A stretch of DNA of 64,000 bases. Origin: Platerodrilus igneus. Taxonomy: Eukaryota > Arthropoda > Insecta > Coleoptera > Lycidae. The DNA lies in assembly GCA_036346225.1 (NCBI GenBank), contig JARFIW010001082.1:1178001-1242000 (forward strand), in the 5' to 3' direction. This document shows positions 1 through 64,000 of the stretch, in pieces. A program made the translations under genes and the position numbers. The notes under the pieces were generated by a model. That model saw only the letters and a list, made by a program, of their open reading frames with translations, was not told where the DNA came from and made no database searches. Position 1 is the first letter of the stretch. The number at the start of each line of letters is the position of its first letter.

Positions 1-120
1 CATGTACAGTCAGTTTTATTTCTTTCCATCTATTTTCTACATTCCCTCCTACAGCTATCTCTTTGCTCTTATTGTCTAATACTTGTTTATATTCCTCTTT
101 TACTCTACTATCATTAAGCT
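1..120 (-). pseudogene. RTE-like LINE ORF2 fragment between endonuclease and reverse transcriptase
   Basis: Read on the minus strand this segment is open and encodes a charged helical peptide containing NDSRVKEEYKQ and ENRWKEIK, the kind of linker found between the endonuclease and reverse transcriptase of RTE-like LINEs. It is the direct continuation of the endonuclease half at 8885-9750. The two halves are separated only by the errantivirus at 121-8884. The reverse transcriptase would lie to the left of position 1 and is not in the window. Seen: the open frame and the flanking duplication AGCT. Inferred: membership of the same LINE copy. Confidence 0.7.
117..120. repeat. Target site duplication AGCT, left copy of errantivirus
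   Basis: AGCT lies immediately left of the 5' LTR and again at 8885-8888 immediately right of the 3' LTR. A 4-bp duplication is usual for errantiviruses. Confidence 0.85.
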
Positions 121-347
121 AATTATGTTAGAAGTTGTTAGAAAGTGTAATGAACTTCCTACTAGACAGATCGTATTTCGCTGATGTGCATGTGTATAGT
201 TTTCTACAACGGACGTGTTAAGTGAGGTGTACGAACTTTAGTCTGTAGTTGGAATTTAATCTAATAACATGCATTTCCATTATTTGTATTAGAAGTGTAA
301 TAAAAATTGTTTTTAAAAAGCGTTTTTCAAACTACCAAACCATAATT
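121..347 (+). repeat. 5' LTR of errantivirus
   Basis: The 227-bp direct repeat is repeated at 8658-8884. It begins AATTATG and ends CATAATT, a perfect 7-bp terminal inverted repeat. A polyadenylation-type AATAAA lies near 299-304. No difference between the two LTRs is visible by eye, which would mean a recent insertion or gene conversion. Confidence 0.95.
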
Positions 348-363
348 GGCGCAGTCGGTAGGA
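347..363 (+). promoter_or_regulatory. Primer binding site, tRNA-Ser type
   Basis: TGGCGCAGTCGGTAGGA starts on the last base of the 5' LTR. It is complementary to the 3' end of insect tRNA-Ser, as in the 17.6/297/tom errantiviruses, and would prime minus-strand DNA synthesis. Confidence 0.85.
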
Positions 364-588
364 TGTTTCGAGAAAATTTTATCGAAAAATTTTCGTCAGT
401 TTCAACTGTTTACGGAATATTGAATTGCATTTTATAGAAGCATTCCCAGGGAACACTAATTGTTGGAGAGCCATTCTAGAAATCGAATAAGCCATCCACA
501 GTGGACCAACATTCAGGTGCCCAATTTATTGTCTACATCGCGTAGCAGTCCCACGAATTTCTGAAACAAAGATTATACAAAGCGAAGG

Positions 589-620
589 ATGAAAGTATTA
601 ATTGCAATCTGCATGTAAGT
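589..620 (+). promoter_or_regulatory. Short leader ORF ending in a splice donor, probable env leader exon
   Basis: An ATG at 589-591 opens a very short hydrophobic reading frame that runs straight into GTAAGT at 615-620, a consensus 5' splice site. Errantivirus env is made from a spliced RNA. A plausible acceptor (TTTTAG) ends at 5456, just after the pol stop. Splicing 614 to 5457 would keep the phase of the env frame, so this exon could supply the start codon and the beginning of the signal peptide. Seen: start codon, donor, acceptor and phase. Inferred: use in vivo. Confidence 0.5.
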
Positions 621-664
621 ACATCTTGAAATTTTAATCTGTTGATTTGTGCATAAAATCTTTT

Positions 665-1785
665 ATGTCAATTGAATCGTTGATTGAAAACGTAAGAAAC
701 CTCCAACTATCAGACTCTAATACAGAAATAATAATGGAACAATTTAAAGTAGAGTATTTAAAGTGCGTGCCAGATTTTGATGGCAACCCAAATGATTTAA
801 ACGAATTTATTTCTTCCGCAGAAAGTATAATAAACTCATTTGTTGATCCGACAAAACCAAACACCTTTCTAAACTTATTCATATTTAAATCTATTTTAAA
901 TAAATTAACAGGTCGAGCCAAGGTCGCTGTTAATATACAACAAGTCAGCACTTGGACAGAATTAAAAAATACTCTTCTCAGAAATTTTAGTGATCAAAGA
1001 GATGATACTTGTTTAGTTCGCGATTTGGTGTTATTAAAGCAGGGAAATAATAAGCCTTTGGTATTTTACGAAAAATGTATTCAAATTTTAAATTTGCTGT
1101 GTTCGTTTGTAATTGCAAACGAACGAAATGAAAACGTAAAAGTAGCGAAACGAGAATTTTTTACTAAGCTGGCGTTAAAGTCGTTTCTTTGTGGTTTAAA
1201 GGAACCTTTGGGTAGTAGTATTAGAGCTATGAGACCGGACACCCTTCAAAGGGCTTTGCAATTTATTACGGAAGAAGATAACGTTAGATACTTTCAAAAG
1301 GACCAAGTACCGAATAACACAGGTAAACCTTGGGTAAATAATAATAAGTACGGGCAACCACCACCTAATTCTGATAAAAATAAATTCCCTTCGCAGCCGC
1401 TAAACATCAAACCTCGTTCAAATTTTACACCACAAAAATTTCCTACAAATGTTCAGACATTTGGAAAATCATATAATCAAACTTATCAGGGTCAAGCGTC
1501 CAGAGACTTTTTAAGCCGAACCCAAATTTTAAACCCGCTAATCCGGCAACCCCTATGTCTACTTCGACTAGGCAAACTTTTCAAAAAACTTTTCAAAATG
1601 TACCTAAACGATTTACATCGGAAGAATTATACAATCAAGAATCAGAGGAAAGTCAACCGGTAAGCGAAACCTTGCATTATCAGGATACTACCGATTCCAA
1701 TTTAGAAGAATTTGAAAGTGACGATTACGCTTGTAATCAAAATTCAAATTTTCAGGACGTTCCGATGCGGAACGAGATTACGTAA
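665..1785 (+). pseudogene. gag: Errantivirus Gag with one frameshift
   Basis: This encodes the capsid/nucleocapsid precursor that forms the particle. The first ATG of the frame is at 665 (the frame is open slightly upstream from a TTG). About 280 residues of helical capsid-like sequence are followed by an Asn/Pro/Gln-rich linker. Near 1477-1505 the reading shifts by one base from frame 2 to frame 1; the acidic C-terminus continues in frame 1 to the TAA at 1783-1785. No CCHC zinc knuckle is visible, which is usual for errantiviruses. The 3' end overlaps pol. Confidence 0.85.
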
Positions 1786-2759
1786 TTGATTTCAATAATC
1801 ATGAAAGCAGAATAAGTAAACTTCCTTATATATACCTTCCCGAACAGGAATTATCCCTTTTAGTTGATACAGGAGCCACTTCCTCCTTTATAAATTCCGA
1901 AATAGTAACCAAATATTGGCCGGAAAACGTAAAATATGACCCAATTACAATTTCAAATTGTTTCAATAAATCCAGACAAAATTATTCCGTGGTAATTCCC
2001 AGTTCAAAAATTTTTAATGATCCTTCGAAAATGCTTAAATTTCACTTATTTAAGTTTCATAGAATTTTTAAAGGACTAATAGGTATGGATAATTTAAAGG
2101 AATTAAAGGCCAAGGTAGATTTGGAAAACAACCTTTTAATTACACCTCAAGCGAAAATTCCCATTTACTTTCAGGAACCGGTTAGCGCTATAAATTCTAT
2201 AGAAGTCGAACCCCTGATAGAAAAGCAAATTCAATTGAAAGTGTCAGTAGAAAACGGTGAAATTGTTATACCCTCTATAAAAACGGAACATACAGAAATA
2301 CCTGAATGTTTAACAATAGCAAAGAACGGTTTAGCGTTTACAACAATTAAGAATTTTTCGGATTCTCCTGTAGCCATAAATGTATACGGACCAATCAATG
2401 TCCTTCCTTACCAAGCGAATCAATTTGAACGCTCGTGCGAATTAAATCATTATGACGCCGAGACAAAAAATTTTGATACATCTCTCATCAGAACGGATCA
2501 TATGAATTCGGAAGAGAAACATGCTGTTTTAAAACTGTGTAATAAATATTCCAAGATTTTTCATATCGATGGACAAAACCTTACATTTACAAATAAAATT
2601 AAGCATTCAATACGAACCACGGATGAAACTCCAGTCTATTCTAAAACCTATCGATACCCCTTTGTTCACAAACAAGAGGTAAAACATCAAATTGACAAAA
2701 TGTTAAAAGCCAAAATTATAGAACCTTCTACTTCCCATGGGCTAGTCCTATTTGGGTAG
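1737..2759 (+). pseudogene. pol: Pol part 1: protease and start of reverse transcriptase
   Basis: Frame 3 opens just after a stop at 1734-1736 and overlaps the gag end. The aspartic protease active site reads LLVDTGATSSF at about 1860-1895; this enzyme would mature the polyprotein. The flap and C-terminal part follow, then a linker, and the first residues of the reverse transcriptase appear from about 2630. The frame ends at TAG 2757-2759 because of a single-base loss near 2736, after which the reading moves to frame 2. Confidence 0.85.
1746..1752 (+). promoter_or_regulatory. Slippery heptamer for gag-pol -1 frameshift
   Basis: A AAT TTT, in gag frame, fits the X XXY YYZ rule. It lies inside the 1737-1785 overlap of gag (frame 1) and pol (frame 3), so a -1 slip here would enter pol. 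A stimulatory downstream structure was not checked. Confidence 0.6.
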
Positions 2760-4095
2760 TCCCAAAGAAACTGGACGCTTCGGGTAAACAGAAATGGCGC
2801 ATAGTAGTTGACTACCGTCGCCTTAATGAAAAGACAGTCGACGACAGGTATCCTTTACCAAATGTCAATGATTTACTGGACAAGTTGGGTCGATGCCAAT
2901 ACTTTTCGACACTCGATTTGGCCAGTAGCTTCCATCAGTGAAATGAACCCAAAGATGTCGAAAAACTGCGTTCAATACAGAAAATGGACATTTTCATTTC
3001 CTTAGGATGCCTATGGGATTAAAAAATTCCCCTTCCACTCTACAACGTGTAATGGACCATGTTCTACAAGGTTTATCGGATATCTGTGGAGCCTATATGG
3101 ACGATATCATTATTTGGAGTGTTTCCCTTCAGGAGCACCTCACTAATTTAGAAATGGTGTTCAAAAGATTAGAGGAATCTAATTTTAAAATTCAGTTAGA
3201 TAAATGTGAAATATTGAGAAAAGAAATCGCGTTCCTAGGACACGTGGTCACGCTTGACAGCATAAGACCTAATCCAGAAAAAGTTAGGGCTATTACAGAC
3301 TTTCCTTTACCTTCGACTACTAAACAAATAAAGGGATTTTTAGGTTTATTAGGGTACTATCGTAAATTTATAAAAAACTTCGCTGACTTGACTAAACCCA
3401 TGACAAGGTGCCTTAAAAAGAACGCTAAAATTGAACATACCCTCGATTTTATGGAATGTTTTGAATTGTGTAAAAATGTATTAATCAATGAACCGATACT
3501 TCAATTTCCTGATTTTGAACGCCCGTTTAATATAACGACCGACGCAAGTAATGTAGCTATAGGTGCAGTATTATCACAGGGGCCAATAGGTAAAGACCTT
3601 CCAATTTCATACATGTCTCGCACACTTAATGATAGCGAGCGCAATTACAGTACTATCGAAAAGGAACTTTTGGCAATTGTTTACGCAGTAAGATATTTTA
3701 GACCATATGTGTATGGGCGTGAATTTAACATAATCACGGACCATAAACCGTTGCAGTGGTTGTTCTCATTAAAAGAGCCCAACTCGAAACTTTTAAGGTG
3801 GAGACTAAAATTAGACGAATATAACTATAATATTATTTATAAGAAAGGTAAACTAAACTCCAATGCCGACGCCATGTCACGCGTTGAAATTCATACTAAA
3901 GAAATAACTCAGAATTCGATTGTTGATAATGATCAATCCCCCGAGGAACCTACTAACGATGAAATTTCAGATAACCAGTCTATACTTGTAAACCTTGATG
4001 AAGAAGAACACTTTAATGATTCCGAAGAAATGACGCAACACTCGAACAATGACGAAAACCTGATCCTGGAAGTACCGATTTCAGAAAACCACTAA
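2738..4095 (+). pseudogene. pol: Pol part 2: reverse transcriptase and RNase H, broken
   Basis: The reverse transcriptase resumes in frame 2 ([13 protein letters not shown], then [12 protein letters not shown], the first catalytic Asp region) and meets an in-frame TGA at 2939-2941. A further one-base change near 2961-2965 moves it to frame 1. From 3007 on, frame 1 carries the polymerase catalytic motif YMDDI, the thumb/connection, and RNase H motifs TDASNVAIGAV and TDHKPLQWLF. It ends at TAA 4093-4095 after an acidic stretch. The enzyme would copy genomic RNA and degrade the RNA strand, but this copy is not translatable. Confidence 0.88.
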
Positions 4096-5448
4096 ATTAT
4101 GGTATTAATCAAATAGTAGTGACAATTGTAAATTTTCACCTTGTTTGCCAAAAATTTCATATTATCGTGATCGACAAAGAATGCATATTCAACTATCAAA
4201 AAATAATTTTGACACTGACTTAATCGATTTTATCAAACAATTTATCGTCCCCCAAGTAACGTATTATATCTATTTTAAGGACGAGGACGCGTATACGAAA
4301 TTCTGTGAAGTACTAAGACGAAATTTTAATTGGCAATCTTATAAATTTATAAAATGTAACAAAATTTTAGAGGACGTTGAAGATAATCGGATCGAAGAAA
4401 TTATAAACGCATACCATGCCTCAAAAACGAACCATCGTGGTATTAATGAAACCCACGAGAGAATAAAATCTAAATATTATTGGCCAAATATGAAAATTTC
4501 TATCCAAAACCTAATAAATCGTTGTAATATATGTCAGACAACTAAATATGACCGCCATCCCTTAAAAATCTCTTATAATATAACCCCTACAGCAACCAGA
4601 CCTTTTGAAATGATTCATATTGATACATTTTCGGTGAAAAAAACAGATTTCTTACAATTATTGATACGTTTTCAAAATATGCGCAGGCATACCAAATTAA
4701 TGCTATTAATTCAATCGAGGTTATGCAAGGCTTAATTAAGTTTTTTTGTCATCATGGAATTCCCTCCACAATAACGTGTGATTTAGGTACTGAATTTAAA
4801 AATAATATTTTAGAAGAGTTGTTAAAATTGCATAAGATAGATGTACACTTTACTTCATCAGGAAACCCAAGTTCAGACGGTATTATCGAACGGTTGCATT
4901 CCACCCTACTCGAACACCTAAGAATCCTAAATAAAATGCACCCTTCCCAAGACATGAAAACCCAAATGTTATATGCCATATTAGGATACAATAACTCAAT
5001 CCATTCTGTGATTAAATTAAAACCAGTAGAGGTAATCAATGGTCATATATCAGACGACAACCCCTTAAACATAGATTTAGATGCTAAAATCATATCCACT
5101 TATGTAGACTCCCATAAACAAAAAACTAAATTGCTCTACGAATCCATAAACGAAAAACTAATTCGAAACAAAGACAAGGTGGCATCTAAACTAAATGAGC
5201 GGAATAAGGATGACCCCGCATTATCAGTAGGAAAAGCAATAAGATTAAAAACCCCTGTAAATATTACGGAAAGAGATAAACTCAGAGATCGATTCTCTGC
5301 TGAAACAAAAATTAGCCAACTTGATGCGGTGACTAAAACGTTGAAAACCGAGAGTCGACCAAACATTAGATATCATTTTAGGGGCCTACAAAAGCCTCGT
5401 CAAACAGACCCCAGTTGTTCAAAGTTCATAGATTCTGATTCTGAATAA
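4096..5448 (+). pseudogene. pol: Pol part 3: integrase, broken
   Basis: The zinc-binding N-terminal domain is in frame 2 (4145-4735): two His spaced as HASKTNH, then CNIC. The first catalytic Asp is in MIHIDTF (about 4620). A one-base loss near 4652-4656 moves the reading to frame 1, where the second Asp (TCDLGTEF, about 4780) and the catalytic Glu (DGIIERLHS, about 4888) are present. A basic C-terminal domain follows to the TAA at 5446-5448. At least two more frame changes lie between 4090 and 4155. All three catalytic residues survive although the frame does not. Confidence 0.85.
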
Positions 5449-5456
5449 TGTTTTAG

Positions 5457-5958
5457 GATCACGCACGTAAGTTCCCAAGTAATCCTACGCAGTTTACAAA
5501 CCAATCCAGGACTACTTCCAGTAAAATTAGGTACCGCAAAAATCCAGGAATACACCCACAAGTTGATACACTATTTCGATTTGGAACCTCTACTTCATGA
5601 AATGGATCGTTTGGATTCTCAAAGACAATATGTCCTTAACGTCATCTACACAAATCGTGTGCACTCTGTAGAGTTAAATAATTATATTAAAATTCTCAAT
5701 GCTGCGCAAACCATGGTAGAATCAAAAATGTACGAGATAGTCCCACGCCGAAAGAGACAAAAGAGAGGTCTAATTAATGGAGTTGGCTCAATTTTCAAAA
5801 GCATTACTGGCAATCTGGATGCCGATGACGGCGTTCATTATGACAACATTATTTCCAGTCTATGGCGTAATCAAAACAAATTAGCGGACCAAATTCGAAA
5901 GCAGAATTCTATATCTGTAGAAATAATCGAAAGGTTTAATGCATCTATCCAAAACATA
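5457..5958 (+). pseudogene. env: Errantivirus envelope, N-terminal part before the hAT insertion
   Basis: Frame 1 is open from directly after the pol stop. A TTTTAG splice acceptor ends at 5456. The frame encodes the surface part of an insect F-type envelope glycoprotein. A furin-like site (RRKRQKR) near 5740-5766 is followed by a fusion-peptide-like GLINGVGSIFKSITG. The protein would mediate membrane fusion. The reading frame is interrupted at 5958 by the hAT element; no in-frame ATG is visible upstream, consistent with a spliced start exon at 589-614. Confidence 0.85.
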
Positions 5959-7473
5959 TAGGGATGGCCACGGGCCCGGGCTTTGGCCCGGCCCGGCTCG
6001 AAGTCCAGCCCGAATATCAAGCCGGGCTTCGGGCCGGGCCGGTCAAATTTTTTTCGGGCCCAAGCCGGGCCAAGCACGTGTCGGGCCCGGGCCGGGCCGG
6101 GCCATACTGCTCAAGCTTTTCGGGCTATTCGGGCCGGCCCGAAGTTTATATAACAAAATATACAATTTATTGATTTAGTAAAAAATTTCATTTAATGATT
6201 TCTTTAGGTGCCTCTTAAACAAAATTATAATTAACGCTCTTCTTAAAATATCACCCAGGTACAGTTACACACATATTGGTAGGTGAGTCATAATGGAAAT
6301 AAATCGAAAACGAAAATCATTTGATTTAAACCGATTTGTGAATTTCGATTTTTTTTCGATAAGTAATATTCACTTCTTTCCACTTTTCAAGAACTTTGAA
6401 ATAGAAATTGTTTGTGTTATATTTAATTAATTTGAAGGAGTATTACAACGTATGTTAATTGAGCTGGTTTATTGTATTATACTTATTAATTAACTTATTA
6501 TTGTGGCCTCGCACTAAAGATTATTTATGAATAAATCGAAACCACTCTGTATATGTAAAAATATTTAAAACTGCCCGATTACAAAAAACCAGCTTAATTA
6601 AATTTAATTATTTGAATGTATCTTTTGTTGAACACCATACCGAATACAATGCGATTAGCTTTTTATAGCTTTAAATAACAAATGGATATAGAAAATTAAA
6701 ATGTAAATACTAAATAATATTCTATGATGCGGCATTTTTTTTTTCATAATAATTAAAATTTCCAGTAAAGCATGCGACAAAAAAATATTCATAGACAACA
6801 AAGTAATGTCTACCTGATACGAGAGACTTGAATAATCAGTTCTCTGAACGGATGCTAGCACATTCTCGACATGTAGACCTATACACCAGCAATCTGTAAA
6901 ATGGAAATTGGCAACGTTCTTTGTTTAGAATATGAGGAAACAATATTCAATCAAATTTTGAATACCTTCCTTGAAATATTTTACTATATACTAGTAGTAG
7001 TACATGAATTCTAAAATGCATTTTGTTACTTAAGGTTGAAGTTTGACGCAAACCACCTTCTATTTTGGATTGACTGTGCAAGTGTGCATCATCTCCAAAT
7101 ACCTTTGAGATTCTTCGAGGTTAAAATGATACTATAAACTATAATTTATTAAGGTTGATATATTCAACTTTTGTAGAAAAACATAATAATAGTAAAGAAG
7201 TATTTTTATACAACTGAAAATACATATATTAACAAACGATACGTTCCATTTGGATGTTGAAAAATCTATACATCACTTAAGGTTTTAGTTACATTCCGGC
7301 CCGAAACGGCCCGGCCCGGCCCGAAGCTCGGCCCGAAATTCAAGTCGGGCCTCAAGCCGGGCCGATGCGTTTTGGTTCGGGCCGGGCCGTCGGGCCGGGC
7401 CGGAGCAAATTATTTCGGTCCGGGCCGGGCCGCATCTAAAAGCCCGGCCCGGCTCGGCCCGAATCCATCCCTA
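5959..7473. mobile_element. Non-autonomous hAT element inserted in env
   Basis: The 1515-bp insert starts TAGGGATGG and ends CCATCCCTA, the terminal inverted repeat typical of hAT transposons. The 8-bp flanks AAAACATA (5951-5958) and AAAGCATA (7474-7481) match at 7 of 8 positions, as expected for a hAT duplication with one later change. The outer 150-190 bp at each end are very GC-rich (runs of CGGGCC/GGCCCG), while the interior (about 6150-7290) is AT-rich and has no transposase. It would need a transposase in trans. The small open frames in its GC-rich ends are not genes. Confidence 0.88.
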
Positions 7474-7481
7474 AAAGCATA
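7474..7481. repeat. Right copy of the hAT target duplication
   Basis: AAAGCATA here corresponds to AAAACATA at 5951-5958. If one copy is discounted, the env frame on both sides is in the same register. Confidence 0.75.
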
Positions 7482-8642
7482 AGCCACAATGAGGCTTCTT
7501 TAAAGGCCCGCATTATGCTTATCGAGAGAGAAAATGAGGTCGTTGAAAAGGCTCTAGTGACGTCAAACGTTGTAAATCAAATAATTAAACTTTATCAAAT
7601 AATTTATAGTTTACTACAAGACATCGAAAATTCTATAATTTTCGCGAAATTAAATGTGCTCCATCCGAGCATTATAAAAACCGAAGAAATGTTTATTATT
7701 TTAACAAAACTAGAGGGACTGCTTTCCCCAGGTCAATTACCTTTTAAGATCGAATACGGTAATATTTTACCTTATGAACTATTAATAAAAATTCAATGCT
7801 ATATCAGCAATTATAGAATTGTATTTGTTATAAATTTACCAATCAATCATCCTCAAGATTTTAATCTTTATCATTTATACTCGATTCCAGTCCTGTATGA
7901 TAATTCTAAATTTTATACTATTTTACCTAAAACAAAATACATTGCTATTTCTGATTAGTTTTATGCACAAACAAACGAAAGATGTTCGGAGATTTCGGAT
8001 AATGCTTACTATTGCAAACAACTACCCCTGATCCCAAAGGGTAGCAACTACAACAGCTGTGAAATCAATTTATTGTATAATCAAACAACCATCGGATGCC
8101 AATCCGAAGAAGTGACGGTCACCTCGCCGCAATTATTCAATATTGATGAAACTAATAAATGGATACTGATAAGTCCTGGTCGCCAGAAAATCCACGTCAA
8201 GTGTAAAACACAAAACGAAGTCAAAGATCTAATGGGTACACACTTGATTATAATTCTAAGCGATTGCCAAGTTACGGTCAACAAGAAAACCATATATTAC
8301 AACGAAAATGAAGAGACCTATACAATGACGTTCTTTGAGATCGATATTGCAAAATTAGCTGTTCGAAATGAGACCTTCGCTCCTCTTCAGTTGGAAAATG
8401 TTAATTTGGATGAACTTAGGGATGCAAACAGGAAATACCTCTACAGTAACTTTCAACTGGAATCCCAATCTGAGGCGAATTACCATAATTACGTAACTTA
8501 CTGTATTATTGCTATCGCCCTTGGAATTGTTTTTTTCCTATATTATAAAAAATTGTGTATACGAAGAATGTCAAAGAATAACTCAGCAAAGAAACCAGAA
8601 GATATTCTCATGAGTCAAATTTCGTCGCAGCCTGCAATTTGA
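7482..8642 (+). pseudogene. env: Errantivirus envelope, C-terminal part after the hAT insertion
   Basis: Frame 3 continues the transmembrane subunit from 7482. An in-frame TAG at 7956-7958 interrupts it; the same frame is then open again to the TGA after 8642. Several Cys residues in the ectodomain are followed by a membrane anchor (VTYCIIAIALGIVFFLYY, about 8500-8550) and a short basic cytoplasmic tail. This is the expected C-terminal architecture of an errantivirus Env. Disruptions seen: the hAT insertion and one stop codon. Confidence 0.85.
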
Positions 8643-8650
8643 AACTCGCA

Positions 8651-8657
8651 CGGGAGG
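8651..8657 (+). promoter_or_regulatory. Polypurine tract of errantivirus
   Basis: CGGGAGG directly precedes the 3' LTR. It is a short purine run in the right place to prime plus-strand DNA synthesis. Confidence 0.6.
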
Positions 8658-8884
8658 AATTATGTTAGAAGTTGTTAGAAAGTGTAATGAACTTCCTACT
8701 AGACAGATCGTATTTCGCTGATGTGCATGTGTATAGTTTTCTACAACGGACGTGTTAAGTGAGGTGTACGAACTTTAGTCTGTAGTTGGAATTTAATCTA
8801 ATAACATGCATTTCCATTATTTGTATTAGAAGTGTAATAAAAATTGTTTTTAAAAAGCGTTTTTCAAACTACCAAACCATAATT
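8658..8884 (+). repeat. 3' LTR of errantivirus
   Basis: A 227-bp copy of 121-347, apparently identical, followed by AGCT at 8885-8888. Confidence 0.95.
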
Positions 8885-9750
8885 AGCTTACCTAGATCCC
8901 ATCCCTCTCTTTTAGCCTTTCTCAATTTTTTGAATTTTAGTTTACACTTCATTTTAACTAAGTTATGATCGCTATCTATGTCAGCCCTTGGATAACTACG
9001 ACAGTTTTTAACTTGGTTTCTAAATCTTTGTTTAACTAAAATATAATCTATTTGGTATCTAGCCCTATCACCTGGGGCTTTCCAGGTATATCTTCTCCTA
9101 ACATGTTGTTCGAATAGGGTGTTTACAGTTACTAATCCATGTTCCTGGCAAAACTCAACTAATCTTTCTCCTCTATCATTTCGTCTGCCATACCCAAATT
9201 TTTCTACCATTTTTCCCTCACTACCTTCTCCCACTGACGCATTAAAATCGCCCATAACTATTAAATTCTCATCTCCTTTTACTTTTCTCACTATACTATT
9301 TATATCCTCGTATACCTACTTCCTCATCCTCGTACTGAGTTGTTGGCATGTAAACCTGTACTAAAACAGTGTCTGTGGGTTTTGTTCTCAATCGAACCAT
9401 AGTTATTCTATCACTAAATTGTAAGTACTCTTTAACTTTATGCCCTAATCTTTTACCTAACACTATTCCTACCCCTGCCTGTCCATTAGTTGAAGAAGTT
9501 GTAATTATTCTAAAATTATCTTTCCAAAAGTCATTACTATCTGGCCATCTCACCTCACTAATACCTAAAATGTCCAGCTTTTCCTTTCTCATTTCGACTA
9601 ATAAATTCGTTAACTTATCTACTCTAAGTAATGACCTTACATTCCAAGTCCCTATCACTAAATCTAACTGTTGTTTTATATTCTTACGATGACGAGCCCC
9701 AAGTGCCCCTCCCGGAGATCCGAATGAGGAGTATTTTACCTCCGGACAAG
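8885..9750 (-). pseudogene. RTE-like LINE endonuclease domain
   Basis: This is the minus-strand apurinic-type endonuclease of a non-LTR retrotransposon, which nicks target DNA for reverse transcription. From the right the motifs are GTWNVRSL (about 9655), GISEVRW with the catalytic Glu, VQVYMPTTQ, GDFNASVGEG (about 9250) and SDHNLV near the C-terminus. All belong to the endonuclease/exonuclease/phosphatase fold, close to the BovB/CFDP2-like type. A one-base frameshift lies near 9300-9318. The C-terminal end is cut by the errantivirus and continues at 1-120. The frame is open upstream of the Met at 9658 to about 9750. Confidence 0.85.
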
Positions 9751-10050
9751 AATTTTACTTGTGAGCTCTCCATCATATGTATTTCGTGTTTTAGGCCACG
9801 CACACCTGGGAAATATTGTGGTAGGCTCCCATATCTTTCCATAACGCAGTTTTTTAAGATTTTAGCAAAAATCCGTATCCGTCACGGCCAACCCCCAGCA
9901 AGCTTGTAAATTATTGAGGATCGTCCGAGACCAACCGACCTCCTCCAATATCTGTTAGCCAGCAAGGCTGCTGTCCTTTGCTGCGCCTTTTAATCGCCTT
10001 TTACGATAAGCAGGCTTACTATAGTAGTATTCTTTATCCCTTACTATAGG
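9751..10050 (-). mobile_element. 5' region of the same RTE-like LINE
   Basis: The 9828-10050 part is closely similar to 19773-19990, including the shared run AAGGCTGCTGTCCTTTGCTG. This shows it is repetitive and probably the LINE 5' untranslated region. No complete coding frame is visible. Confidence 0.65.
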
Positions 10051-10672
10051 GAGATTTTTAGTTATGTAAATTAAAAACATTCATAAAATTTGAAGAGAAT
10101 CAAAAATATCTCAGAAAGTAATGGATTTAGGTATAGGGAATGCTTAACAAAAATGAAAGGACACTTAATGAACTATTCATTGTAGCAATAAAATTGGTAG
10201 CGTGCCAATTAAAAAATTTTTTTAAATTGCATTTTGCAAAACCTGCCACACCCTGTATACTGTGAAGAAATTTCAAAAAAGTGATATTTACAAATATACT
10301 ATGGTATATGGTAAAATTTTGTGAATCTTAAAAATTAACATAAGTTGTGTATTAGTGCAGTGCCAATGTATCTAATTGTGGTCATTTTTTCTAAAAACAG
10401 TTGAATATCTCAAAAACTAAAAGGAGTAGACAGATACAATTTGATATAAAATTAAAGCTCTTTTTATGGGCTTTTCAAAAATGTAATAATATATAGGGTG
10501 TTCTATTTTAAAAAATTTAATTTTAATATGCCCTGGAATTATGAAACACCCTGTATGCTTCCAAATATTTTTAAAATGTGCACTTTAGGCATGCCTAATA
10601 TGTCTCCAAGTTTCGTTTACGTAGCTTTCATAATAACGGAGTTATCGACCGTTGCTACACTAAAAACTCACC

Positions 10673-10676
<4 letters not shown>
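10051..10676. other. No gene; MITE-like stretch with repeated CACCCTGTA ends
   Basis: CACCCTGTA occurs at about 10250, 10550 and 10670, and the inverse AGGGTGTT at about 10494. These resemble ends of mariner-type MITEs, and one small candidate is 10494-10556. Boundaries and target duplications could not be fixed. Confidence 0.35.

Positions 10677-10703
<27 letters not shown>
10676..10703. repeat. (AT)n microsatellite
   Basis: An uninterrupted AT dinucleotide run of about 27 bases at the left edge of the foldback structure. Confidence 0.9.
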
Positions 10704-10709
<6 letters not shown>

Positions 10710-10967
10710 CAGAAGAATAATCCACATTTGGAATGCAAATGAATGCTTGATATATATTAATAGTTATTAAGATGAAATGAAAACCCAACTTTGTATTTAA
10801 AGTTGAATTACCATTTCAAATCGAACTAGTAATTGAAAACCACTAAAAGAACGGCTACAGCAGGATTTGAACCTGCAACCTCTGATTCTCCGGATCATCT
10901 TAATAACTATTAATATATATCAAGCATTCATTTGCATTCCAAATGTGGATTATTCTTCTGTATTAAT
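10703..10967. repeat. Inverted repeat with 73-bp arms enclosing a half tRNA-like sequence
   Basis: The arms 10703-10775 and 10895-10967 are perfect reverse complements by eye. Between them lies a framework sequence followed by the 3' half of a tRNA-like body on the minus strand (about 10850-10896), broken off at its anticodon loop. The segment 10759-10896 recurs inverted at 11176-11314. Confidence 0.8.
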
Positions 10968-11146
10968 AATAATATAATTACATGTTTGTATTATTCCGAA
11001 CGTTGCAAAAATGGGATGATCAAGTTATTAGTACATGAATTATGTATATAACTAGATTCAATTTCCTTAAATGCAAGACGTAATTGAAAATCATTAACGA
11101 GGGCCAAGCTTCAGTAGTATTAAGTATAACATCATCTAAACAATTA

Positions 11147-11220
11147 GGCTAGATAGCTCAATTGGTTACAGCACTGATCCGGAGAATCAGAGGTTGCAGG
11201 TTCAAATCCTGCTGTAGCCG
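11147..11220 (+). ncRNA. tRNA-like cloverleaf within a repeat module
   Basis: The 74-nt sequence folds as a tRNA. The acceptor stem GGCTAGA/TGTAGCC pairs at 6 of 7 positions, the anticodon stem CTGAT/ATCAG and T stem GCAGG/CCTGC are perfect, and the B box is GGTTCAAATCC. The anticodon loop is CCGGAGA, giving GGA at positions 34-36 but C instead of the invariant U33, and there is no long serine-type variable arm. It is therefore not a standard tRNA-Ser. It is flanked by a conserved framework shared with 13761-14568. It is more likely a tRNA-derived mobile module than a working tRNA gene. Confidence 0.55.
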
Positions 11221-11308
11221 TTCTTTTAGTGGTTTTCAATTACTAGTTCGATTTGAAATGGTAATTCAACTTTAAATACAAAGTTGGGTTTTCATTTCAT
11301 CTTAATAA

Positions 11309-11314
<6 letters not shown>
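11176..11314. repeat. Right arm of a larger foldback structure
   Basis: About 138 bp here is the reverse complement of 10759-10896, giving a nested palindrome around 10968-11175 with an (AT)n run beyond it. Confidence 0.75.

Positions 11315-11353
<39 letters not shown>
11315..11353. repeat. (TA)n microsatellite at mariner target
   Basis: A TA dinucleotide run; the mariner element begins after its last TA (11352-11353). Confidence 0.9.
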
Positions 11354-11356
<3 letters not shown>

Positions 11357-13752
11357 TGTGTACAGTATAAAATGCAGTACATGGGGATCTTGGAAACTGT
11401 AGGAGATACGATCTTGGTTAAATGACACAAAAGTTACATAATCATGAGGGTATCTCAGATCGGTTTTCAAATTTCAAAAATTTTTCATAGGTTACTAGAT
11501 AGAGGTAAAAAACACAAAATTGACGATTTCTTTATTTGCTCGTAGTTAGTCTACTAATTGAAATAGAATGTTCAAATTTGGTACATCATAGTAATTCCCC
11601 ATTGCGCTTCACATTTTTAACTTAGATTTTGTCTAGGGCATCTAGATTTTGCGTGACGATGTTCAACTTTTTATTTTTAAAAAGCCGCCATATTGGATTT
11701 TTACATTTTTGAAATGCTGACAAAAAAACCCTTTCCAAAGAGGTATAACATGGCTATGTTTGATTGAATCAAAATATTAAAAATAACATAATTATGTTTT
11801 GGTCGTGGTAGGCTTTAATTTCCATTACGACAATGAGAAACAATTGCTCAACATCTGAGAAACGTCAAAGTTTGTCCTTTATTTTATGTTTCAAGTAGTG
11901 CAGTTTAAAAAAACAGTTAATTAATTTACATAGAAATTTAAGCAAAGCATTTGCGCTTGAAATGGATCGCTTTACTAACCGTGATAAATATAAAATGTTA
12001 GAATGTTTTATTCTTTCTGGAAGGAATGATGTTAAAGCCGCTGAATTGTATTTAACTAAATACCCAGAAAAACATCAACCAAACAGATGTATGTTTCGGA
12101 GATTACAAAATAATTTAATAAATTATGGTAGTTTTGGCTTGTCTAAGAGAAATAGGCAAATTAAAAAAGATAATGAAACAGCGTTTTACAAACAGTTGTC
12201 GAAAATCCTCGTACTTCTCTTAGATAAATTCAGAATATAACAGGTGTTGCTCATTCTACGGCAAGAGCTATTTTAAAACGTTTCAAGTACCATCCATATC
12301 ATGAACGATCATGTCAGGGATTGCGTACTGAAGATCAAATTTGAAGAATGGAATTTTGTGCTTGGTACATCAGAAAGTGCAACGAAAATTCAAATTTTGC
12401 ATATACAATTTTGTGGTCTCACGAAAATCGATTTACGAATTGTGGTATGTTCAACCGCAAAAATACAATTTTTTGGTCAGATGAAAATCCACATTTGAAC
12501 CGCCAAGTTAGACATCAAGTTAAATGGGGATTCAACGTCTGGGTTGGTATTATTGGAAGGTACATTATAGGTTCGTTTTTTTATGATGCAAATTTAAACT
12601 CTGCGAGATACTTAGATTTATTGCAGGGAAATGTGGCAGATAGACTAATGGAGCTTCCACTCGCTACTTTGCAAAATATGATTTTTCAAAATGATGGCGC
12701 TCCACCCCACAATGCTCTGATTATTAGAAATTTTTTTAATTCTGAGTATAATGAAAACTGGATTGGAAATCGGGGACCAATTAAGTGGCCGGCGAGATCA
12801 CCGGATTTAACTCCTGTAGATTTCTTTATATGGGGCCATTTAAAAAGTCGTGTGTACTCAAAAACGTATGATAATGCAGGCCAATTACAAGAAGCAGTCC
12901 AAGAGGCCGTAAATAAAATAACTCCAACTATCATAAAACGATCTTGTAAAATTGTTTATAAAAGGTGTTGGTTGTGTGTTCAACAAAATGGGGGGTTATT
13001 TGAACATTTAAAATAAATAATGAATTCATGTGGCTGACTATTGTTATATTTTTTTCCTTGATTGTTAATTTGCAATTGTCTGAACATGAATGACAACTAA
13101 AAACAGCTTAAATAATATTTTGTATTGAACAAATGCTAGTTTGTATTTATTCTTTGTTAATGCATAGTTATGTAAGTTCTGATTAATACAGATTTATTTT
13201 CAATTTTCTACGTTTTCTACTGTTTTTATTACCACTGAAAATTGAGTTTAAAATTTTTAAAGCAATTGTTTCTCTTTGTCATAATGGAAATTAAAGCCTA
13301 CTACGACCAAAACATAATTATGTAATTTTTAGTGTTTTGATTCAATCAAACATAGCCATGTTATACCTCTTTGACAAGGGTTTTTTGTCAGAATTTCAAA
13401 AATGTAAAAATCCAATATGGCGGCTATTTAAAAATAAAAAGTTGAACATCGTCACGCAAAATCTAGATGCCCTAGACAAAACCTAAGTTGAAAATGTGAA
13501 GCGTAATGGGGAATTACCATGATGTACCAAATTTGAACATTCTATTTCAATTAGTAGACTAACCACGAGCAAATAAAGAAATCGTCAATTTTGTGTTTTT
13601 TGCATGTATCTAGTAACCTATGAAAAATTTTTGAAATTTGAAACCCGATCGGAGATACCCTCATGATTATGCAACTTTTGTCCCATTTAACCAAGATCGT
13701 ATCTCCTACAGTTTCCAAGATCCTCATGTACTGCATTTTATACTGTACACTG
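11354..13752 (+). mobile_element. Tc1/mariner-type element with very long terminal inverted repeats
   Basis: The 2399-bp element is flanked by TA on both sides (11352-11353, 13753-13754). It begins CAGTGTGTACAGTATAAAA and ends with the near-exact inverse. The inverted repeats run about 490-500 bp each (11354-11853 and 13262-13752) with scattered differences, far longer than the usual 20-30 bp for mariners. It contains one decayed transposase. Confidence 0.88.
11962..13016 (+). pseudogene. Mariner transposase, DD41D type, inactive
   Basis: Starts at ATG 11962 and encodes an N-terminal helix-turn-helix region followed by the catalytic domain. A frameshift near 12192-12198 and stops at 12225-12227 and 12342-12344 break it; the rest is in frame 3 to TAA after 13016. 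The second and third catalytic Asp are in FQNDGAPPHN and LTPVDFFIWG, separated by 41 residues, which places it with the DD41D (rosa-like) group rather than DD34D mariners. The first catalytic position reads ILWSHENRF, with His where Asp is expected. It would cut and paste the element at TA, but cannot now. Confidence 0.82.
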
Positions 13753-13898
13753 TATATATTAGGTAGTTAATTACACAAGGTAAGGTGATAAATACTATGG
13801 TGTTATAGTGAATAAGATGAAATAATAACTTAGACTTTTATGCAAAGCCCAAATGATCATTTCAAATCGGGCTAGTAATTGAAAGATGGAAAATATAA

Positions 13899-13971
13899 GG
13901 TCTTGGACAGGACTTGAACCTGTATCTTGATTTTGCCGGAACCATGCGGTTACCAATTACGCCACCAAGAC
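13899..13971 (-). ncRNA. tRNA-like cloverleaf, first 404-bp unit
   Basis: 73 nt on the minus strand. The acceptor stem GTCTTGG/CCAAGAC pairs at 7 of 7, the T stem ACAGG/CCTGT at 5 of 5, and the anticodon stem TGGTT/AATCA pairs with one G-U. The D stem has one mismatch. The loop CCGGCAA would give GGC at 34-36, but position 33 is C. Box A is TGGCGTAATTGG and box B GGTTCAAGTCC. The C33 argues against a decoding tRNA. Confidence 0.55.
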
Positions 13972-14302
13972 GGATGACGACAATTGGGAAATTTACAAAT
14001 TTAAATCCTGTACAGAACTATGCATAAACCTAACTTTTAATTACGTTTGGCATTTTTGTCAATTATATCTGACATTGTCAAGTTTTTGACTTATGTCAGT
14101 TATAGACAGGAAGCTACGCTCAAAATTATGGCTATAAGCCAAGTATTAAGTATATAAATATTTTAGGTAGTTAATTACACAAGGTAAATTGATAAATACT
14201 ATCGTATTATAGTGAATAAGATGAAATAATAACTTAGACTTTTATGCAAAGCCCAAATGATCATTTCAAATCGAGCTAGTAATTGAAAAATGGAAAATAT
14301 AA

Positions 14303-14375
14303 GGTCTTGGACAGGACTTGAACCTGTATCTTGATTTTGCCGGAACCATGCGTTTACCAATTACGCCACCAAGAC
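14303..14375 (-). ncRNA. tRNA-like cloverleaf, second 404-bp unit
   Basis: Same body as 13899-13971, but the D stem is fully paired (GCGT/ACGC), so all four stems are intact. It has the same CCGGCAA anticodon loop with C33. It is part of a repeated unit, so it is probably tRNA-derived rather than a decoding tRNA. Confidence 0.55.
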
Positions 14376-14568
14376 CGATGACGACAATTGGGAAATTTAC
14401 AAATTTAAATCGTGTACACGACGATACATCAACCTAACTTTCAATTACGTTTGACATTTTGGTCCATCATATCTGACATTGTCAAGTTTTTGACTTATGT
14501 CAGTTATAGACAGGAAGCGACGCTCAAAATTATGGCTATAAGCCAAGTATTAAATATATAAATATTTT

Positions 14569-16170
14569 AGATAGTAGGGCACATTTATTTCTCAAGAACT
14601 AAATAATATACTAGGGGACACTCCATATGAACAATACTGCAAATAATAGCTATTTCTAAAAATTTCTTTGTTTCAAACAGAAGTTAGATGTTCATTGTCT
14701 GCTTTACCAAACTAAAGGCTTGGTATTCAATGTATTATGTGCTGTTTTAGATATAATTACATGCAAACTGCCTCAATCCTTAATTTGATACGAATTTAAA
14801 AGTTTGCTGGCTCACGTTGTGACGCCAGAGTAACTATTTTTGCTAGGCCTTACGTTGGATCGGTGCCACTAAAACGACTTCTGTTTTACAAAAGACTGGA
14901 ACGTCTTTTTGTTATATTAAGGCGCTAGAGAACAAAGTCTTCCGACAAAGCTAGGGGTCTATTCCTGGGTAGAGCAACGAGAAGTGGGGGGTAAGTCGAA
15001 TTCTGTTTGCAAACCAAAGTTGAGCTAAATCAAATAGGCGCCATCATGTCCTGAGATAATGACGATAATTGCAAGGCACAGTTCTAAGGGCGGACGTGGA
15101 AACCCAAAGAACAAATGATCGCCTTCGTTAACAAAAACCTGTCTTAACAAAATAAGACGCTGCTCCTGTAAGAAATTACAATGGTTAAATAAATAAAAAA
15201 AAATAGAACACCACTTGTGTCCTATAAACATATATAAAGAAATAATAAAAAATTATTTCCAATATAATATTGGCATCAAATTATTACTCAGATTAATTCT
15301 AGCTTTATGTAATTAGATTTGATCGTACCTGACCAAAATAAAAGTCTTAGATTTTGGACTAAATGTTTACTAAAAAACTCTTTTAAAATATCGGAACTTG
15401 TAACAAAAAATGGTCATAATCAACTACATCAAATTTAAAGTTTTAGCTTTCCTTTTTTTCTTTCATTAATCAAGCAACTTTACTTTAATCATGAACTTGT
15501 TATACAAATTAAAGTAATAATGATTGGTAAGCATAACACAGTGAATTAAATTCTAACCTGGGCAGATCTTTTCAGGTAGATAACAAACTACTTGAACCTA
15601 ACATAATGAGAATTTGAGCTTTCAAATTTACGTTTAATAATCTATGTATAGATAAAGCTGGTCACAAAAATAGGCATGTTTGTTTAAATTGTATTACAGC
15701 TGCTCAAAGCATTTGCTTTCTAGACAACATCTGTGAACTGTACAAAATAGAAAAATATGACGTCGAAAAATCATGTTGAATTTATCGACGGTTCATATGG
15801 AGCAAAACTTGTTTTTTTAGAAAGCTAATTCAACAAAATTTCGTTTTACAGCTTGTAAAACCAGCTCAACAATTAATTGAAGTTTATACAAATTACGTGT
15901 ACTAAACATAAAAGCAAGTTAACATGTTCTAAACTTTGAAACACATGCAAAAAAAATCTTACTTGCTAATTACGAACCAAAAACTGCATTAGCCGCATCA
16001 CAACAAACTGAGACGGGAAATCCGTTCTTCAAGCAAAGTTAACAGCATTTTTAATTTGAAACGACTCCATCCAAATTAACTTCTATAATTCCTTACCAGA
16101 CAAATTTCTTATTAGGCAAAGTTTAAATCGGCTGTTCTTGTCGAATTATATTTGTTGCATTATATTTTAT
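14569..16170. other. No recognised gene
   Basis: About 1.6 kb of AT-rich sequence with no convincing open frame. The 68-residue minus-strand frame at 15025-15231 matches nothing I recognise. It may be upstream sequence of the BEL/Pao element that follows. Confidence 0.5.
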
Positions 16171-16171
16171 C

Positions 16172-16231
16172 GTTGTCGTGTTCTAAAGGTTGCTTTCGCA
16201 TTCTAAAGGTTGCTGTCACATTCTAAGGGTC
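16172..16231. repeat. 20-bp tandem repeat, three copies
   Basis: Three diverged copies of a unit around GTTGCTTTCGCATTCTAAAG. Confidence 0.65.
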
Positions 16232-16483
16232 GCCTTCTACTTTGTCGCGCTAAATAAATTACCTCAAATTAAATTAGATCGTATAATATATAACCTTACC
16301 AACCGTTATTAGAAGATATTTCCCCAATTGATAATTGATTCGAAGGTTGCCGGCCTCTAGCCAAAAATACATCTTAACAAAGTCGTAGCCCGTGGCCGAC
16401 TCTTCATCGAAACCAGAGCCAAACGGTCGCGTCAGAGGGGGAACACGAAACAATCAAATAGATATGTAGTTGGAAATAGCTTT

Positions 16484-16763
16484 ATGCGACACAGATATTT
16501 TAATATAACTAAATCCTTAAGGAACACTACACGCTTAGCGTGCTTACCGTGTAATTCAATGCAATTAAATTACAACTTGAAAAATAAAATGTTACAAATT
16601 GATGAAAACAAAACAAATATGCCTAAAAACATAAAACTCGCCGATCCCTCATCTTATGTTCCTTGGAAATGCGATCCTTTATTAGGTGCTGATATTTACA
16701 GTGAAAGTTTAACTGACGACCTGATTATGTTAGGAAAGGATCAGGACGTATTACAGAATACCT
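16484..16763 (+). pseudogene. BEL/Pao pol fragment, end of protease
   Basis: The open frame contains KLADPSSYVPWKCDPLLGAD and LGKDQDVLQNT, the conserved C-terminal signature of the BEL/Pao aspartic protease (LADP, LLGAD, LQ-T). It stops where a LINE is inserted at 16764. The upstream protease active site and gag were not found. The same pol resumes at 19321. Residues encoded after 16763 in this frame come from the LINE tail, not from BEL. Confidence 0.75.
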
Positions 16764-17280
16764 CATCATCATCATCATCATCATCATTAGGTCTTCAGTC
16801 CTGGAACTAGTTAGAGGCGTACCCCGATTGTTTCCTATTCTGAACTAACCTACACATTTCCTTGAAATTTGCAGTCTGCATCTATCACTATCTGATCTAG
16901 GTTTACATCTACCTCCTTTTTCCCGTCTCTGCTTGTAATATATCCAATACTATTCCCCAAAAATGCCTTAGAACGTATTGTGCCCTCCTATTTCTCCTAT
17001 TTTTTTTCACAGACATCTTTATTCCCTTACTATTTCTATGTCCTATTTGTTATTAACTCGTCTGTCCATGCTAACATCCTCATACATCTGAAGCACAACA
17101 TTCCAAAATGCTGCTACCGTTTTCCTGTCTGCTTTTATTACTGCCCGTATTTCATAGGCATACTGTGCTGTGCTCCACACATATGCTTTCAACAATTTTC
17201 TTCTTGTTTCTATCTTTGTTGTCTTTGATTATGGGCGCTGTTATTTCTTGTTAGATGCAGTTCGGTCACCTTCTATTGTT
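16764..17280 (-). pseudogene. Second, decayed copy of LINE ORF2 C-terminus
   Basis: The minus-strand translation, with several stops, resembles the C-terminal region at 18160-18600; for example, MWSTALYG there corresponds to VWSTAQYA here. The same segment recurs at 48258-48455 plus 50591-50880. The duplication therefore seems to be a feature of this LINE family rather than a local accident. Confidence 0.6.
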
Positions 17281-17330
17281 TTACAATTATATACCTTATT
17301 TCTCCGACATTCAGTGAATGTGAAGGGGGA

Positions 17331-17630
17331 GGCAGCTCCGTGGCGTAGTTGGTATGCGTGTGACTACTACGCATAAGGTCCCAGATTCGCATCCCGACAC
17401 GGTTCGCTTGAAAAATGTTAGGCGAGCATTTTTCACAAAAATACACCCTCGCTCGGATGAGAGGTAAAATGGAGGTCCCGTGTGTGAGTGTTGTCACGCA
17501 CATTAAGGATCCCTACCTTACTTGGAACAGCAAGGGTTCGGAAAAATTCCAAATTTTCAAGGTAAAAAAACTCGTTTCCTGGCCAATGTAGTACCTTCGA
17601 GTGGAGCATTGGAAAATCACATGTAGGGTT
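17331..17630 (+). mobile_element. tRNA-headed SINE
   Basis: A 300-bp insert flanked by GTGAAGGGGGA (17320-17330) and GTGAAGGGGA (17631-17640). It starts with a tRNA-like head: box A TGGCGTAGTTGG and box B near AGATTCGCATCCC. The other copy of the host repeat (50930-50960) lacks it, which confirms the boundaries. It would be transcribed by RNA polymerase III and moved by LINE enzymes. Confidence 0.8.
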
Positions 17631-17939
17631 GTGAAGGGGAGTAAGCAGCCTGTGGCTGCCAAGTTCCTCCAGCACTTGAACGTTTGTCGATTTAATATTT
17701 TTCCAATATATCTTTTTGCACAGTCAACATTAGTTGCAGATATTTCACAACCAACACCTGTAGTTGTTTATAATGAACATCAGATTTATCTGCGCTTATT
17801 TTTTCGTCATTAGAGTTTCCGCCTCAAAACTGATTAGACACGTACCTCCACTTATATTCTGAGTTAGTCTACACGGTTTCCTGAAATTCCCATACAGCCT
17901 ACATACAGCTCGGTTCCTCTTCTAGTATTTTCTAATTAT

Positions 17940-18155
17940 ATACCTTATTTCACCGCGATTCAGTGGTATGTGAAGGGGGTTAAGCAGCCTATGGCTACCA
18001 AGGATCGCCCAACACTTAGACATTTGCCGAATTAATAGTTTTCCATTAAATTCTTTCGCACAATGAACATTATTCTAAAATATTGCACAATCAATAACTG
18101 CAGTTGCTTATAATAATCATCAGGTTTAAGTACAGTTATTTTTTTCGTCATTAGT
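17940..18155. repeat. Second copy of the LINE 3'-region repeat
   Basis: Similar to 17280-17330 plus 17641-17810 (with the SINE removed) and to 50895-51058. Shared landmarks are ATTATATACC and TTAAGCAGCCT/GTAAGCAGCCT. Confidence 0.7.
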
Positions 18156-18159
18156 TTAT

Positions 18160-19258
18160 CCATTTTGGGAGTGGTTGGATGCGTACGTCCATTGATCTCT
18201 ATTCTGAGCTAGCCTACACATTTCCCTGAAATTCCTACAGCCTACGGCTTTCACTATCTGTGTGCAGTAATCTAACCAGGTCTATCTCTATTTCTCTTTT
18301 TTTCTATCTCTGCTTCTAATATATTCCGCAGTATTCCCTTATGTCACAGTGTGTAGCCTAGCATCATATCTCTCCTGTTTTTTACCGTTTTCCACATATG
18401 TCTTTCTTCCCCTACCATTTTTTGTACCTCTTTGTTCTTAACTTTGTCTGTCCATGATATCTTCATCATACGTTTGTAACACCACATCTCAAAGGCTTCT
18501 ACCTTTCTCTTGACCGCTTCTCCTACTGTCTAGGCTTCACAGCCGTACAGTGCTGTGCTCCACATATATGTTTTAAGCAATCTTTTCCTTGTTTCTATGT
18601 TTGTTGATTTGAACACAGTAGTTGATTTTTCTTATTAAATGTAGCACGACCTTGTGCTGATCTTCGTTTACATCTTTTGTAATTTTCCCATCTTGCGTTA
18701 TTTGACTTCCTAGGTAGCAGAAATCCTTAACCTCTTGTGAGTTCGTGTTACATATTTGTATTCTTGCTTTTGATTTATTTTCCTCTCCTTTGCATACTAG
18801 TACTTTAGTTTTATTTTTGTTAATTTTTATACCGTATCTCTCTGTTAGAACCGTTTCCATTTCATTAAGAGCAGCTTCTCACTCGTCCTTGCTAGATGCT
18901 AATCGCGCTGTATCATCTGCAAATCTAAGCATATCAATTTTCTGTCCCTGCATAGTAATTCCAAATGTCTTCTTGCATTTGGCAATATCTATTGCTTCTT
19001 CAATGTACAAGTTAAAAATCAATGGGGATATGGCACATCCCTGTCTCACCCCTAACTTAATGTTTACTTCTCTACGTTCCTGCTCTAATTCTGTTACTGC
19101 TGTTTCGCATAAGCTTACAAGTTGGAAGAGATGTTTTGATACTGCTTGTCCAGCAGCTTTTAGAGTTTCTTCTTGCACCTTATCTGTACTCGGCGCCTTA
19201 CTATTTTTCAGACCCTTTAATGCTAATTGAAACTCGTCTACGTTAGGATATCCCAAGT
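18160..19258 (-). pseudogene. RTE-like LINE reverse transcriptase with internal deletion
   Basis: Minus strand from 19258. The N-terminal part reads GYPNVDEFQLALKGLKNSKA, then jumps from KHLFQL to SLCETAV, so the section that normally carries the first catalytic Asp is missing. LGVRQGCAISPLIFNLYIEE and the second catalytic motif LRFADDTARL follow. A TGA at 18879-18881 interrupts the frame. The thumb-like region includes KDFCYLGSQITQDGK (about 18710). The C-terminal region to 18160 (YMWSTALYG, WTDKVKNKEVQ) has further stops. It cannot encode active enzyme. Confidence 0.85.
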
Positions 19259-19320
19259 CATTATTTTCAATGTCCGATTCCTGTTCTAATGCTGTTAGTT
19301 CATCTCCTGCACAGAATACC

Positions 19321-19745
19321 TATTTAAAATATTTAATTTCAAGTAGCTTGCCTCCAAATTGTTCCGCAAATGGCACACATTTATGGGTAAACAATAAACA
19401 AAAACTGCAATTTAAAACAGACTCTCATTTTGATCGATCTGAGCCAATAGCAGACAATTTAGATAACTTAAAAAAATTAAATTGGGAAGTAAAAAGAATT
19501 CTTAGACGAGTTCCTTTATGTCAGTTTGAAGAGAACGCAGAAAAATCTTTCAAAAAATTACTTAAATTCTTTCTGATGGTAGGTTACAAGTTGTTTGCCG
19601 TTAGTGTCTCTAAGTAAACATCAAAAATTAGGCGTTTCTTATACTCAAGAACGAAAAAGATTTCATAATTTAGAAACTACGCTCCTAAAACACTCCGAAC
19701 ATACTCCCATAATAAAGAGTTCACTAAGTGCGTTTCGCTAAATCA
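19321..19745 (+). pseudogene. BEL/Pao pol fragment after the LINE insertion
   Basis: Continues the BEL/Pao pol cut at 16763. In the plus frames one reads a conserved transition (YLISSSLPPN), then FDRSEPIADNLDNLKKL and FEENAEKSFKK, and after a frameshift near 19580 the region preceding the reverse transcriptase (SYTQERKRFHNLE). It stops at about 19745, where an LINE 5' fragment begins shortly after. The reverse transcriptase itself is absent. Confidence 0.65.
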
Positions 19746-19772
19746 TGGAAAATATGTCCCTGTATATATGTT

Positions 19773-19990
19773 CCCATATCTTTCCACAACGCAGTTTTTA
19801 AAGATTTTGGCGAAAAACCGTATCTGTCACGGCCAACCCCCCTTGTAAATTATTGAGAATCGCCCGAAATCAACCGACTCTCCTCCAATATCTTTTAGCC
19901 AGCAAGGCTGCTGTCCTTTGCTGCGCCTTTTAATCGCCTTTTACGATAAGCAGGCTTACTATAGTAGTATTCTTTGTCCTCTACTAGAGG
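19773..19990 (-). mobile_element. LINE 5'-region fragment
   Basis: Closely similar to 9828-10050 over about 220 bp. No coding part is attached, so it is an isolated piece of the 5' region or a short derivative. Confidence 0.65.
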
Positions 19991-21267
19991 GATTGCAGTT
20001 AATTAATATAAAAACGAAGTGTTAAAACCGAGACTGGCTTTATAACAAAATCTCCTTTCTTATAAGGGGATCATCAAAATATTTCTTTACTGTGTTGCTG
20101 TTAGGGTTAGACACATTCTTTCTCTTTTAATAGAAGTTTAATTATTGATCACGTTTCGCAAAACCCATAGAATCACATTAAACAACTAAAGTAAAATAAA
20201 TTTATTATTGTAAATGTAAATAACCCATTTCTCTTTGTTAAAAATACACTACCATGAAATTTGAATCGGGCACAACTCGCTAGAAGAAACTTCTAAAAGC
20301 AGTTTGGGTTTGATAAAAGTTTGTCGCGTAGTATCAACTTAGTTATGAGAATTTAATATTAAAACGTTTTACATCGAGCAAGTAGTAAAACTAAACAAAA
20401 GTTTCAACAGCTGTTAAAACATTGTCCTTATGTAAACACAAGTAATTAAACAAACAATCTACATAAAGCAAGCGTCTTTATAATTTTATTAACTACCAGT
20501 CATTCTAATCAATTCAAATGTTTTTAACGATCCGAATTTTAAAAAAAGCCCGTTCATATATCCACAATCAACCTTTTCTACCTTCCATTGGTACTGAATG
20601 ACAATAGATGTTCTGTAAATGGAATCAAAACACATGTTTTATTTTACATTCTAAAACCAGCAGTTGTCTTTGCCTTTATTTTAATAGACAGTGCCAATTT
20701 TATTTGAATAAAACATTAATAATACGTGGACGAAGTTCATGCAGCGATTCTAGAGCCGTTTGATAAACTTTAGATTTAGGCAACCCCACGAAAAATAATC
20801 GCTAGAACAAATATACTGTACGAAATTGGAATTTCTTACGATCCTTTCTGTTATAATTTCGAAAATTCAATTCGCATATCTGGATCATCCTCAACCGACT
20901 AATTAAGTAATTTCATTTGATACGAATGAAATTCGTTTCTTTTAGAATTATGTTTACCGACGAAGGGGAAACAGTACATGTATTCGACACTTAGTAAACT
21001 GATGGCGATTGGCAACCACTTCAGCTACGACCTGTACTTTTACGTCTTTTCCAACGCTGGATTTTCCAGATTTTGTTGCTTCTTTCACTGACGCTAATGC
21101 TCGAAATTTTGACAGTTTTTGAAAAAATTTCTACATGTTGGCCCTTGCAGAAAAAGTTCGTTAAATATCCGTACAGTAACGTGATAATTGCAATTAGGGT
21201 CAACACAGATGATAGCAATTTCGGTATTTTTTCTTCTAAAAGACGCGAGTGGTGTATTTTTGTATAG
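19991..21267. other. No recognised gene
   Basis: AT-rich sequence without a convincing open frame. The two overlapping open frames at 21021-21311 are shadows of each other and match nothing I know. Confidence 0.5.
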
Positions 21268-21275
21268 GGTGGCGC

Positions 21276-24200
21276 CAGTGGCGTAACTACGATTTTTGGG
21301 CCCCCCCGCAAAAATTTTAAAGTGGGCTCTCTTTAAAATGTATTACTTTTACTGGCTTATATTTAGCCATATTTTTAAATTATAGTACATGTAGAGAAGG
21401 AAGCAGTATAGAATTAAATACATATACTATATTAATCAAGTGCTTTATTAATTATAAAACCAAATTACATAAATTCAAACTTATAAGTTAATTAATATTA
21501 AATCTACATATTTATACGCCGCACAAAATTATTTACACCTAAAAATTTGATACAGTAAAAAACCTATGAGCTAGCAGACATTCCAAATCAAATTCAAAAT
21601 TTTGTTTTTCTTGCATGTTTTGCTGCAAACGCGTTTATTGTATCCTCTATATTCATATTTTTGGCAGTGTCATGTTCTACTGCTAAGAGGGATAAATCGT
21701 CTAATCTATCTTGTGAAGTGCGGTTCCTAAGATAATTTTTAATAATTTTAATTTTGAGAAAGATCTCTCCGCACTTGCAACGCTAACGGGTAAAGTTAGG
21801 TATAACATTAAGGCTGTTATGGTGTTTGGAAAACTGCTAGAACCTGTAGATTTGGAAAGTACTAGATATTCTAAAATTGTAAGATACCGTTAACATTTTT
21901 AATTCATCACAAATAAGTCTATTATTTTTGAGTGTAGTAAGTTCTATACCTATAGCATCATTTAAATCTTTGTAGTAAAATTTTGCAATTGTTTTGCCTT
22001 AGATAAAATATCGTCTGCAGTTAAATTCAAAAATACATTAGGTTCTAAGAAATTAAACTTTTCGTTTACATGAAAAGCGATTTAAAACGATTCGACAGCT
22101 GTGAAATTATAATATCCATTACGCGATAAAATACATTTATTTTAAATTTAAATTCTTCATCATTAAATCGATAATCATTGGATAATTCATCGTAATGCTT
22201 TTTATTTTTGGTTGCCTTTTTTATAAATTCCGGTTTAATATTCCATTGCCCTGCAACTTTCGCTGCTTCCTCCTTGATGTTGGAATAGTTATTTCTTGTT
22301 TCCTTGAAAAATTTTAAAGTTTTTGAAATAAGAGAGTTATCTGATTAATATTCGCCTTTTCACTCTGAGCAGTTTGTGAGAGCTTGTTAAGCTCTTCTAG
22401 AATTTGACTTAAAAACACTTAAAAAATAAAATTAAAATTATCCATGCTAGTTAATATTTGCTTTGCGTCATTTCGTTCATCTGTTTTTTTGATATCATAA
22501 TAATTTTATTAAGAGACATTACTATATCTTTATACCGAATTCTTATGGCAGCTAAAGATTTTACTCGATCCGCCCAACGTGTCGGATTTAAGCGTTTCAA
22601 TTGTGTGAAATTTTCTTTAAAAACAGAAAGCCAATTCCATCTTACTATACTATTAGCAAAAATGTATATATGTTTTCTAAAAGTAGAAAAACGATTCTAT
22701 TTCTTTTATACCTTTAACGGCATCATTTATGACTAGATTTAAGTTATGGGCACTACAGTGCATATATAAGGCTGCAGGCTCTATGTTTAAAATTCTCTTT
22801 TGCACGCCAGAATACGTACCGCTCATAACGTTAGCTCCATCGTAGCCCTGCCCTCTACATTTATTTATATCTAATTGCATGTTGGTTAAATTGCTTAATA
22901 TAGTATTACATAGTCCTTCAGCAGATTGGGACTCTACTTTTGTAAAACCCACAAAAGTTTCACAAATATCTATTTTGGTTACCTCTCCCAAGCTGTCTTT
23001 TTAAAATCAATATATCTTACAATTTTACTTAATTGATCAATCTTAGTTATATCCTGTGTAGTGTCTATTATGATTGAGAAAAAGGAGCGGATCTAATTTT
23101 ATTTAATAAAATATTTTTTAAGTGTGCGCTTAAAGTATTAATAATATCGTTTTGAATTTTTGGGAAAGATATTTAATTGAACCTTTGGGTCGTTCAAGCA
23201 CTTTTTGTAATATAGGATCATAGTTACTAATTAAATGAACTAAACTTAAGAAATTACCGTTGTAACTGTCTTTTGAATCAGAAAAACTTTCTCTATGTCC
23301 TCGAAATGACAGCATGCGCTGGGATAGTGTTAAAGTAACATTGAAAAGTCTGTGTAAAACATTTTTCCAAAATTCAGTTTCTTGTTTTAATAGTAGAGTA
23401 TCTTTCTTATCTATGGTATAATTTTTTTCCACATATCGTAAATAAAACAACAAGTTAAATGAGATTGAGCAAGCAAATGCTCTTTAATTTTTTGATAAAC
23501 CCTGCCAATCATTAATTCCGGTCGTCCAACTTGACCTTACTGAAGCAAACAGCCAACATGGTTGACAATAAACACAATTTTTAATTTAGAATAACACAAC
23601 CACCCATTTGAATTGTGTGGTAAGTTTAAACGTATTGCTTTTATTTTCGCTTGCAGTTATTAAGTAATAATAGTGAACTGAAAACTTCTATTTTTATTAT
23701 CTTTAGGAAACGCACCATCTGGTCTACACAATCCGTAATTAATTATTTCTTTTCTTAAATTGTCATGTTGTAAAACATTGATTTTTAAAAATGTGCAAAA
23801 TCGGTTGGATATTCTTTCGTCAGATCCATAGATAGTTCATTAAGTGAAAAGTACTACTCACATTTACCTCTGTAATTGTAGTGGTATCTAGTTCCAAATT
23901 TCTATCGCGGCCGTCATTATGTGATGTACTTGCGCCCTGGGTGAGAGTTTTTAAAATTGTTGACGACTGCTGTTCGTCTGTAGCGGAACTAGTAGATGCT
24001 ACTGTCGAAAGCCCAATTTCTTTCATAGATTGTTCTTGTTTTTCGGACTCTTTAGAAGTAAAAAGGAACTTATTTTGGAATCTTGCTCTTTGATTCTTCC
24101 AATAGTTTCCTTTTTCGTTTTTGCAGCGCCGCTTGTAGTGCTCATTGTATATTATTTCCTGCAATTTTGAATGAAATTAATTATAATGTAATTAGATAAG

Positions 24201-25057
24201 TAATAATTATTTAAAAGCCTTTTGAAATTACAAATAACACATACATACTTTGCTTTAAATGCTTTAATTAACAAAATATAAATGATTTTTATTGAATGCT
24301 TAAAGATTTATTTATATGTATTTCTCAGCGCGACTTCAACTATGATCAAATCAATAGTAGTTTAATAAAAATAGATATAAATACTTACGTTTAAATATGA
24401 AAGACCTCCTGTAATACGAACACAACACTATTGAGTAAAACGTACTGGAATGCTTTTTACTTCCTTTCCGTTATATATAATGCAGCTAATGCAAATACGT
24501 TGCAACCAGCTGACTAGAAACCACAAAATGAATTTCTTTCTAGTATTATATTTCTAGAAAGCGAAGGTTACTAAGCTACCTGCCATCCTGTGAATCTGTA
24601 CTGTACAGACAATAGCCCTTTTATTCCTATTTAAAATCCCACAAACCAAACTAACCCTACTATACGTCGTTTAATAATGCTTTACCACTTTATACAACTT
24701 ATCACTTAAGAATAATATAGACATCTTTGTTATTAAAGTTTACAGTCTCTTTCATCTGTTTATTAACCCTTACAAAATAGGACAGAACGGATAGAAAGAA
24801 GAAAGGATGCAGGCTGCAGGTGGTGTTCAGTATTTATCTTAATTATTATTTCTTGTATTTCAGCAGTTCCTAGTAGTAACATCAAGAAAACGTTCGTTAA
24901 CCTGCGGTTTCTGAATTATCTGCAATATTTTCTTGACCGTTTCTTACCTGCCAAATACGTTGAAGATGAATAAGTTGAGTTTATTATCGTTTGGGCCTTC
25001 TTGCACTTGGGGCCCCCCCGCATAGCGGGGGCTGGCAGGGGTGTAGTTACGCCACTG
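21276..25057 (-). mobile_element. hAT transposon, complete ends, decayed transposase
   Basis: The 3782-bp element begins CAGTGGCGTAACTAC and ends GTAGTTACGCCACTG, a perfect 15-bp inverted repeat. It is flanked by perfect 8-bp duplications GGTGGCGC (21268-21275 and 25058-25065). Just inside each end is a C- or G-run (GGGCCCCCCCG). The transposase is on the minus strand. Confidence 0.92.
21605..24145 (-). pseudogene. hAT transposase, ZMYM1-like, broken
   Basis: The start is probably the ATG at 24143-24145 (MSTTSGAAKTKKETIGRI); the reading shifts near 24075 into the frame of the 23820-24164 stretch. The middle is recognisable at 22677-22991 (KCRGQGYDGANVMSG and ALYMHCSAHNLNLVIND, hallmark of the hAT catalytic domain) and 23130-23453. 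The C-terminal dimerisation region (SVASAERSFSKLK, then NRTSQDRLDDLSLLAVEHD) is at about 21640-21800. Many stops and frameshifts separate the parts. Similar proteins are often annotated as zinc finger MYM-type protein 1-like. Confidence 0.82.
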
Positions 25058-25065
25058 GGTGGCGC

Positions 25066-27730
25066 AGTTCTGACGTCACAATTCAATGTTAATTCCTATC
25101 TGGCACCGGTCCATTAAGCGCCCATGTATCAGATAGAGACAGACATATCACATAACTAGTGGAACAGAGGCAGGTATGCTACATCTACATTTTGTTATCC
25201 ACAGTGCTTAACAACAAAGTTGAATGGTCAAGTTACCAACTTAACCAGGGCAGCAACCTGAGTAGTAATTTTCACCCTAGGACACGATATGCTACTTTTT
25301 CTAGTTACCAACGTGTAAATTCGAACAGGGCAGCCACCTAGCAATAACATTTAACCCCCAATAAAACGTAATTTATGTACGTTGAGTTGCCTACCATAGA
25401 CACACATATATTATTTTTAGGATTGAAATAATTTTTAGTACACATTGGCTTATTGCTTTTTTATGCTACATCGTCTGGTATCTTTCCACCATTACACTAG
25501 CTTGTTTGTTTTACAAGCCTGAGGGCGTTTTTTATTAACTTGCTCTTATAACATGGCATTTGCATCTATACTTAATTAGCCCTAGATAAAGCAATGCTAC
25601 CTAATATTAGCACAAAGTAATCTTCGATACCATTAAATTACCATATACCATTATTTTTTTAGAAATTAAAAGTGGAATGTGTTTCATATAGGTATCAACA
25701 GTCTCTATTTTTGTATGGTATACTTGCAAGAATTTAATTTTTATAGAAACGGATTTCTTTTGTTTAATAACAAATTTTTGTTCATAATTAGAAATAGGGA
25801 ATTTTAGTGTTATTTTTATGTAATTTATGAAAAGTGATAATATGTGATAATACATACGTATTTTACACACTGTATCCATAATTTGCTACATACAGTGTGA
25901 AATACATTGACTGGAATTTAGAAAATCGTTTTCCGGTATATTTTGTCATATTATGTAGTGTAGGATTTCATAATTACTATAAGTTCATATAGGTAAAAAA
26001 GAACCATAACACTGCATTTTGTCTACCTAGTTTCAGCTACCTTTCCAAGGTCACAGTGACGTAAAAGTTTTCAAAAATAAAGAGCAAGGCATTACTTTTC
26101 TGAAGCTTTATTATAACACTAGATATATAACAAAATTTTAAAGCATTTAACCAGCAAAGCGTACGTCCGGTAAAACTTAATTTTAGTACCAAGTTACGCA
26201 TAGAAAACTGTCCTTTTTTATGTTTGTTCGGGGTAGTTTTAATTTTATCAAGTTTTATCCGTAGTTTAAAATTCAAATCAATGCCCAATTCTTCTATCTC
26301 CTTTTCTAGCCAATAATTGACTACATAGAGATCGTCAAGATTTTCGAATTGAAAAATGCACGGAAGTTTGTTTCTTTCTTTGATTCTCTAATTCCGTCTT
26401 TTTCTCTCGCGATAAGCAATAGTAAATTACTATGCCGTACAAAAGCTGTTCTATAGCAGAAAATGTGTACTGTCAATTAAAATAACTTTTTTGGAAGATG
26501 AGAAATTAGCTTCCGAAATCTACGTACGTTATTCTGTATAATTTGTGCGATAACATTTCAAGTTACCGGAAAATATTGTGTGCCAGAGCTTGGATGAGTT
26601 TGATGCAAGATGTGCTGGTGCGCCGTGACTGGACGTCAGGATGGGTAAGCTCCTTTGTTAGGGCGGACGGACACAGGGCCCAAGGCGAGTCGCACTCCTG
26701 ACGGTTATAGACTTTGTTTGGGGATGCTTTTGAAAACTTTCGTTGATCCTAATAAGTACATGTGCCGTAGCTTTTCCATATGCGTTTGCACCCTTTCAAA
26801 TTTACCTCTTATTTTAGTATTTCCTCCTACTCCCTACCTTCGTTCAGGTGTCTTCGGCAACCGTCGGTTCTCGTTCTATAATTTATATAAGAGAGTATAT
26901 TTGATAAGTAATTTAATATTTGGCATTAGAACGGTAAACACGAGCTGCTCCAAGGTGACTAACGCTTCTCAACCTCTTGGGAATAAAATGAAACCAGCAA
27001 ACGAGCAATTTGAATCGTGGTTGCAGACAGATAGTTTGTACAACAATAATTTGGTCAACGAAAACGCTTTGCTATTTATTGCATTTTTTTAAATTAAATT
27101 TTACACGTCAATACATCAGTTTTTAATTTTATTAATCAAAACGTGTACATAGCCAATCGGGGTAATATTTGTTATATGAAAGGCGAATAGATGCTGACTG
27201 GTGGACTACACACGCCAATTACAGAACCATTCTGCAATAATATCAAGCTACTTTTCTTGATCTTATTTAGGAATTAAACCACTCATAGTTGTTAAAATCG
27301 TCTTTATTTACACTCCGATCCATGACCTAAGATCGTTGTCCAAATAATAAAAATTTCAAGTCTGACATTTATGATATAAAGTGAAGATGACTTTGATTTA
27401 TTAATGTTTGATGTATTTGGTTTAAATACATTAAGTGAAAATTTTTAAGTTTAGAAGAATGAATGCCTTCAATTTGTGATGCGCCCTGGTAACGACTTTG
27501 AGGTAGCGAATACTCTTAACGTGAAATTAGTTATATAGTTAAATCCATATAAATTTAATAACTTGAGGATTGGTAAACATTTTTTAACATGTTTCTATTT
27601 ATACGATTGGGAGGATGGTTATTAGAAAAGTGTGCGCATATGTTATCGTAAGCCTCAAGCAGCCGCTTTTTATATTTATCTTAAGCAGGAAAATTGATTA
27701 TGATTTGGCCTACCTCTTTGATGGATTTTA
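25066..27730. other. No recognised gene
   Basis: A 145-residue plus-strand open frame at 26655-27092 has no domain I recognise and a composition typical of chance. Positions 25700-25760 share a short motif (TATGGTATACTTGC then AATTTTTATAGAAA) with 59312-59360, so part of this stretch is an old repeat. Confidence 0.5.
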
Positions 27731-28014
27731 ACATGGTTCTGAGGCGACTGTATGTCAAGTTCCCACTTGTCAAATACCAATGTTGTTCTACGAATATTTT
27801 ACATGGTTCTGAAGTAACCATATAGCGGGTTTAAGCTTGTGAGATACCAATACTGTTCAATGAAGAATGTATATGGATCTGATACGACCCTATAGCAGGT
27901 TTACACTTGTCAGATACCAATGTTGTTCAATGAAGATTGTATATGGTTCTGATGCAACCCTATAGCGAGTTTACACTTGTCTGATACCAATGCTGTTTCA
28001 CGAGGCTGTTAATA
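27731..28014. repeat. Tandem repeat, about 71-bp unit, four copies
   Basis: Copies start near 27731, 27801, 27873 and 27944. Shared landmarks are ATGGTTCTGA, CACTTGTC and GATACCAATG. The middle copies are most alike. Confidence 0.85.
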
Positions 28015-28319
28015 TGGTTATGGTTATGTAATTAGTTATTGTATGTATAAATAGAAATCATGTATGTAGACGGTATTTCATGTTAATACCGCAAGTAAGC
28101 CCAGGAAAAACTTGCAATCTACCTAGATATTGGGGGCATTTGATTTTCATTTCTTATTTCTTTTAGTAATGGAATCCATTGTTTACTGGTGGTCACGGAT
28201 TCATTTGCTACGCAGTTATTTTTATGTGGGGCTCTATAAGCAGCTTTTTGCGTCCTCCCATTTTATTTTTTGACTGGAATCCAATGTATGTTGGTAAATC
28301 ATAGATTTTTTAAATTTTG

Positions 28320-28362
<43 letters not shown>
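28320..28362. repeat. (TA)n microsatellite
   Basis: An uninterrupted TA run of about 40 bases, just upstream of the Penelope-like element. Confidence 0.95.
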
Positions 28363-28366
<4 letters not shown>

Positions 28367-28519
28367 TGCAAGGAGCATTTGTATACGTACTTCACTATTA
28401 TTTATGGTAAACTAAATTTCGGGCCAAAACTTAATAGTTGTATTATATGAGTCGGTATTTTAATGATTGAGATATTCCTAAACCATTTTGTGTAATTAAA
28501 TCATCTTTTCAGCTTAGTT

Positions 28520-29400
28520 TTATAAAAAAGTATGTAAGCGATTTGATGCTCGCACTTCCATTGAACGCCACCTCAGAAATCCTAGACATTTTTAATAGTT
28601 TTGACGAACACTTAAAATTCACAGTGGAACAAGAAGATCATAATAATTCCATACCCTTTCTCGACACTAGAGTTATTAGGAAAGATACACATCATGTTGG
28701 ATTGGTACCAAAAACCAACATCATTGGTTAGGTACATAAACTACCAAATCAGACCATCCACTATCAATTAAAATAAATTTCATAAAACAAATAGTATACA
28801 AGATAAAGTAAATTTGCCATCCCTATTTTATTAACAATAGTTTAAAAAAGTTGTCATTTTTATTAATTGAGAATGCTTACCGTAAGCCACTCGTAAACAA
28901 AATGATATTTCAAATGAATACAAATACCACAAATATAGTTAAAATGGACAAACGAGATAATACTTTATTAGTAAAATACCGTACTCTACCCCAAATTGGC
29001 ACTCTAACTAATAATTTAATACACATATTCAAATATGAAGATGTATTAATAAATAAAAAATATATAAAACGGTGGGATGTCTGTTTAGCAAATTGAAATC
29101 TAATCTTCCTTCAATTTCTCAATCACATATAGTATACAGGATTAGTTGTAGTAATTGCATTCAAACATATATTGAGCATACGTCGCAGATCATAAAAACG
29201 CGATTACAATTACATAAAAGTGATTTGAAATTAAAACCGGATAGATGTGCTCTTGCATCACATACACATTATCTGGGCCATAAACTCGATTTTGATGGGG
29301 TGGAAATTCTTGCAAAACAATCTGTTCTTACGAAAAGGAAATTTTCAGAAATGTTTTTCATTAAACGTGAACGAATCCAATGAATAAACAATCCGATACA
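28520..29400 (+). pseudogene. Penelope-like element: end of reverse transcriptase plus GIY-YIG endonuclease
   Basis: The plus strand encodes the C-terminal reverse transcriptase region (FTVEQEDHNNSIPFLDT, about 28620-28670), a linker, and a GIY-YIG-type endonuclease in 29072-29383 (HIVYRISCSNCIQTYIEHTS, then KTRLQLHKSDLK and ALASHTHYLGHKLDF). This reverse transcriptase/GIY-YIG pairing defines Penelope-like elements. The polymerase core is missing and at least three frame changes or stops are present, so the copy is 5'-truncated and inactive. The canonical Gly of YIG-T reads Glu here. Confidence 0.8.
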
Positions 29401-29794
29401 GATGGTTTAAGTGTTATTTATACTTATTTACTGACATCACCTCACAGACATGGTTTTGATGGCCCCGTTGATGAGTAGTAGCACAAGATTAAATTATATT
29501 TATTAAGGTCAAACTTGCCTACATAGAACTAGTTTTATCAATGAATAATTATATTGTCACACTGATTGTTCATTTAATTTGTATTTACCCATTGTGCATA
29601 CTGATATAGAGAAACAGAATTTTTAAAATTTGTCATTGTTTAATAATTGTTAACTTGTGAAACGTGTTATAATTGTTAGGTTTAATGCAATTGAAATTAG
29701 GCTGAGATTTTGGAATATGTTAACAAAATAACTTATCATATTTGTGTAAGAACTACTTTTTAGTCTGTTTTTAGTTGTTATCACTTAATCTTTT

Positions 29795-29835
29795 TAGTGT
29801 CCTGATGAAGAAATTAAATTATATTTCGAAAGTTA
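29795..29835 (+). ncRNA. Possible degenerate hammerhead ribozyme core of the Penelope-like element
   Basis: CTGATGA (29802-29808) and GAAA (29828-29831) bracket a short hairpin, GAAAT/ATTTC, in the 3' region of the element. Penelope-like elements are known to carry hammerhead motifs. An extra A before the stem and unverified stems I and III make this uncertain. Confidence 0.4.
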
Positions 29836-29904
29836 CATTGCAAATAAAGAGAATGTTTAACTGATTGTTTTCAATTTTGGTCTAGTATTTTCCCCCTAAC
29901 AATT

Positions 29905-30000
29905 TTACACACACACACACACACACAGCACGCACGCACGCACGCACGCAGCGCACACACGCACGCACGCACGCGCGTGCACACACACACAACACACGCA
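29905..30000. repeat. (AC)n and (GCAC)n microsatellite
   Basis: CA dinucleotide and CGCA tetranucleotide runs leading into the hexamer array. Confidence 0.9.
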
Positions 30001-30450
30001 CGCACTTACACTTACGCTTACGCTTGCGCTTGCGCTTGCGCTTGCGCTTGCGCTTGCGCTTGCGCCTGCGCCCGCGCCTGCGTCTGCGCCTGCGTCTGCG
30101 TCTGCGTCTGCGCCTGCGTCTGCGTCTGCGTCTGCGCCTGCGTCTGCGGCTGTGCCTGCGCCTGCGCCTGCGTCTGCGCATACACCTGCACATGTGCCTG
30201 CGCCTGCACATGCGCTTGCGCCTGCGCCTGCACCTGCACCTACACCTGCACCTGCACCTGCACCTGCACCTGCACCTGCACCTGCACCTGCACCTTCACC
30301 TGTACCTTCACCTGCACCTGCACCTGCACCTGCACCTGCACCTACGCCTGCGCCTGCGCCTGCGCCTGCGCCTGCGCCTCCTCCTGCGCCTGCACATGCA
30401 CATGCGCCTGCGCCTGCGCCTGCGCCTGCGCCTGCGCCTGCGTCTGCGCT
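30001..30450. repeat. Hexanucleotide array (TGCGCC-type) with drifting unit
   Basis: About 75 units of a 6-bp repeat. The unit changes along the array: ACTTACGCTT-type, then CTTGCG, CTGCGC/CTGCGT, CTGCAC and back to CTGCGC. The period is kept at 6, so long open frames appear in all frames on both strands. They are artefacts. Confidence 0.95.
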
Positions 30451-30474
30451 TTTTTGTCTCATACGTAGTCATTT

Positions 30475-32120
30475 GTAACATTCCTTTGAAGCGTTTATAA
30501 TCATACTTCATCGTAATAGCTTCTGTATTGGTAATTCCCACCAATAGCGTGCGGGTTATTTGTTATAAGAAATACAATTTTTAGGTTACCTGCTTTCTTG
30601 ATATAAGAAAGGATTATTTTTGTATCTTACATTAGTCATACTCAAAGAATATCAAATTCATTATGGCGGTTTTAGGTTAGAAATGATATCGTCGTAACTT
30701 TGAATTCTACGGCAGTGTAGTTTATAATTCATTTGTTTTTATTAATAATTTGTAACGCGGCGTCTAAGAGCTCATTGTCTTGGGACGAAAAAGATTCACG
30801 CGTAATATTATGCTGATTCACAAAAAATTTTTCTGTTGGTTCAAGTTAATGTCTCAGCAAGATAATTTCAGATATGTTAGATAAAGAAAATGTTTAAAAG
30901 TAACTTCTATCTGCAGTCTTACTTTATTTGTTCGAATTCTGCCGAAAAAAACTCGTACATGGGAGGAAGATCATTTTTTTGATAAGCACTTCATCGTTAC
31001 TATCAAAACAGGTGACATGCAACTTGAGTAGATACAGTTAACCCGTTGACTAATAAGGTACCGACCTGATTAGTGTGAGTATTCAATGAAGTTTGAAATA
31101 ATACTCTACCAGTTTTGATTACTTTTAATTTTAGGAACAAATAGGTTTCCATGTGGTAACTTCAGGTTGGAGAAAGGCATGTTAAGTAAGCACATCTGGT
31201 ATTCTTTTCAAAGTCCCATAAGCCACATTAGGATCTGGTTAAAACGAATTGAGTACAGGAGATAATGGTTTTTAGTTGTTTCCAATATATCTACAGTCAA
31301 GTATCCGTCATCAGGTAATTACAATAAACTTTCTGAAATTATTGCCGACAGTAACTGTAAATACATAAGCAGTTTCATTTAATTGCATAAATATATAAAC
31401 GTTCTCATACTGTGGTTCTTCTTATTATTAAGAACTGAGAAACAAGTTTTGTTCGTTGAATGCTCTTCTTATCGAGATAAATAAATTTTGATATATTTTT
31501 GTTTAACAAGGCTTATTTGTACTTGAATAGTCCTATATTGGTGTTATTCACAACTAATATAAAGGTAATAGTTTCAGCCTTGATGTAATAAAATATATTG
31601 CAATTACCGAGAGGTGTGATTAAGGTAGAAGTAATTTAGCATTTGATTTTAGAAACCTTTTTTTCAGTTAGCAGTTTTTAAAGCAGTGAACGTTATGATA
31701 AGGACACTAATATACCATTAGTGTCCTTATCATAACGTTCACTTTAGGTTGGTTATAGCATTACTGTACTCGATTACTTGCCGAATAAATTTTAAGCCGT
31801 AATAACTTTCTTGATCTCGGGTATTGGTGTCCTCTTGTTAATTCTTCCGGGATTTTTCCCTAGAAATCCCCGTATGTCGAAATTAGGTGGCGTTCAAGAA
31901 AATTCCAGATTAAGACTGGTATTTCTCATACGATAGTATTGCGAAACCTTCTTTAAACACTTACAAAACCCTTTCTACTGAGTTAATCGGACACCATTCT
32001 TGTTGGTACAGTCCAGGTTTTGTACTTTGTCGAAACAGAATTTTTAGCGAGGTACTTCACTGCGTTATTATGTGAAATACCGGCTAGGTTTTCAGGGGCA
32101 ACGCAGTACGTAATACATTT
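30475..32120. repeat. Copy 1 of a diverged 1.6-kb repeat
   Basis: Collinear with 40785-43140. Shared blocks are GGATTATTTTTGTA (30609 and 40919), ATTCATTA with preceding ATCAAA/GTCAAA, and AGGTACTTCAC near the end. No gene is visible. It could be an old duplication or two copies of an unknown element. Confidence 0.75.
31685..31743. repeat. Perfect 27-bp palindrome
   Basis: The arms 31685-31711 and 31717-31743 are exact reverse complements with the 5-base spacer ATACC. The corresponding place in the other copy (about 42720-42770) has only one arm, so the second arm is new. Confidence 0.9.
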
Positions 32121-34250
32121 TACTTCTTACACTAATTAATGCTTTTCTTCAGTTGATAGATAAGTTGTTGTTGTTAAACTCAGGTGTGTTACACAATTTC
32201 TATAAATTGATTAGAATGTAGTTTTAATACTGACCGATAGATATTTGATCGATTACATAAATATTACGAACTAAACTGTTTGTGCAACAAAAAATACTTG
32301 CACCTTATAAACATTTTAAAATCAGTATTAATTTTAAAAATACAATAGGTTGAGAAACATACAGAATCTTAAGTAAACTTACCTTAAAATTGCTGGCTAA
32401 GTAGAGTTTGTCATAAACCTCAAAGTCGGGATTACTGTTCGATTTTAATTGCAATGGACGACTTTTATGACTGTTCTCCATTTTCACCTTCAGATGTTAT
32501 AAAGGACACTTTCAGTACACGTTTTTAAAACAATTCCAAGCACTCTTTAAGTCAAATACATACTGAGAGTTCAACTTACGACCTTTGTATTTTCGTTCTG
32601 TAATTAAATAAGCTCGCTCTGATATTCAAACGATTTGTAAGCATTTGCAAGGGTAGTGTACGTAATGCATAAATATTCTATAGATATCAGTATTAATTAT
32701 TTGGAAGTACGATTTTCAACAATTAATAAAATGAAAATCTGTTTCAGAATTTTGTTATATACTATATGCCTGTTCTTTATTGCTAAGTAAGCACGCCCTT
32801 TAATTATGGTTCAATGGTCGTAGTTCTAACCAATAATAGGACATCAAACTGGGCTTAAGCATGTGTACAGAACGTCCAGTGCACCCAGTGGTATATCCAA
32901 AGGTCGACATATCACCACTTTGCCACAAGTGTATGTTTCGCTTTCATAATTTAATTTAAAACAAAAGATTAATACATACAATAGCAATTTTTTAGTTTTT
33001 TTACATATTTATGCCTACACATAAAAAGAACATTATATTATCTTGAATTATTTAAACAATTTTTTTTAATTCCTTGCGTCTTATCGTAAAAACGTCCATC
33101 GCCTCGACGTCTTTTCCTGTCAAATTATGTTGATTTTTCTGTCTATTCTTGCACAAATGCTAACATATTAATGTCATTGCAAAGTAAATTCGCACCTGCA
33201 TACCGCAGTGTAATGCAATTTGTAGTTACCTTTGGTATAATAAATATTTCTAAACTATTTGAGTGAAAAGTAAAGTTGCGTTTGTTGTGAATTACTTAAC
33301 TTTATTATTTTTTTAAATTATGGATTAAATTACATAACAATCCATTTTTAAAATGAATTACTATAAAATGAAAATCCTAAGTAACTTAACAGTTTTTTTT
33401 TTATGAAAGAATTTCAATTTTTATGTCTTTGATCTGAAGCATTTTTATTTTACTAATCCATAAAGTTTTAATTTTGATAATTATTGGTATATTACTCTGC
33501 ATATTTGTGAAAAGCAAATTTTGTTTTCATATCCAAATGTTCCAAGTTAGCATTCGTTAGTCTTTTCTTTAGAATGGTAAAGCATTAAAAGATCACTTTG
33601 AAAATTAATACTAGAAATAGAAAGTCGTTTGGCTATAAAACACATATTCATATCTAATTATATCTGGTATAATCAAGCTCGCATGTGCCGCGCTAGGCAT
33701 TCGTTTCAAGACATTGTTTTTCCCATAATTAAAATTAGTCGTATTTGAACAACAACGTATGCACCATGTCTAAAAGTATGCAAGTTTAAATGCGACCTCA
33801 GGATTGCTCTTTAAAACTATTTGTGTTTCAGTTCTCGTGGCTTATGTGACGAAAAAGACAGCATGCACAACATTTATTTTATGGATAATTCTTTAAATTC
33901 TACAATATGGAAGTTTTTAAATAACACGTTTGATGAATATGGATTGTTGCGGTTTCTTTCGTAGTTGATCCCAGGACAACAGCTGTTCATGTAGGAGCCA
34001 TTTTGTTGGTATGGTCATTGTCAATTGTGGAACGCATTAAGTGACGTGGCATAAAATGAAATAGTAGCCGGGATGACAAAAAGTAAACAAAAGGGTGTAG
34101 TATTGTGGAGATTGTTTTTTATTGATATAAATGTCAGAAAAAGATAAGATATTTGAAAGCGTTCCGCGTTTTGTAAAAGTAAAATCTGTCAGTGTTCTAC
34201 AACGTTAAATAAAGTTTATATGATACATCAATCACGTTGCACTATTACTA
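32121..34250. other. No recognised gene; right end probably copia LTR
   Basis: AT-rich and without a convincing open frame. The last few hundred bases before 34253 should contain the copia 5' LTR because a primer site follows, but the LTR start cannot be set without its partner. Confidence 0.45.
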
Positions 34251-34252
34251 AA

Positions 34253-34266
34253 GGTTATGGGCCCAG
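34253..34266 (+). promoter_or_regulatory. Copia-type primer binding site (half initiator tRNA-Met)
   Basis: GGTTATGGGCCCAG is complementary to the anticodon-stem region of initiator tRNA-Met. Drosophila copia uses the same internal tRNA fragment as primer. Gag-like coding sequence begins about 40 bases downstream. Confidence 0.75.
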
Positions 34267-34284
34267 AGTGCTAAACACGAAGCA

Positions 34285-35070
34285 GAAAAGACGAAAATCG
34301 GAAGATATGGATGCTTTCATCGATAAATTGGAAAAGAGAACTATTTATCTTGGTCCCTATGGAGAAAAGTGTACTAGTAACAAATGGCCTGAGTGACGCT
34401 ATCAAGAGTGGGTTCAATACCAATGACGACGAAAAGAAAACGAACATTGACAAAAAATGTTTAGCTTTAATCATGTTGAACATAGACGACAGAAACTTAA
34501 ACTTAGTAGAAGATTGTAAAACGTCCAAAGAAATGTGGGTGAAATTAGAGACGTCACACACCAAACTAAACAGCTGCCACACGATATTGATGCTGAAAAG
34601 TTACGTGAACGACAGAAAACAACCAAACGAAAAGTTTACGATTATTTTCACAATAAAAACGAACTCAGAAAGAAACTCAACAAGTATGGTATTGCAATAG
34701 ATGAGAAAATGGGCATAGGAGTCATACTTATAGGATTACCAAACGAATACGAAGCCGTTATACGCACGGTAGACATAAACGACGCGAGCCTCAAACTAGA
34801 GCACATACGAACGAGGTTAAATGACGAAGAGAGGCTAATAAACTCTAAAGAAAATACTACGGGATTTGTAAACGTATGTCTATTCAAAAATAAACGTTAA
34901 ACATCGACAAAAAGATCAGAGAACGTCATCGAGCGCGCAAAATGCCACAGCTAACAGAAACAAAATCGCATCGTCAAACGAGCGAAAAACGAAGTGTTTT
35001 AGCTGCAACACATACGGGTATCACATAGGAAAGGACTGTCCGAAATATTGCGACCACATCTACGACCACA
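34285..35070 (+). pseudogene. Copia-type Gag with zinc knuckle, broken
   Basis: Plus-strand fragments in several frames: SVLVTNGLSDAI and CLALIMLNIDDRNL, then EDCKTSKEMWVKLE (about 34510-34550), then a frame change to GIGVILIGLPNEYEAVIRTV. This is the UBN2-type Gag of Ty1/copia elements. A CCHC knuckle (CFSCNTYGYHIGKDC) lies at about 35000-35045, with one extra residue before the His. It would package RNA. Confidence 0.75.
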
Positions 35071-35109
35071 GAGTGTTAAGAAGCTGGGTATTCAAAAAGA
35101 AACACAGTT

Positions 35110-35690
35110 AAGCTGGGCAAACGATCAAGTACAGGGTACGACTGGTTGTATTGGGAAACAAACAAATACAGAACATTGATTACGATAAAACGTTCGCACC
35201 AGTTGTAACGAGGAAAACTATACGGACATTATTGGCGTTGAGTGTAAAAAATAATTAGCACATCGAACATGTTGACGTAAACTGCGTGTATTTAAATGCA
35301 GAAATTGGAAGCGACGTGTATATGGAGATACCAGAAGGTCTGGAAACCACGCATGAGCCGCGAGGAAAATACGTGTGCAAACTAAAAAGGATTATACGGG
35401 CTGCATGAATCTGGTCTGTTATGGAACAAAAAGCTAAATGAATTTTTGATAAGTCAAAACATGATACGATGTCGGTCGGACAACTGCGTGTACTATAACA
35501 AAGGCCGAAATTTGATCATGTCCGTGTACGTAGACGACATAACCCTACATGAAGAAAAAGGCGAAATCTCGAAGATAAAAGCAAGTTTGACGCGAAATTC
35601 AAAATTAAGGACCTGGGAAGCGGCAAAGTATGAGAGGCACAATTATCCAAAAGACCTAAAATGGGAATTCCCAAAATATCTACTTTAAGG
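35110..35690 (+). pseudogene. Copia-type reverse transcriptase fragment
   Basis: RLVVLGNKQIQNIDYDKTFA and VVTRKTIRTLLALS are followed by EHVDVNCVYLNAEIGSDVYM and, in a shifted frame, NLIMSVYVDDITLHE, which holds the YVDD catalytic pair. It follows directly after the zinc knuckle, so protease and integrase have been lost by an internal deletion. A stop in the early part and at least two frameshifts are present. No 3' LTR was found, so the element is truncated at about 35690. Confidence 0.8.
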
Positions 35691-35699
35691 TAGGGACGT

Positions 35700-36110
35700 T
35701 TATCACCAATAACGCGTGCTAAAACAAAATCAAGTTTGGTTTGAAGAGTGGAATTCGAATTTATTCCGAAACTTGTCTGAGTTTGCGAGAGAATCGATGG
35801 TGTTCCAACGGATTTAGGGCAAGTTCTACTTGTGAAATTCGGAATACCACATTTAAAGCATTATAATTTTTTTGGTTGACTATAAAAATGGGCTTTATGT
35901 CATTCTTTATTACAATTCCAGTCCCTAATGAAATTTAACATAAGATAGCTGAAATTTTTAACTGTCTGAACTAGTGACCATTGTTCAGAACTTTTTTAAA
36001 AGTTTCCTGTTGAAATAATAAAAAATCTTTAGAATTAAAATTATTAAAAACAGCGTTGTTTAAATCATCATCGACGCAGGTTAAACAACTTTTCCTTGAG
36101 AGTTTGTGGT
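35700..36110. other. No recognised gene
   Basis: Unassigned sequence between the copia remnant and the minus-strand gag. It may include the degraded end of either. Confidence 0.4.
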
Positions 36111-36113
36111 AAA

Positions 36114-36950
36114 CTAAACTATAGACTCCAAAAGAAATTGATAATAATTAGAAAGGGATCGACGAAATTGTTTTGTTCTAATGTAAGATTCTTCAATAAC
36201 TTGACAAAGTTTAGTTAATTTGTAAACATTAGTAATTGTTTGTAATGCAAGTTGAGACTGAAACAAAGGTAATATATTACGTTTAATTATTGCCACACGA
36301 GATTCTGCAGGGGGAAGACTTCTTAACCTTTTAAATAAATTTTCCATAACAGAAATAATAATAATCACTATTTCGTCTACACCTTGTGTACGCGAACGTA
36401 TTTCATCTTGTAGGGCAAGTTCATAATCGTAAGGCAAGAAAGCAGAACGCAAATTACATTCAAGTTCCTCCCACGAATTTATAAAAGGTTTAACTGCTCT
36501 GTACCAAATAAGAGCTGGACCACGAAATAACTCGAAAACGGAAGCAAACAAAACATCTTTCAAGACACCGCGCGACTCATAAAGTTCATGTAAGCATTGC
36601 AAAAAATCATTAACACTTTATACGCCATCATAACTAATGCTCCAATTATGCACCACTAGAAAATATTGATAATTTTTCTGTTTATTTTATCAACACAACA
36701 TAATTGTGTTTACGTCCGTCAGTAAAAGATACATTTCTAGAACTAGGCTTTTCGGTCTTAATTTCTGTTGCAATGTTAAAATTTTGCGTAAGCACAGGTA
36801 ATAACAAATTTGGTTGGTCTATAGTACCAACATCGTTTAAAGTCATATCGATTAAAGAAAGTTGCTCTGGTTGGAGCCTAGTTCTCGCCAGTTCCATATT
36901 GTTTTGTACACTATCCATTAACGATTGCGTTCGTAATTAATTCGGTTTGT
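36114..36950 (-). pseudogene. Ty3/Gypsy-type Gag, minus strand
   Basis: Minus strand. An N-terminal piece at 36682-36918 is followed by a capsid-like piece at 36114-36602 containing LFRGPALIWYRAVKPFINSW, LPYDYELALQDEIRSRTQG and MENLFKRLRSLPP. This is the retrotransposon gag domain of arthropod Gypsy elements. The two parts are separated by a stop/frameshift around 36610-36680. No protease or polymerase follows on the left, so only the 5' part of the element remains. Confidence 0.75.
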
Positions 36951-37348
36951 TGTTCATCTGTTTCTAAAATTCATATATGTCTATATTCTACTATTCGCTT
37001 TATCAAAGTTTTCAACATCATCTACTAAAATTATTCAGTTTAGCTGTGCAAACTGAACTTCTTTTCCGGATAAAAAATTCAAATCAGAATTTGAAATAAA
37101 TGTACAAGTTACATTAGGTTTTACTAAATCTTTGAGTAATTTTCTCCTTGTATCAACAGTAGCATTTTCAAGTCTTATACCTCTAATAGATAATTCATAA
37201 GTAAGCTCATCCCCTAGTAAACCATAAATATCTACGTTAACTTACAAACTCTTCAAATATCTCTACAACAATTTCTAAAGCTAAAAGCAATTAAATGCAC
37301 TAGCTCTCCACAATGATAAGGGGGGAAAATCATAAACATATACGGCCA

Positions 37349-37366
37349 GTCACGTTGGGGTCGCCA
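37349..37366 (-). promoter_or_regulatory. Candidate primer binding site of the minus-strand Gypsy element
   Basis: On the minus strand this reads TGGCGACCCCAACGTGAC, which starts TGG as required for pairing to a tRNA CCA end and lies about 400 bases upstream of the gag. The LTR should extend rightwards from 37367; its outer end was not determined (a TGTCAACAAT motif near 38300 is one possibility). Confidence 0.5.
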
Positions 37367-39850
37367 ATTATTTGCAACCTTCCCTGCTCACTTATTGGGT
37401 AACCATACGGAAGGGGTACAAATATAACACGACGTTACATTAAACACAAAACGGAAGAAATTCTAACGTGCAAGATTCGACCAGACCGCGGAAACTATAA
37501 GGGCGTCTACCCAAGACTTGGTCAACGGTGAGTGGGACGGGTTCCCGAAGAAATTGGCAACACTAAACACCTGAGTTGTAGCCAAAACTATAAAGCGCCA
37601 TCCAATTAAATTTACCTGAATCCCCGCTAATAAATTGGAATATTATCACTCTGAAAACGGTATCCAACCTCATATACAAATGACATTAAAATGCACTAAC
37701 AAACACAACCAAATCAATATCCTAAAAAATCACCACTATAATTAACACATTAAATAACACGATATAACAAAAAAATAGTATCACACAATGTCAGTATATA
37801 AATTACATAAACCTGTAAATATTCACATTGATCAATACTTCTTAATCATATCTTAAACAATATTTCATACTAATATGGATCCATATTTTAACATGTTATT
37901 TCTCAATATTATTTGTCAAACAAAACACTTTCAAATTGATATTGTACTGTAATATAGTTCATTACCAATATTAAAATACTGCTTTATAGAATTTAAAAAT
38001 AAAAACTAAGTTTGGGTGCTACATAAAAGTTGTATTTAGAAGTATTAAAAATTATTGTTACTTAGTTCGACAACTCTGCCGGAATAGTTGTCAATAATAT
38101 TCAAAGTTATCTATTGGAACAAATGTCAACATTTGGCAAATGCGCAGTCGTCGACAGTTGAACGGAACTGAACTGAAAATTTACTGAAACAGTCAACGTC
38201 AGTGACCACGTTACATGACTTTTACTAATCGTATCTTTTTGTGCAAAGAATTAAACAAAGAGAAATAGCTACGAACCACTTCAGCTACACTTAATTGTTG
38301 ACAGGATGGTGCTTTGTCATGTCCACCAATTAAGATTGAATGAATTCAACATAATCAGCTACAGAACTTCTGTATCAGCTGTTCTTGAAACAACGACTTT
38401 TGACTACTACACAATTCTTCACTTGATGTTGGCGCAACAACCAGAAGCAACCACAACCACAATTACTACTACGACTAACACTACCGATAATACTACCAAT
38501 AACACTACCAGTAACACTACTAGCTCTATAAAGAACAAACCTATTAACTGCGCAAATATACGACTCAAATAGAGAATATACATATATACAATGAATTACA
38601 TGCCTGGCAACGACTCCAATAACATGTGTAGATAGCTTGAACGCGTTTGATTACCTACCAAGATTTTATAATATGTGCTTTTTAAATAGATTTACACCAA
38701 TAAATAATTACGTATCTGGTCTCCTAAATCCTATACAATATAGGTTAACTGAAGTAATTACAAATAACTACCAACTAACACCAAAATGCTTCAATAAAAG
38801 TTCTAGATAGCAAAATCCCAAAATGGAGTGCTAATCAATGCACGGCCGCCAGATCCAAATGAGAACCAAAGAATAATAGGTCGGAAATGAACCCGCCTTG
38901 ACAAGTCTTATCGCACATACAACTAACAAATCAAAATTGAGCATTTTCTGAAAATCTTTGAAACCCAATAAAATAAATCCACGACACCACGTCAATTATA
39001 GTCCTTGTTGCCATATCTAAATCGATTACTAACAAATACATATTATTAAACGATTTTCCAATATTAAGATCTAACCAATAAAATTGGAAATATTCTTACA
39101 AATGCTAAATTTATCTCAAAGCTTCAAAATTATGCCAACGTTAACGACCTACGACAAAATTTAATAGAAATTGAGAGGACAAATGGAAATAAGTCGTAAC
39201 AGAAATTTAGAACGCTACAATATATCCACTTTAATAATAACATTTCTTTGAAGAATGCAAGAAATATTCACTTTCTTTAGTAAGTCTACGTACAGATTGT
39301 AATATCTGATTGAAAAACTTGGCATACATCTTAAGGGACATTGTAATATAGGGTTGTCTTCCAGAAAAGTTCTGTTGCTCCTCTCAAAAATAAAACTGTA
39401 GTTGTTTTCTTAAGGAATTATCAAATGCAACTGGAATTGTGACAGTTTCTTGAACCTGAACTATTATGAGACAAATTGTTTTCAATTTCTTTACCTTTTA
39501 TAAATGTGGAATAGGGGTATTCCCAGCATCGATAAAATAAACGAATATGTTCAAAGTTAGATTGTTTCGCTCGATGTAGCGTTCAAACTGCTACAAGATC
39601 TTACCAATTCAATGCAGATAATACGTGATGTACGTATAGTTTCGGCTTTTAGTTATGAAATACAAACCTCTGAAGTAATGGATATAACACACAATCTTCC
39701 CGAAAAAATAAAAGATTTTAAGATCTAGATTGGCAAAATGGTGATGGCTATATTTTTACCACTGAGCAAGACTTCAAACGAGAAGTTAATACCGTGTATG
39801 ACCAGCTGATGATGGAAATGAAGAAATGATATCACAAAATATAAAACTAT
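37367..39850. other. No recognised gene; left part possibly Gypsy LTR
   Basis: The open frame at 38306-38572 is rich in Thr/Asn because of an imperfect ACT-type trinucleotide repeat at 38440-38525 and is unlikely to be a gene. Nothing else was identified. Confidence 0.4.
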
Positions 39851-39879
39851 TGAAAGTGTTTCGTCAGATTTTAGTTTTT

Positions 39880-40190
39880 TATTGCGCTGCTGATTTTGGG
39901 CTCAGCATTGCAAGTATGTAAATGTTGAAGCGGTAGTTAATAAAATCGAATGTTTCAAAACCCAAGCTGTAGAACTTATTGAAAATATAGAGTCTGCTAC
40001 CCAATTTAACTTATTACAGTGTATGTGAAGATACTTCTTACTTGTCACTGTGGTGTCATGCGAGCGCGGTTTTAGTAAGTTAAACCAAGAAGAAAAACAT
40101 TTTCTACAAACCCTAGTATTCTATCCATTAAAGAAAAAGTGGCGGAAAATATAGGCTTTAACGACATAATAACACAATACGCCTTATAAA
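39880..40190 (+). pseudogene. hAT transposase C-terminal remnant
   Basis: Plus-strand translation with stops gives ELIENIESATQFNLLQ, then VTVVSCERGFSKLNQ, the dimerisation-region signature of hAT transposases, followed by a decayed tail. No terminal repeats or duplications were found. The sequence differs from the ZMYM1-like hAT at 21276-25057. Confidence 0.55.
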
Positions 40191-41673
40191 AAGCTAAAAA
40201 AGTTAAATTATAGATTATAAATTTCAAAATTAGAGTTGCTCATGTTTAACTGTGTAAATGTTATGATTTCTATTTAGTTGTGTAAGTCATAGATGTATAA
40301 ATAAATATTGCGCTCATTATATTAAGACTAAGTTACATTGCATTCAAACAATAATACAGAAGCTACGCGATCACGGGATGCGACTGGTTTTATGTTATTA
40401 CCCAGACGCAAACATCATAAGAGAGTCATTTTGTTAAATAGATTTTGCAAGATCCTTTCGCACCTGCACTACATATAGCTTTGATACAACTACAGAATTT
40501 TATAAAAATCAGTGGATACAAAATAGTTTCTGCATTGGAATTTAGTATGAATATTTCGCTAAATAAATATCACTAACAGTACTTTTAGCAACTATGGATA
40601 GGAAGAACTCTGTCGTTCGTGTATTCTTCATTTGAAGCAGTTGGATTGTGGAGTCGGCAAAACGTTGTTTAATTTTAGTTAACTCGAACAAAAAGTTTTC
40701 GATATTGCTATAGAGATTAGCAATCAACGCGGCATTTATTAAGGTTGTGCTAATTTGTACAATTCTAATATCAGTGAATTGAATTTATAACATTCTTTCG
40801 AAATATTTATTATTGTATTTCGGTTTAATAGATTTTGTATTGGTAAATCCCATCAATACGGTTAGAGCTACTTTCTTTAAAAAATATATAATTTTCAGCT
40901 TACATGCACTCCTTATCTAGGGATTATTTTTGTAATCTTACATTGTTCACACTCAAAGGTTGTCAAATTCATTAGGATGCTTTTAAGGGTTAAACAAACA
41001 ATTATGTATACATTAGATAGAGAAAAATAACAAAAATAATTTCAATTTGCCGTTTTAATTTATTTTTCGAAATCTGCCGAAGATTTGGTTTTCTTTGTCA
41101 AGGGAAGATATTTTTGTGACGCACTTGATCAAGACCATTTAAAGAGATATCATGCAGACTTGGGTAGGTACAGTTAACCTCTGAATTATTAGGTATCGAA
41201 CTGACTAATGTGATTAGTCAATAGAGTTCGGAATTACATGCTACCAGTTTGATGAATTTTACTGTTAAAAAAATTGTTTCTTTCAGTAGACAACTTCATG
41301 TTGTAAGAGGCATGCTAATTAACAACACAAAACTTTTTAAAGAAGCCCCAGGGGTTTCAGTAAGATCTGGTTAAATGAATCGAGTCCAGGTGATAATTGA
41401 TTTAAGTGTTTCCAAAGGGTGTCGAGAGCCAAATGACTTCTCACGTATATTAAATAAAACTTCTGCAATCATCATCCACAGTAACCGTAAATTAATAAAC
41501 AATTTTTTAATTGCATAAACTTATAAACGTACTCATAGTACGTTTTATTATTACTTTTATGATATTAGAAAACAATTTTGTTCGCGGAAAACGCTTTCTA
41601 TTAAGATTAATAATTTTTTAATATATTAGACTTTCGTTTAATGCTGTTTATATATACTTGTGCTTAAAGTGTA

Positions 41674-42543
41674 CAGGGAGTTTATAATAGAACGATTTAA
41701 AATTTTATTTCTACACAGTAAAGTTAAAATAATAGAAACCTATATAGTATTAAAAATGAATCTTCTCAAGTTTTTTTATACCTAACAAAGTTTTAAATGA
41801 GCACCATTTGTTGCACTGGCCACGTCTAAACGATAATCAGTTTCATCTCAGGTATTCAGCAGCATATCAGGCGTGACGGATGCAACAGCTGCAACAATCC
41901 TCTCCCGCAAATGAGCAATGTCACGGATCTTCTCGGAATAAACAGTGTTTGTACATGTCCCCAAAAAAAAAATTTGGGCTCCTTGGTAGCTATGCAATCG
42001 GCCCGGCTACCGATCCACCTGTCAGGGAGACACAACTTAAACGCATCACGGACACGGTAGCTATAGTGAGGTGGCACGCTGTTGAATGACAATCTGGTCT
42101 TTTTTTTAAATTCGATATCATCTATCTGTGGAAAAACGTATAGTTCAAGCATTTCACAATAAATATCCCCAATAATTGTCTTCTCTACGAAGATGAAAAG
42201 TCCTACGATACAAAATAGTTTTGTTAGTGGGTGCATCACCGCCATATTCACGTCGATCATTACGCTGAACTGTGTTCACTGAACTCGATTGAATAAACCA
42301 AATCACACACTGAGTTTTCTGTTGTGGCGTAGCCATGACTGGTGAGTGGCAACTGCCGGCCGGCGGAAGCAGTACCACTCTTTCCCCACCACGCTTGCTC
42401 CAAGGCCACATACTGCGATCGAATATTAGCAAAACAATCTTTACAATATACTGAACTCAAGTTCAAAACGTGAAAAGTAATTACTGGTTTCGTTTTTTAA
42501 TTATGATTTTTTTAAGTCAAAGAGTTCTTTTATAAACTCCCTG
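41674..42543 (-). mobile_element. Internally deleted mariner, 870 bp
   Basis: Flanked by TA at 41672-41673 and 42544-42545. Begins CAGGGAGTTTATAA and ends with its inverse TTATAAACTCCCTG. The minus strand still carries pieces of a transposase. The insertion is confirmed by its absence from copy 1 of the host repeat. Confidence 0.88.
41870..42335 (-). pseudogene. Mariner-type transposase remnants
   Basis: The N-terminal part (MATPQQKTQCVIWFIQSSSV, then QRNDRREYGGDAP, about 42240-42335) is the helix-turn-helix start of a family common in insects. After a deletion, a C-terminal part at 41870-42200 reads EMLELYVFPQIDDIE, SVPPHYSYRVRDAFK and LPDRWIGSRA. The catalytic Asp before PPH is lost (FNSVPPH). 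Not functional. Confidence 0.75.
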
Positions 42544-43140
42544 TATTATATAATAGAGTAAAGAGTTTTAGACGCTGTTTTTTTTACAATTAGTGTGAAG
42601 GTATCAGTTTCCAGATTTGATACATTGAAACATATTGCAATCACCTAGAGGCGTGATTAATAACAGGTAGTTTAACGATGATTTTAGAAATCTTTCATTT
42701 TTTCAGCTAGCAGTTTTATATAGTTACATTGGCATCGTTATCATTACGTATATCTTAGGTTTGTTTTAACTTTAGTATACTTAATTATTTCCCGTGTGAA
42801 TTTCAGGCTAGAATCACTTTCATGTCTTCGAGATTTTGTATTCTTTTGTCTTTCCTTCTGGGAATTTTTCCTAGGAACTCTCACATTTCGAGATTAGGTG
42901 GCGTCCAAGTTAATTACCAATCAAAACTTGCATTTTCCACACAATAGTATTCCGGGATCCTCTCCGAACACTTACAACACCCTTTTCCCGGAATTAGTCG
43001 GCAACCATTCTTGTCTCTACAGTCGAGATTTTCGGGATTTTATCGAAATACAGAATTTTACTGAGGTACTTCACCGAGTTTGTCTGTGGGTTTCCAGTTA
43101 GATTTTCTGAGGCCAAAACTATACGTAACAAATATTAGTA

Positions 43141-44440
43141 ACAATAGACGAAGAATTACCTGAAGATAATATTAAAACCTTTTCAAATATTTTATCAAAT
43201 GTCTCTAAGAGAGAAAGTTTGGAGTCTCGTCATCGCGTTTTGTAGATACAAGTTATTTGAACCGTGATACTAAATAGAGTGTTACCGATAAAAGTGGAAA
43301 AGTAATGCAAGTGTATTATGCGAAAATCTAGAACGCTTAAAGCATCGACAGCGTGGTCTTCGTACTCCATAAAGAGAGTTCTTTAATCGTAAAGATAAAT
43401 ATAAATATTTTGATATATCCTAAACTAATTGCATTTCTGAAACGACATTTGTTTGACTACAAAACAAGGCAGTCTTTTATGTAGGCTAGAAATAGTACAA
43501 GTGGTAACTCCAGACGAAGAATTTTTAATAATGGAGGTAACTAGATTTATTGTATGCTTTGCTAATAAATTTAAAAATTCAAGTTGAATTGATTATGGAA
43601 GTTGCTAGTACTTTACGTCGTGAAGAGTTGAAAATAGTGTTAAATGAAGCTCAGATCGAACGTAGTTTACCTGTTATTAAGATACTGTATTTAAAAAGTT
43701 GCGTACAACATATTTTTCAATACTTGACGGGGTAGCAAACCGCTTTTCGTACTATTAAAAATATTCTTCAGTACGACAAGCAACCGATTTTTCGTAAATT
43801 ATGCAATAAGATGCATTCAATATAAATACGCAGAAGTTCTGCGACCATTCTCCATGATTTTAATGCGCTATAGAGTATCAATGAAATACCACTGCGGATG
43901 GAAGTATAATACAGGATCTAAAGCTTATGTAGAATAGGTCATACATATTAAAATGAAAATGGTAAGAGACACTAGATGCAAACTATTCGACGTTACACTT
44001 TATTTACGTGAAAAAATGTCTTTGGTGATTGATTTTAGAACGATAATTTGTAATAAATCAAGTAACTAGGAACTAGCCAAAAGTCGTTTAAGCCCCTTCT
44101 TACAAAGTGCGATAACTGTTTATCGTGCACATTTAACTTCAGCATTAGGAACTAAATATAGGTTTAAAATCAAATTTAGCATGAATTAGTTTGCGTTCTT
44201 TTCTGCACTAAATCTAAACTTAACTTTTTGTCAGTTGAGCTATGATTTAAATAATTGGAAAATATGAAAGGTCGTTCTATTTTATACAAAAAGCTGCTCT
44301 TATTTAATTTAAATAACCCTATTGGTTTGTGAGTGATTAGCTTCTAAATGGTTCAACGTATTTTGATATTAAAATATTTGTTGTTTTATATTATCAGGTG
44401 GGCCTGGGTCAGCATTTAAGTGTCATTAAATATTAGGTTA
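43141..44440. other. No recognised gene
   Basis: AT-rich. A 61-residue open frame at 43550-43735 matches nothing I know. Confidence 0.45.
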
Positions 44441-44499
44441 TTTTGCACGTTCTGATAGTGTTCACTTATTCAGTGGGATGTGATACGAGTTGTAGTTTT

Positions 44500-45460
44500 A
44501 CTCAATCAAATTTTAGTGCACTAGAAGTGACTCGAATATATTTACAATTGTACCAAAATCGAAGGCAACCCAGTCACGAACTGTTCAGAAATCTTTACAA
44601 CCGTCTGGGCGCGACGGGATCTTTGCATCCTAAGGGTGACAATTGCGCTACAAAAATAATCACCGTCGATCAAAAAGAAGCAGTTTTAATTCGTGTTTCG
44701 GAAAATCCAGATCTGAGAATTTTTTGATTACGTGCGGCACAACTTTAAACTTTGAAGAAAGAGAAACTCGATCCATATCATTATACTCCTGTACAGAATA
44801 TTTTTACCTCGAGATTTACCAACTCGCCCACGATTTACTCAATTTTTGCAAGATGAACAAAGTACAAACTCAAATTTTTTTATAAGGTTCTTTTCACCGG
44901 CGAGGCAACGTTAGTTAGGTGAGGAATATTAATTGGAAAAGCAATTATTTGTGAGATTCCGAAAATCCATATGCTGTAAGAGAAAAACATTTTCAAGATG
45001 AGTTTAAAATAAATATTTGCTGTGATGTAATATATGGTTTTTCATTTGTGTTTTTGAATAGCCGTCGACTATAAATGGGGTGATTTAAACAAGCTTCTAG
45101 GAGATATTCCACTTGCTGTAAGACAAAACTTGTGGTTTATGCATGACTGTGCTTTGCCACTTCCCTTTCTGTTAATGTGCCAGTAAATGAACGAACATTT
45201 TCCTCATTGTTGAATTAGTCGTCGATTGTTTCGCCACCGAGAAGTTCAAATTTAACCCTATAGACTTTACAAGATGGCTACAAAATAGAAGAACAGTTTA
45301 CAGCAAAAAAATTAATTCTATGGAGGAATTGCGACAGAATATACAAGAACCCGCGAATACAATTTGAAAGAATACACAAGTCATGTTTGATAGTCAAAAA
45401 TCATTGAAAAAGCGCATTGTAAAATGTATTGAGGTGGATGATTGACATTTCGAACAGTTA
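44500..45460 (+). pseudogene. Decayed mariner-type transposase
   Basis: Plus strand. ALEVTRIYLQLYQNRRQPSH and RNLYNRLGATGSLHPKGD (44517-44640) match the DNA-binding start of insect mariner-type transposases. Further on, VLFTGEATLVR-like (first catalytic region, Asp changed to Gly), LGDIPLAVRQNLWFMHD with the second catalytic Asp (about 45090-45150), and NEHFPHC are recognisable between stops. A CACCCTGTA motif near 45684 may mark the right end; the left end was not found. Confidence 0.65.
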
Positions 45461-45699
45461 CTTAGAAATTTTTATTATTATCGTTACTGATTGTTGTTAG
45501 TTTTTTTTTAATTTTACTCTGCAAGCTTGTAATTTAAACAGGCAAAAATTTCAGAGGCTAAATACATATGGCAACGCAAAGTAAGCTTTAAATTCGTAAT
45601 TCTTATGCCAAAAACCAACTAAAGTGATTCTACCAAAACTTTCGAAATTGTATAGGAATTTCATAATAATTTTTCAACTTTGAACACCCTGTATCTCTA

Positions 45700-47180
45700 A
45701 GTCCAGCGCCATTGGTGTAAATCATGTTGGGCTAAATCGTAGTATTTTGGTGTCTAGTATGGATCACTTAATATAAATGGTTTAATTAATGAGATTAGTA
45801 CAATTAATAAAAATATTATTATAATTCATATCGTAACTTTAATAGTAAAATAAGGGTGAAATGGAACTTTATCAATATGCCTTAGAGATTGCCCATTCTT
45901 AATGAATCACTCTGTACTTGGAAAAATATTTTCCTAAGCGAAATACAAAGTGCAACATTATTTTAATTGACTAAAGTAATTGGAAACAGCTGTCGGCATT
46001 AGACTAATTCAAAGTTTCAAAGTAATCATTCTGGGCAAACAAATCAATTACACGGAACCGATGTGGGAGAAATTGAAACCAAACGCATGGCTGCTACTCA
46101 GATAGAGGGATTTGTGATGGCAATACAGAATAACATAATTGAAACAAAAGCTTAAGGATTCTCGTGCTGAGTGTGGTAGCTCAGGATTATGTGAAACATT
46201 CAGAAGCAACGATTACTCCACGCAATGTACTACCACCTACGAACGAGAAAGTAGGAAAAGCATAATTCATTAGTGCTTTTTACAAAATATAAATTGGTAA
46301 ATTATTGTTCTCTAACAACTGTTATACTTGTGAACTGAAGTCATGGATTTTGTAACGTACAATACAAATACAAATACAATATACATTTCAAAATGCAAAA
46401 CGGAACGTTTACCAAATCTTGTATACATCTGTAGAGAAGTGCGATTTTTTTTTAGCGTTTCTCTTGACTCAAATGTACAGTATATACAATACACATAACG
46501 TTTTCTACAACTTAGAAAAGTTAAGTAAATCGCACTGCATAATACTGTATAAAGTGTCCAACACTTATACATGGGCGGAAACTAATTTCTGCGAGTGGAT
46601 GGCAAGTTACTGTCAACCCTTATTCAAATAAAGCTTACTTTTATTTAGATTTATACATATGCTCTATATGAAAAGTATAAGATTGTTACTTATTCTGTAC
46701 ATGGCGGGCATTGGACAATTTTTGCAAAACATCAAACAATAATTATATTAAACTCTTGATAGTAGATAAATGTTTAAATATTTAAGTATTGTAGCATAAG
46801 GAATGCGGACAACGGAGACAGAGAGTGGTTAACGTACCGCGTCAGAAATTGTGAACGCGGCAAAATAACCTTAAAAATTTTATACCAAAATCCAAAGTCC
46901 GGTATAGTCATACTTATGAGTAATTACTAAATTGAAGAGGAATTGACGGCGATGCATAAGTAGACGTGCATGTAATCGCTCTAGCGTAAAAAATGATGGT
47001 AGTTTGTTGAAGTATTACCCTAATTTGTTATATTTAATTTGTTATTACTTGTGTAACACTTTGCCCTCAAATTTGAATCATAATAAGCGGCCGTCTCCTG
47101 TTTATCAGTTAAAAACTAGTTGTAAAATTTGTTATTTGACATGTCACTATGAGCCAAAAAAGACGTACAAGCACTAGCTA
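45700..47180. other. No recognised gene
   Basis: No convincing open frame. The short overlapping frames at 46312-46631 on opposite strands are chance. Confidence 0.45.
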
Positions 47181-47249
47181 GTTTATTTAAGGTAAGAATG
47201 TACAACTTTGAATCTGAATTACACGCCTCGTTAAGAAAATAATATCCAA

Positions 47250-47470
47250 CAACTGGTCGATAGTTTTGCAAATTTTAAAACTGATATGATTAAGGCTATT
47301 TGACAACTAAATGAACAATTACATGTTATGGAAATTAAAGTGAACGATGTTGAAAACTACTTCAGGCGTAACTACGTGTTGCTACATGGTGTACCAGACG
47401 AGGAAGGTGAAAAACTTGAAAATATTGTATTGAATATATTTGAAAATAATTTATTAGTGTACATGGTTCA
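47250..47470 (+). pseudogene. LINE ORF1-like fragment
   Basis: IKVNDVENYFRRNYVLLHGV, followed by PDEEGEKLENIVLNIF, resembles the junction between coiled coil and RNA-binding domain of L1-type ORF1 proteins (E-x3-RRN-hhhhGh). An upstream stretch in the same sense is helical but carries stops. Only this part is recognisable. Confidence 0.4.
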
Positions 47471-47489
47471 ATCAACGGCGATTAATAAT

Positions 47490-47790
47490 ATCCATCATCA
47501 TCATTTTGTTTTCGACCTTACTTAAGGTCGGTTTCACGCAGCTCTAACTTCTTTTCTATTCTGTGCTAATCTAAAAAGTTCTACATACCCTTCACAACCT
47601 AAATTTCTAATAATTTGACTAATATAGCTTGGTCTGGGTCTTCCTATACTCTTCTATTTTTTTTTTATCTACCAAGCTCTACATAGATATTAACAACCTG
47701 ATGGTTGTTAAAGAACTTCAACATGTTTACATAATACCCATTTAAACAGCCCTGTCGAACACCATTTCTAATCTTAGTTTCCTTTTCTGT
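47490..47790 (-). pseudogene. 3' end of a second RTE-like LINE family
   Basis: Minus strand ending in (ATG)n (ATCATCATC run at 47490-47505). The translation, with stops, gives RKTQTKLY and VELFRLAQNRKE-like ORF2 C-terminal sequence. The 3' untranslated part differs from the 16764-19310 family. Confidence 0.5.
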
Positions 47791-48257
47791 CATCAAATTT
47801 AATTATAATACGGGGAATATAGCCATAGCACTGCAGAATAAATAGGGGAAAGCTGGATTTTTACATGGACCTTTCTTTAGGGTTCTAAACAATATTACAA
47901 AGATCCCCTTTGATACATGCGCTGTTTAAATTGTTATGCAAGGTCAAAGGTCACGTAAAACTTTTTTCGCAAAAATTTCGTTAATGGTCATTTTTATCGA
48001 AAAAATAGTAGTAATCAAGTTTGTAGTTTAGAAAATTACCTACAAAAAACCTATTATTCATTTTTTCTATAAGACTAACGGTTTTGGAGGAAATTCGATT
48101 TAATAGTTATAGCGTACATTTTACTCATGATATATGTGTATTTCTGTTGCACACTATGATTGATAAATATTGATTTACTTAAATAATAAGTTATAAATTT
48201 TTTTTATTAAAGAATAATTATTTTAAGAATAGCATTAAATTATATTTGTTTATTTAT

Positions 48258-51058
48258 TCATCATCATTAGGTCTTCAGTCCTGGAACTGGTTAGACGCGT
48301 ACCATCATTGTTTCCTATTCTGAACTAACCTACAGATTTCCCTGAAACTTGCACAGTCTGCATTTATCACTATCTGATCTAGGTCTACATCTACCTATTT
48401 TTCCTATCTCTGCTTGAAACATATCCCATACTATTCCCCAAAAATGCCTTAGAACTGTAACGAGCATTTTTGTACCTTAACATTTTTTTTTACGCTTTTT
48501 CTCAATTAGTTAATACCTTTCTGCAATTACTATTTCTACATTTTATATTTATTGGTATAAAGTAAATACTTCCGCATAGGTTTCAGAATTGTATACAATT
48601 TAACTCGTGTGTATTAATTAAAGTAGATAATTTGAAGATTGATTTTCATTAATAAATAAATTACTTTCCAACTTATCGGAAATGATAAACCGTGGTAATT
48701 AATTATGTAGATATGAGTGCTGCATTCATTTATTGGAGGTCCCTTATGTGGATATACGAGTCGAGTTGATAGGCGATAAGCGGTTGTAATAACAACGATT
48801 TTATATCTACAGACGAGAGTGTTGTTTTGTTTTTCGTTTCTATATGTGAATTGCGTTAAAAGTGCTGCACGACACGACTCGATTTTAGTTGTTTTTCTTG
48901 TGAAGTAAAAGTTATTTTTTTAACTGTAGAGCAGTGTAGTTCTGATGACTTTGAAGGAGGTATGCTTTTGTATGTAACGTGTTGGATTGACAAGAAGTGC
49001 GGTGGTAATAACAACGAGTTGTTATGAACAGATGGGTAGTCGGTTTTTGTTCTTGGTTCCGGTAGGTTAAGTACTTTGAGTGATATGCGTTGCTTTGCTG
49101 ATTGTGTCTTTAGTTGTTTTTCTTGTAAAATAAAAGGTTTACGGAACATTGACTTAGTGATTACGCGTTGCACGACAAATTGTTTTTGTTGCTTTTCTGT
49201 TAAAAATAAAAGTCGTAGAACTTGGAAAACCCGACCGCACGTGGTTGTTGTTACGGAAGATTGACTTAGTGATACCGTCGCTTTACTAATTGTGTTTTTT
49301 TGTGGATTTGTCTTGCTATATTTGAACTGTGTGCGATCTAGTTTTCGTGGCCTCCTTTTTCTTATCAGAGTAGTGCATACTTTGGTCTATTCAAACACAG
49401 TTTTAAAACTTAAGTGTTTCTCAAAATGGTGATACAGTTGTAGCAGGTTTAGTAGAGAAAAAAAAGAGGTTGCTTCTTATGAACAGGTATCTGATTCACT
49501 TGTAAAGACAGTTTGGTACTGTAGTTCCTGAATTTTCTAACCCCAACGAATCTAAAATAGATCTTTGTTTGCGCGAATTTGGTTATGCAAAAGCATTAGC
49601 TTTTCCTTTGTTACCATAGGTAGCAAATAAAACGCTTCACGTTACTGTTAGTTTAATGCATTACGTCGTGCCTTGAAAGCCCGTGACTCTAAATATTTAT
49701 TACTATTTTTCTTTACAATTTGTGTTACAAAATCTTTCAAAATTATTGTCTCAGGAAATAGAATTAACAAGAGATTTATCGATGTTACGTAGTTCCACCA
49801 GCATGATAATGTCTGCTGCTAACACCAGTGAAATACGTAGGCGTGATTAGTGTAAAGTGTGAGAAATTCCATCCACACCCTCACAGTCAAGGGTGCAGTG
49901 CTTCGTTAGTGCAGGACATCGGGAATCCCACATTCAATTGCGAGGAAGCGTTGCTGAAGGACTGTTTGTAAGTTGAACTATTTCCTACTTGTTTTTACTT
50001 TAAATACCTGTCTGTTGCTTTGTCATACCTTTGGCGTTCTGATACCTTTTACCATAGACTTGCATGCTATTATAAATAAAAGAAAAAAAAAGAAAAATCA
50101 ATACTACTGGACTACTCATATTAATTGTGTTTACCTCTTTATATTTTGTTAAAATTTTATCTGCTTTATGTCTAATTGGTGTGTGAGGAAACGTTTCTGC
50201 TACTCCCCAATATTACCTCACTTTGTACTAAAGATTTGTTATATTGCTTTTAACGTTGTTATATTATATAGATTATCCCAACAGTTTTTTTTTATTCTAC
50301 AAAGTACTGAACAATTATACTTGAGCCGTATGCTATGCTTTTTCTTTGTTTCAGGTTTGCAGGACTAATTTGTTTTTTTTCAGGTTTACTATTCTAATTT
50401 TTCTATTGCAGGTACTGTTACTAATTCCTTACAGCCGCATACCTTATGTGTTGGTCTGCTTTCTACAACCCCCCCTACTCTCCGATTGAGCCGGGTCATT
50501 TCTTTGTTTTTCTTTGTGTTACGTACGGCCACGAGCCAACGTAGCATAAATTTGACGAACCAACGTGGCTGCCCCGATAATAACGTCACAGAACGTATTC
50601 CGACTTCTATTTTTCTTTTTCCCCAGATATCCTTGTTTCCCTACTATTTCTATAACCTATTTGTTATTATCTTTGTCTGTCCATGCTATCGTCCTCATAC
50701 ATCTGAAGCACAGCATTTCAAAAGGCTGCTACCGTTTTTCTGTCTGCGTTTCAGACTGCCCGTATTTCATAGGCATACTGTGCTGTGCTCCACACATATG
50801 CTTTCAATAATTTTCTTCTTGTTCTATGTTTGTTGTCTATCCTCATAGGCGTTGTTCTTCCTTGATAGATGCAGTTCGGTCAACTTCTATTGTTTTACAG
50901 TTATATACCCTATTTCTCCGACCTTCAGTGGTTATGAAGGGAGGTAAGCAGCCTGTGGCTGCCAAGTTCCCCCAACACTTAACCATTTACCGATTTAATA
51001 TATTTTCCAATATATCTTTCGCACAGTCAACATTAGTTGCAGATATTTCGCAACCAAC
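48258..51058 (-). mobile_element. Second copy of the rearranged RTE-like LINE 3' region
   Basis: 48258-48455 matches 16776-16975, including the CATCATCATTA tail and TCTTCAGTCCTGGAACT. 50591-51058 matches 16972-17330 plus 17641-17745. The two parts are separated by the 2.1-kb insert at 48456-50590. Right of 51058 begins the nuclease-like gene. Confidence 0.8.
48456..50590. mobile_element. 2.1-kb insertion with LTR-like ends, possibly a solo LTR
   Basis: Begins TGTAACG and ends CGTCACA (6 of 7 inverted match, TG...CA type). It is flanked by GAAC (48452-48455 and 50591-50594), or AGAAC if the ends are shifted by one. The insertion is confirmed by comparison with the uninterrupted copy at 16960-16990. 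No long open frame is present, and no similarity between its two ends was seen, so a solo LTR or an unknown non-coding element fits better than a full LTR retrotransposon. Confidence 0.65.
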
Positions 51059-51069
51059 AACCAACAACG

Positions 51070-54000
51070 AAAAAAAAGAGAAGGAAAAACGACAAATATT
51101 CGCCGTAAAATTCACCATGTCTCGACGCTTATTTTTAAAAACAACGTACTTGAGATAGCAGAAAACCGTCATGATGACGCTGCTAAGGCAGTTTTACGAC
51201 GAATTATTTACGAACACGATCTGGTCGCTGCTGAGGCTCGATATCATTCTGACTGTTTTAAACATTTTATGAAACCTACCATGGGTGGTACAGTTGGTCG
51301 TCCCGAAGATAGTAGAGTATCAGTAGCAATGGACAAAATATACTCATTTATTGAGAATAATGATGAATCTCAGTTTACTTTAAATGAATTAAAAGATTTG
51401 TGCAAGGATTATATTCCAGATGACAAAACTATTAAAAGTAAACTTGTCAATAAATATGGTAAAAAAAATTATTATTACAACTAAATATACCTCTTTAACT
51501 GTTATTTGTTTTCTGGACACACAATACGATATTTTAAACAAAGCTTGGTATGACAACAGAAAACATAATGAAGCAGAAGAACGTCTTCGAATAATAAAAA
51601 CAGCTGCAGCAATTATTAGGGAAGATATTAGATCAGTAATAGTAAATAATGAAAATTATCCTCCTCCCAGCAAAATGTTCGAGAATATGAATGACGAAAT
51701 TCCAAATTCTCTGACGATTTTATTAGAATAAATAATTTTAAAAAATCGGAGATATGCAGTGGATCGTCTTAAACTAAAATGCACTGCTATTAGTCATGCC
51801 ATTCTGACAGCTGTTCGTCCAAGATTATTTATATCGCAATTGCAACTTGGTCTAGCGATATTTTGTCACCGACGATTTGGTTCCAAACGGCTTGTAGACG
51901 TATTATCATCCTTCGGAATGTGTGCATCATACAAGGAAACAGTCAAATATGAATCAGCAACAGTTCACCACCCCCAGCCATTTATTTTACCACCAGAAAC
52001 TGGAGCTTTCTTACAATATGCCGCTGATAATGCTGATATAAATGTCTATACACTTGATGGTTATAACACTCTTCATATAATGGGTATAATTCAAATTTTA
52101 ACACCTGCTAGTGCAATTGCAGCTGATAAACCAATATCACGTTCTAATGTCATTCTCAGTACAAGCGATATTGCGGCAAAAGCTAAAGTCCCAGTGCAAA
52201 TTTATGAAAATAATGGTGTTATAGGATTAAGTAAAATTACGGTGGAAAATATTTTGGACGAAAATATAACTGTTTCTATGCTCCGAAAGATTGATATATT
52301 GTGGATGACGAAAAATGGAGTAATATCTCAGAGCTGCCAGGTTGGAGTGGATATATAGAACGTTTGACGTTGCAAAATCGTAATTTTTCTACATCTCGAA
52401 TTCTTTTATTACCATTTATTCATGAACCAGCAAGTAACTATAATACTGTTTACTCGACATTACTACGCGCCCTGGAGAATGCAAAAAAATATGGCCACGA
52501 AGAATGCATTATTACTTTTGACCAGTCTTTATATGCAAAGGCACGAGAAATTGTTGCAGCAGCTTCTCAAAAATTACCATTATTAAAAATTATTGTAAGA
52601 CTTGAAGGTTTTCATTTAATTATGTCTTACCTAGGATCGATTGGTTATATTATGCAAGGAAGTGGACTTAAAGAAGCTCTTTCCATTATTTATGCACCTA
52701 ATTCTTTTGACAAAATGTTGAATGGGCATGCTTATTCTAAAGCTGTCAGAGGTCATTCATTAATCCATTTGGCTTTGGCAATAATTATATCGAAAGATCT
52801 TACTATTGATGAAGACTTGGACTCGACTCTTCGTACTACTATCGACGATGTGATGAATGGAACTATATCGTATGATGACATTGAAAATTGTGATAATAAT
52901 GCTGAAGATTTACTTAATAAATTCAATAAAAGTTTACAAGAATATGAAGAAAGAGGTGCCACTTCAAAATTATGCGTACGATATTTTTGTATGGTGTCAA
53001 TTGCAAAGAGTATATAAGAGCTGAACGAATGGGAGATTGGCAAGCACATTTAAATAGCGTTAGACAAATGCTTTCATATTTTCATGCATCTAGCCATTAT
53101 CCTTATGCTAAATCCGCACACTTATATCTCCAAGATATGATGAAGTTAGAGCAGTCTATGGATCCGCTTGTTTTTCAGAAGTTTATTCCGGGATTCTTCA
53201 CTGCTCGAGGCAGTGATAAATTTAGTTGTGGAACTTGGTCTGATATGATCATTGAACAGTCTCTCATGAAATCGATGAAAACTGACGGAGGTGTAGCACG
53301 AGGGAGAAGCACACAAGAAAGTGTTTTAAGCAAATGGGCTTATGGCATGCATGCAATGATTAGTGTGTCCGAAGGTTTGAAGTTCTTATTAATGTATCAA
53401 TGGATACAACAGATCAGCATGTAAATGCAAGGGATTCACGCGTAAAAAGAGATAATGAAGACGTAAAAAAATTAATTCAATGGTTTTCTTGTTATAATCC
53501 CTTTCCAGTAGTTTCGAAGCTAATGTCAATATTAAGTGGAGTCGTCGGCGATGATAGAATAAATTGTCACAATGCTTATGAAGTGGGTCTTGTTACAGTT
53601 ACAAACATGATTGGTCAAAAATTTGATAGCATCAAATTAAAACGTGCTGACAGAGTACTTCCTCTTTTAACAGTATCCAGCTCTGTGAAAGTTCACAATG
53701 AAGAAGTACTTATCGATCCTTTATTATTATTTCAACGTATAAGTATTACAAAACGATTTGACGATCAACTTCAAAAATTTTTGAAGTATGAATTAGCTCC
53801 ATTCCCATTATCACTCTTCGACGAGAATGGAATGCGTAAAAATCAAAAATCTGCTATTTATAAATGTTTTCAACCAGTAAATGTTGAATTAGATACCTCT
53901 AATGTTACTTATATCATCGATGGAGGATTTCTTTTACACCGTGTTGTATGGAATAAAGGAGAAACATTCGATACAATTTTTAATGCATATGTTCATTATG

Positions 54001-55242
54001 TACTTAAATATTATGATAATAACGTTATAATTGTATTTGATGGATCTTCAAAAAAACGTCAAAGCTGGTGAACAATGTCGTCGAAGTGCAAAAGTTTCAT
54101 CATCTACTGATATTCTCTTCGATGAATCCATGACTATTTCAACAAGTCAAGAAAAATTTTTTGGGAATGCAAGCAACAAGCATAGATTTATTTCTATATT
54201 ATATGAAAAATTTAAAACTGCTAATATTAATGTAAAACAAGCTCGATCTGATGCTGATGTTCTCATCGTTGAAACAGCAATTGAAGAATCCGGCAGGAGA
54301 ACAAGTATCATCGTAGGTGAAGACGTAGACTTACTAGTATTATTGATTGCACGAACGCCTAGTGATAAAATCATATATTTTTTAAAACCTGGGAACGTAA
54401 AAGTACAAACAACAATTTATTCTTCACAAAGCTTAAGTTTGTATCCTAAGTGTAGAAATCACATTTTATTTTTACATGCAATGACCGGTTGCGATACTAA
54501 ATCAGCTTTTTTTCACAGAGGTAAAATTAACGCCTTTAAATTATTTGAAAAGAATAAGGAATTATTTAATTACACCAATGTCTTCACTCAGAAACAATGC
54601 TCTCCTGATGTGATTTTTGATCATGGCATTCGTTTTCTACTGGCTTTGTATAAAGCACCAATGAAAGAAGTGTCTGTTGATAATCACAGATATTTGACGT
54701 TTGCGAAATTAACGCAGTTCAAAAAATCTGTATATTTATCGTCTCTCCCGCCAACATCTAGTGCTGCTCAACAACATTTATATCGCGTTTACTACCAAGT
54801 GCAAGTATGGCTTGGCAACGACCTCAACCCTCTAGACTGGGGATGGATATTGCAGGAAGAAATTTTAGAACCAGTTAAAACTCTTCTTCCACCCGCTCCT
54901 GATAGTTTACTGAACACTATTTTTTGTAATTGTACGAAGGGATGTACCTTAAACTGCGGTTGCAGGAAAGTTTGGTTGTACTGTTCACCAGTTTGTGGTA
55001 ATTGCCATGGTCAGGATTGTTTAAACGTATCACCTGATGCGCTTAATGACGCTACTAATGACGAGCCTGCTGAGGATATAGATCCATCGTGTTTCTTGAC
55101 TAAAACTATGGAAATATATGAACCAGAGGAGGATGAAGACAATGAAGAGATGGAGATGATAAGCAAAATAGAGTCAAGAAGAACAATAAAAATAATTGCA
55201 TCTATGTTGGATGTGTTGTCTACCACGGAAATAAATCTGTAA
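51070..55242 (+). pseudogene. Large nuclease-like gene (XPG/FEN-type core, Cys-rich tail), broken copy
   Basis: A roughly 1380-residue protein is spread over three frames (51137-51484, 51420-52358, 52301-53017, 52972-53424, 53400-54071, 54031-55242). The C-terminal third carries marks of a flap-endonuclease-like fold: YIIDGGFLLHRVVW and VIIVFDG (about 53910-54045), ARSDADVLIVETAIEE and IIVGEDVDLLVLL with acidic residues (about 54240-54345), and LHAMTGCDTKSAFF resembling the helix-turn-helix after the core. A Cys-rich block of the CNCxKGCxxxCGC type follows (about 54925-55020), then an acidic end. The N-terminal two thirds match no domain I can name. A stop at 51729-51731 and about five frameshifts break it; the N-terminus is abutted by a LINE. 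Similar multi-copy proteins occur in arthropod and cnidarian genomes, function unknown. Confidence 0.7.
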
Positions 55243-55398
55243 CGTCCATTGGACATTATACAGCGTACATACGTAATAATGCTAAATGGATTCATTATGA
55301 CGACTTGTTACGTAAGCCAAAGACAGTTTGCGTTGAACCAAAACCAAATGTACATTTGTGTATCTATGTAGAAACATTAATAGTATATTGTGTAGCAA
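55188..55398 (+). pseudogene. Ubiquitin-specific-protease-like C-terminal fragment
   Basis: Frame 3, overlapping the end of the nuclease-like gene in another frame. CIYVGCVVYHGNK is followed by SIGHYTAYIRNNAKWIHYDD, which matches the His box of C19 ubiquitin proteases (GHYTAY ... W-x-x-[FY]DD). It ends at a TGA after VASV. The Cys box is absent, so it is either a fragment or the end of an adjoining gene. Which of the two it is cannot be told from this window. Confidence 0.55.
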
Positions 55399-55512
55399 GT
55401 GTGTGAAGTCACATTTTATACACGAGTGAAGAGTTTGCAACACAATCTGCAAGCGAGTGTTGCAATCCGAACGAGTGTATAAACTGACTTCACACACGTG
55501 TTGCACACTACT
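55390..55512. repeat. Imperfect palindrome, about 55-bp arms
   Basis: The left arm around GTGTGTGAAGTCAC ... TTATACAC and the right arm GTGTATAAACTGACTTCACAC pair with scattered mismatches; the loop is near AATCTGCAAGCGAG. It looks like a small foldback or MITE-like element. No target duplication was identified. Confidence 0.7.
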
Positions 55513-55854
55513 CTTTTTCTACGACATTATATTAAAATGCATTTTTTAATACGTAATAATACACGGGAGTAGAAAAACTGTTGTGAAATACATTACACCA
55601 AAATCTTGGCAAATATATGACATTTTTTTTATTATTAAATGCTATTAATATTTTATTATAAACATGTACTCCTTAATATAACTTATATGTTTGTTCTCGT
55701 TGTGGTTGGTAAGATATTCTTTTCGTTAGGTAAAAGCCACGTAGATTTTATAGGTATATACATTTATTGGCGTATCGTTCCATGACAAAAGATCCCTGTC
55801 AAACATATCCATTCATAAATTCTTTCTTATTTTTGTAATGAAAAGGATGACTGC

Positions 55855-56200
55855 TATATGGTCAGAACAAAAAGTTAGCTATATGGAACAAAAAATAAAA
55901 ACTATATTTACTCTTGTTCATACAGTAAAAACATCAATTTTGTGAGAACCGGTGGCTATGGGAGACTTATAATGCAGAACTATGTTTTTTAAACTTAGAA
56001 CAGCTCAGAACAAAAAGTTAGCTATTAGAACAGAAGAGGAAGGCTATGGTTACTCCTGACGATATAGTAAAAACATCAATTTTGGGAGAACTGCTGGTGA
56101 TAGGAGATTCATACTGCAGAACTATGTTTTCTAGGCTTAGAACAGCTCAGAACAAAAAGTTATCTATTGGAGCAAAAAGGGAAAGGTATGTTTACTCTTG
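55855..56200. repeat. Tandem repeat, roughly 155-bp unit
   Basis: At least two copies plus a partial copy. Shared landmarks are CAGAACAAAAAGTTAGCTAT (55863, 56007, variant near 56148), ACATCAATTTTG (55930, 56073) and GCAGAACTATGTTTT. Confidence 0.8.
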
Positions 56201-56220
56201 GCCCGGTAGTCTTGTTTGTC

Positions 56221-56635
56221 TAAAATTGTATTTTTCCGTTTTTTTGAAGAACCGTTTAGAAACGGAATTGTGCTTTTGGAACAATGTTTGGAACTACTAC
56301 AACAATCTTAATCGAGGGCCAAAATTTCGATTTTTAAAAAATGGGGTGTCAACAAAAACGTGTTTTTAGTCCGTTTTTTTGAGGAATCGTTCAGATACGA
56401 AATTGTGTTTTTGGAACAATGTTTGGAACAACTAGAACAATGTTAAGCGATAACCAAGACCGCGATTTTCGATAGATAGGGTGCCAGTAACAAAATGGGT
56501 TTTTTCCAAATTTTTGAGAAATCTTTTGGTATAAAATTATGTCGAATTGGAACAATGCGGTACAAAATTACAACAATCTGGAACAACTTTCAAAATCATG
56601 ATTTTTAAAAAATGGGTTGCTAACTTCACACACAT
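56221..56635. repeat. Tandem repeat, about 140-bp unit, three copies
   Basis: Copies begin near 56221, 56360 and 56500. Shared landmarks are TTTTTTTGA-GAA-CGTT and GGAACAATG followed by ACAACAAT/AGAACAAT. The unit differs from that of the adjacent array. Confidence 0.78.
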
Positions 56636-56639
56636 CACT

Positions 56640-59590
56640 TATTTAGAACCTTAAAATAAACTCAATTATAGCGTGCTTGTAGCTACGAGTAAATACAGTG
56701 TAGTTATTGTTATTTGCTAAAAAGTCGAATTAAGTTTTGACATTTAGAATTGTACCCCAGAAAATAGAAAATATAAGGAAGACTTCTTTATGTGAAGTTA
56801 GTTCCGAAACCTATCTTAAATAAGTCTTACTCACACTGCTTTTAAAAGTTGCTTAAACTGGTATATGGAAGATATTAATAATTTTAGAGTTAAAGCGCAA
56901 CACAAACCTTTGCTCATAAAACCACCCATATTTGTATAAGTAGACGAAGAGCAAAGCAACAACTAAAATTACAGAGTGTTTACTAAAAATGTTTATATTA
57001 ACCATCTGGATTTTGATGTAATTCCAAAAATAACAACAGAGAATGACTAATCAAAACATCGATTATCTCAAAAGTGTTGTAAGATTAAACGATCATTGCA
57101 AAAATCCTATTATAATATATTGAACAACGTCTGAAATATGCAATTTCTGAACTGTTTAAGAAATCCGTATCTGCAATGTGATACGTTTTTAAGTACGATA
57201 CGACTAAAATTATTTATAAACTTGCTAGAATTTGAAATAAATAATCAATACTAGTATATAAAACACATTTGATATCACCTAACAATTCTTTGAGATCGCA
57301 CTTGTCTAATAGAATTACGCACACTACCGATTGCAATTGCTATTTTATTATAACTAAAATAATTGAAGTATTGCAATTTAAGTATGCACCAAATAAATAA
57401 TGGTTAAGGTTTTTCACAAGTCGGTCGGAATTCTGTGTTGAACGGAAGTTATACGTTTGACGTAAACAACGGCAATGTCTCAGAAAAACTGACTAGTTGT
57501 GGTTGAATAAACAATCTTGTACTGATTTCGTTTATGTAATATTTAATTACCATATGTAACATTGTTGTATAAACTAAATTAAAACTTGTCATAAAAATAA
57601 GGATTACTTGTACTTGTAGTGCTGTGGATACGCCAATTTGCGAAAGATTACTTATTCTTAAGCGAAGATATTTCATTTCGAAATATGCGTGAAATACTGA
57701 AAAATTTTACATCCAAGTCGAATCGTATTAATGCTAGTAGAATTGTTTACAATACACATTTTTCCGCATTGATATGCTTTATGGTCGCAAACTGTTTATT
57801 TTATGCGGAAACTACAAAATTGTTTTTCCAAGTTGAACTTAGGAAATCGATTACGCAAACAAACAATGAACAGAATGAGATGATGAGTTCTATTTCCATG
57901 CCTTATAGTGGATAATAACTCGACATACAATTCTTTTTCTTTTTAGATGTCTAATTTTGATACAACATAAATAACTAACAACAGAAGATTGTCTTCGGGT
58001 ACCATTTACATAAACGAAGACAGAATGTCGGAGGTGTTCTTTGTGATTTAGTAGTTATGAAACTTTTACAGGAAACCGCTGCTTGGAGGTACCAAGTACG
58101 CTTGTATTTGCAATTGTGCATTTTCCACCAACTAGAAGGTTTCAAAGGCCAAACTTGAAATATTTTTTTAAAGTATTTAATGCATCCATATCTTTGCATT
58201 CAATTATTAGTATCATGCACAATTTCCGCATATACAAACGTCGACTTAAAAATCGCTTCGTATAGCTTTAGCTGTATTGAAGCGTTAATCTTTTTACACA
58301 AATTGCTAATTACTACAGTCTAGTCAAAGTTCACTTTCTTTATTTGTATCAGATTTATTATACATACTCTAAACGAAATTGCAATCAAAAGCCGCTCTTC
58401 TTCGGTGTATGGGTTTATAAATCTTCAACATCACCACCAGGACAGACATCTAAGTTACTAGCAAAAAACTATCGTGATCCTAACCTAGATTAAAACCGAA
58501 ATCTAGCAAAAATTGCAGTGTCATTAATCGTGTGCTTTCTGAAAGATTTCAGTGTTATACAGGTTACACAAAAATATTGTAGAGTGACAGCAAAAGGAAA
58601 GAGTGTGCAGTACGCCCAACCCGACACTCTCCTATGTCTACCACGTTTCGTACAATTTGATGTGAAAGCAGCTATCGTCGATCTAGGATTCTGTCAGTAA
58701 AACAAAATGTAATTTTTTTTCTTCAGAATCTAACAAACTAGTTCTGGACATCATCCCCTGTCAAAGACCGAATATTCGTTTAGAGTTATACAAATAAACC
58801 AAAGCGACAGCACAAAAGCTCTCTAATATAGGAGAATGTAAAAATGAAAAAAAAACCCTCTCATAAGAAATACATGGTGATTATCTCTACATATTTGGAC
58901 TATATACTAGAGTAGGATAGATAAACATACATTAACTTAATTGTTTTGCTAATTACACGTCGTCCTTTGTCCTGCGCTTACCACTCAACTACATGACCGC
59001 TAATATTATTAACTCTTTCCCTAGACCTGCCTGCCAAATTTCAGCACATTCAGTAACATCGAATGGGTTCAGTGTATAAAGCAATTTACGGATGACGTTA
59101 CGCTATTTGCAAACCAGAAATATTGATTCTTTCGCTATACCTCCTTGCCAAATTGTAGCACATATATTTTTTTATTAACCCTAGAGTAAACCGCCTTACA
59201 CATCATTTGCAGAAAGTATTCTTTTAAATCCTGTACATAACATATACCACAATGCATTATTTTTAAAGTTAGATGTACGACGTATTACCTATAAGTGTCA
59301 TCATTCTCTAACTATATATGGTATACTTGCTAACACTTAATTTTTATAGAAATCGGGTCAGTGTATTTCGTAATTTAAGTCCTTAACATTTTAGCTAGAC
59401 CTGCCTACCAAATTTAAGCATATCACTATCATTGGGGCAGTATATTTCTCAAACAACTGCACCATCTGCACTTTATTTATTTTCCAGCAACGCAACACAA
59501 CACACCAATCACGGTATTCAGTTTCGGAGTAACCAAACTAGCACATCTTTCTGGGAGATATACAGAGTAAGCTCTAGTCTACTACACTAC
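56640..59590. other. No recognised gene
   Basis: The open frames at 57619-57915 and 58518-58700 have no recognisable domain. The motif ACCTGCCTGCCAAATTTCAG recurs with changes near 59026, 59140 and 59400. Confidence 0.45.
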
Positions 59591-59635
59591 TTTTACTCTA
59601 ACACCATTCACAATCTTTCTCCACATCCCTCGGTC

Positions 59636-59896
59636 CTAACACGTTTCCTTTGCCCAAGAAACATTCATACGTTGCTTCTGGCATGCTCTTTTATTCCTGA
59701 AACTTCTCACATGTCGTTCTTTCAGTATCTCCTCTACTACATCCAACCATCTTTTACGCGGTCTGTCCCTTGCAGCTCTGCCAGTCATCTTGCGTGCATA
59801 TATACGCTTGGTAAGCATATTCTCTTTAATTCTTTTTAACATGTCTAACCATCTAAGTGTGTTTCTCTCGCTCAACCCATAAAGGATCATTTGCAT
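59636..59896 (-). pseudogene. LINE ORF2 C-terminal fragment
   Basis: Minus-strand open frame containing LRWLDMLKRIKENMLTKRIY and RDRPRKRWLDVVEEILKER. This is the Arg-rich C-terminus common to RTE/jockey-type ORF2 proteins (GR-RPRKRW-D). No reverse transcriptase is attached, so it is a 5'-truncated copy. Confidence 0.75.
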
Positions 59897-59899
59897 TCA

Positions 59900-61585
59900 C
59901 ACTCGGCGCTCATATTAAAGTGACAATTTTGAAACGATCTTGTAATAGTTATATTTCGTGTAGCAAAAGGTTGATTTAATTTTAAATACCTGGTTGTCAG
60001 AATTCTGTACAAAGGTGCCAGATCCAGAAATTGTGCCTGCCAACACCTGTAACCTGTCTAATTATTTATCTTTCTAAAAATTTATTGAGGTTAAAATTCT
60101 CTTGCTAAAATAGACATGAACTGCACTCTTTATCTCAAGGCCTGCAGTGGGTTCTTTTAATTGTTATTCCTAATAGTAAAACCATACACTTGATTTAATC
60201 CAAGTTCAATAAACAATAACACATTCCACTATTTTCGTGAGTAAAAAATATATTATTAATAATTCTGTTACCAATGTTATTTACAACCAAATTTATACAA
60301 AAATAAGTGATTTGTTTTTACAATATTTACAGAGGGAAATTTTGCCAGTTGAACAAAAAATTAAAAAAAGAATTGCTGCAATGCAAATAGCATAAACAAA
60401 TTGAAATATTTTAGTTTGGAATGAAATCGTCATGTATTTAAATCGAGCTCGTTTTAATTGTTGGACGTGTACAAACTTGAAGTCCCAAGGTTAGTAATAT
60501 TTCAGTAAAATTTTAGGTTAATGAAGTTTCATAAACTGTTTTAAAAATTTTACAGTCAGTTTTAACTACGCATAAAATTAAAATTTTGCTATTATAAAAT
60601 AATAAAATTGGTAATACCCGTTTGAGTGTGTGGTAAGTAGATAATTGTTGTCCCCTGATAAATAAGTTAAATAACGGTGTTACCTAGTAGGCCTCAACTA
60701 GAACTCCTTATTATTGATCGACCAAGGACAACACCTGTGTAGATAAAAGCTTCAAAAACTCCATTGAACAGCGTGCTCGATTAACGGCTTTCCATAATTT
60801 ACGATTCCATCACCAAAATGTATTTTTGTAGATTCCAGGCGAAATAACTTATTAAATGGTAGATTAGTTGTACTGACAGCTGCTAACAATAAACTTCAGA
60901 AATGATGGCGGCACTGCAGAGTGTGTTTAGAATGGCAACGAATAATTTTTGGGGTTGTTCCAAACTCAGGTGTTAGAATTTACAATGTGCGACTTCTATT
61001 AAAAACATATGTATTTCTGATTCCAGAGGGAGTAAGACAGGATCAAAATTATTTCCACGTGCTTCCTGAAAAAATTTAGTATTGCGTGCTTCTTGCAATA
61101 ATTTAATGTCACGTGAACCCGTAAATAAATTCCACTTTCGTAAATCCGCAATTAAGTGCCACTTTTGTGGATCCCTAATTAAGTGCTGAAGTGAAAAACC
61201 CTCATTTAACAATTTCAAATTAATTAAAGCGAAATAAACTTACCCACTTTCGGCTTTGCACAATATTACAGGGTGAATCAACTAACTTGGGAGCACCTAA
61301 ATACTTGAAGCTTTTTAGGCTAAGCTCAAGTTTACAATTAGCAAGACCCATTTTCGTGCAGTGCTTAAATCAAAAAGGAAGACAAAATTCGCGTATCTAA
61401 CAAAGTAGATGATATCCCTCCTAAACACAGATGGTTTCTAAAATGTTGTTTTAAACCAAACACGTTCCTACACGTTCCCTGTATGTATGTATGGTGGTCT
61501 ATCTATCAGACTAAGTAGAATACATTGCCTAACCAACAGTATTGGTAACAGAAAAATTTAAACTGTTACACACCTTTGAAACATA
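59900..61585. other. No recognised gene
   Basis: The minus-strand open frame at 60973-61218 (81 residues) has an internally repetitive look but no known domain. Confidence 0.45.
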
Positions 61586-61589
61586 ATTG

Positions 61590-62330
61590 TTTGAAGATAA
61601 ACTGTTCTCTAAATATCTTTCACAAACCGAAGTACTCTTCTAATCACCATGGGGTTACAGCGTGGTCATACTAGCTCCTACATCTGCCAAAAGGGTTGCC
61701 AATGTTCGTCGCAAACAGTGGCCTGCGTAGTTTTCTGAATCTCTCAGACCCAGATATTTTGCAATAATGAACGGTACAGTAGAGCGACCCGGTCTATAGT
61801 TAGAATAAATTTCTGTTCTAAACAACCATGTGGCCGTGTAATCTCTTATGAACTCGACTTGTTCATTTTGTCTTCGATGATAATGGTAATACGACGCACT
61901 TTATCAGTTTTTGTCTCCGGTATATTTGCCGCGAAAACTGATTTTAGATCTTCTTTGTGAGTAACTAGCAAATTCATAAGCTCCAAGCTTCTGTCGTCGA
62001 CATCTACCAAATACACTCAATAATGATGTGACTTTGATAATCAAGTACGCCTGATTGGGTGCCTCATGTAACCGCTTGACCCTTAACTTGTAGTAATTGG
62101 CAATGTTAATATTTCTATCTACCATTAAAGTCTTTTTAAACATCGAATGCTTGCACCATATGGAACTCGGAGAAAATGTTTCAGCATGAGCACCGAAGTA
62201 TCCAAGCAATACAGTTTCATTACGGAGTTCTACACAGTTTTCTGCCATCCGATTTAGTAATTTCTCATATTCTTTGTCATAATCGTCTCCTGATCTTTTA
62301 GGTAGTAAGTTCTGTGTTGATATTTCCACT
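61590..62330 (-). pseudogene. Crypton-like tyrosine recombinase
   Basis: Minus strand from 62329. The DNA-binding half reads YEKLLNRMAENCVELRNETV, LLGYFGAHAETFSPSSIWCK and MFKKTLMVDRNINIANYYKL, then an apparent deletion, then APNQAYLIIKVTSLLSVFGR with the first catalytic Arg in GRCRRQ. Further left, in another frame, GHCLRRTLATLLADVGASM carries the H-x-x-R pair, PHGD the second His region, and SVCERYLENS the nucleophilic Tyr (about 61600-61740). Stops replace two codons around 61645-61660. Such recombinases drive Crypton transposons. Inactive here. Confidence 0.65.
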
Positions 62331-62550
62331 TTTTCTACAATTTCATCAGAAATTTAAAAACTTTTCTGCATTTTGACTTTCTAAGTTAAAAACGACGAAA
62401 ATTTGATTATGCCTGCATGTACGGCATCGCCCTAGCAACGATAAAATAAAAACCAAATTAAGTTTTAGGATCTTTCTCAATATTATTCATATTTTAAATG
62501 CAGTAACGAACTAGTATGGCAAAAAAGTTGTATGCACCGCAGGAATCAAT

Positions 62551-62638
62551 AGATATTTATGCCCTCGGACGACTTTCAAACTCTTGGGCACTTGGCACTC
62601 GGGTTTGTAACATCGACGCCCTTAGGGCATAAACATGT
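62551..62638. repeat. Inverted repeat around TTTATGCCCT
   Basis: TAGATATTTATGCCCTC (62551-62567) is mirrored by AGGGCATAAACATGTAC (about 62623-62640) with two mismatches; the enclosed 55 bases are GC-richer than the surroundings. It lies next to the recombinase pseudogene and may be an end of that element. Confidence 0.5.
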
Positions 62639-62644
62639 ACTTGA

Positions 62645-64000
62645 TACGCTTGGTACATGAATAACTATTTTGCATAAAGAAAATTCGGAAATTTAGATTA
62701 ATAGTTGGGTCTAAACGAGAACAACTTGATAATTTGTGGACTAGATTTGATCATCTACAAATACATATTGAACCGAAAGAAAAATAATGCCAGCTGATAT
62801 TGCCAAACAACACAGGACAGACGACAAAACACCATCCCGCAAACCTTTCTTTGAAATATCTGACAATACCTCCGCCATGTTAAAGAATTTTGACACCCTT
62901 AATTTTTTTGAATTAGTTAATATTAGCAATAAAACTACAGTTTTGAGAAGGTCTTTGGTTCAATTAAACAGAATTATTCAGAAAATTTTGACTTTCCTGC
63001 ATTGCGTTGCAAACCCACAATGAGATACCATACCTCACATAACTTAAATAGAACAAGTGCTAGTGACTTGTAGAAATTTCTTTGACTGCGAACTAGAGAT
63101 CGTGCCTGCCCTGAATTTTTTAAATTGCGTAAACTAACATTAACTATTCCCGCCAGAAGTGCATGTACCGCGCTCAAAGGGATCAAAAATTTGGTCAAGA
63201 ACTCTACAGGACAAGAAAGATTTTCTGCTTTGGGATAAATATCAATTAAAAAGAAATTATTATCAGAATATTCTAGTGACAAAGATATTTATGATTACGT
63301 CATAGATGAGTAGGGAAAAATAGGCGCATTGAACCTTATAAGTAAGATGATATTTTATTGATCACTTGCCATTTTTATTTTCTTTTTGTGCATCTGCCAA
63401 AAATTTTACTTTCTGCTTCACCTTTCATCAGGTTCTCGACACGCCACTATAATTTAATGCGGTGAAAATGTCAAATACAGCATTTTTTTACTAAAAGAAG
63501 AAGAGTTAATTAGTTTATCAACAGATCGCACTTGATTAACTAAGTGAATTGACATCAGAAGAATTTCGGATTTTCTACAGTAAGAATATCCGACTATCTT
63601 GGAAAAAGCGATGGCAGTTATATTGCAGTTTTCCACATCTTTTCTATGTGAAATAGAATTCTCGACAGCCATAAAAACCAAGAAACATTAAAAGCTTACT
63701 AATATAGAAAATGAAATGAAGGTAACTATATCGCACATTAAATCTGATTTAGGTGGCTTTTGTGGTAACTGGACAAGTTCCGGTTTCCCATTAGTTTAAT
63801 AAATTTACTTAAAACCTTTGTTTTTGTTTCAATTTCTTGAAATAAATTATTGTTTTTGTTCAAATTTTTTAGGAATAGGTTTCAATTTTATATTACCGGT
63901 GTATGAAGCATTAAATTCTTAAATTTGGAATTGCCCATAAAAGGCGGAAATCCCATAACAAAATAAAGGTGCACCGGTTAATTATAGTGGTTCGGGAGTG
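62645..64000. other. No recognised gene
   Basis: The short open frames on both strands between 62741 and 63681 overlap each other and show no known domain. Confidence 0.45.

Follow-up and report, generated by a model that had tools for sequence, protein, structure and literature searches.

Repeats of Platerodrilus igneus with a folded tRNA look-alike as probable copies of a small non-coding mobile RNA element

The window analyzed in this study is a stretch of 64,000 nt from Platerodrilus igneus (contig JARFIW010001082.1), and all positions follow the numbering of that whole stretch. The repeats at 10703..14568 are probably copies of a small non-coding mobile RNA element carrying a folded tRNA look-alike. 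They comprise a single head-to-head array (A/D) at 10676-11353, flanked on both sides by (TA)n, and, separate from it, a tandem pair (B/C) at 13752-14575. The features are as follows, where site 1 is the end of the framework and site 2 lies about 55-60 nt further, the intervening stretch being called the tail.

10676..10704, no strand: left (TA)n flank of the A/D array
10692..10897, minus: arm D (tandem-reference unit 65->262, 97.6%)
10852..10897, minus: truncated tRNA-like body of arm D
10895..10897, no strand: centre junction of the head-to-head pair, where the arms overlap by 3 nt
10895..11322, plus: arm A (tandem-reference unit 384->9, 98.1%)
11080..11089, plus: 5' strand of helix P1 (GTAATTGAAA), complementary to 11234-11243
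11147..11220, plus: tRNA-like domain A, anticodon loop CCGGAGA
11234..11243, plus: 3' strand of helix P1 (TTTCAATTAC), where the conserved framework starts
11255..11298, plus: framework hairpin P2, the same hairpin as in other A-type copies
11300..11312, plus: site 1 region (CTTAATAACTATT), outer end of arm A
11310..11353, no strand: right (TA)n flank of the A/D array
13752..14163, minus: unit B, half of the 404-nt tandem pair, with its 3' end near site 2 and beside TATATA
13805..13898, minus: framework B (P1 3' strand, P2 hairpin and site 1)
13899..13971, minus: tRNA-like domain B
14164..14575, minus: unit C, the other member of the tandem pair
14209..14302, minus: framework C
14302..14376, minus: tRNA-like domain C, anticodon loop CCGGCAA

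In sense order the repeat unit runs from a 5' region through the tRNA-like cloverleaf to the framework; it is about 400 nt long, non-coding, and includes about 235 nt lying between site 1 of the previous unit and the tRNA. Arm A holds one full unit plus the end of the preceding one, while arm D begins at site 2 in the 5' region of the next unit, crosses the tail and body and stops within the tRNA-like domain. The four framework units described in the earlier note were all found in place, which confirms the repeats; the unit itself extends beyond what was claimed there, the 5' region being part of it. The adjacency of framework and tRNA also held, but not their order: since three of the four window units are on the minus strand, the sense reading is tRNA first and framework after. 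A cloverleaf of 73-74 nt, which had been assigned to each unit, is present at 11147, 13899 and 14303, whereas at 10759-10896 only its 3' part remains, cut in the anticodon arm. That the units have a common framework was borne out by the alignment of A with C, in which 80 of 101 columns were identical and none of 500 shuffles was as good.

With the Rfam tRNA model, the domains at 11147-11220 (+), 13899-13971 (-) and 14303-14375 (-) scored 58.9, 51.3 and 56.5 bits, respectively. The joint changes that the earlier note had seen in the acceptor stem and the outer T-stem pair are there, and the same pattern extends across subfamilies: the tRNA body varies on a conserved framework, with two-sided changes at 12 of 21 tRNA stem positions, and the cloverleaf is preserved by these paired changes, 243 of 252 stem cells being paired in 12 complete heads. 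The set used for covariation consisted of the 10 of 20 fetched subfamily stretches that had a complete head and two others; nine of those left out had incomplete heads and one was a further copy from the L077 array. Head segmentation takes the best-paired register, and 1,200 shuffled heads treated in this way gave a mean of 11.9/21 with a maximum of 17. By the register chosen, the loop reads CCGGNNA with C33 in 10 of the 12 complete heads, in agreement with the CCGG loop and C33 noted before; U33 with a usable anticodon loop, as in a functional tRNA gene, was thus lacking from most of them. ARAGORN nevertheless calls tRNA-Ser(GGA) and tRNA-Ala(GGC) in copies, and tRNA gene finders can therefore list such copies as tRNA genes, which calls for caution. 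The wider RNA fold, made of P1, the tRNA and P2, is also kept and supported by covariation; its z-scores were -5.9, -8.2 and -4.8 in sense versus -3.2, -6.2 and -0.9 in antisense, with controls between -1.0 and 0.1. Cases without P1 and P2 exist as well.

The genome-wide search proposed in the earlier note, performed with the T-arm-plus-framework pattern GGTTCRAATCCN{10,40}TTTCAATTAC, returned 7,186 exact matches in the 2.7 Gb host genome and 0 for the reversed control, while an exact-pattern scan of viral contigs gave no match. A first query with A had found 5 places, yet many A-type copies turned up in the 100 places that the pattern scan listed; abundance can thus not be judged from first-look counts. 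Among these first 100 listed places, neighbours closer than 1.5 kb were minus-then-plus in 17 cases, plus-then-minus in 0 and on the same strand in 29, of which 27 were 385-405 nt apart; both strands were present in 17 clusters. Units therefore occur as tandem or partial-tandem, pseudo-LTR-like repeats and as head-to-head inverted copies, both being traits of Penelope-like elements (PLEs), and single-armed copies exist too, as in six insertions of C type and in the B/C pair of the window. The plus-then-minus, tail-to-tail units at L019 are taken for two insertions that share a single (TA)n, as in the window.

The outer ends of the arms mostly follow a rule. One arm ended at site 1 and the other at site 2 in 5/5 A-type places and in 10 of 11 arrays picked by position (the shorter ones of the 17 mixed-strand clusters), the exception being L099. 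In a similarity-picked set of 16 two-armed C-type arrays, the second arm ended no more than about 10 nt from site 1 in 10 and elsewhere in six, and in none did both arms end at the same site. As in PLEs the tail is carried by one arm only, although it measures about 55-60 nt here versus 30-40 nt in published cases. (TA)n stood at both ends in 5/5 A-type places, and (TA)5 or longer at both ends in 8 of the 11 position-picked and 9 of the 16 C-type arrays. At the centre the arms overlapped by at least 2 nt in 4/5 A-type, 14/16 C-type and 7/11 position-picked arrays, the remaining four position-picked arrays having a gap instead. Inverted pairs thus have centres that vary, flanks of (TA)n and outer ends that favour two distinct sites, a combination that Penelope-type reverse transcription starting on both sides of the target would be expected to give. 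No clear peak of inner cDNA ends was detected at the start of the tRNA, unit 155-263 containing 15 of 38 against an expectation of 10.3 (P 0.06). An excess was observed at unit 296-325, the foot of P2 (10 of 38 versus 2.8 expected), in an interval chosen post hoc.

PLEs are resident in this genome. In a GIY-YIG search, 149 of 150 scored candidates matched (150 scored of 6,529 first-look candidates), and both ORFs tested contained reverse transcriptase and GIY-YIG. One locus, L071, has two direct pLTRs of about 421 nt that are 98.8% alike and both contain a hammerhead-like motif, and it terminates in (TA)16; (TA)7 or longer was found 200-1100 nt downstream of the nuclease start in 21 of 29 GIY-YIG loci, and a hammerhead motif in 13 of 29. 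The units and the resident PLEs therefore have the (TA)n target in common. They differ in that the units have no ORF, carry a tRNA-like domain and gave no hammerhead: the motif was absent from both strands of both unit templates, its 4 matches in 65 loci were all outside the arrays, and Rfam found none in the window stretch at E<=5, a search that at E<=0.1 also missed the motifs of L044 and L053. Comparison of the units with 30 nuclease loci (of the 149 matches) revealed no sequence common to unit and PLE pLTR. The only two unit matches in these loci were a small neighbouring insertion at L066 and an old copy at L043. The latter locus was considered as the autonomous partner and rejected, its open frame reading like SLX1, which we take for a host SLX1-like gene, and the nearby framework copy being taken for an old insertion.

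We consider it likely that the repeats represent a non-coding, non-autonomous retroelement of about 400 nt that is mobilised by PLEs in the manner of animal retrozymes and carries a tRNA-like domain. The observations on which this reading is built are the unit, its strand, the tandem and head-to-head order, the (TA)n target, the two preferred ends, the kept fold and the PLEs with the same target; from them we infer that a PLE protein moves the element with its RNA as template. Tandem units would be transcribed into RNA spanning unit borders, and both strands of a (TA)n microsatellite would be cut by a protein of Penelope type, uniting reverse transcriptase and GIY-YIG nuclease, whose gene would lie at another place in the genome. 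From one target end cDNA would start at site 1 and from the other at site 2, giving the tail; both cDNAs would extend toward the 5' end of the RNA, break off at varying positions and be joined, often across a few shared bases, into a head-to-head pair with the tails outward. According to the accessible parts of the PLE literature, both strands are cut at AT-rich sites and two internal starts of reverse transcription produce the tail (PMC11167929), with inverted pLTRs, a tail on one pLTR and microhomology at a junction (PMC3846280). These descriptions, as far as available, match the tandem and inverted pseudo-LTR-sized repeats, one-arm tail, AT-rich target and junction overlaps seen here (PMC11167929; PMC3846280), and the GIY-YIG elements of this genome likewise end in (TA)n. 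In an Anolis PLE, cDNA starts in an AC-rich stem-loop non-homologous to the target, whereas both sites here are AT-rich and next to (TA)n, so that priming by annealing and PLE-type internal starts are indistinguishable. The animal non-LTR retrozymes carry a type I hammerhead, according to the portion of their description available (Cervera and de la Pena 2020, PMC7229834); none was found in the units, which have the tRNA-like domain, and the head-to-head pairs in (TA)n are absent from that portion.

An alternative is a tRNA-headed SINE moved by a (TA)n-preferring LINE, the inverted pairs being generated by twin priming. The sense order of tRNA, body and AT-rich tail, the good tRNA model scores and the AT-rich target would suit it, and in insect tRNA-derived SINEs (e.g. 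of Helicoverpa and Plutella, from partial accounts) the tRNA-related part likewise stands 5' of a conserved body. The earlier note had excluded a standard SINE on the grounds that the tRNA is not the 5' head; the conclusion stands, but the tRNA does lie 5' of the framework. Unlike those SINEs, as far as the accounts go, the unit here includes an upstream region, the roughly 235 nt before the tRNA, reads through its borders in tandem, has TTTT after the tRNA and forms two-armed (TA)n insertions. TTTT would be expected to stop Pol III, and of 122 head matches, a count in which overlapping loci enter repeatedly, 119 have it between tRNA and framework. Together with the upstream region and the lack of a clear peak of inner cDNA ends at the tRNA start, this speaks against an element that begins at the tRNA and is read by Pol III through the body. 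Two arms with two different preferred ends are, to our knowledge, no hallmark of any LINE. This explanation is therefore unlikely, and the plain version, a tRNA-headed SINE with two heads, was dropped, since other copies show the upstream region, the tandem read-through and the head-to-head arms to be parts of the element. Repair of breaks could also be invoked, in which the two ends of a broken (TA)n would use a tandem array or an extrachromosomal circle as template and microhomology would then join them without a dedicated enzyme; the self-complementarity of (TA)n would allow priming at the AT-rich sites from both ends, and overlaps at the centre agree with it. The thousands of copies, the fact that each of the two preferred sites receives one end and the use of the same (TA)n target by the GIY-YIG elements of this genome make it very unlikely.

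Inverted arms and a TA microsatellite target are also what a DNA fold-back or Mutator-like element of the MuTAnT or Tetris type would offer, and both kinds exist according to partial sources. The fold-back element suggested in the earlier note is apt insofar as many copies are inverted pairs, but fails in the DNA-transposon sense: centres vary and frequently show short overlaps, there are two preferred outer ends within (TA)n flanks, and the arms differ in length and unit number. Because the tail sets one outer end apart from the other, the copies lack matching terminal inverted repeats, and the RNA fold is better on one strand; we regard this origin as highly improbable. A tRNA within a direct repeat of about 400 nt, together with the tandem pairs, recalls a TRIM with a tRNA in its LTR, of the Helenus type, the tandem copies being the LTRs; the available part of the Helenus report does describe a tRNA-like sequence in the repeat of a non-autonomous retroelement (PMC10886601). 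By the same partial source, Helenus has an LTR-internal-LTR structure and 4-5-bp duplications (PMC10886601), neither of which was seen here, where the flanks are mostly (TA)n and head-to-head order is common. In the arrays mapped the units abut without an internal region, so that neither a primer-binding site nor a polypurine tract could be accommodated, and the Helenus-type TRIM was rejected as barely credible.

In the PLE-mobilised element favored here, the tRNA-like domain would, we infer, act as a promoter, stability or processing signal at the place where PLEs and retrozymes have the hammerhead. More tentatively, and with some doubt on our side, there may be a class of mobile RNAs that depend on PLEs and whose tRNA-like domain, coevolving, occupies the hammerhead's place between the arms of a conserved helix. 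Its fold would then do a real job: processing by RNase P/Z or a ligase, export from the nucleus, or the pairing of two RNAs via their self-complementary CCGG loops, by which both ends of the target would be primed simultaneously.

In conclusion, the element joins two families usually kept apart, the tRNA-bearing short repeats and the Penelope-type elements, and very many natural insertion products show two preferred starts of reverse transcription. With insertion products this abundant, questions on PLE mobility become testable, namely priming on both strands, the meaning of the tail and the need for a ribozyme.

The element was present in the window as two adjacent insertions, 10676-11353 and 13752-14575, with the following parts.

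10676-11353: first insertion, minus and plus arm of one unit of ~400 nt in head-to-head order, with a (TA)n run on either side
10692-10897, minus strand: minus arm of the first insertion (D)
10895-11322, plus strand: plus arm of the first insertion (A)
13752-14575, minus strand: second insertion, two 404-nt units in tandem (B and C), 94% alike

A, B and C each had a tRNA cloverleaf recognised by ARAGORN as well as Rfam; D had a partial one, recognised by Rfam. The frameworks of A and C were identical at 80/101 positions, which was beyond chance (0/500 shuffles equally good), and their tRNA heads at 51/70. The (TA)n separating both arrays holds a Tc1/mariner-like element (11349-13759, family assigned by eye) with inverted arms of ~500 nt (within 11349-11848 and 13261-13759, 94% alike) and a broken transposase-like frame at 12348-13016; across 11310-13759 the two tRNA-element insertions are tail-to-tail neighbours, apparently on one common (TA)n run. 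Elsewhere in the window, CACCCTGTATA-type stretches recur at 10201-10680, perhaps marking the termini of a further short transposon family in this genome, a CGCCTG 6-nt repeat (71.5 copies, 30021-30449) adjoins AC-rich repeats, and 647-5448 and 51759-55242 carry broken retrotransposon-like frames (RT, integrase-like by eye) and another set of long frames.

Along the sense strand, which carries the tRNA, a 5' region is followed by the tRNA, the framework and the tail, in that order. In A, the 5' region contains GTAATTGAAA and the framework begins with TTTCAATTAC; since these can pair, a helix (P1) can enclose the tRNA, and the remainder of the framework is predicted to fold as a long hairpin (P2). 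P1 was predicted in A, C and the copy at another locus, L002, and was absent from the fold of B, in which the P1 5' strand is mutated. Against shuffled sequence the sense RNA gave folding z of -5.9 (A), -8.2 (L002 copy) and -4.8 (C), the antisense weaker values of -3.2, -6.2 and -0.9, while control stretches of the window folded no better than shuffled (-1.0, -0.3, 0.1). Among 16 framework copies folded, 14 formed P2 and L081 and L090 did not; it had 19 pairs in L077 (resembling A, A-type) and 20 in L025 (resembling C, C-type), with different sequences. The P1 5' strand was located upstream of 7 of 12 heads and not seen upstream of 4; the match at L084 was the framework of the opposite arm.

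In the host assembly (2.71 Gb, 1,723 contigs), a pattern of the tRNA T-arm plus framework start matched exactly at 7,186 places, its reversed control at none. Among 100 matches listed, several tRNA bodies shared one framework, opposite-strand neighbours within 1.5 kb were ordered minus-then-plus in 17/17 cases, and same-strand neighbours were spaced 385-405 nt in 27/29. Twelve heads were compared (10 complete, distinct heads out of 20 short stretches sampled across subfamilies, plus L025 and C of the window). With the register picked for best pairing, 243/252 stem cells were paired; shuffled heads treated in the same way had a mean of 11.9/21 pairs (maximum 17 in 1,200) versus 19-21 for the real heads. 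Two-sided changes occurred at 12/21 stem positions, related copies counting several times; the close subfamilies L025 and L086/L087 were separated by paired changes in the acceptor stem (T-A to C-G at its second pair, in the numbering adopted here) and in the anticodon stem (pairs 27 and 28). The proposal of the earlier note, that the tRNA body changes while its shape stays, was thus borne out beyond the window. Because the CCGG loop with C33 is common to 10/12 heads, we lean towards one ancestral head altered with its pairing partners kept, over repeated capture of new tRNAs; the different loops of L090 and L092 make this a leaning and not proof.

The arms of the arrays ended at two sites.

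Site 1: end of the framework, after CTTAATAACTATT
Site 2: ~55 nt beyond site 1, in the 5' region of the next unit, past both a short CATTTG-CATTC-CAAATG stem-loop and another CTATTAATA-like motif; the interval is the tail

All five A-type places, aligned to a tandem template, consisted of one minus and one plus segment with (TA)n at both sides, one arm stopping at site 1 and the other at site 2. A second set, the shorter 11 of the 17 mixed-strand clusters, was chosen independently of template similarity; here ends were placed by how far (TA)n lies from the start of the framework and not by BLAST, whose alignments at some site 1 ends (L098, L100) extend into the TA tract. These distances formed two classes, 58-78 and 116-130 nt, and 10/11 clusters had one end of each (exception L099) once L093 and, in L097, the left end had been assigned by sequence; (TA)5+ stood at both ends in 8/11. 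The third set, biased towards site 2, was selected for likeness to the copy in the window and comprised 25 C-type places, 16 of them two-armed. The second arm stopped ~10 nt or less from site 1 in 10/16 and elsewhere in six (L012, L013, L016, L026, L030, L033), both arms at one site occurred in 0/16, and (TA)5+ stood at both ends in nine, at one in six and at neither in one. Six further C-type places were single-armed, as are B/C in the window. L019 has a tail-to-tail neighbour 87% alike, which was read as a second insertion, apparently on the same (TA)n run. The long tandem array at L027 extends past the fetched stretch; L014 and L027/L032/L037 (one place) are tandem arrays of at least 4 units, perhaps incipient satellite-like runs. 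Centre positions varied between arrays. The arms overlapped by at least 2 nt in 4/5 A-type, 14/16 two-armed C-type and 7/11 mixed-strand arrays, where one or two of these can be chance BLAST extension, and were gapped in the others. C-type cDNA 5' ends cluster at the foot of P2 (10/38 at unit 296-325, an interval chosen post hoc).

Ends at two sites, units in tandem and arms head to head all match Penelope-like elements (PLEs). An Anolis PLE protein in vitro cut both strands of AT-rich DNA and initiated reverse transcription at two neighbouring positions inside the RNA, the interval being the genomic tail (PMC11167929); rotifer PLEs are described with inverted pseudo-LTRs (pLTRs), one with a tail, and microhomology at a junction (PMC3846280). 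The host genome contains PLEs: a GIY-YIG search returned 6,529 first-look candidates, 149 of the 150 scored matched, and both reading frames tested (L071, L072) had RVT_1 and GIY-YIG.

L071, C753:4181600-4185600: PLE with two direct pLTRs of ~421 nt, 98.8% alike, ending in (TA)16

Inverted arms 98.7-98.9% alike were found at L053, L054 and L064/L065 (one place). Among 29 GIY-YIG loci (30 minus L043, taken as a host gene; defined by their nuclease domain), a (TA)7+ run lay 200-1100 nt downstream of the nuclease start in 21 and within 1,500 nt before it in 7; the window outside the element had one such run in 59.9 kb. No PLE sharing sequence with the units was found in the 30 of 149 nuclease matches compared, nor any tRNA-bearing PLE-type element among the literature matches listed, in a library with few subscription journals.

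PLEs are considered the likely movers of animal retrozymes, which are short non-coding repeats in tandem that carry a hammerhead (PMC7229834, PMC8969392). The motif search found no hammerhead in the tRNA-element units, and found the motif in 13/29 GIY-YIG loci, with a hammerhead-like motif in each pLTR of L071. The latter stops ~120 nt ahead of (TA)n, and the tRNA of unit C ~95 nt ahead of site 1, a similarity of place that is suggestive only. Hammerhead-like motifs (CTGATGA...CGAAA) also flank tRNA-element arrays at L020:477-501 and L037:2102-2128, maybe in PLE or retrozyme copies.

TTTT stood between tRNA and framework in 119/122 head matches, overlapping loci being counted more than once, and therefore any Pol III transcript would be expected to be short; copies span unit borders, and therefore the template RNA would be longer than such a transcript. 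Service as a promoter seems the less likely role of the tRNA-like domain. Most likely it would serve the RNA itself, and may act in processing, stability, export, or the pairing of two RNAs.
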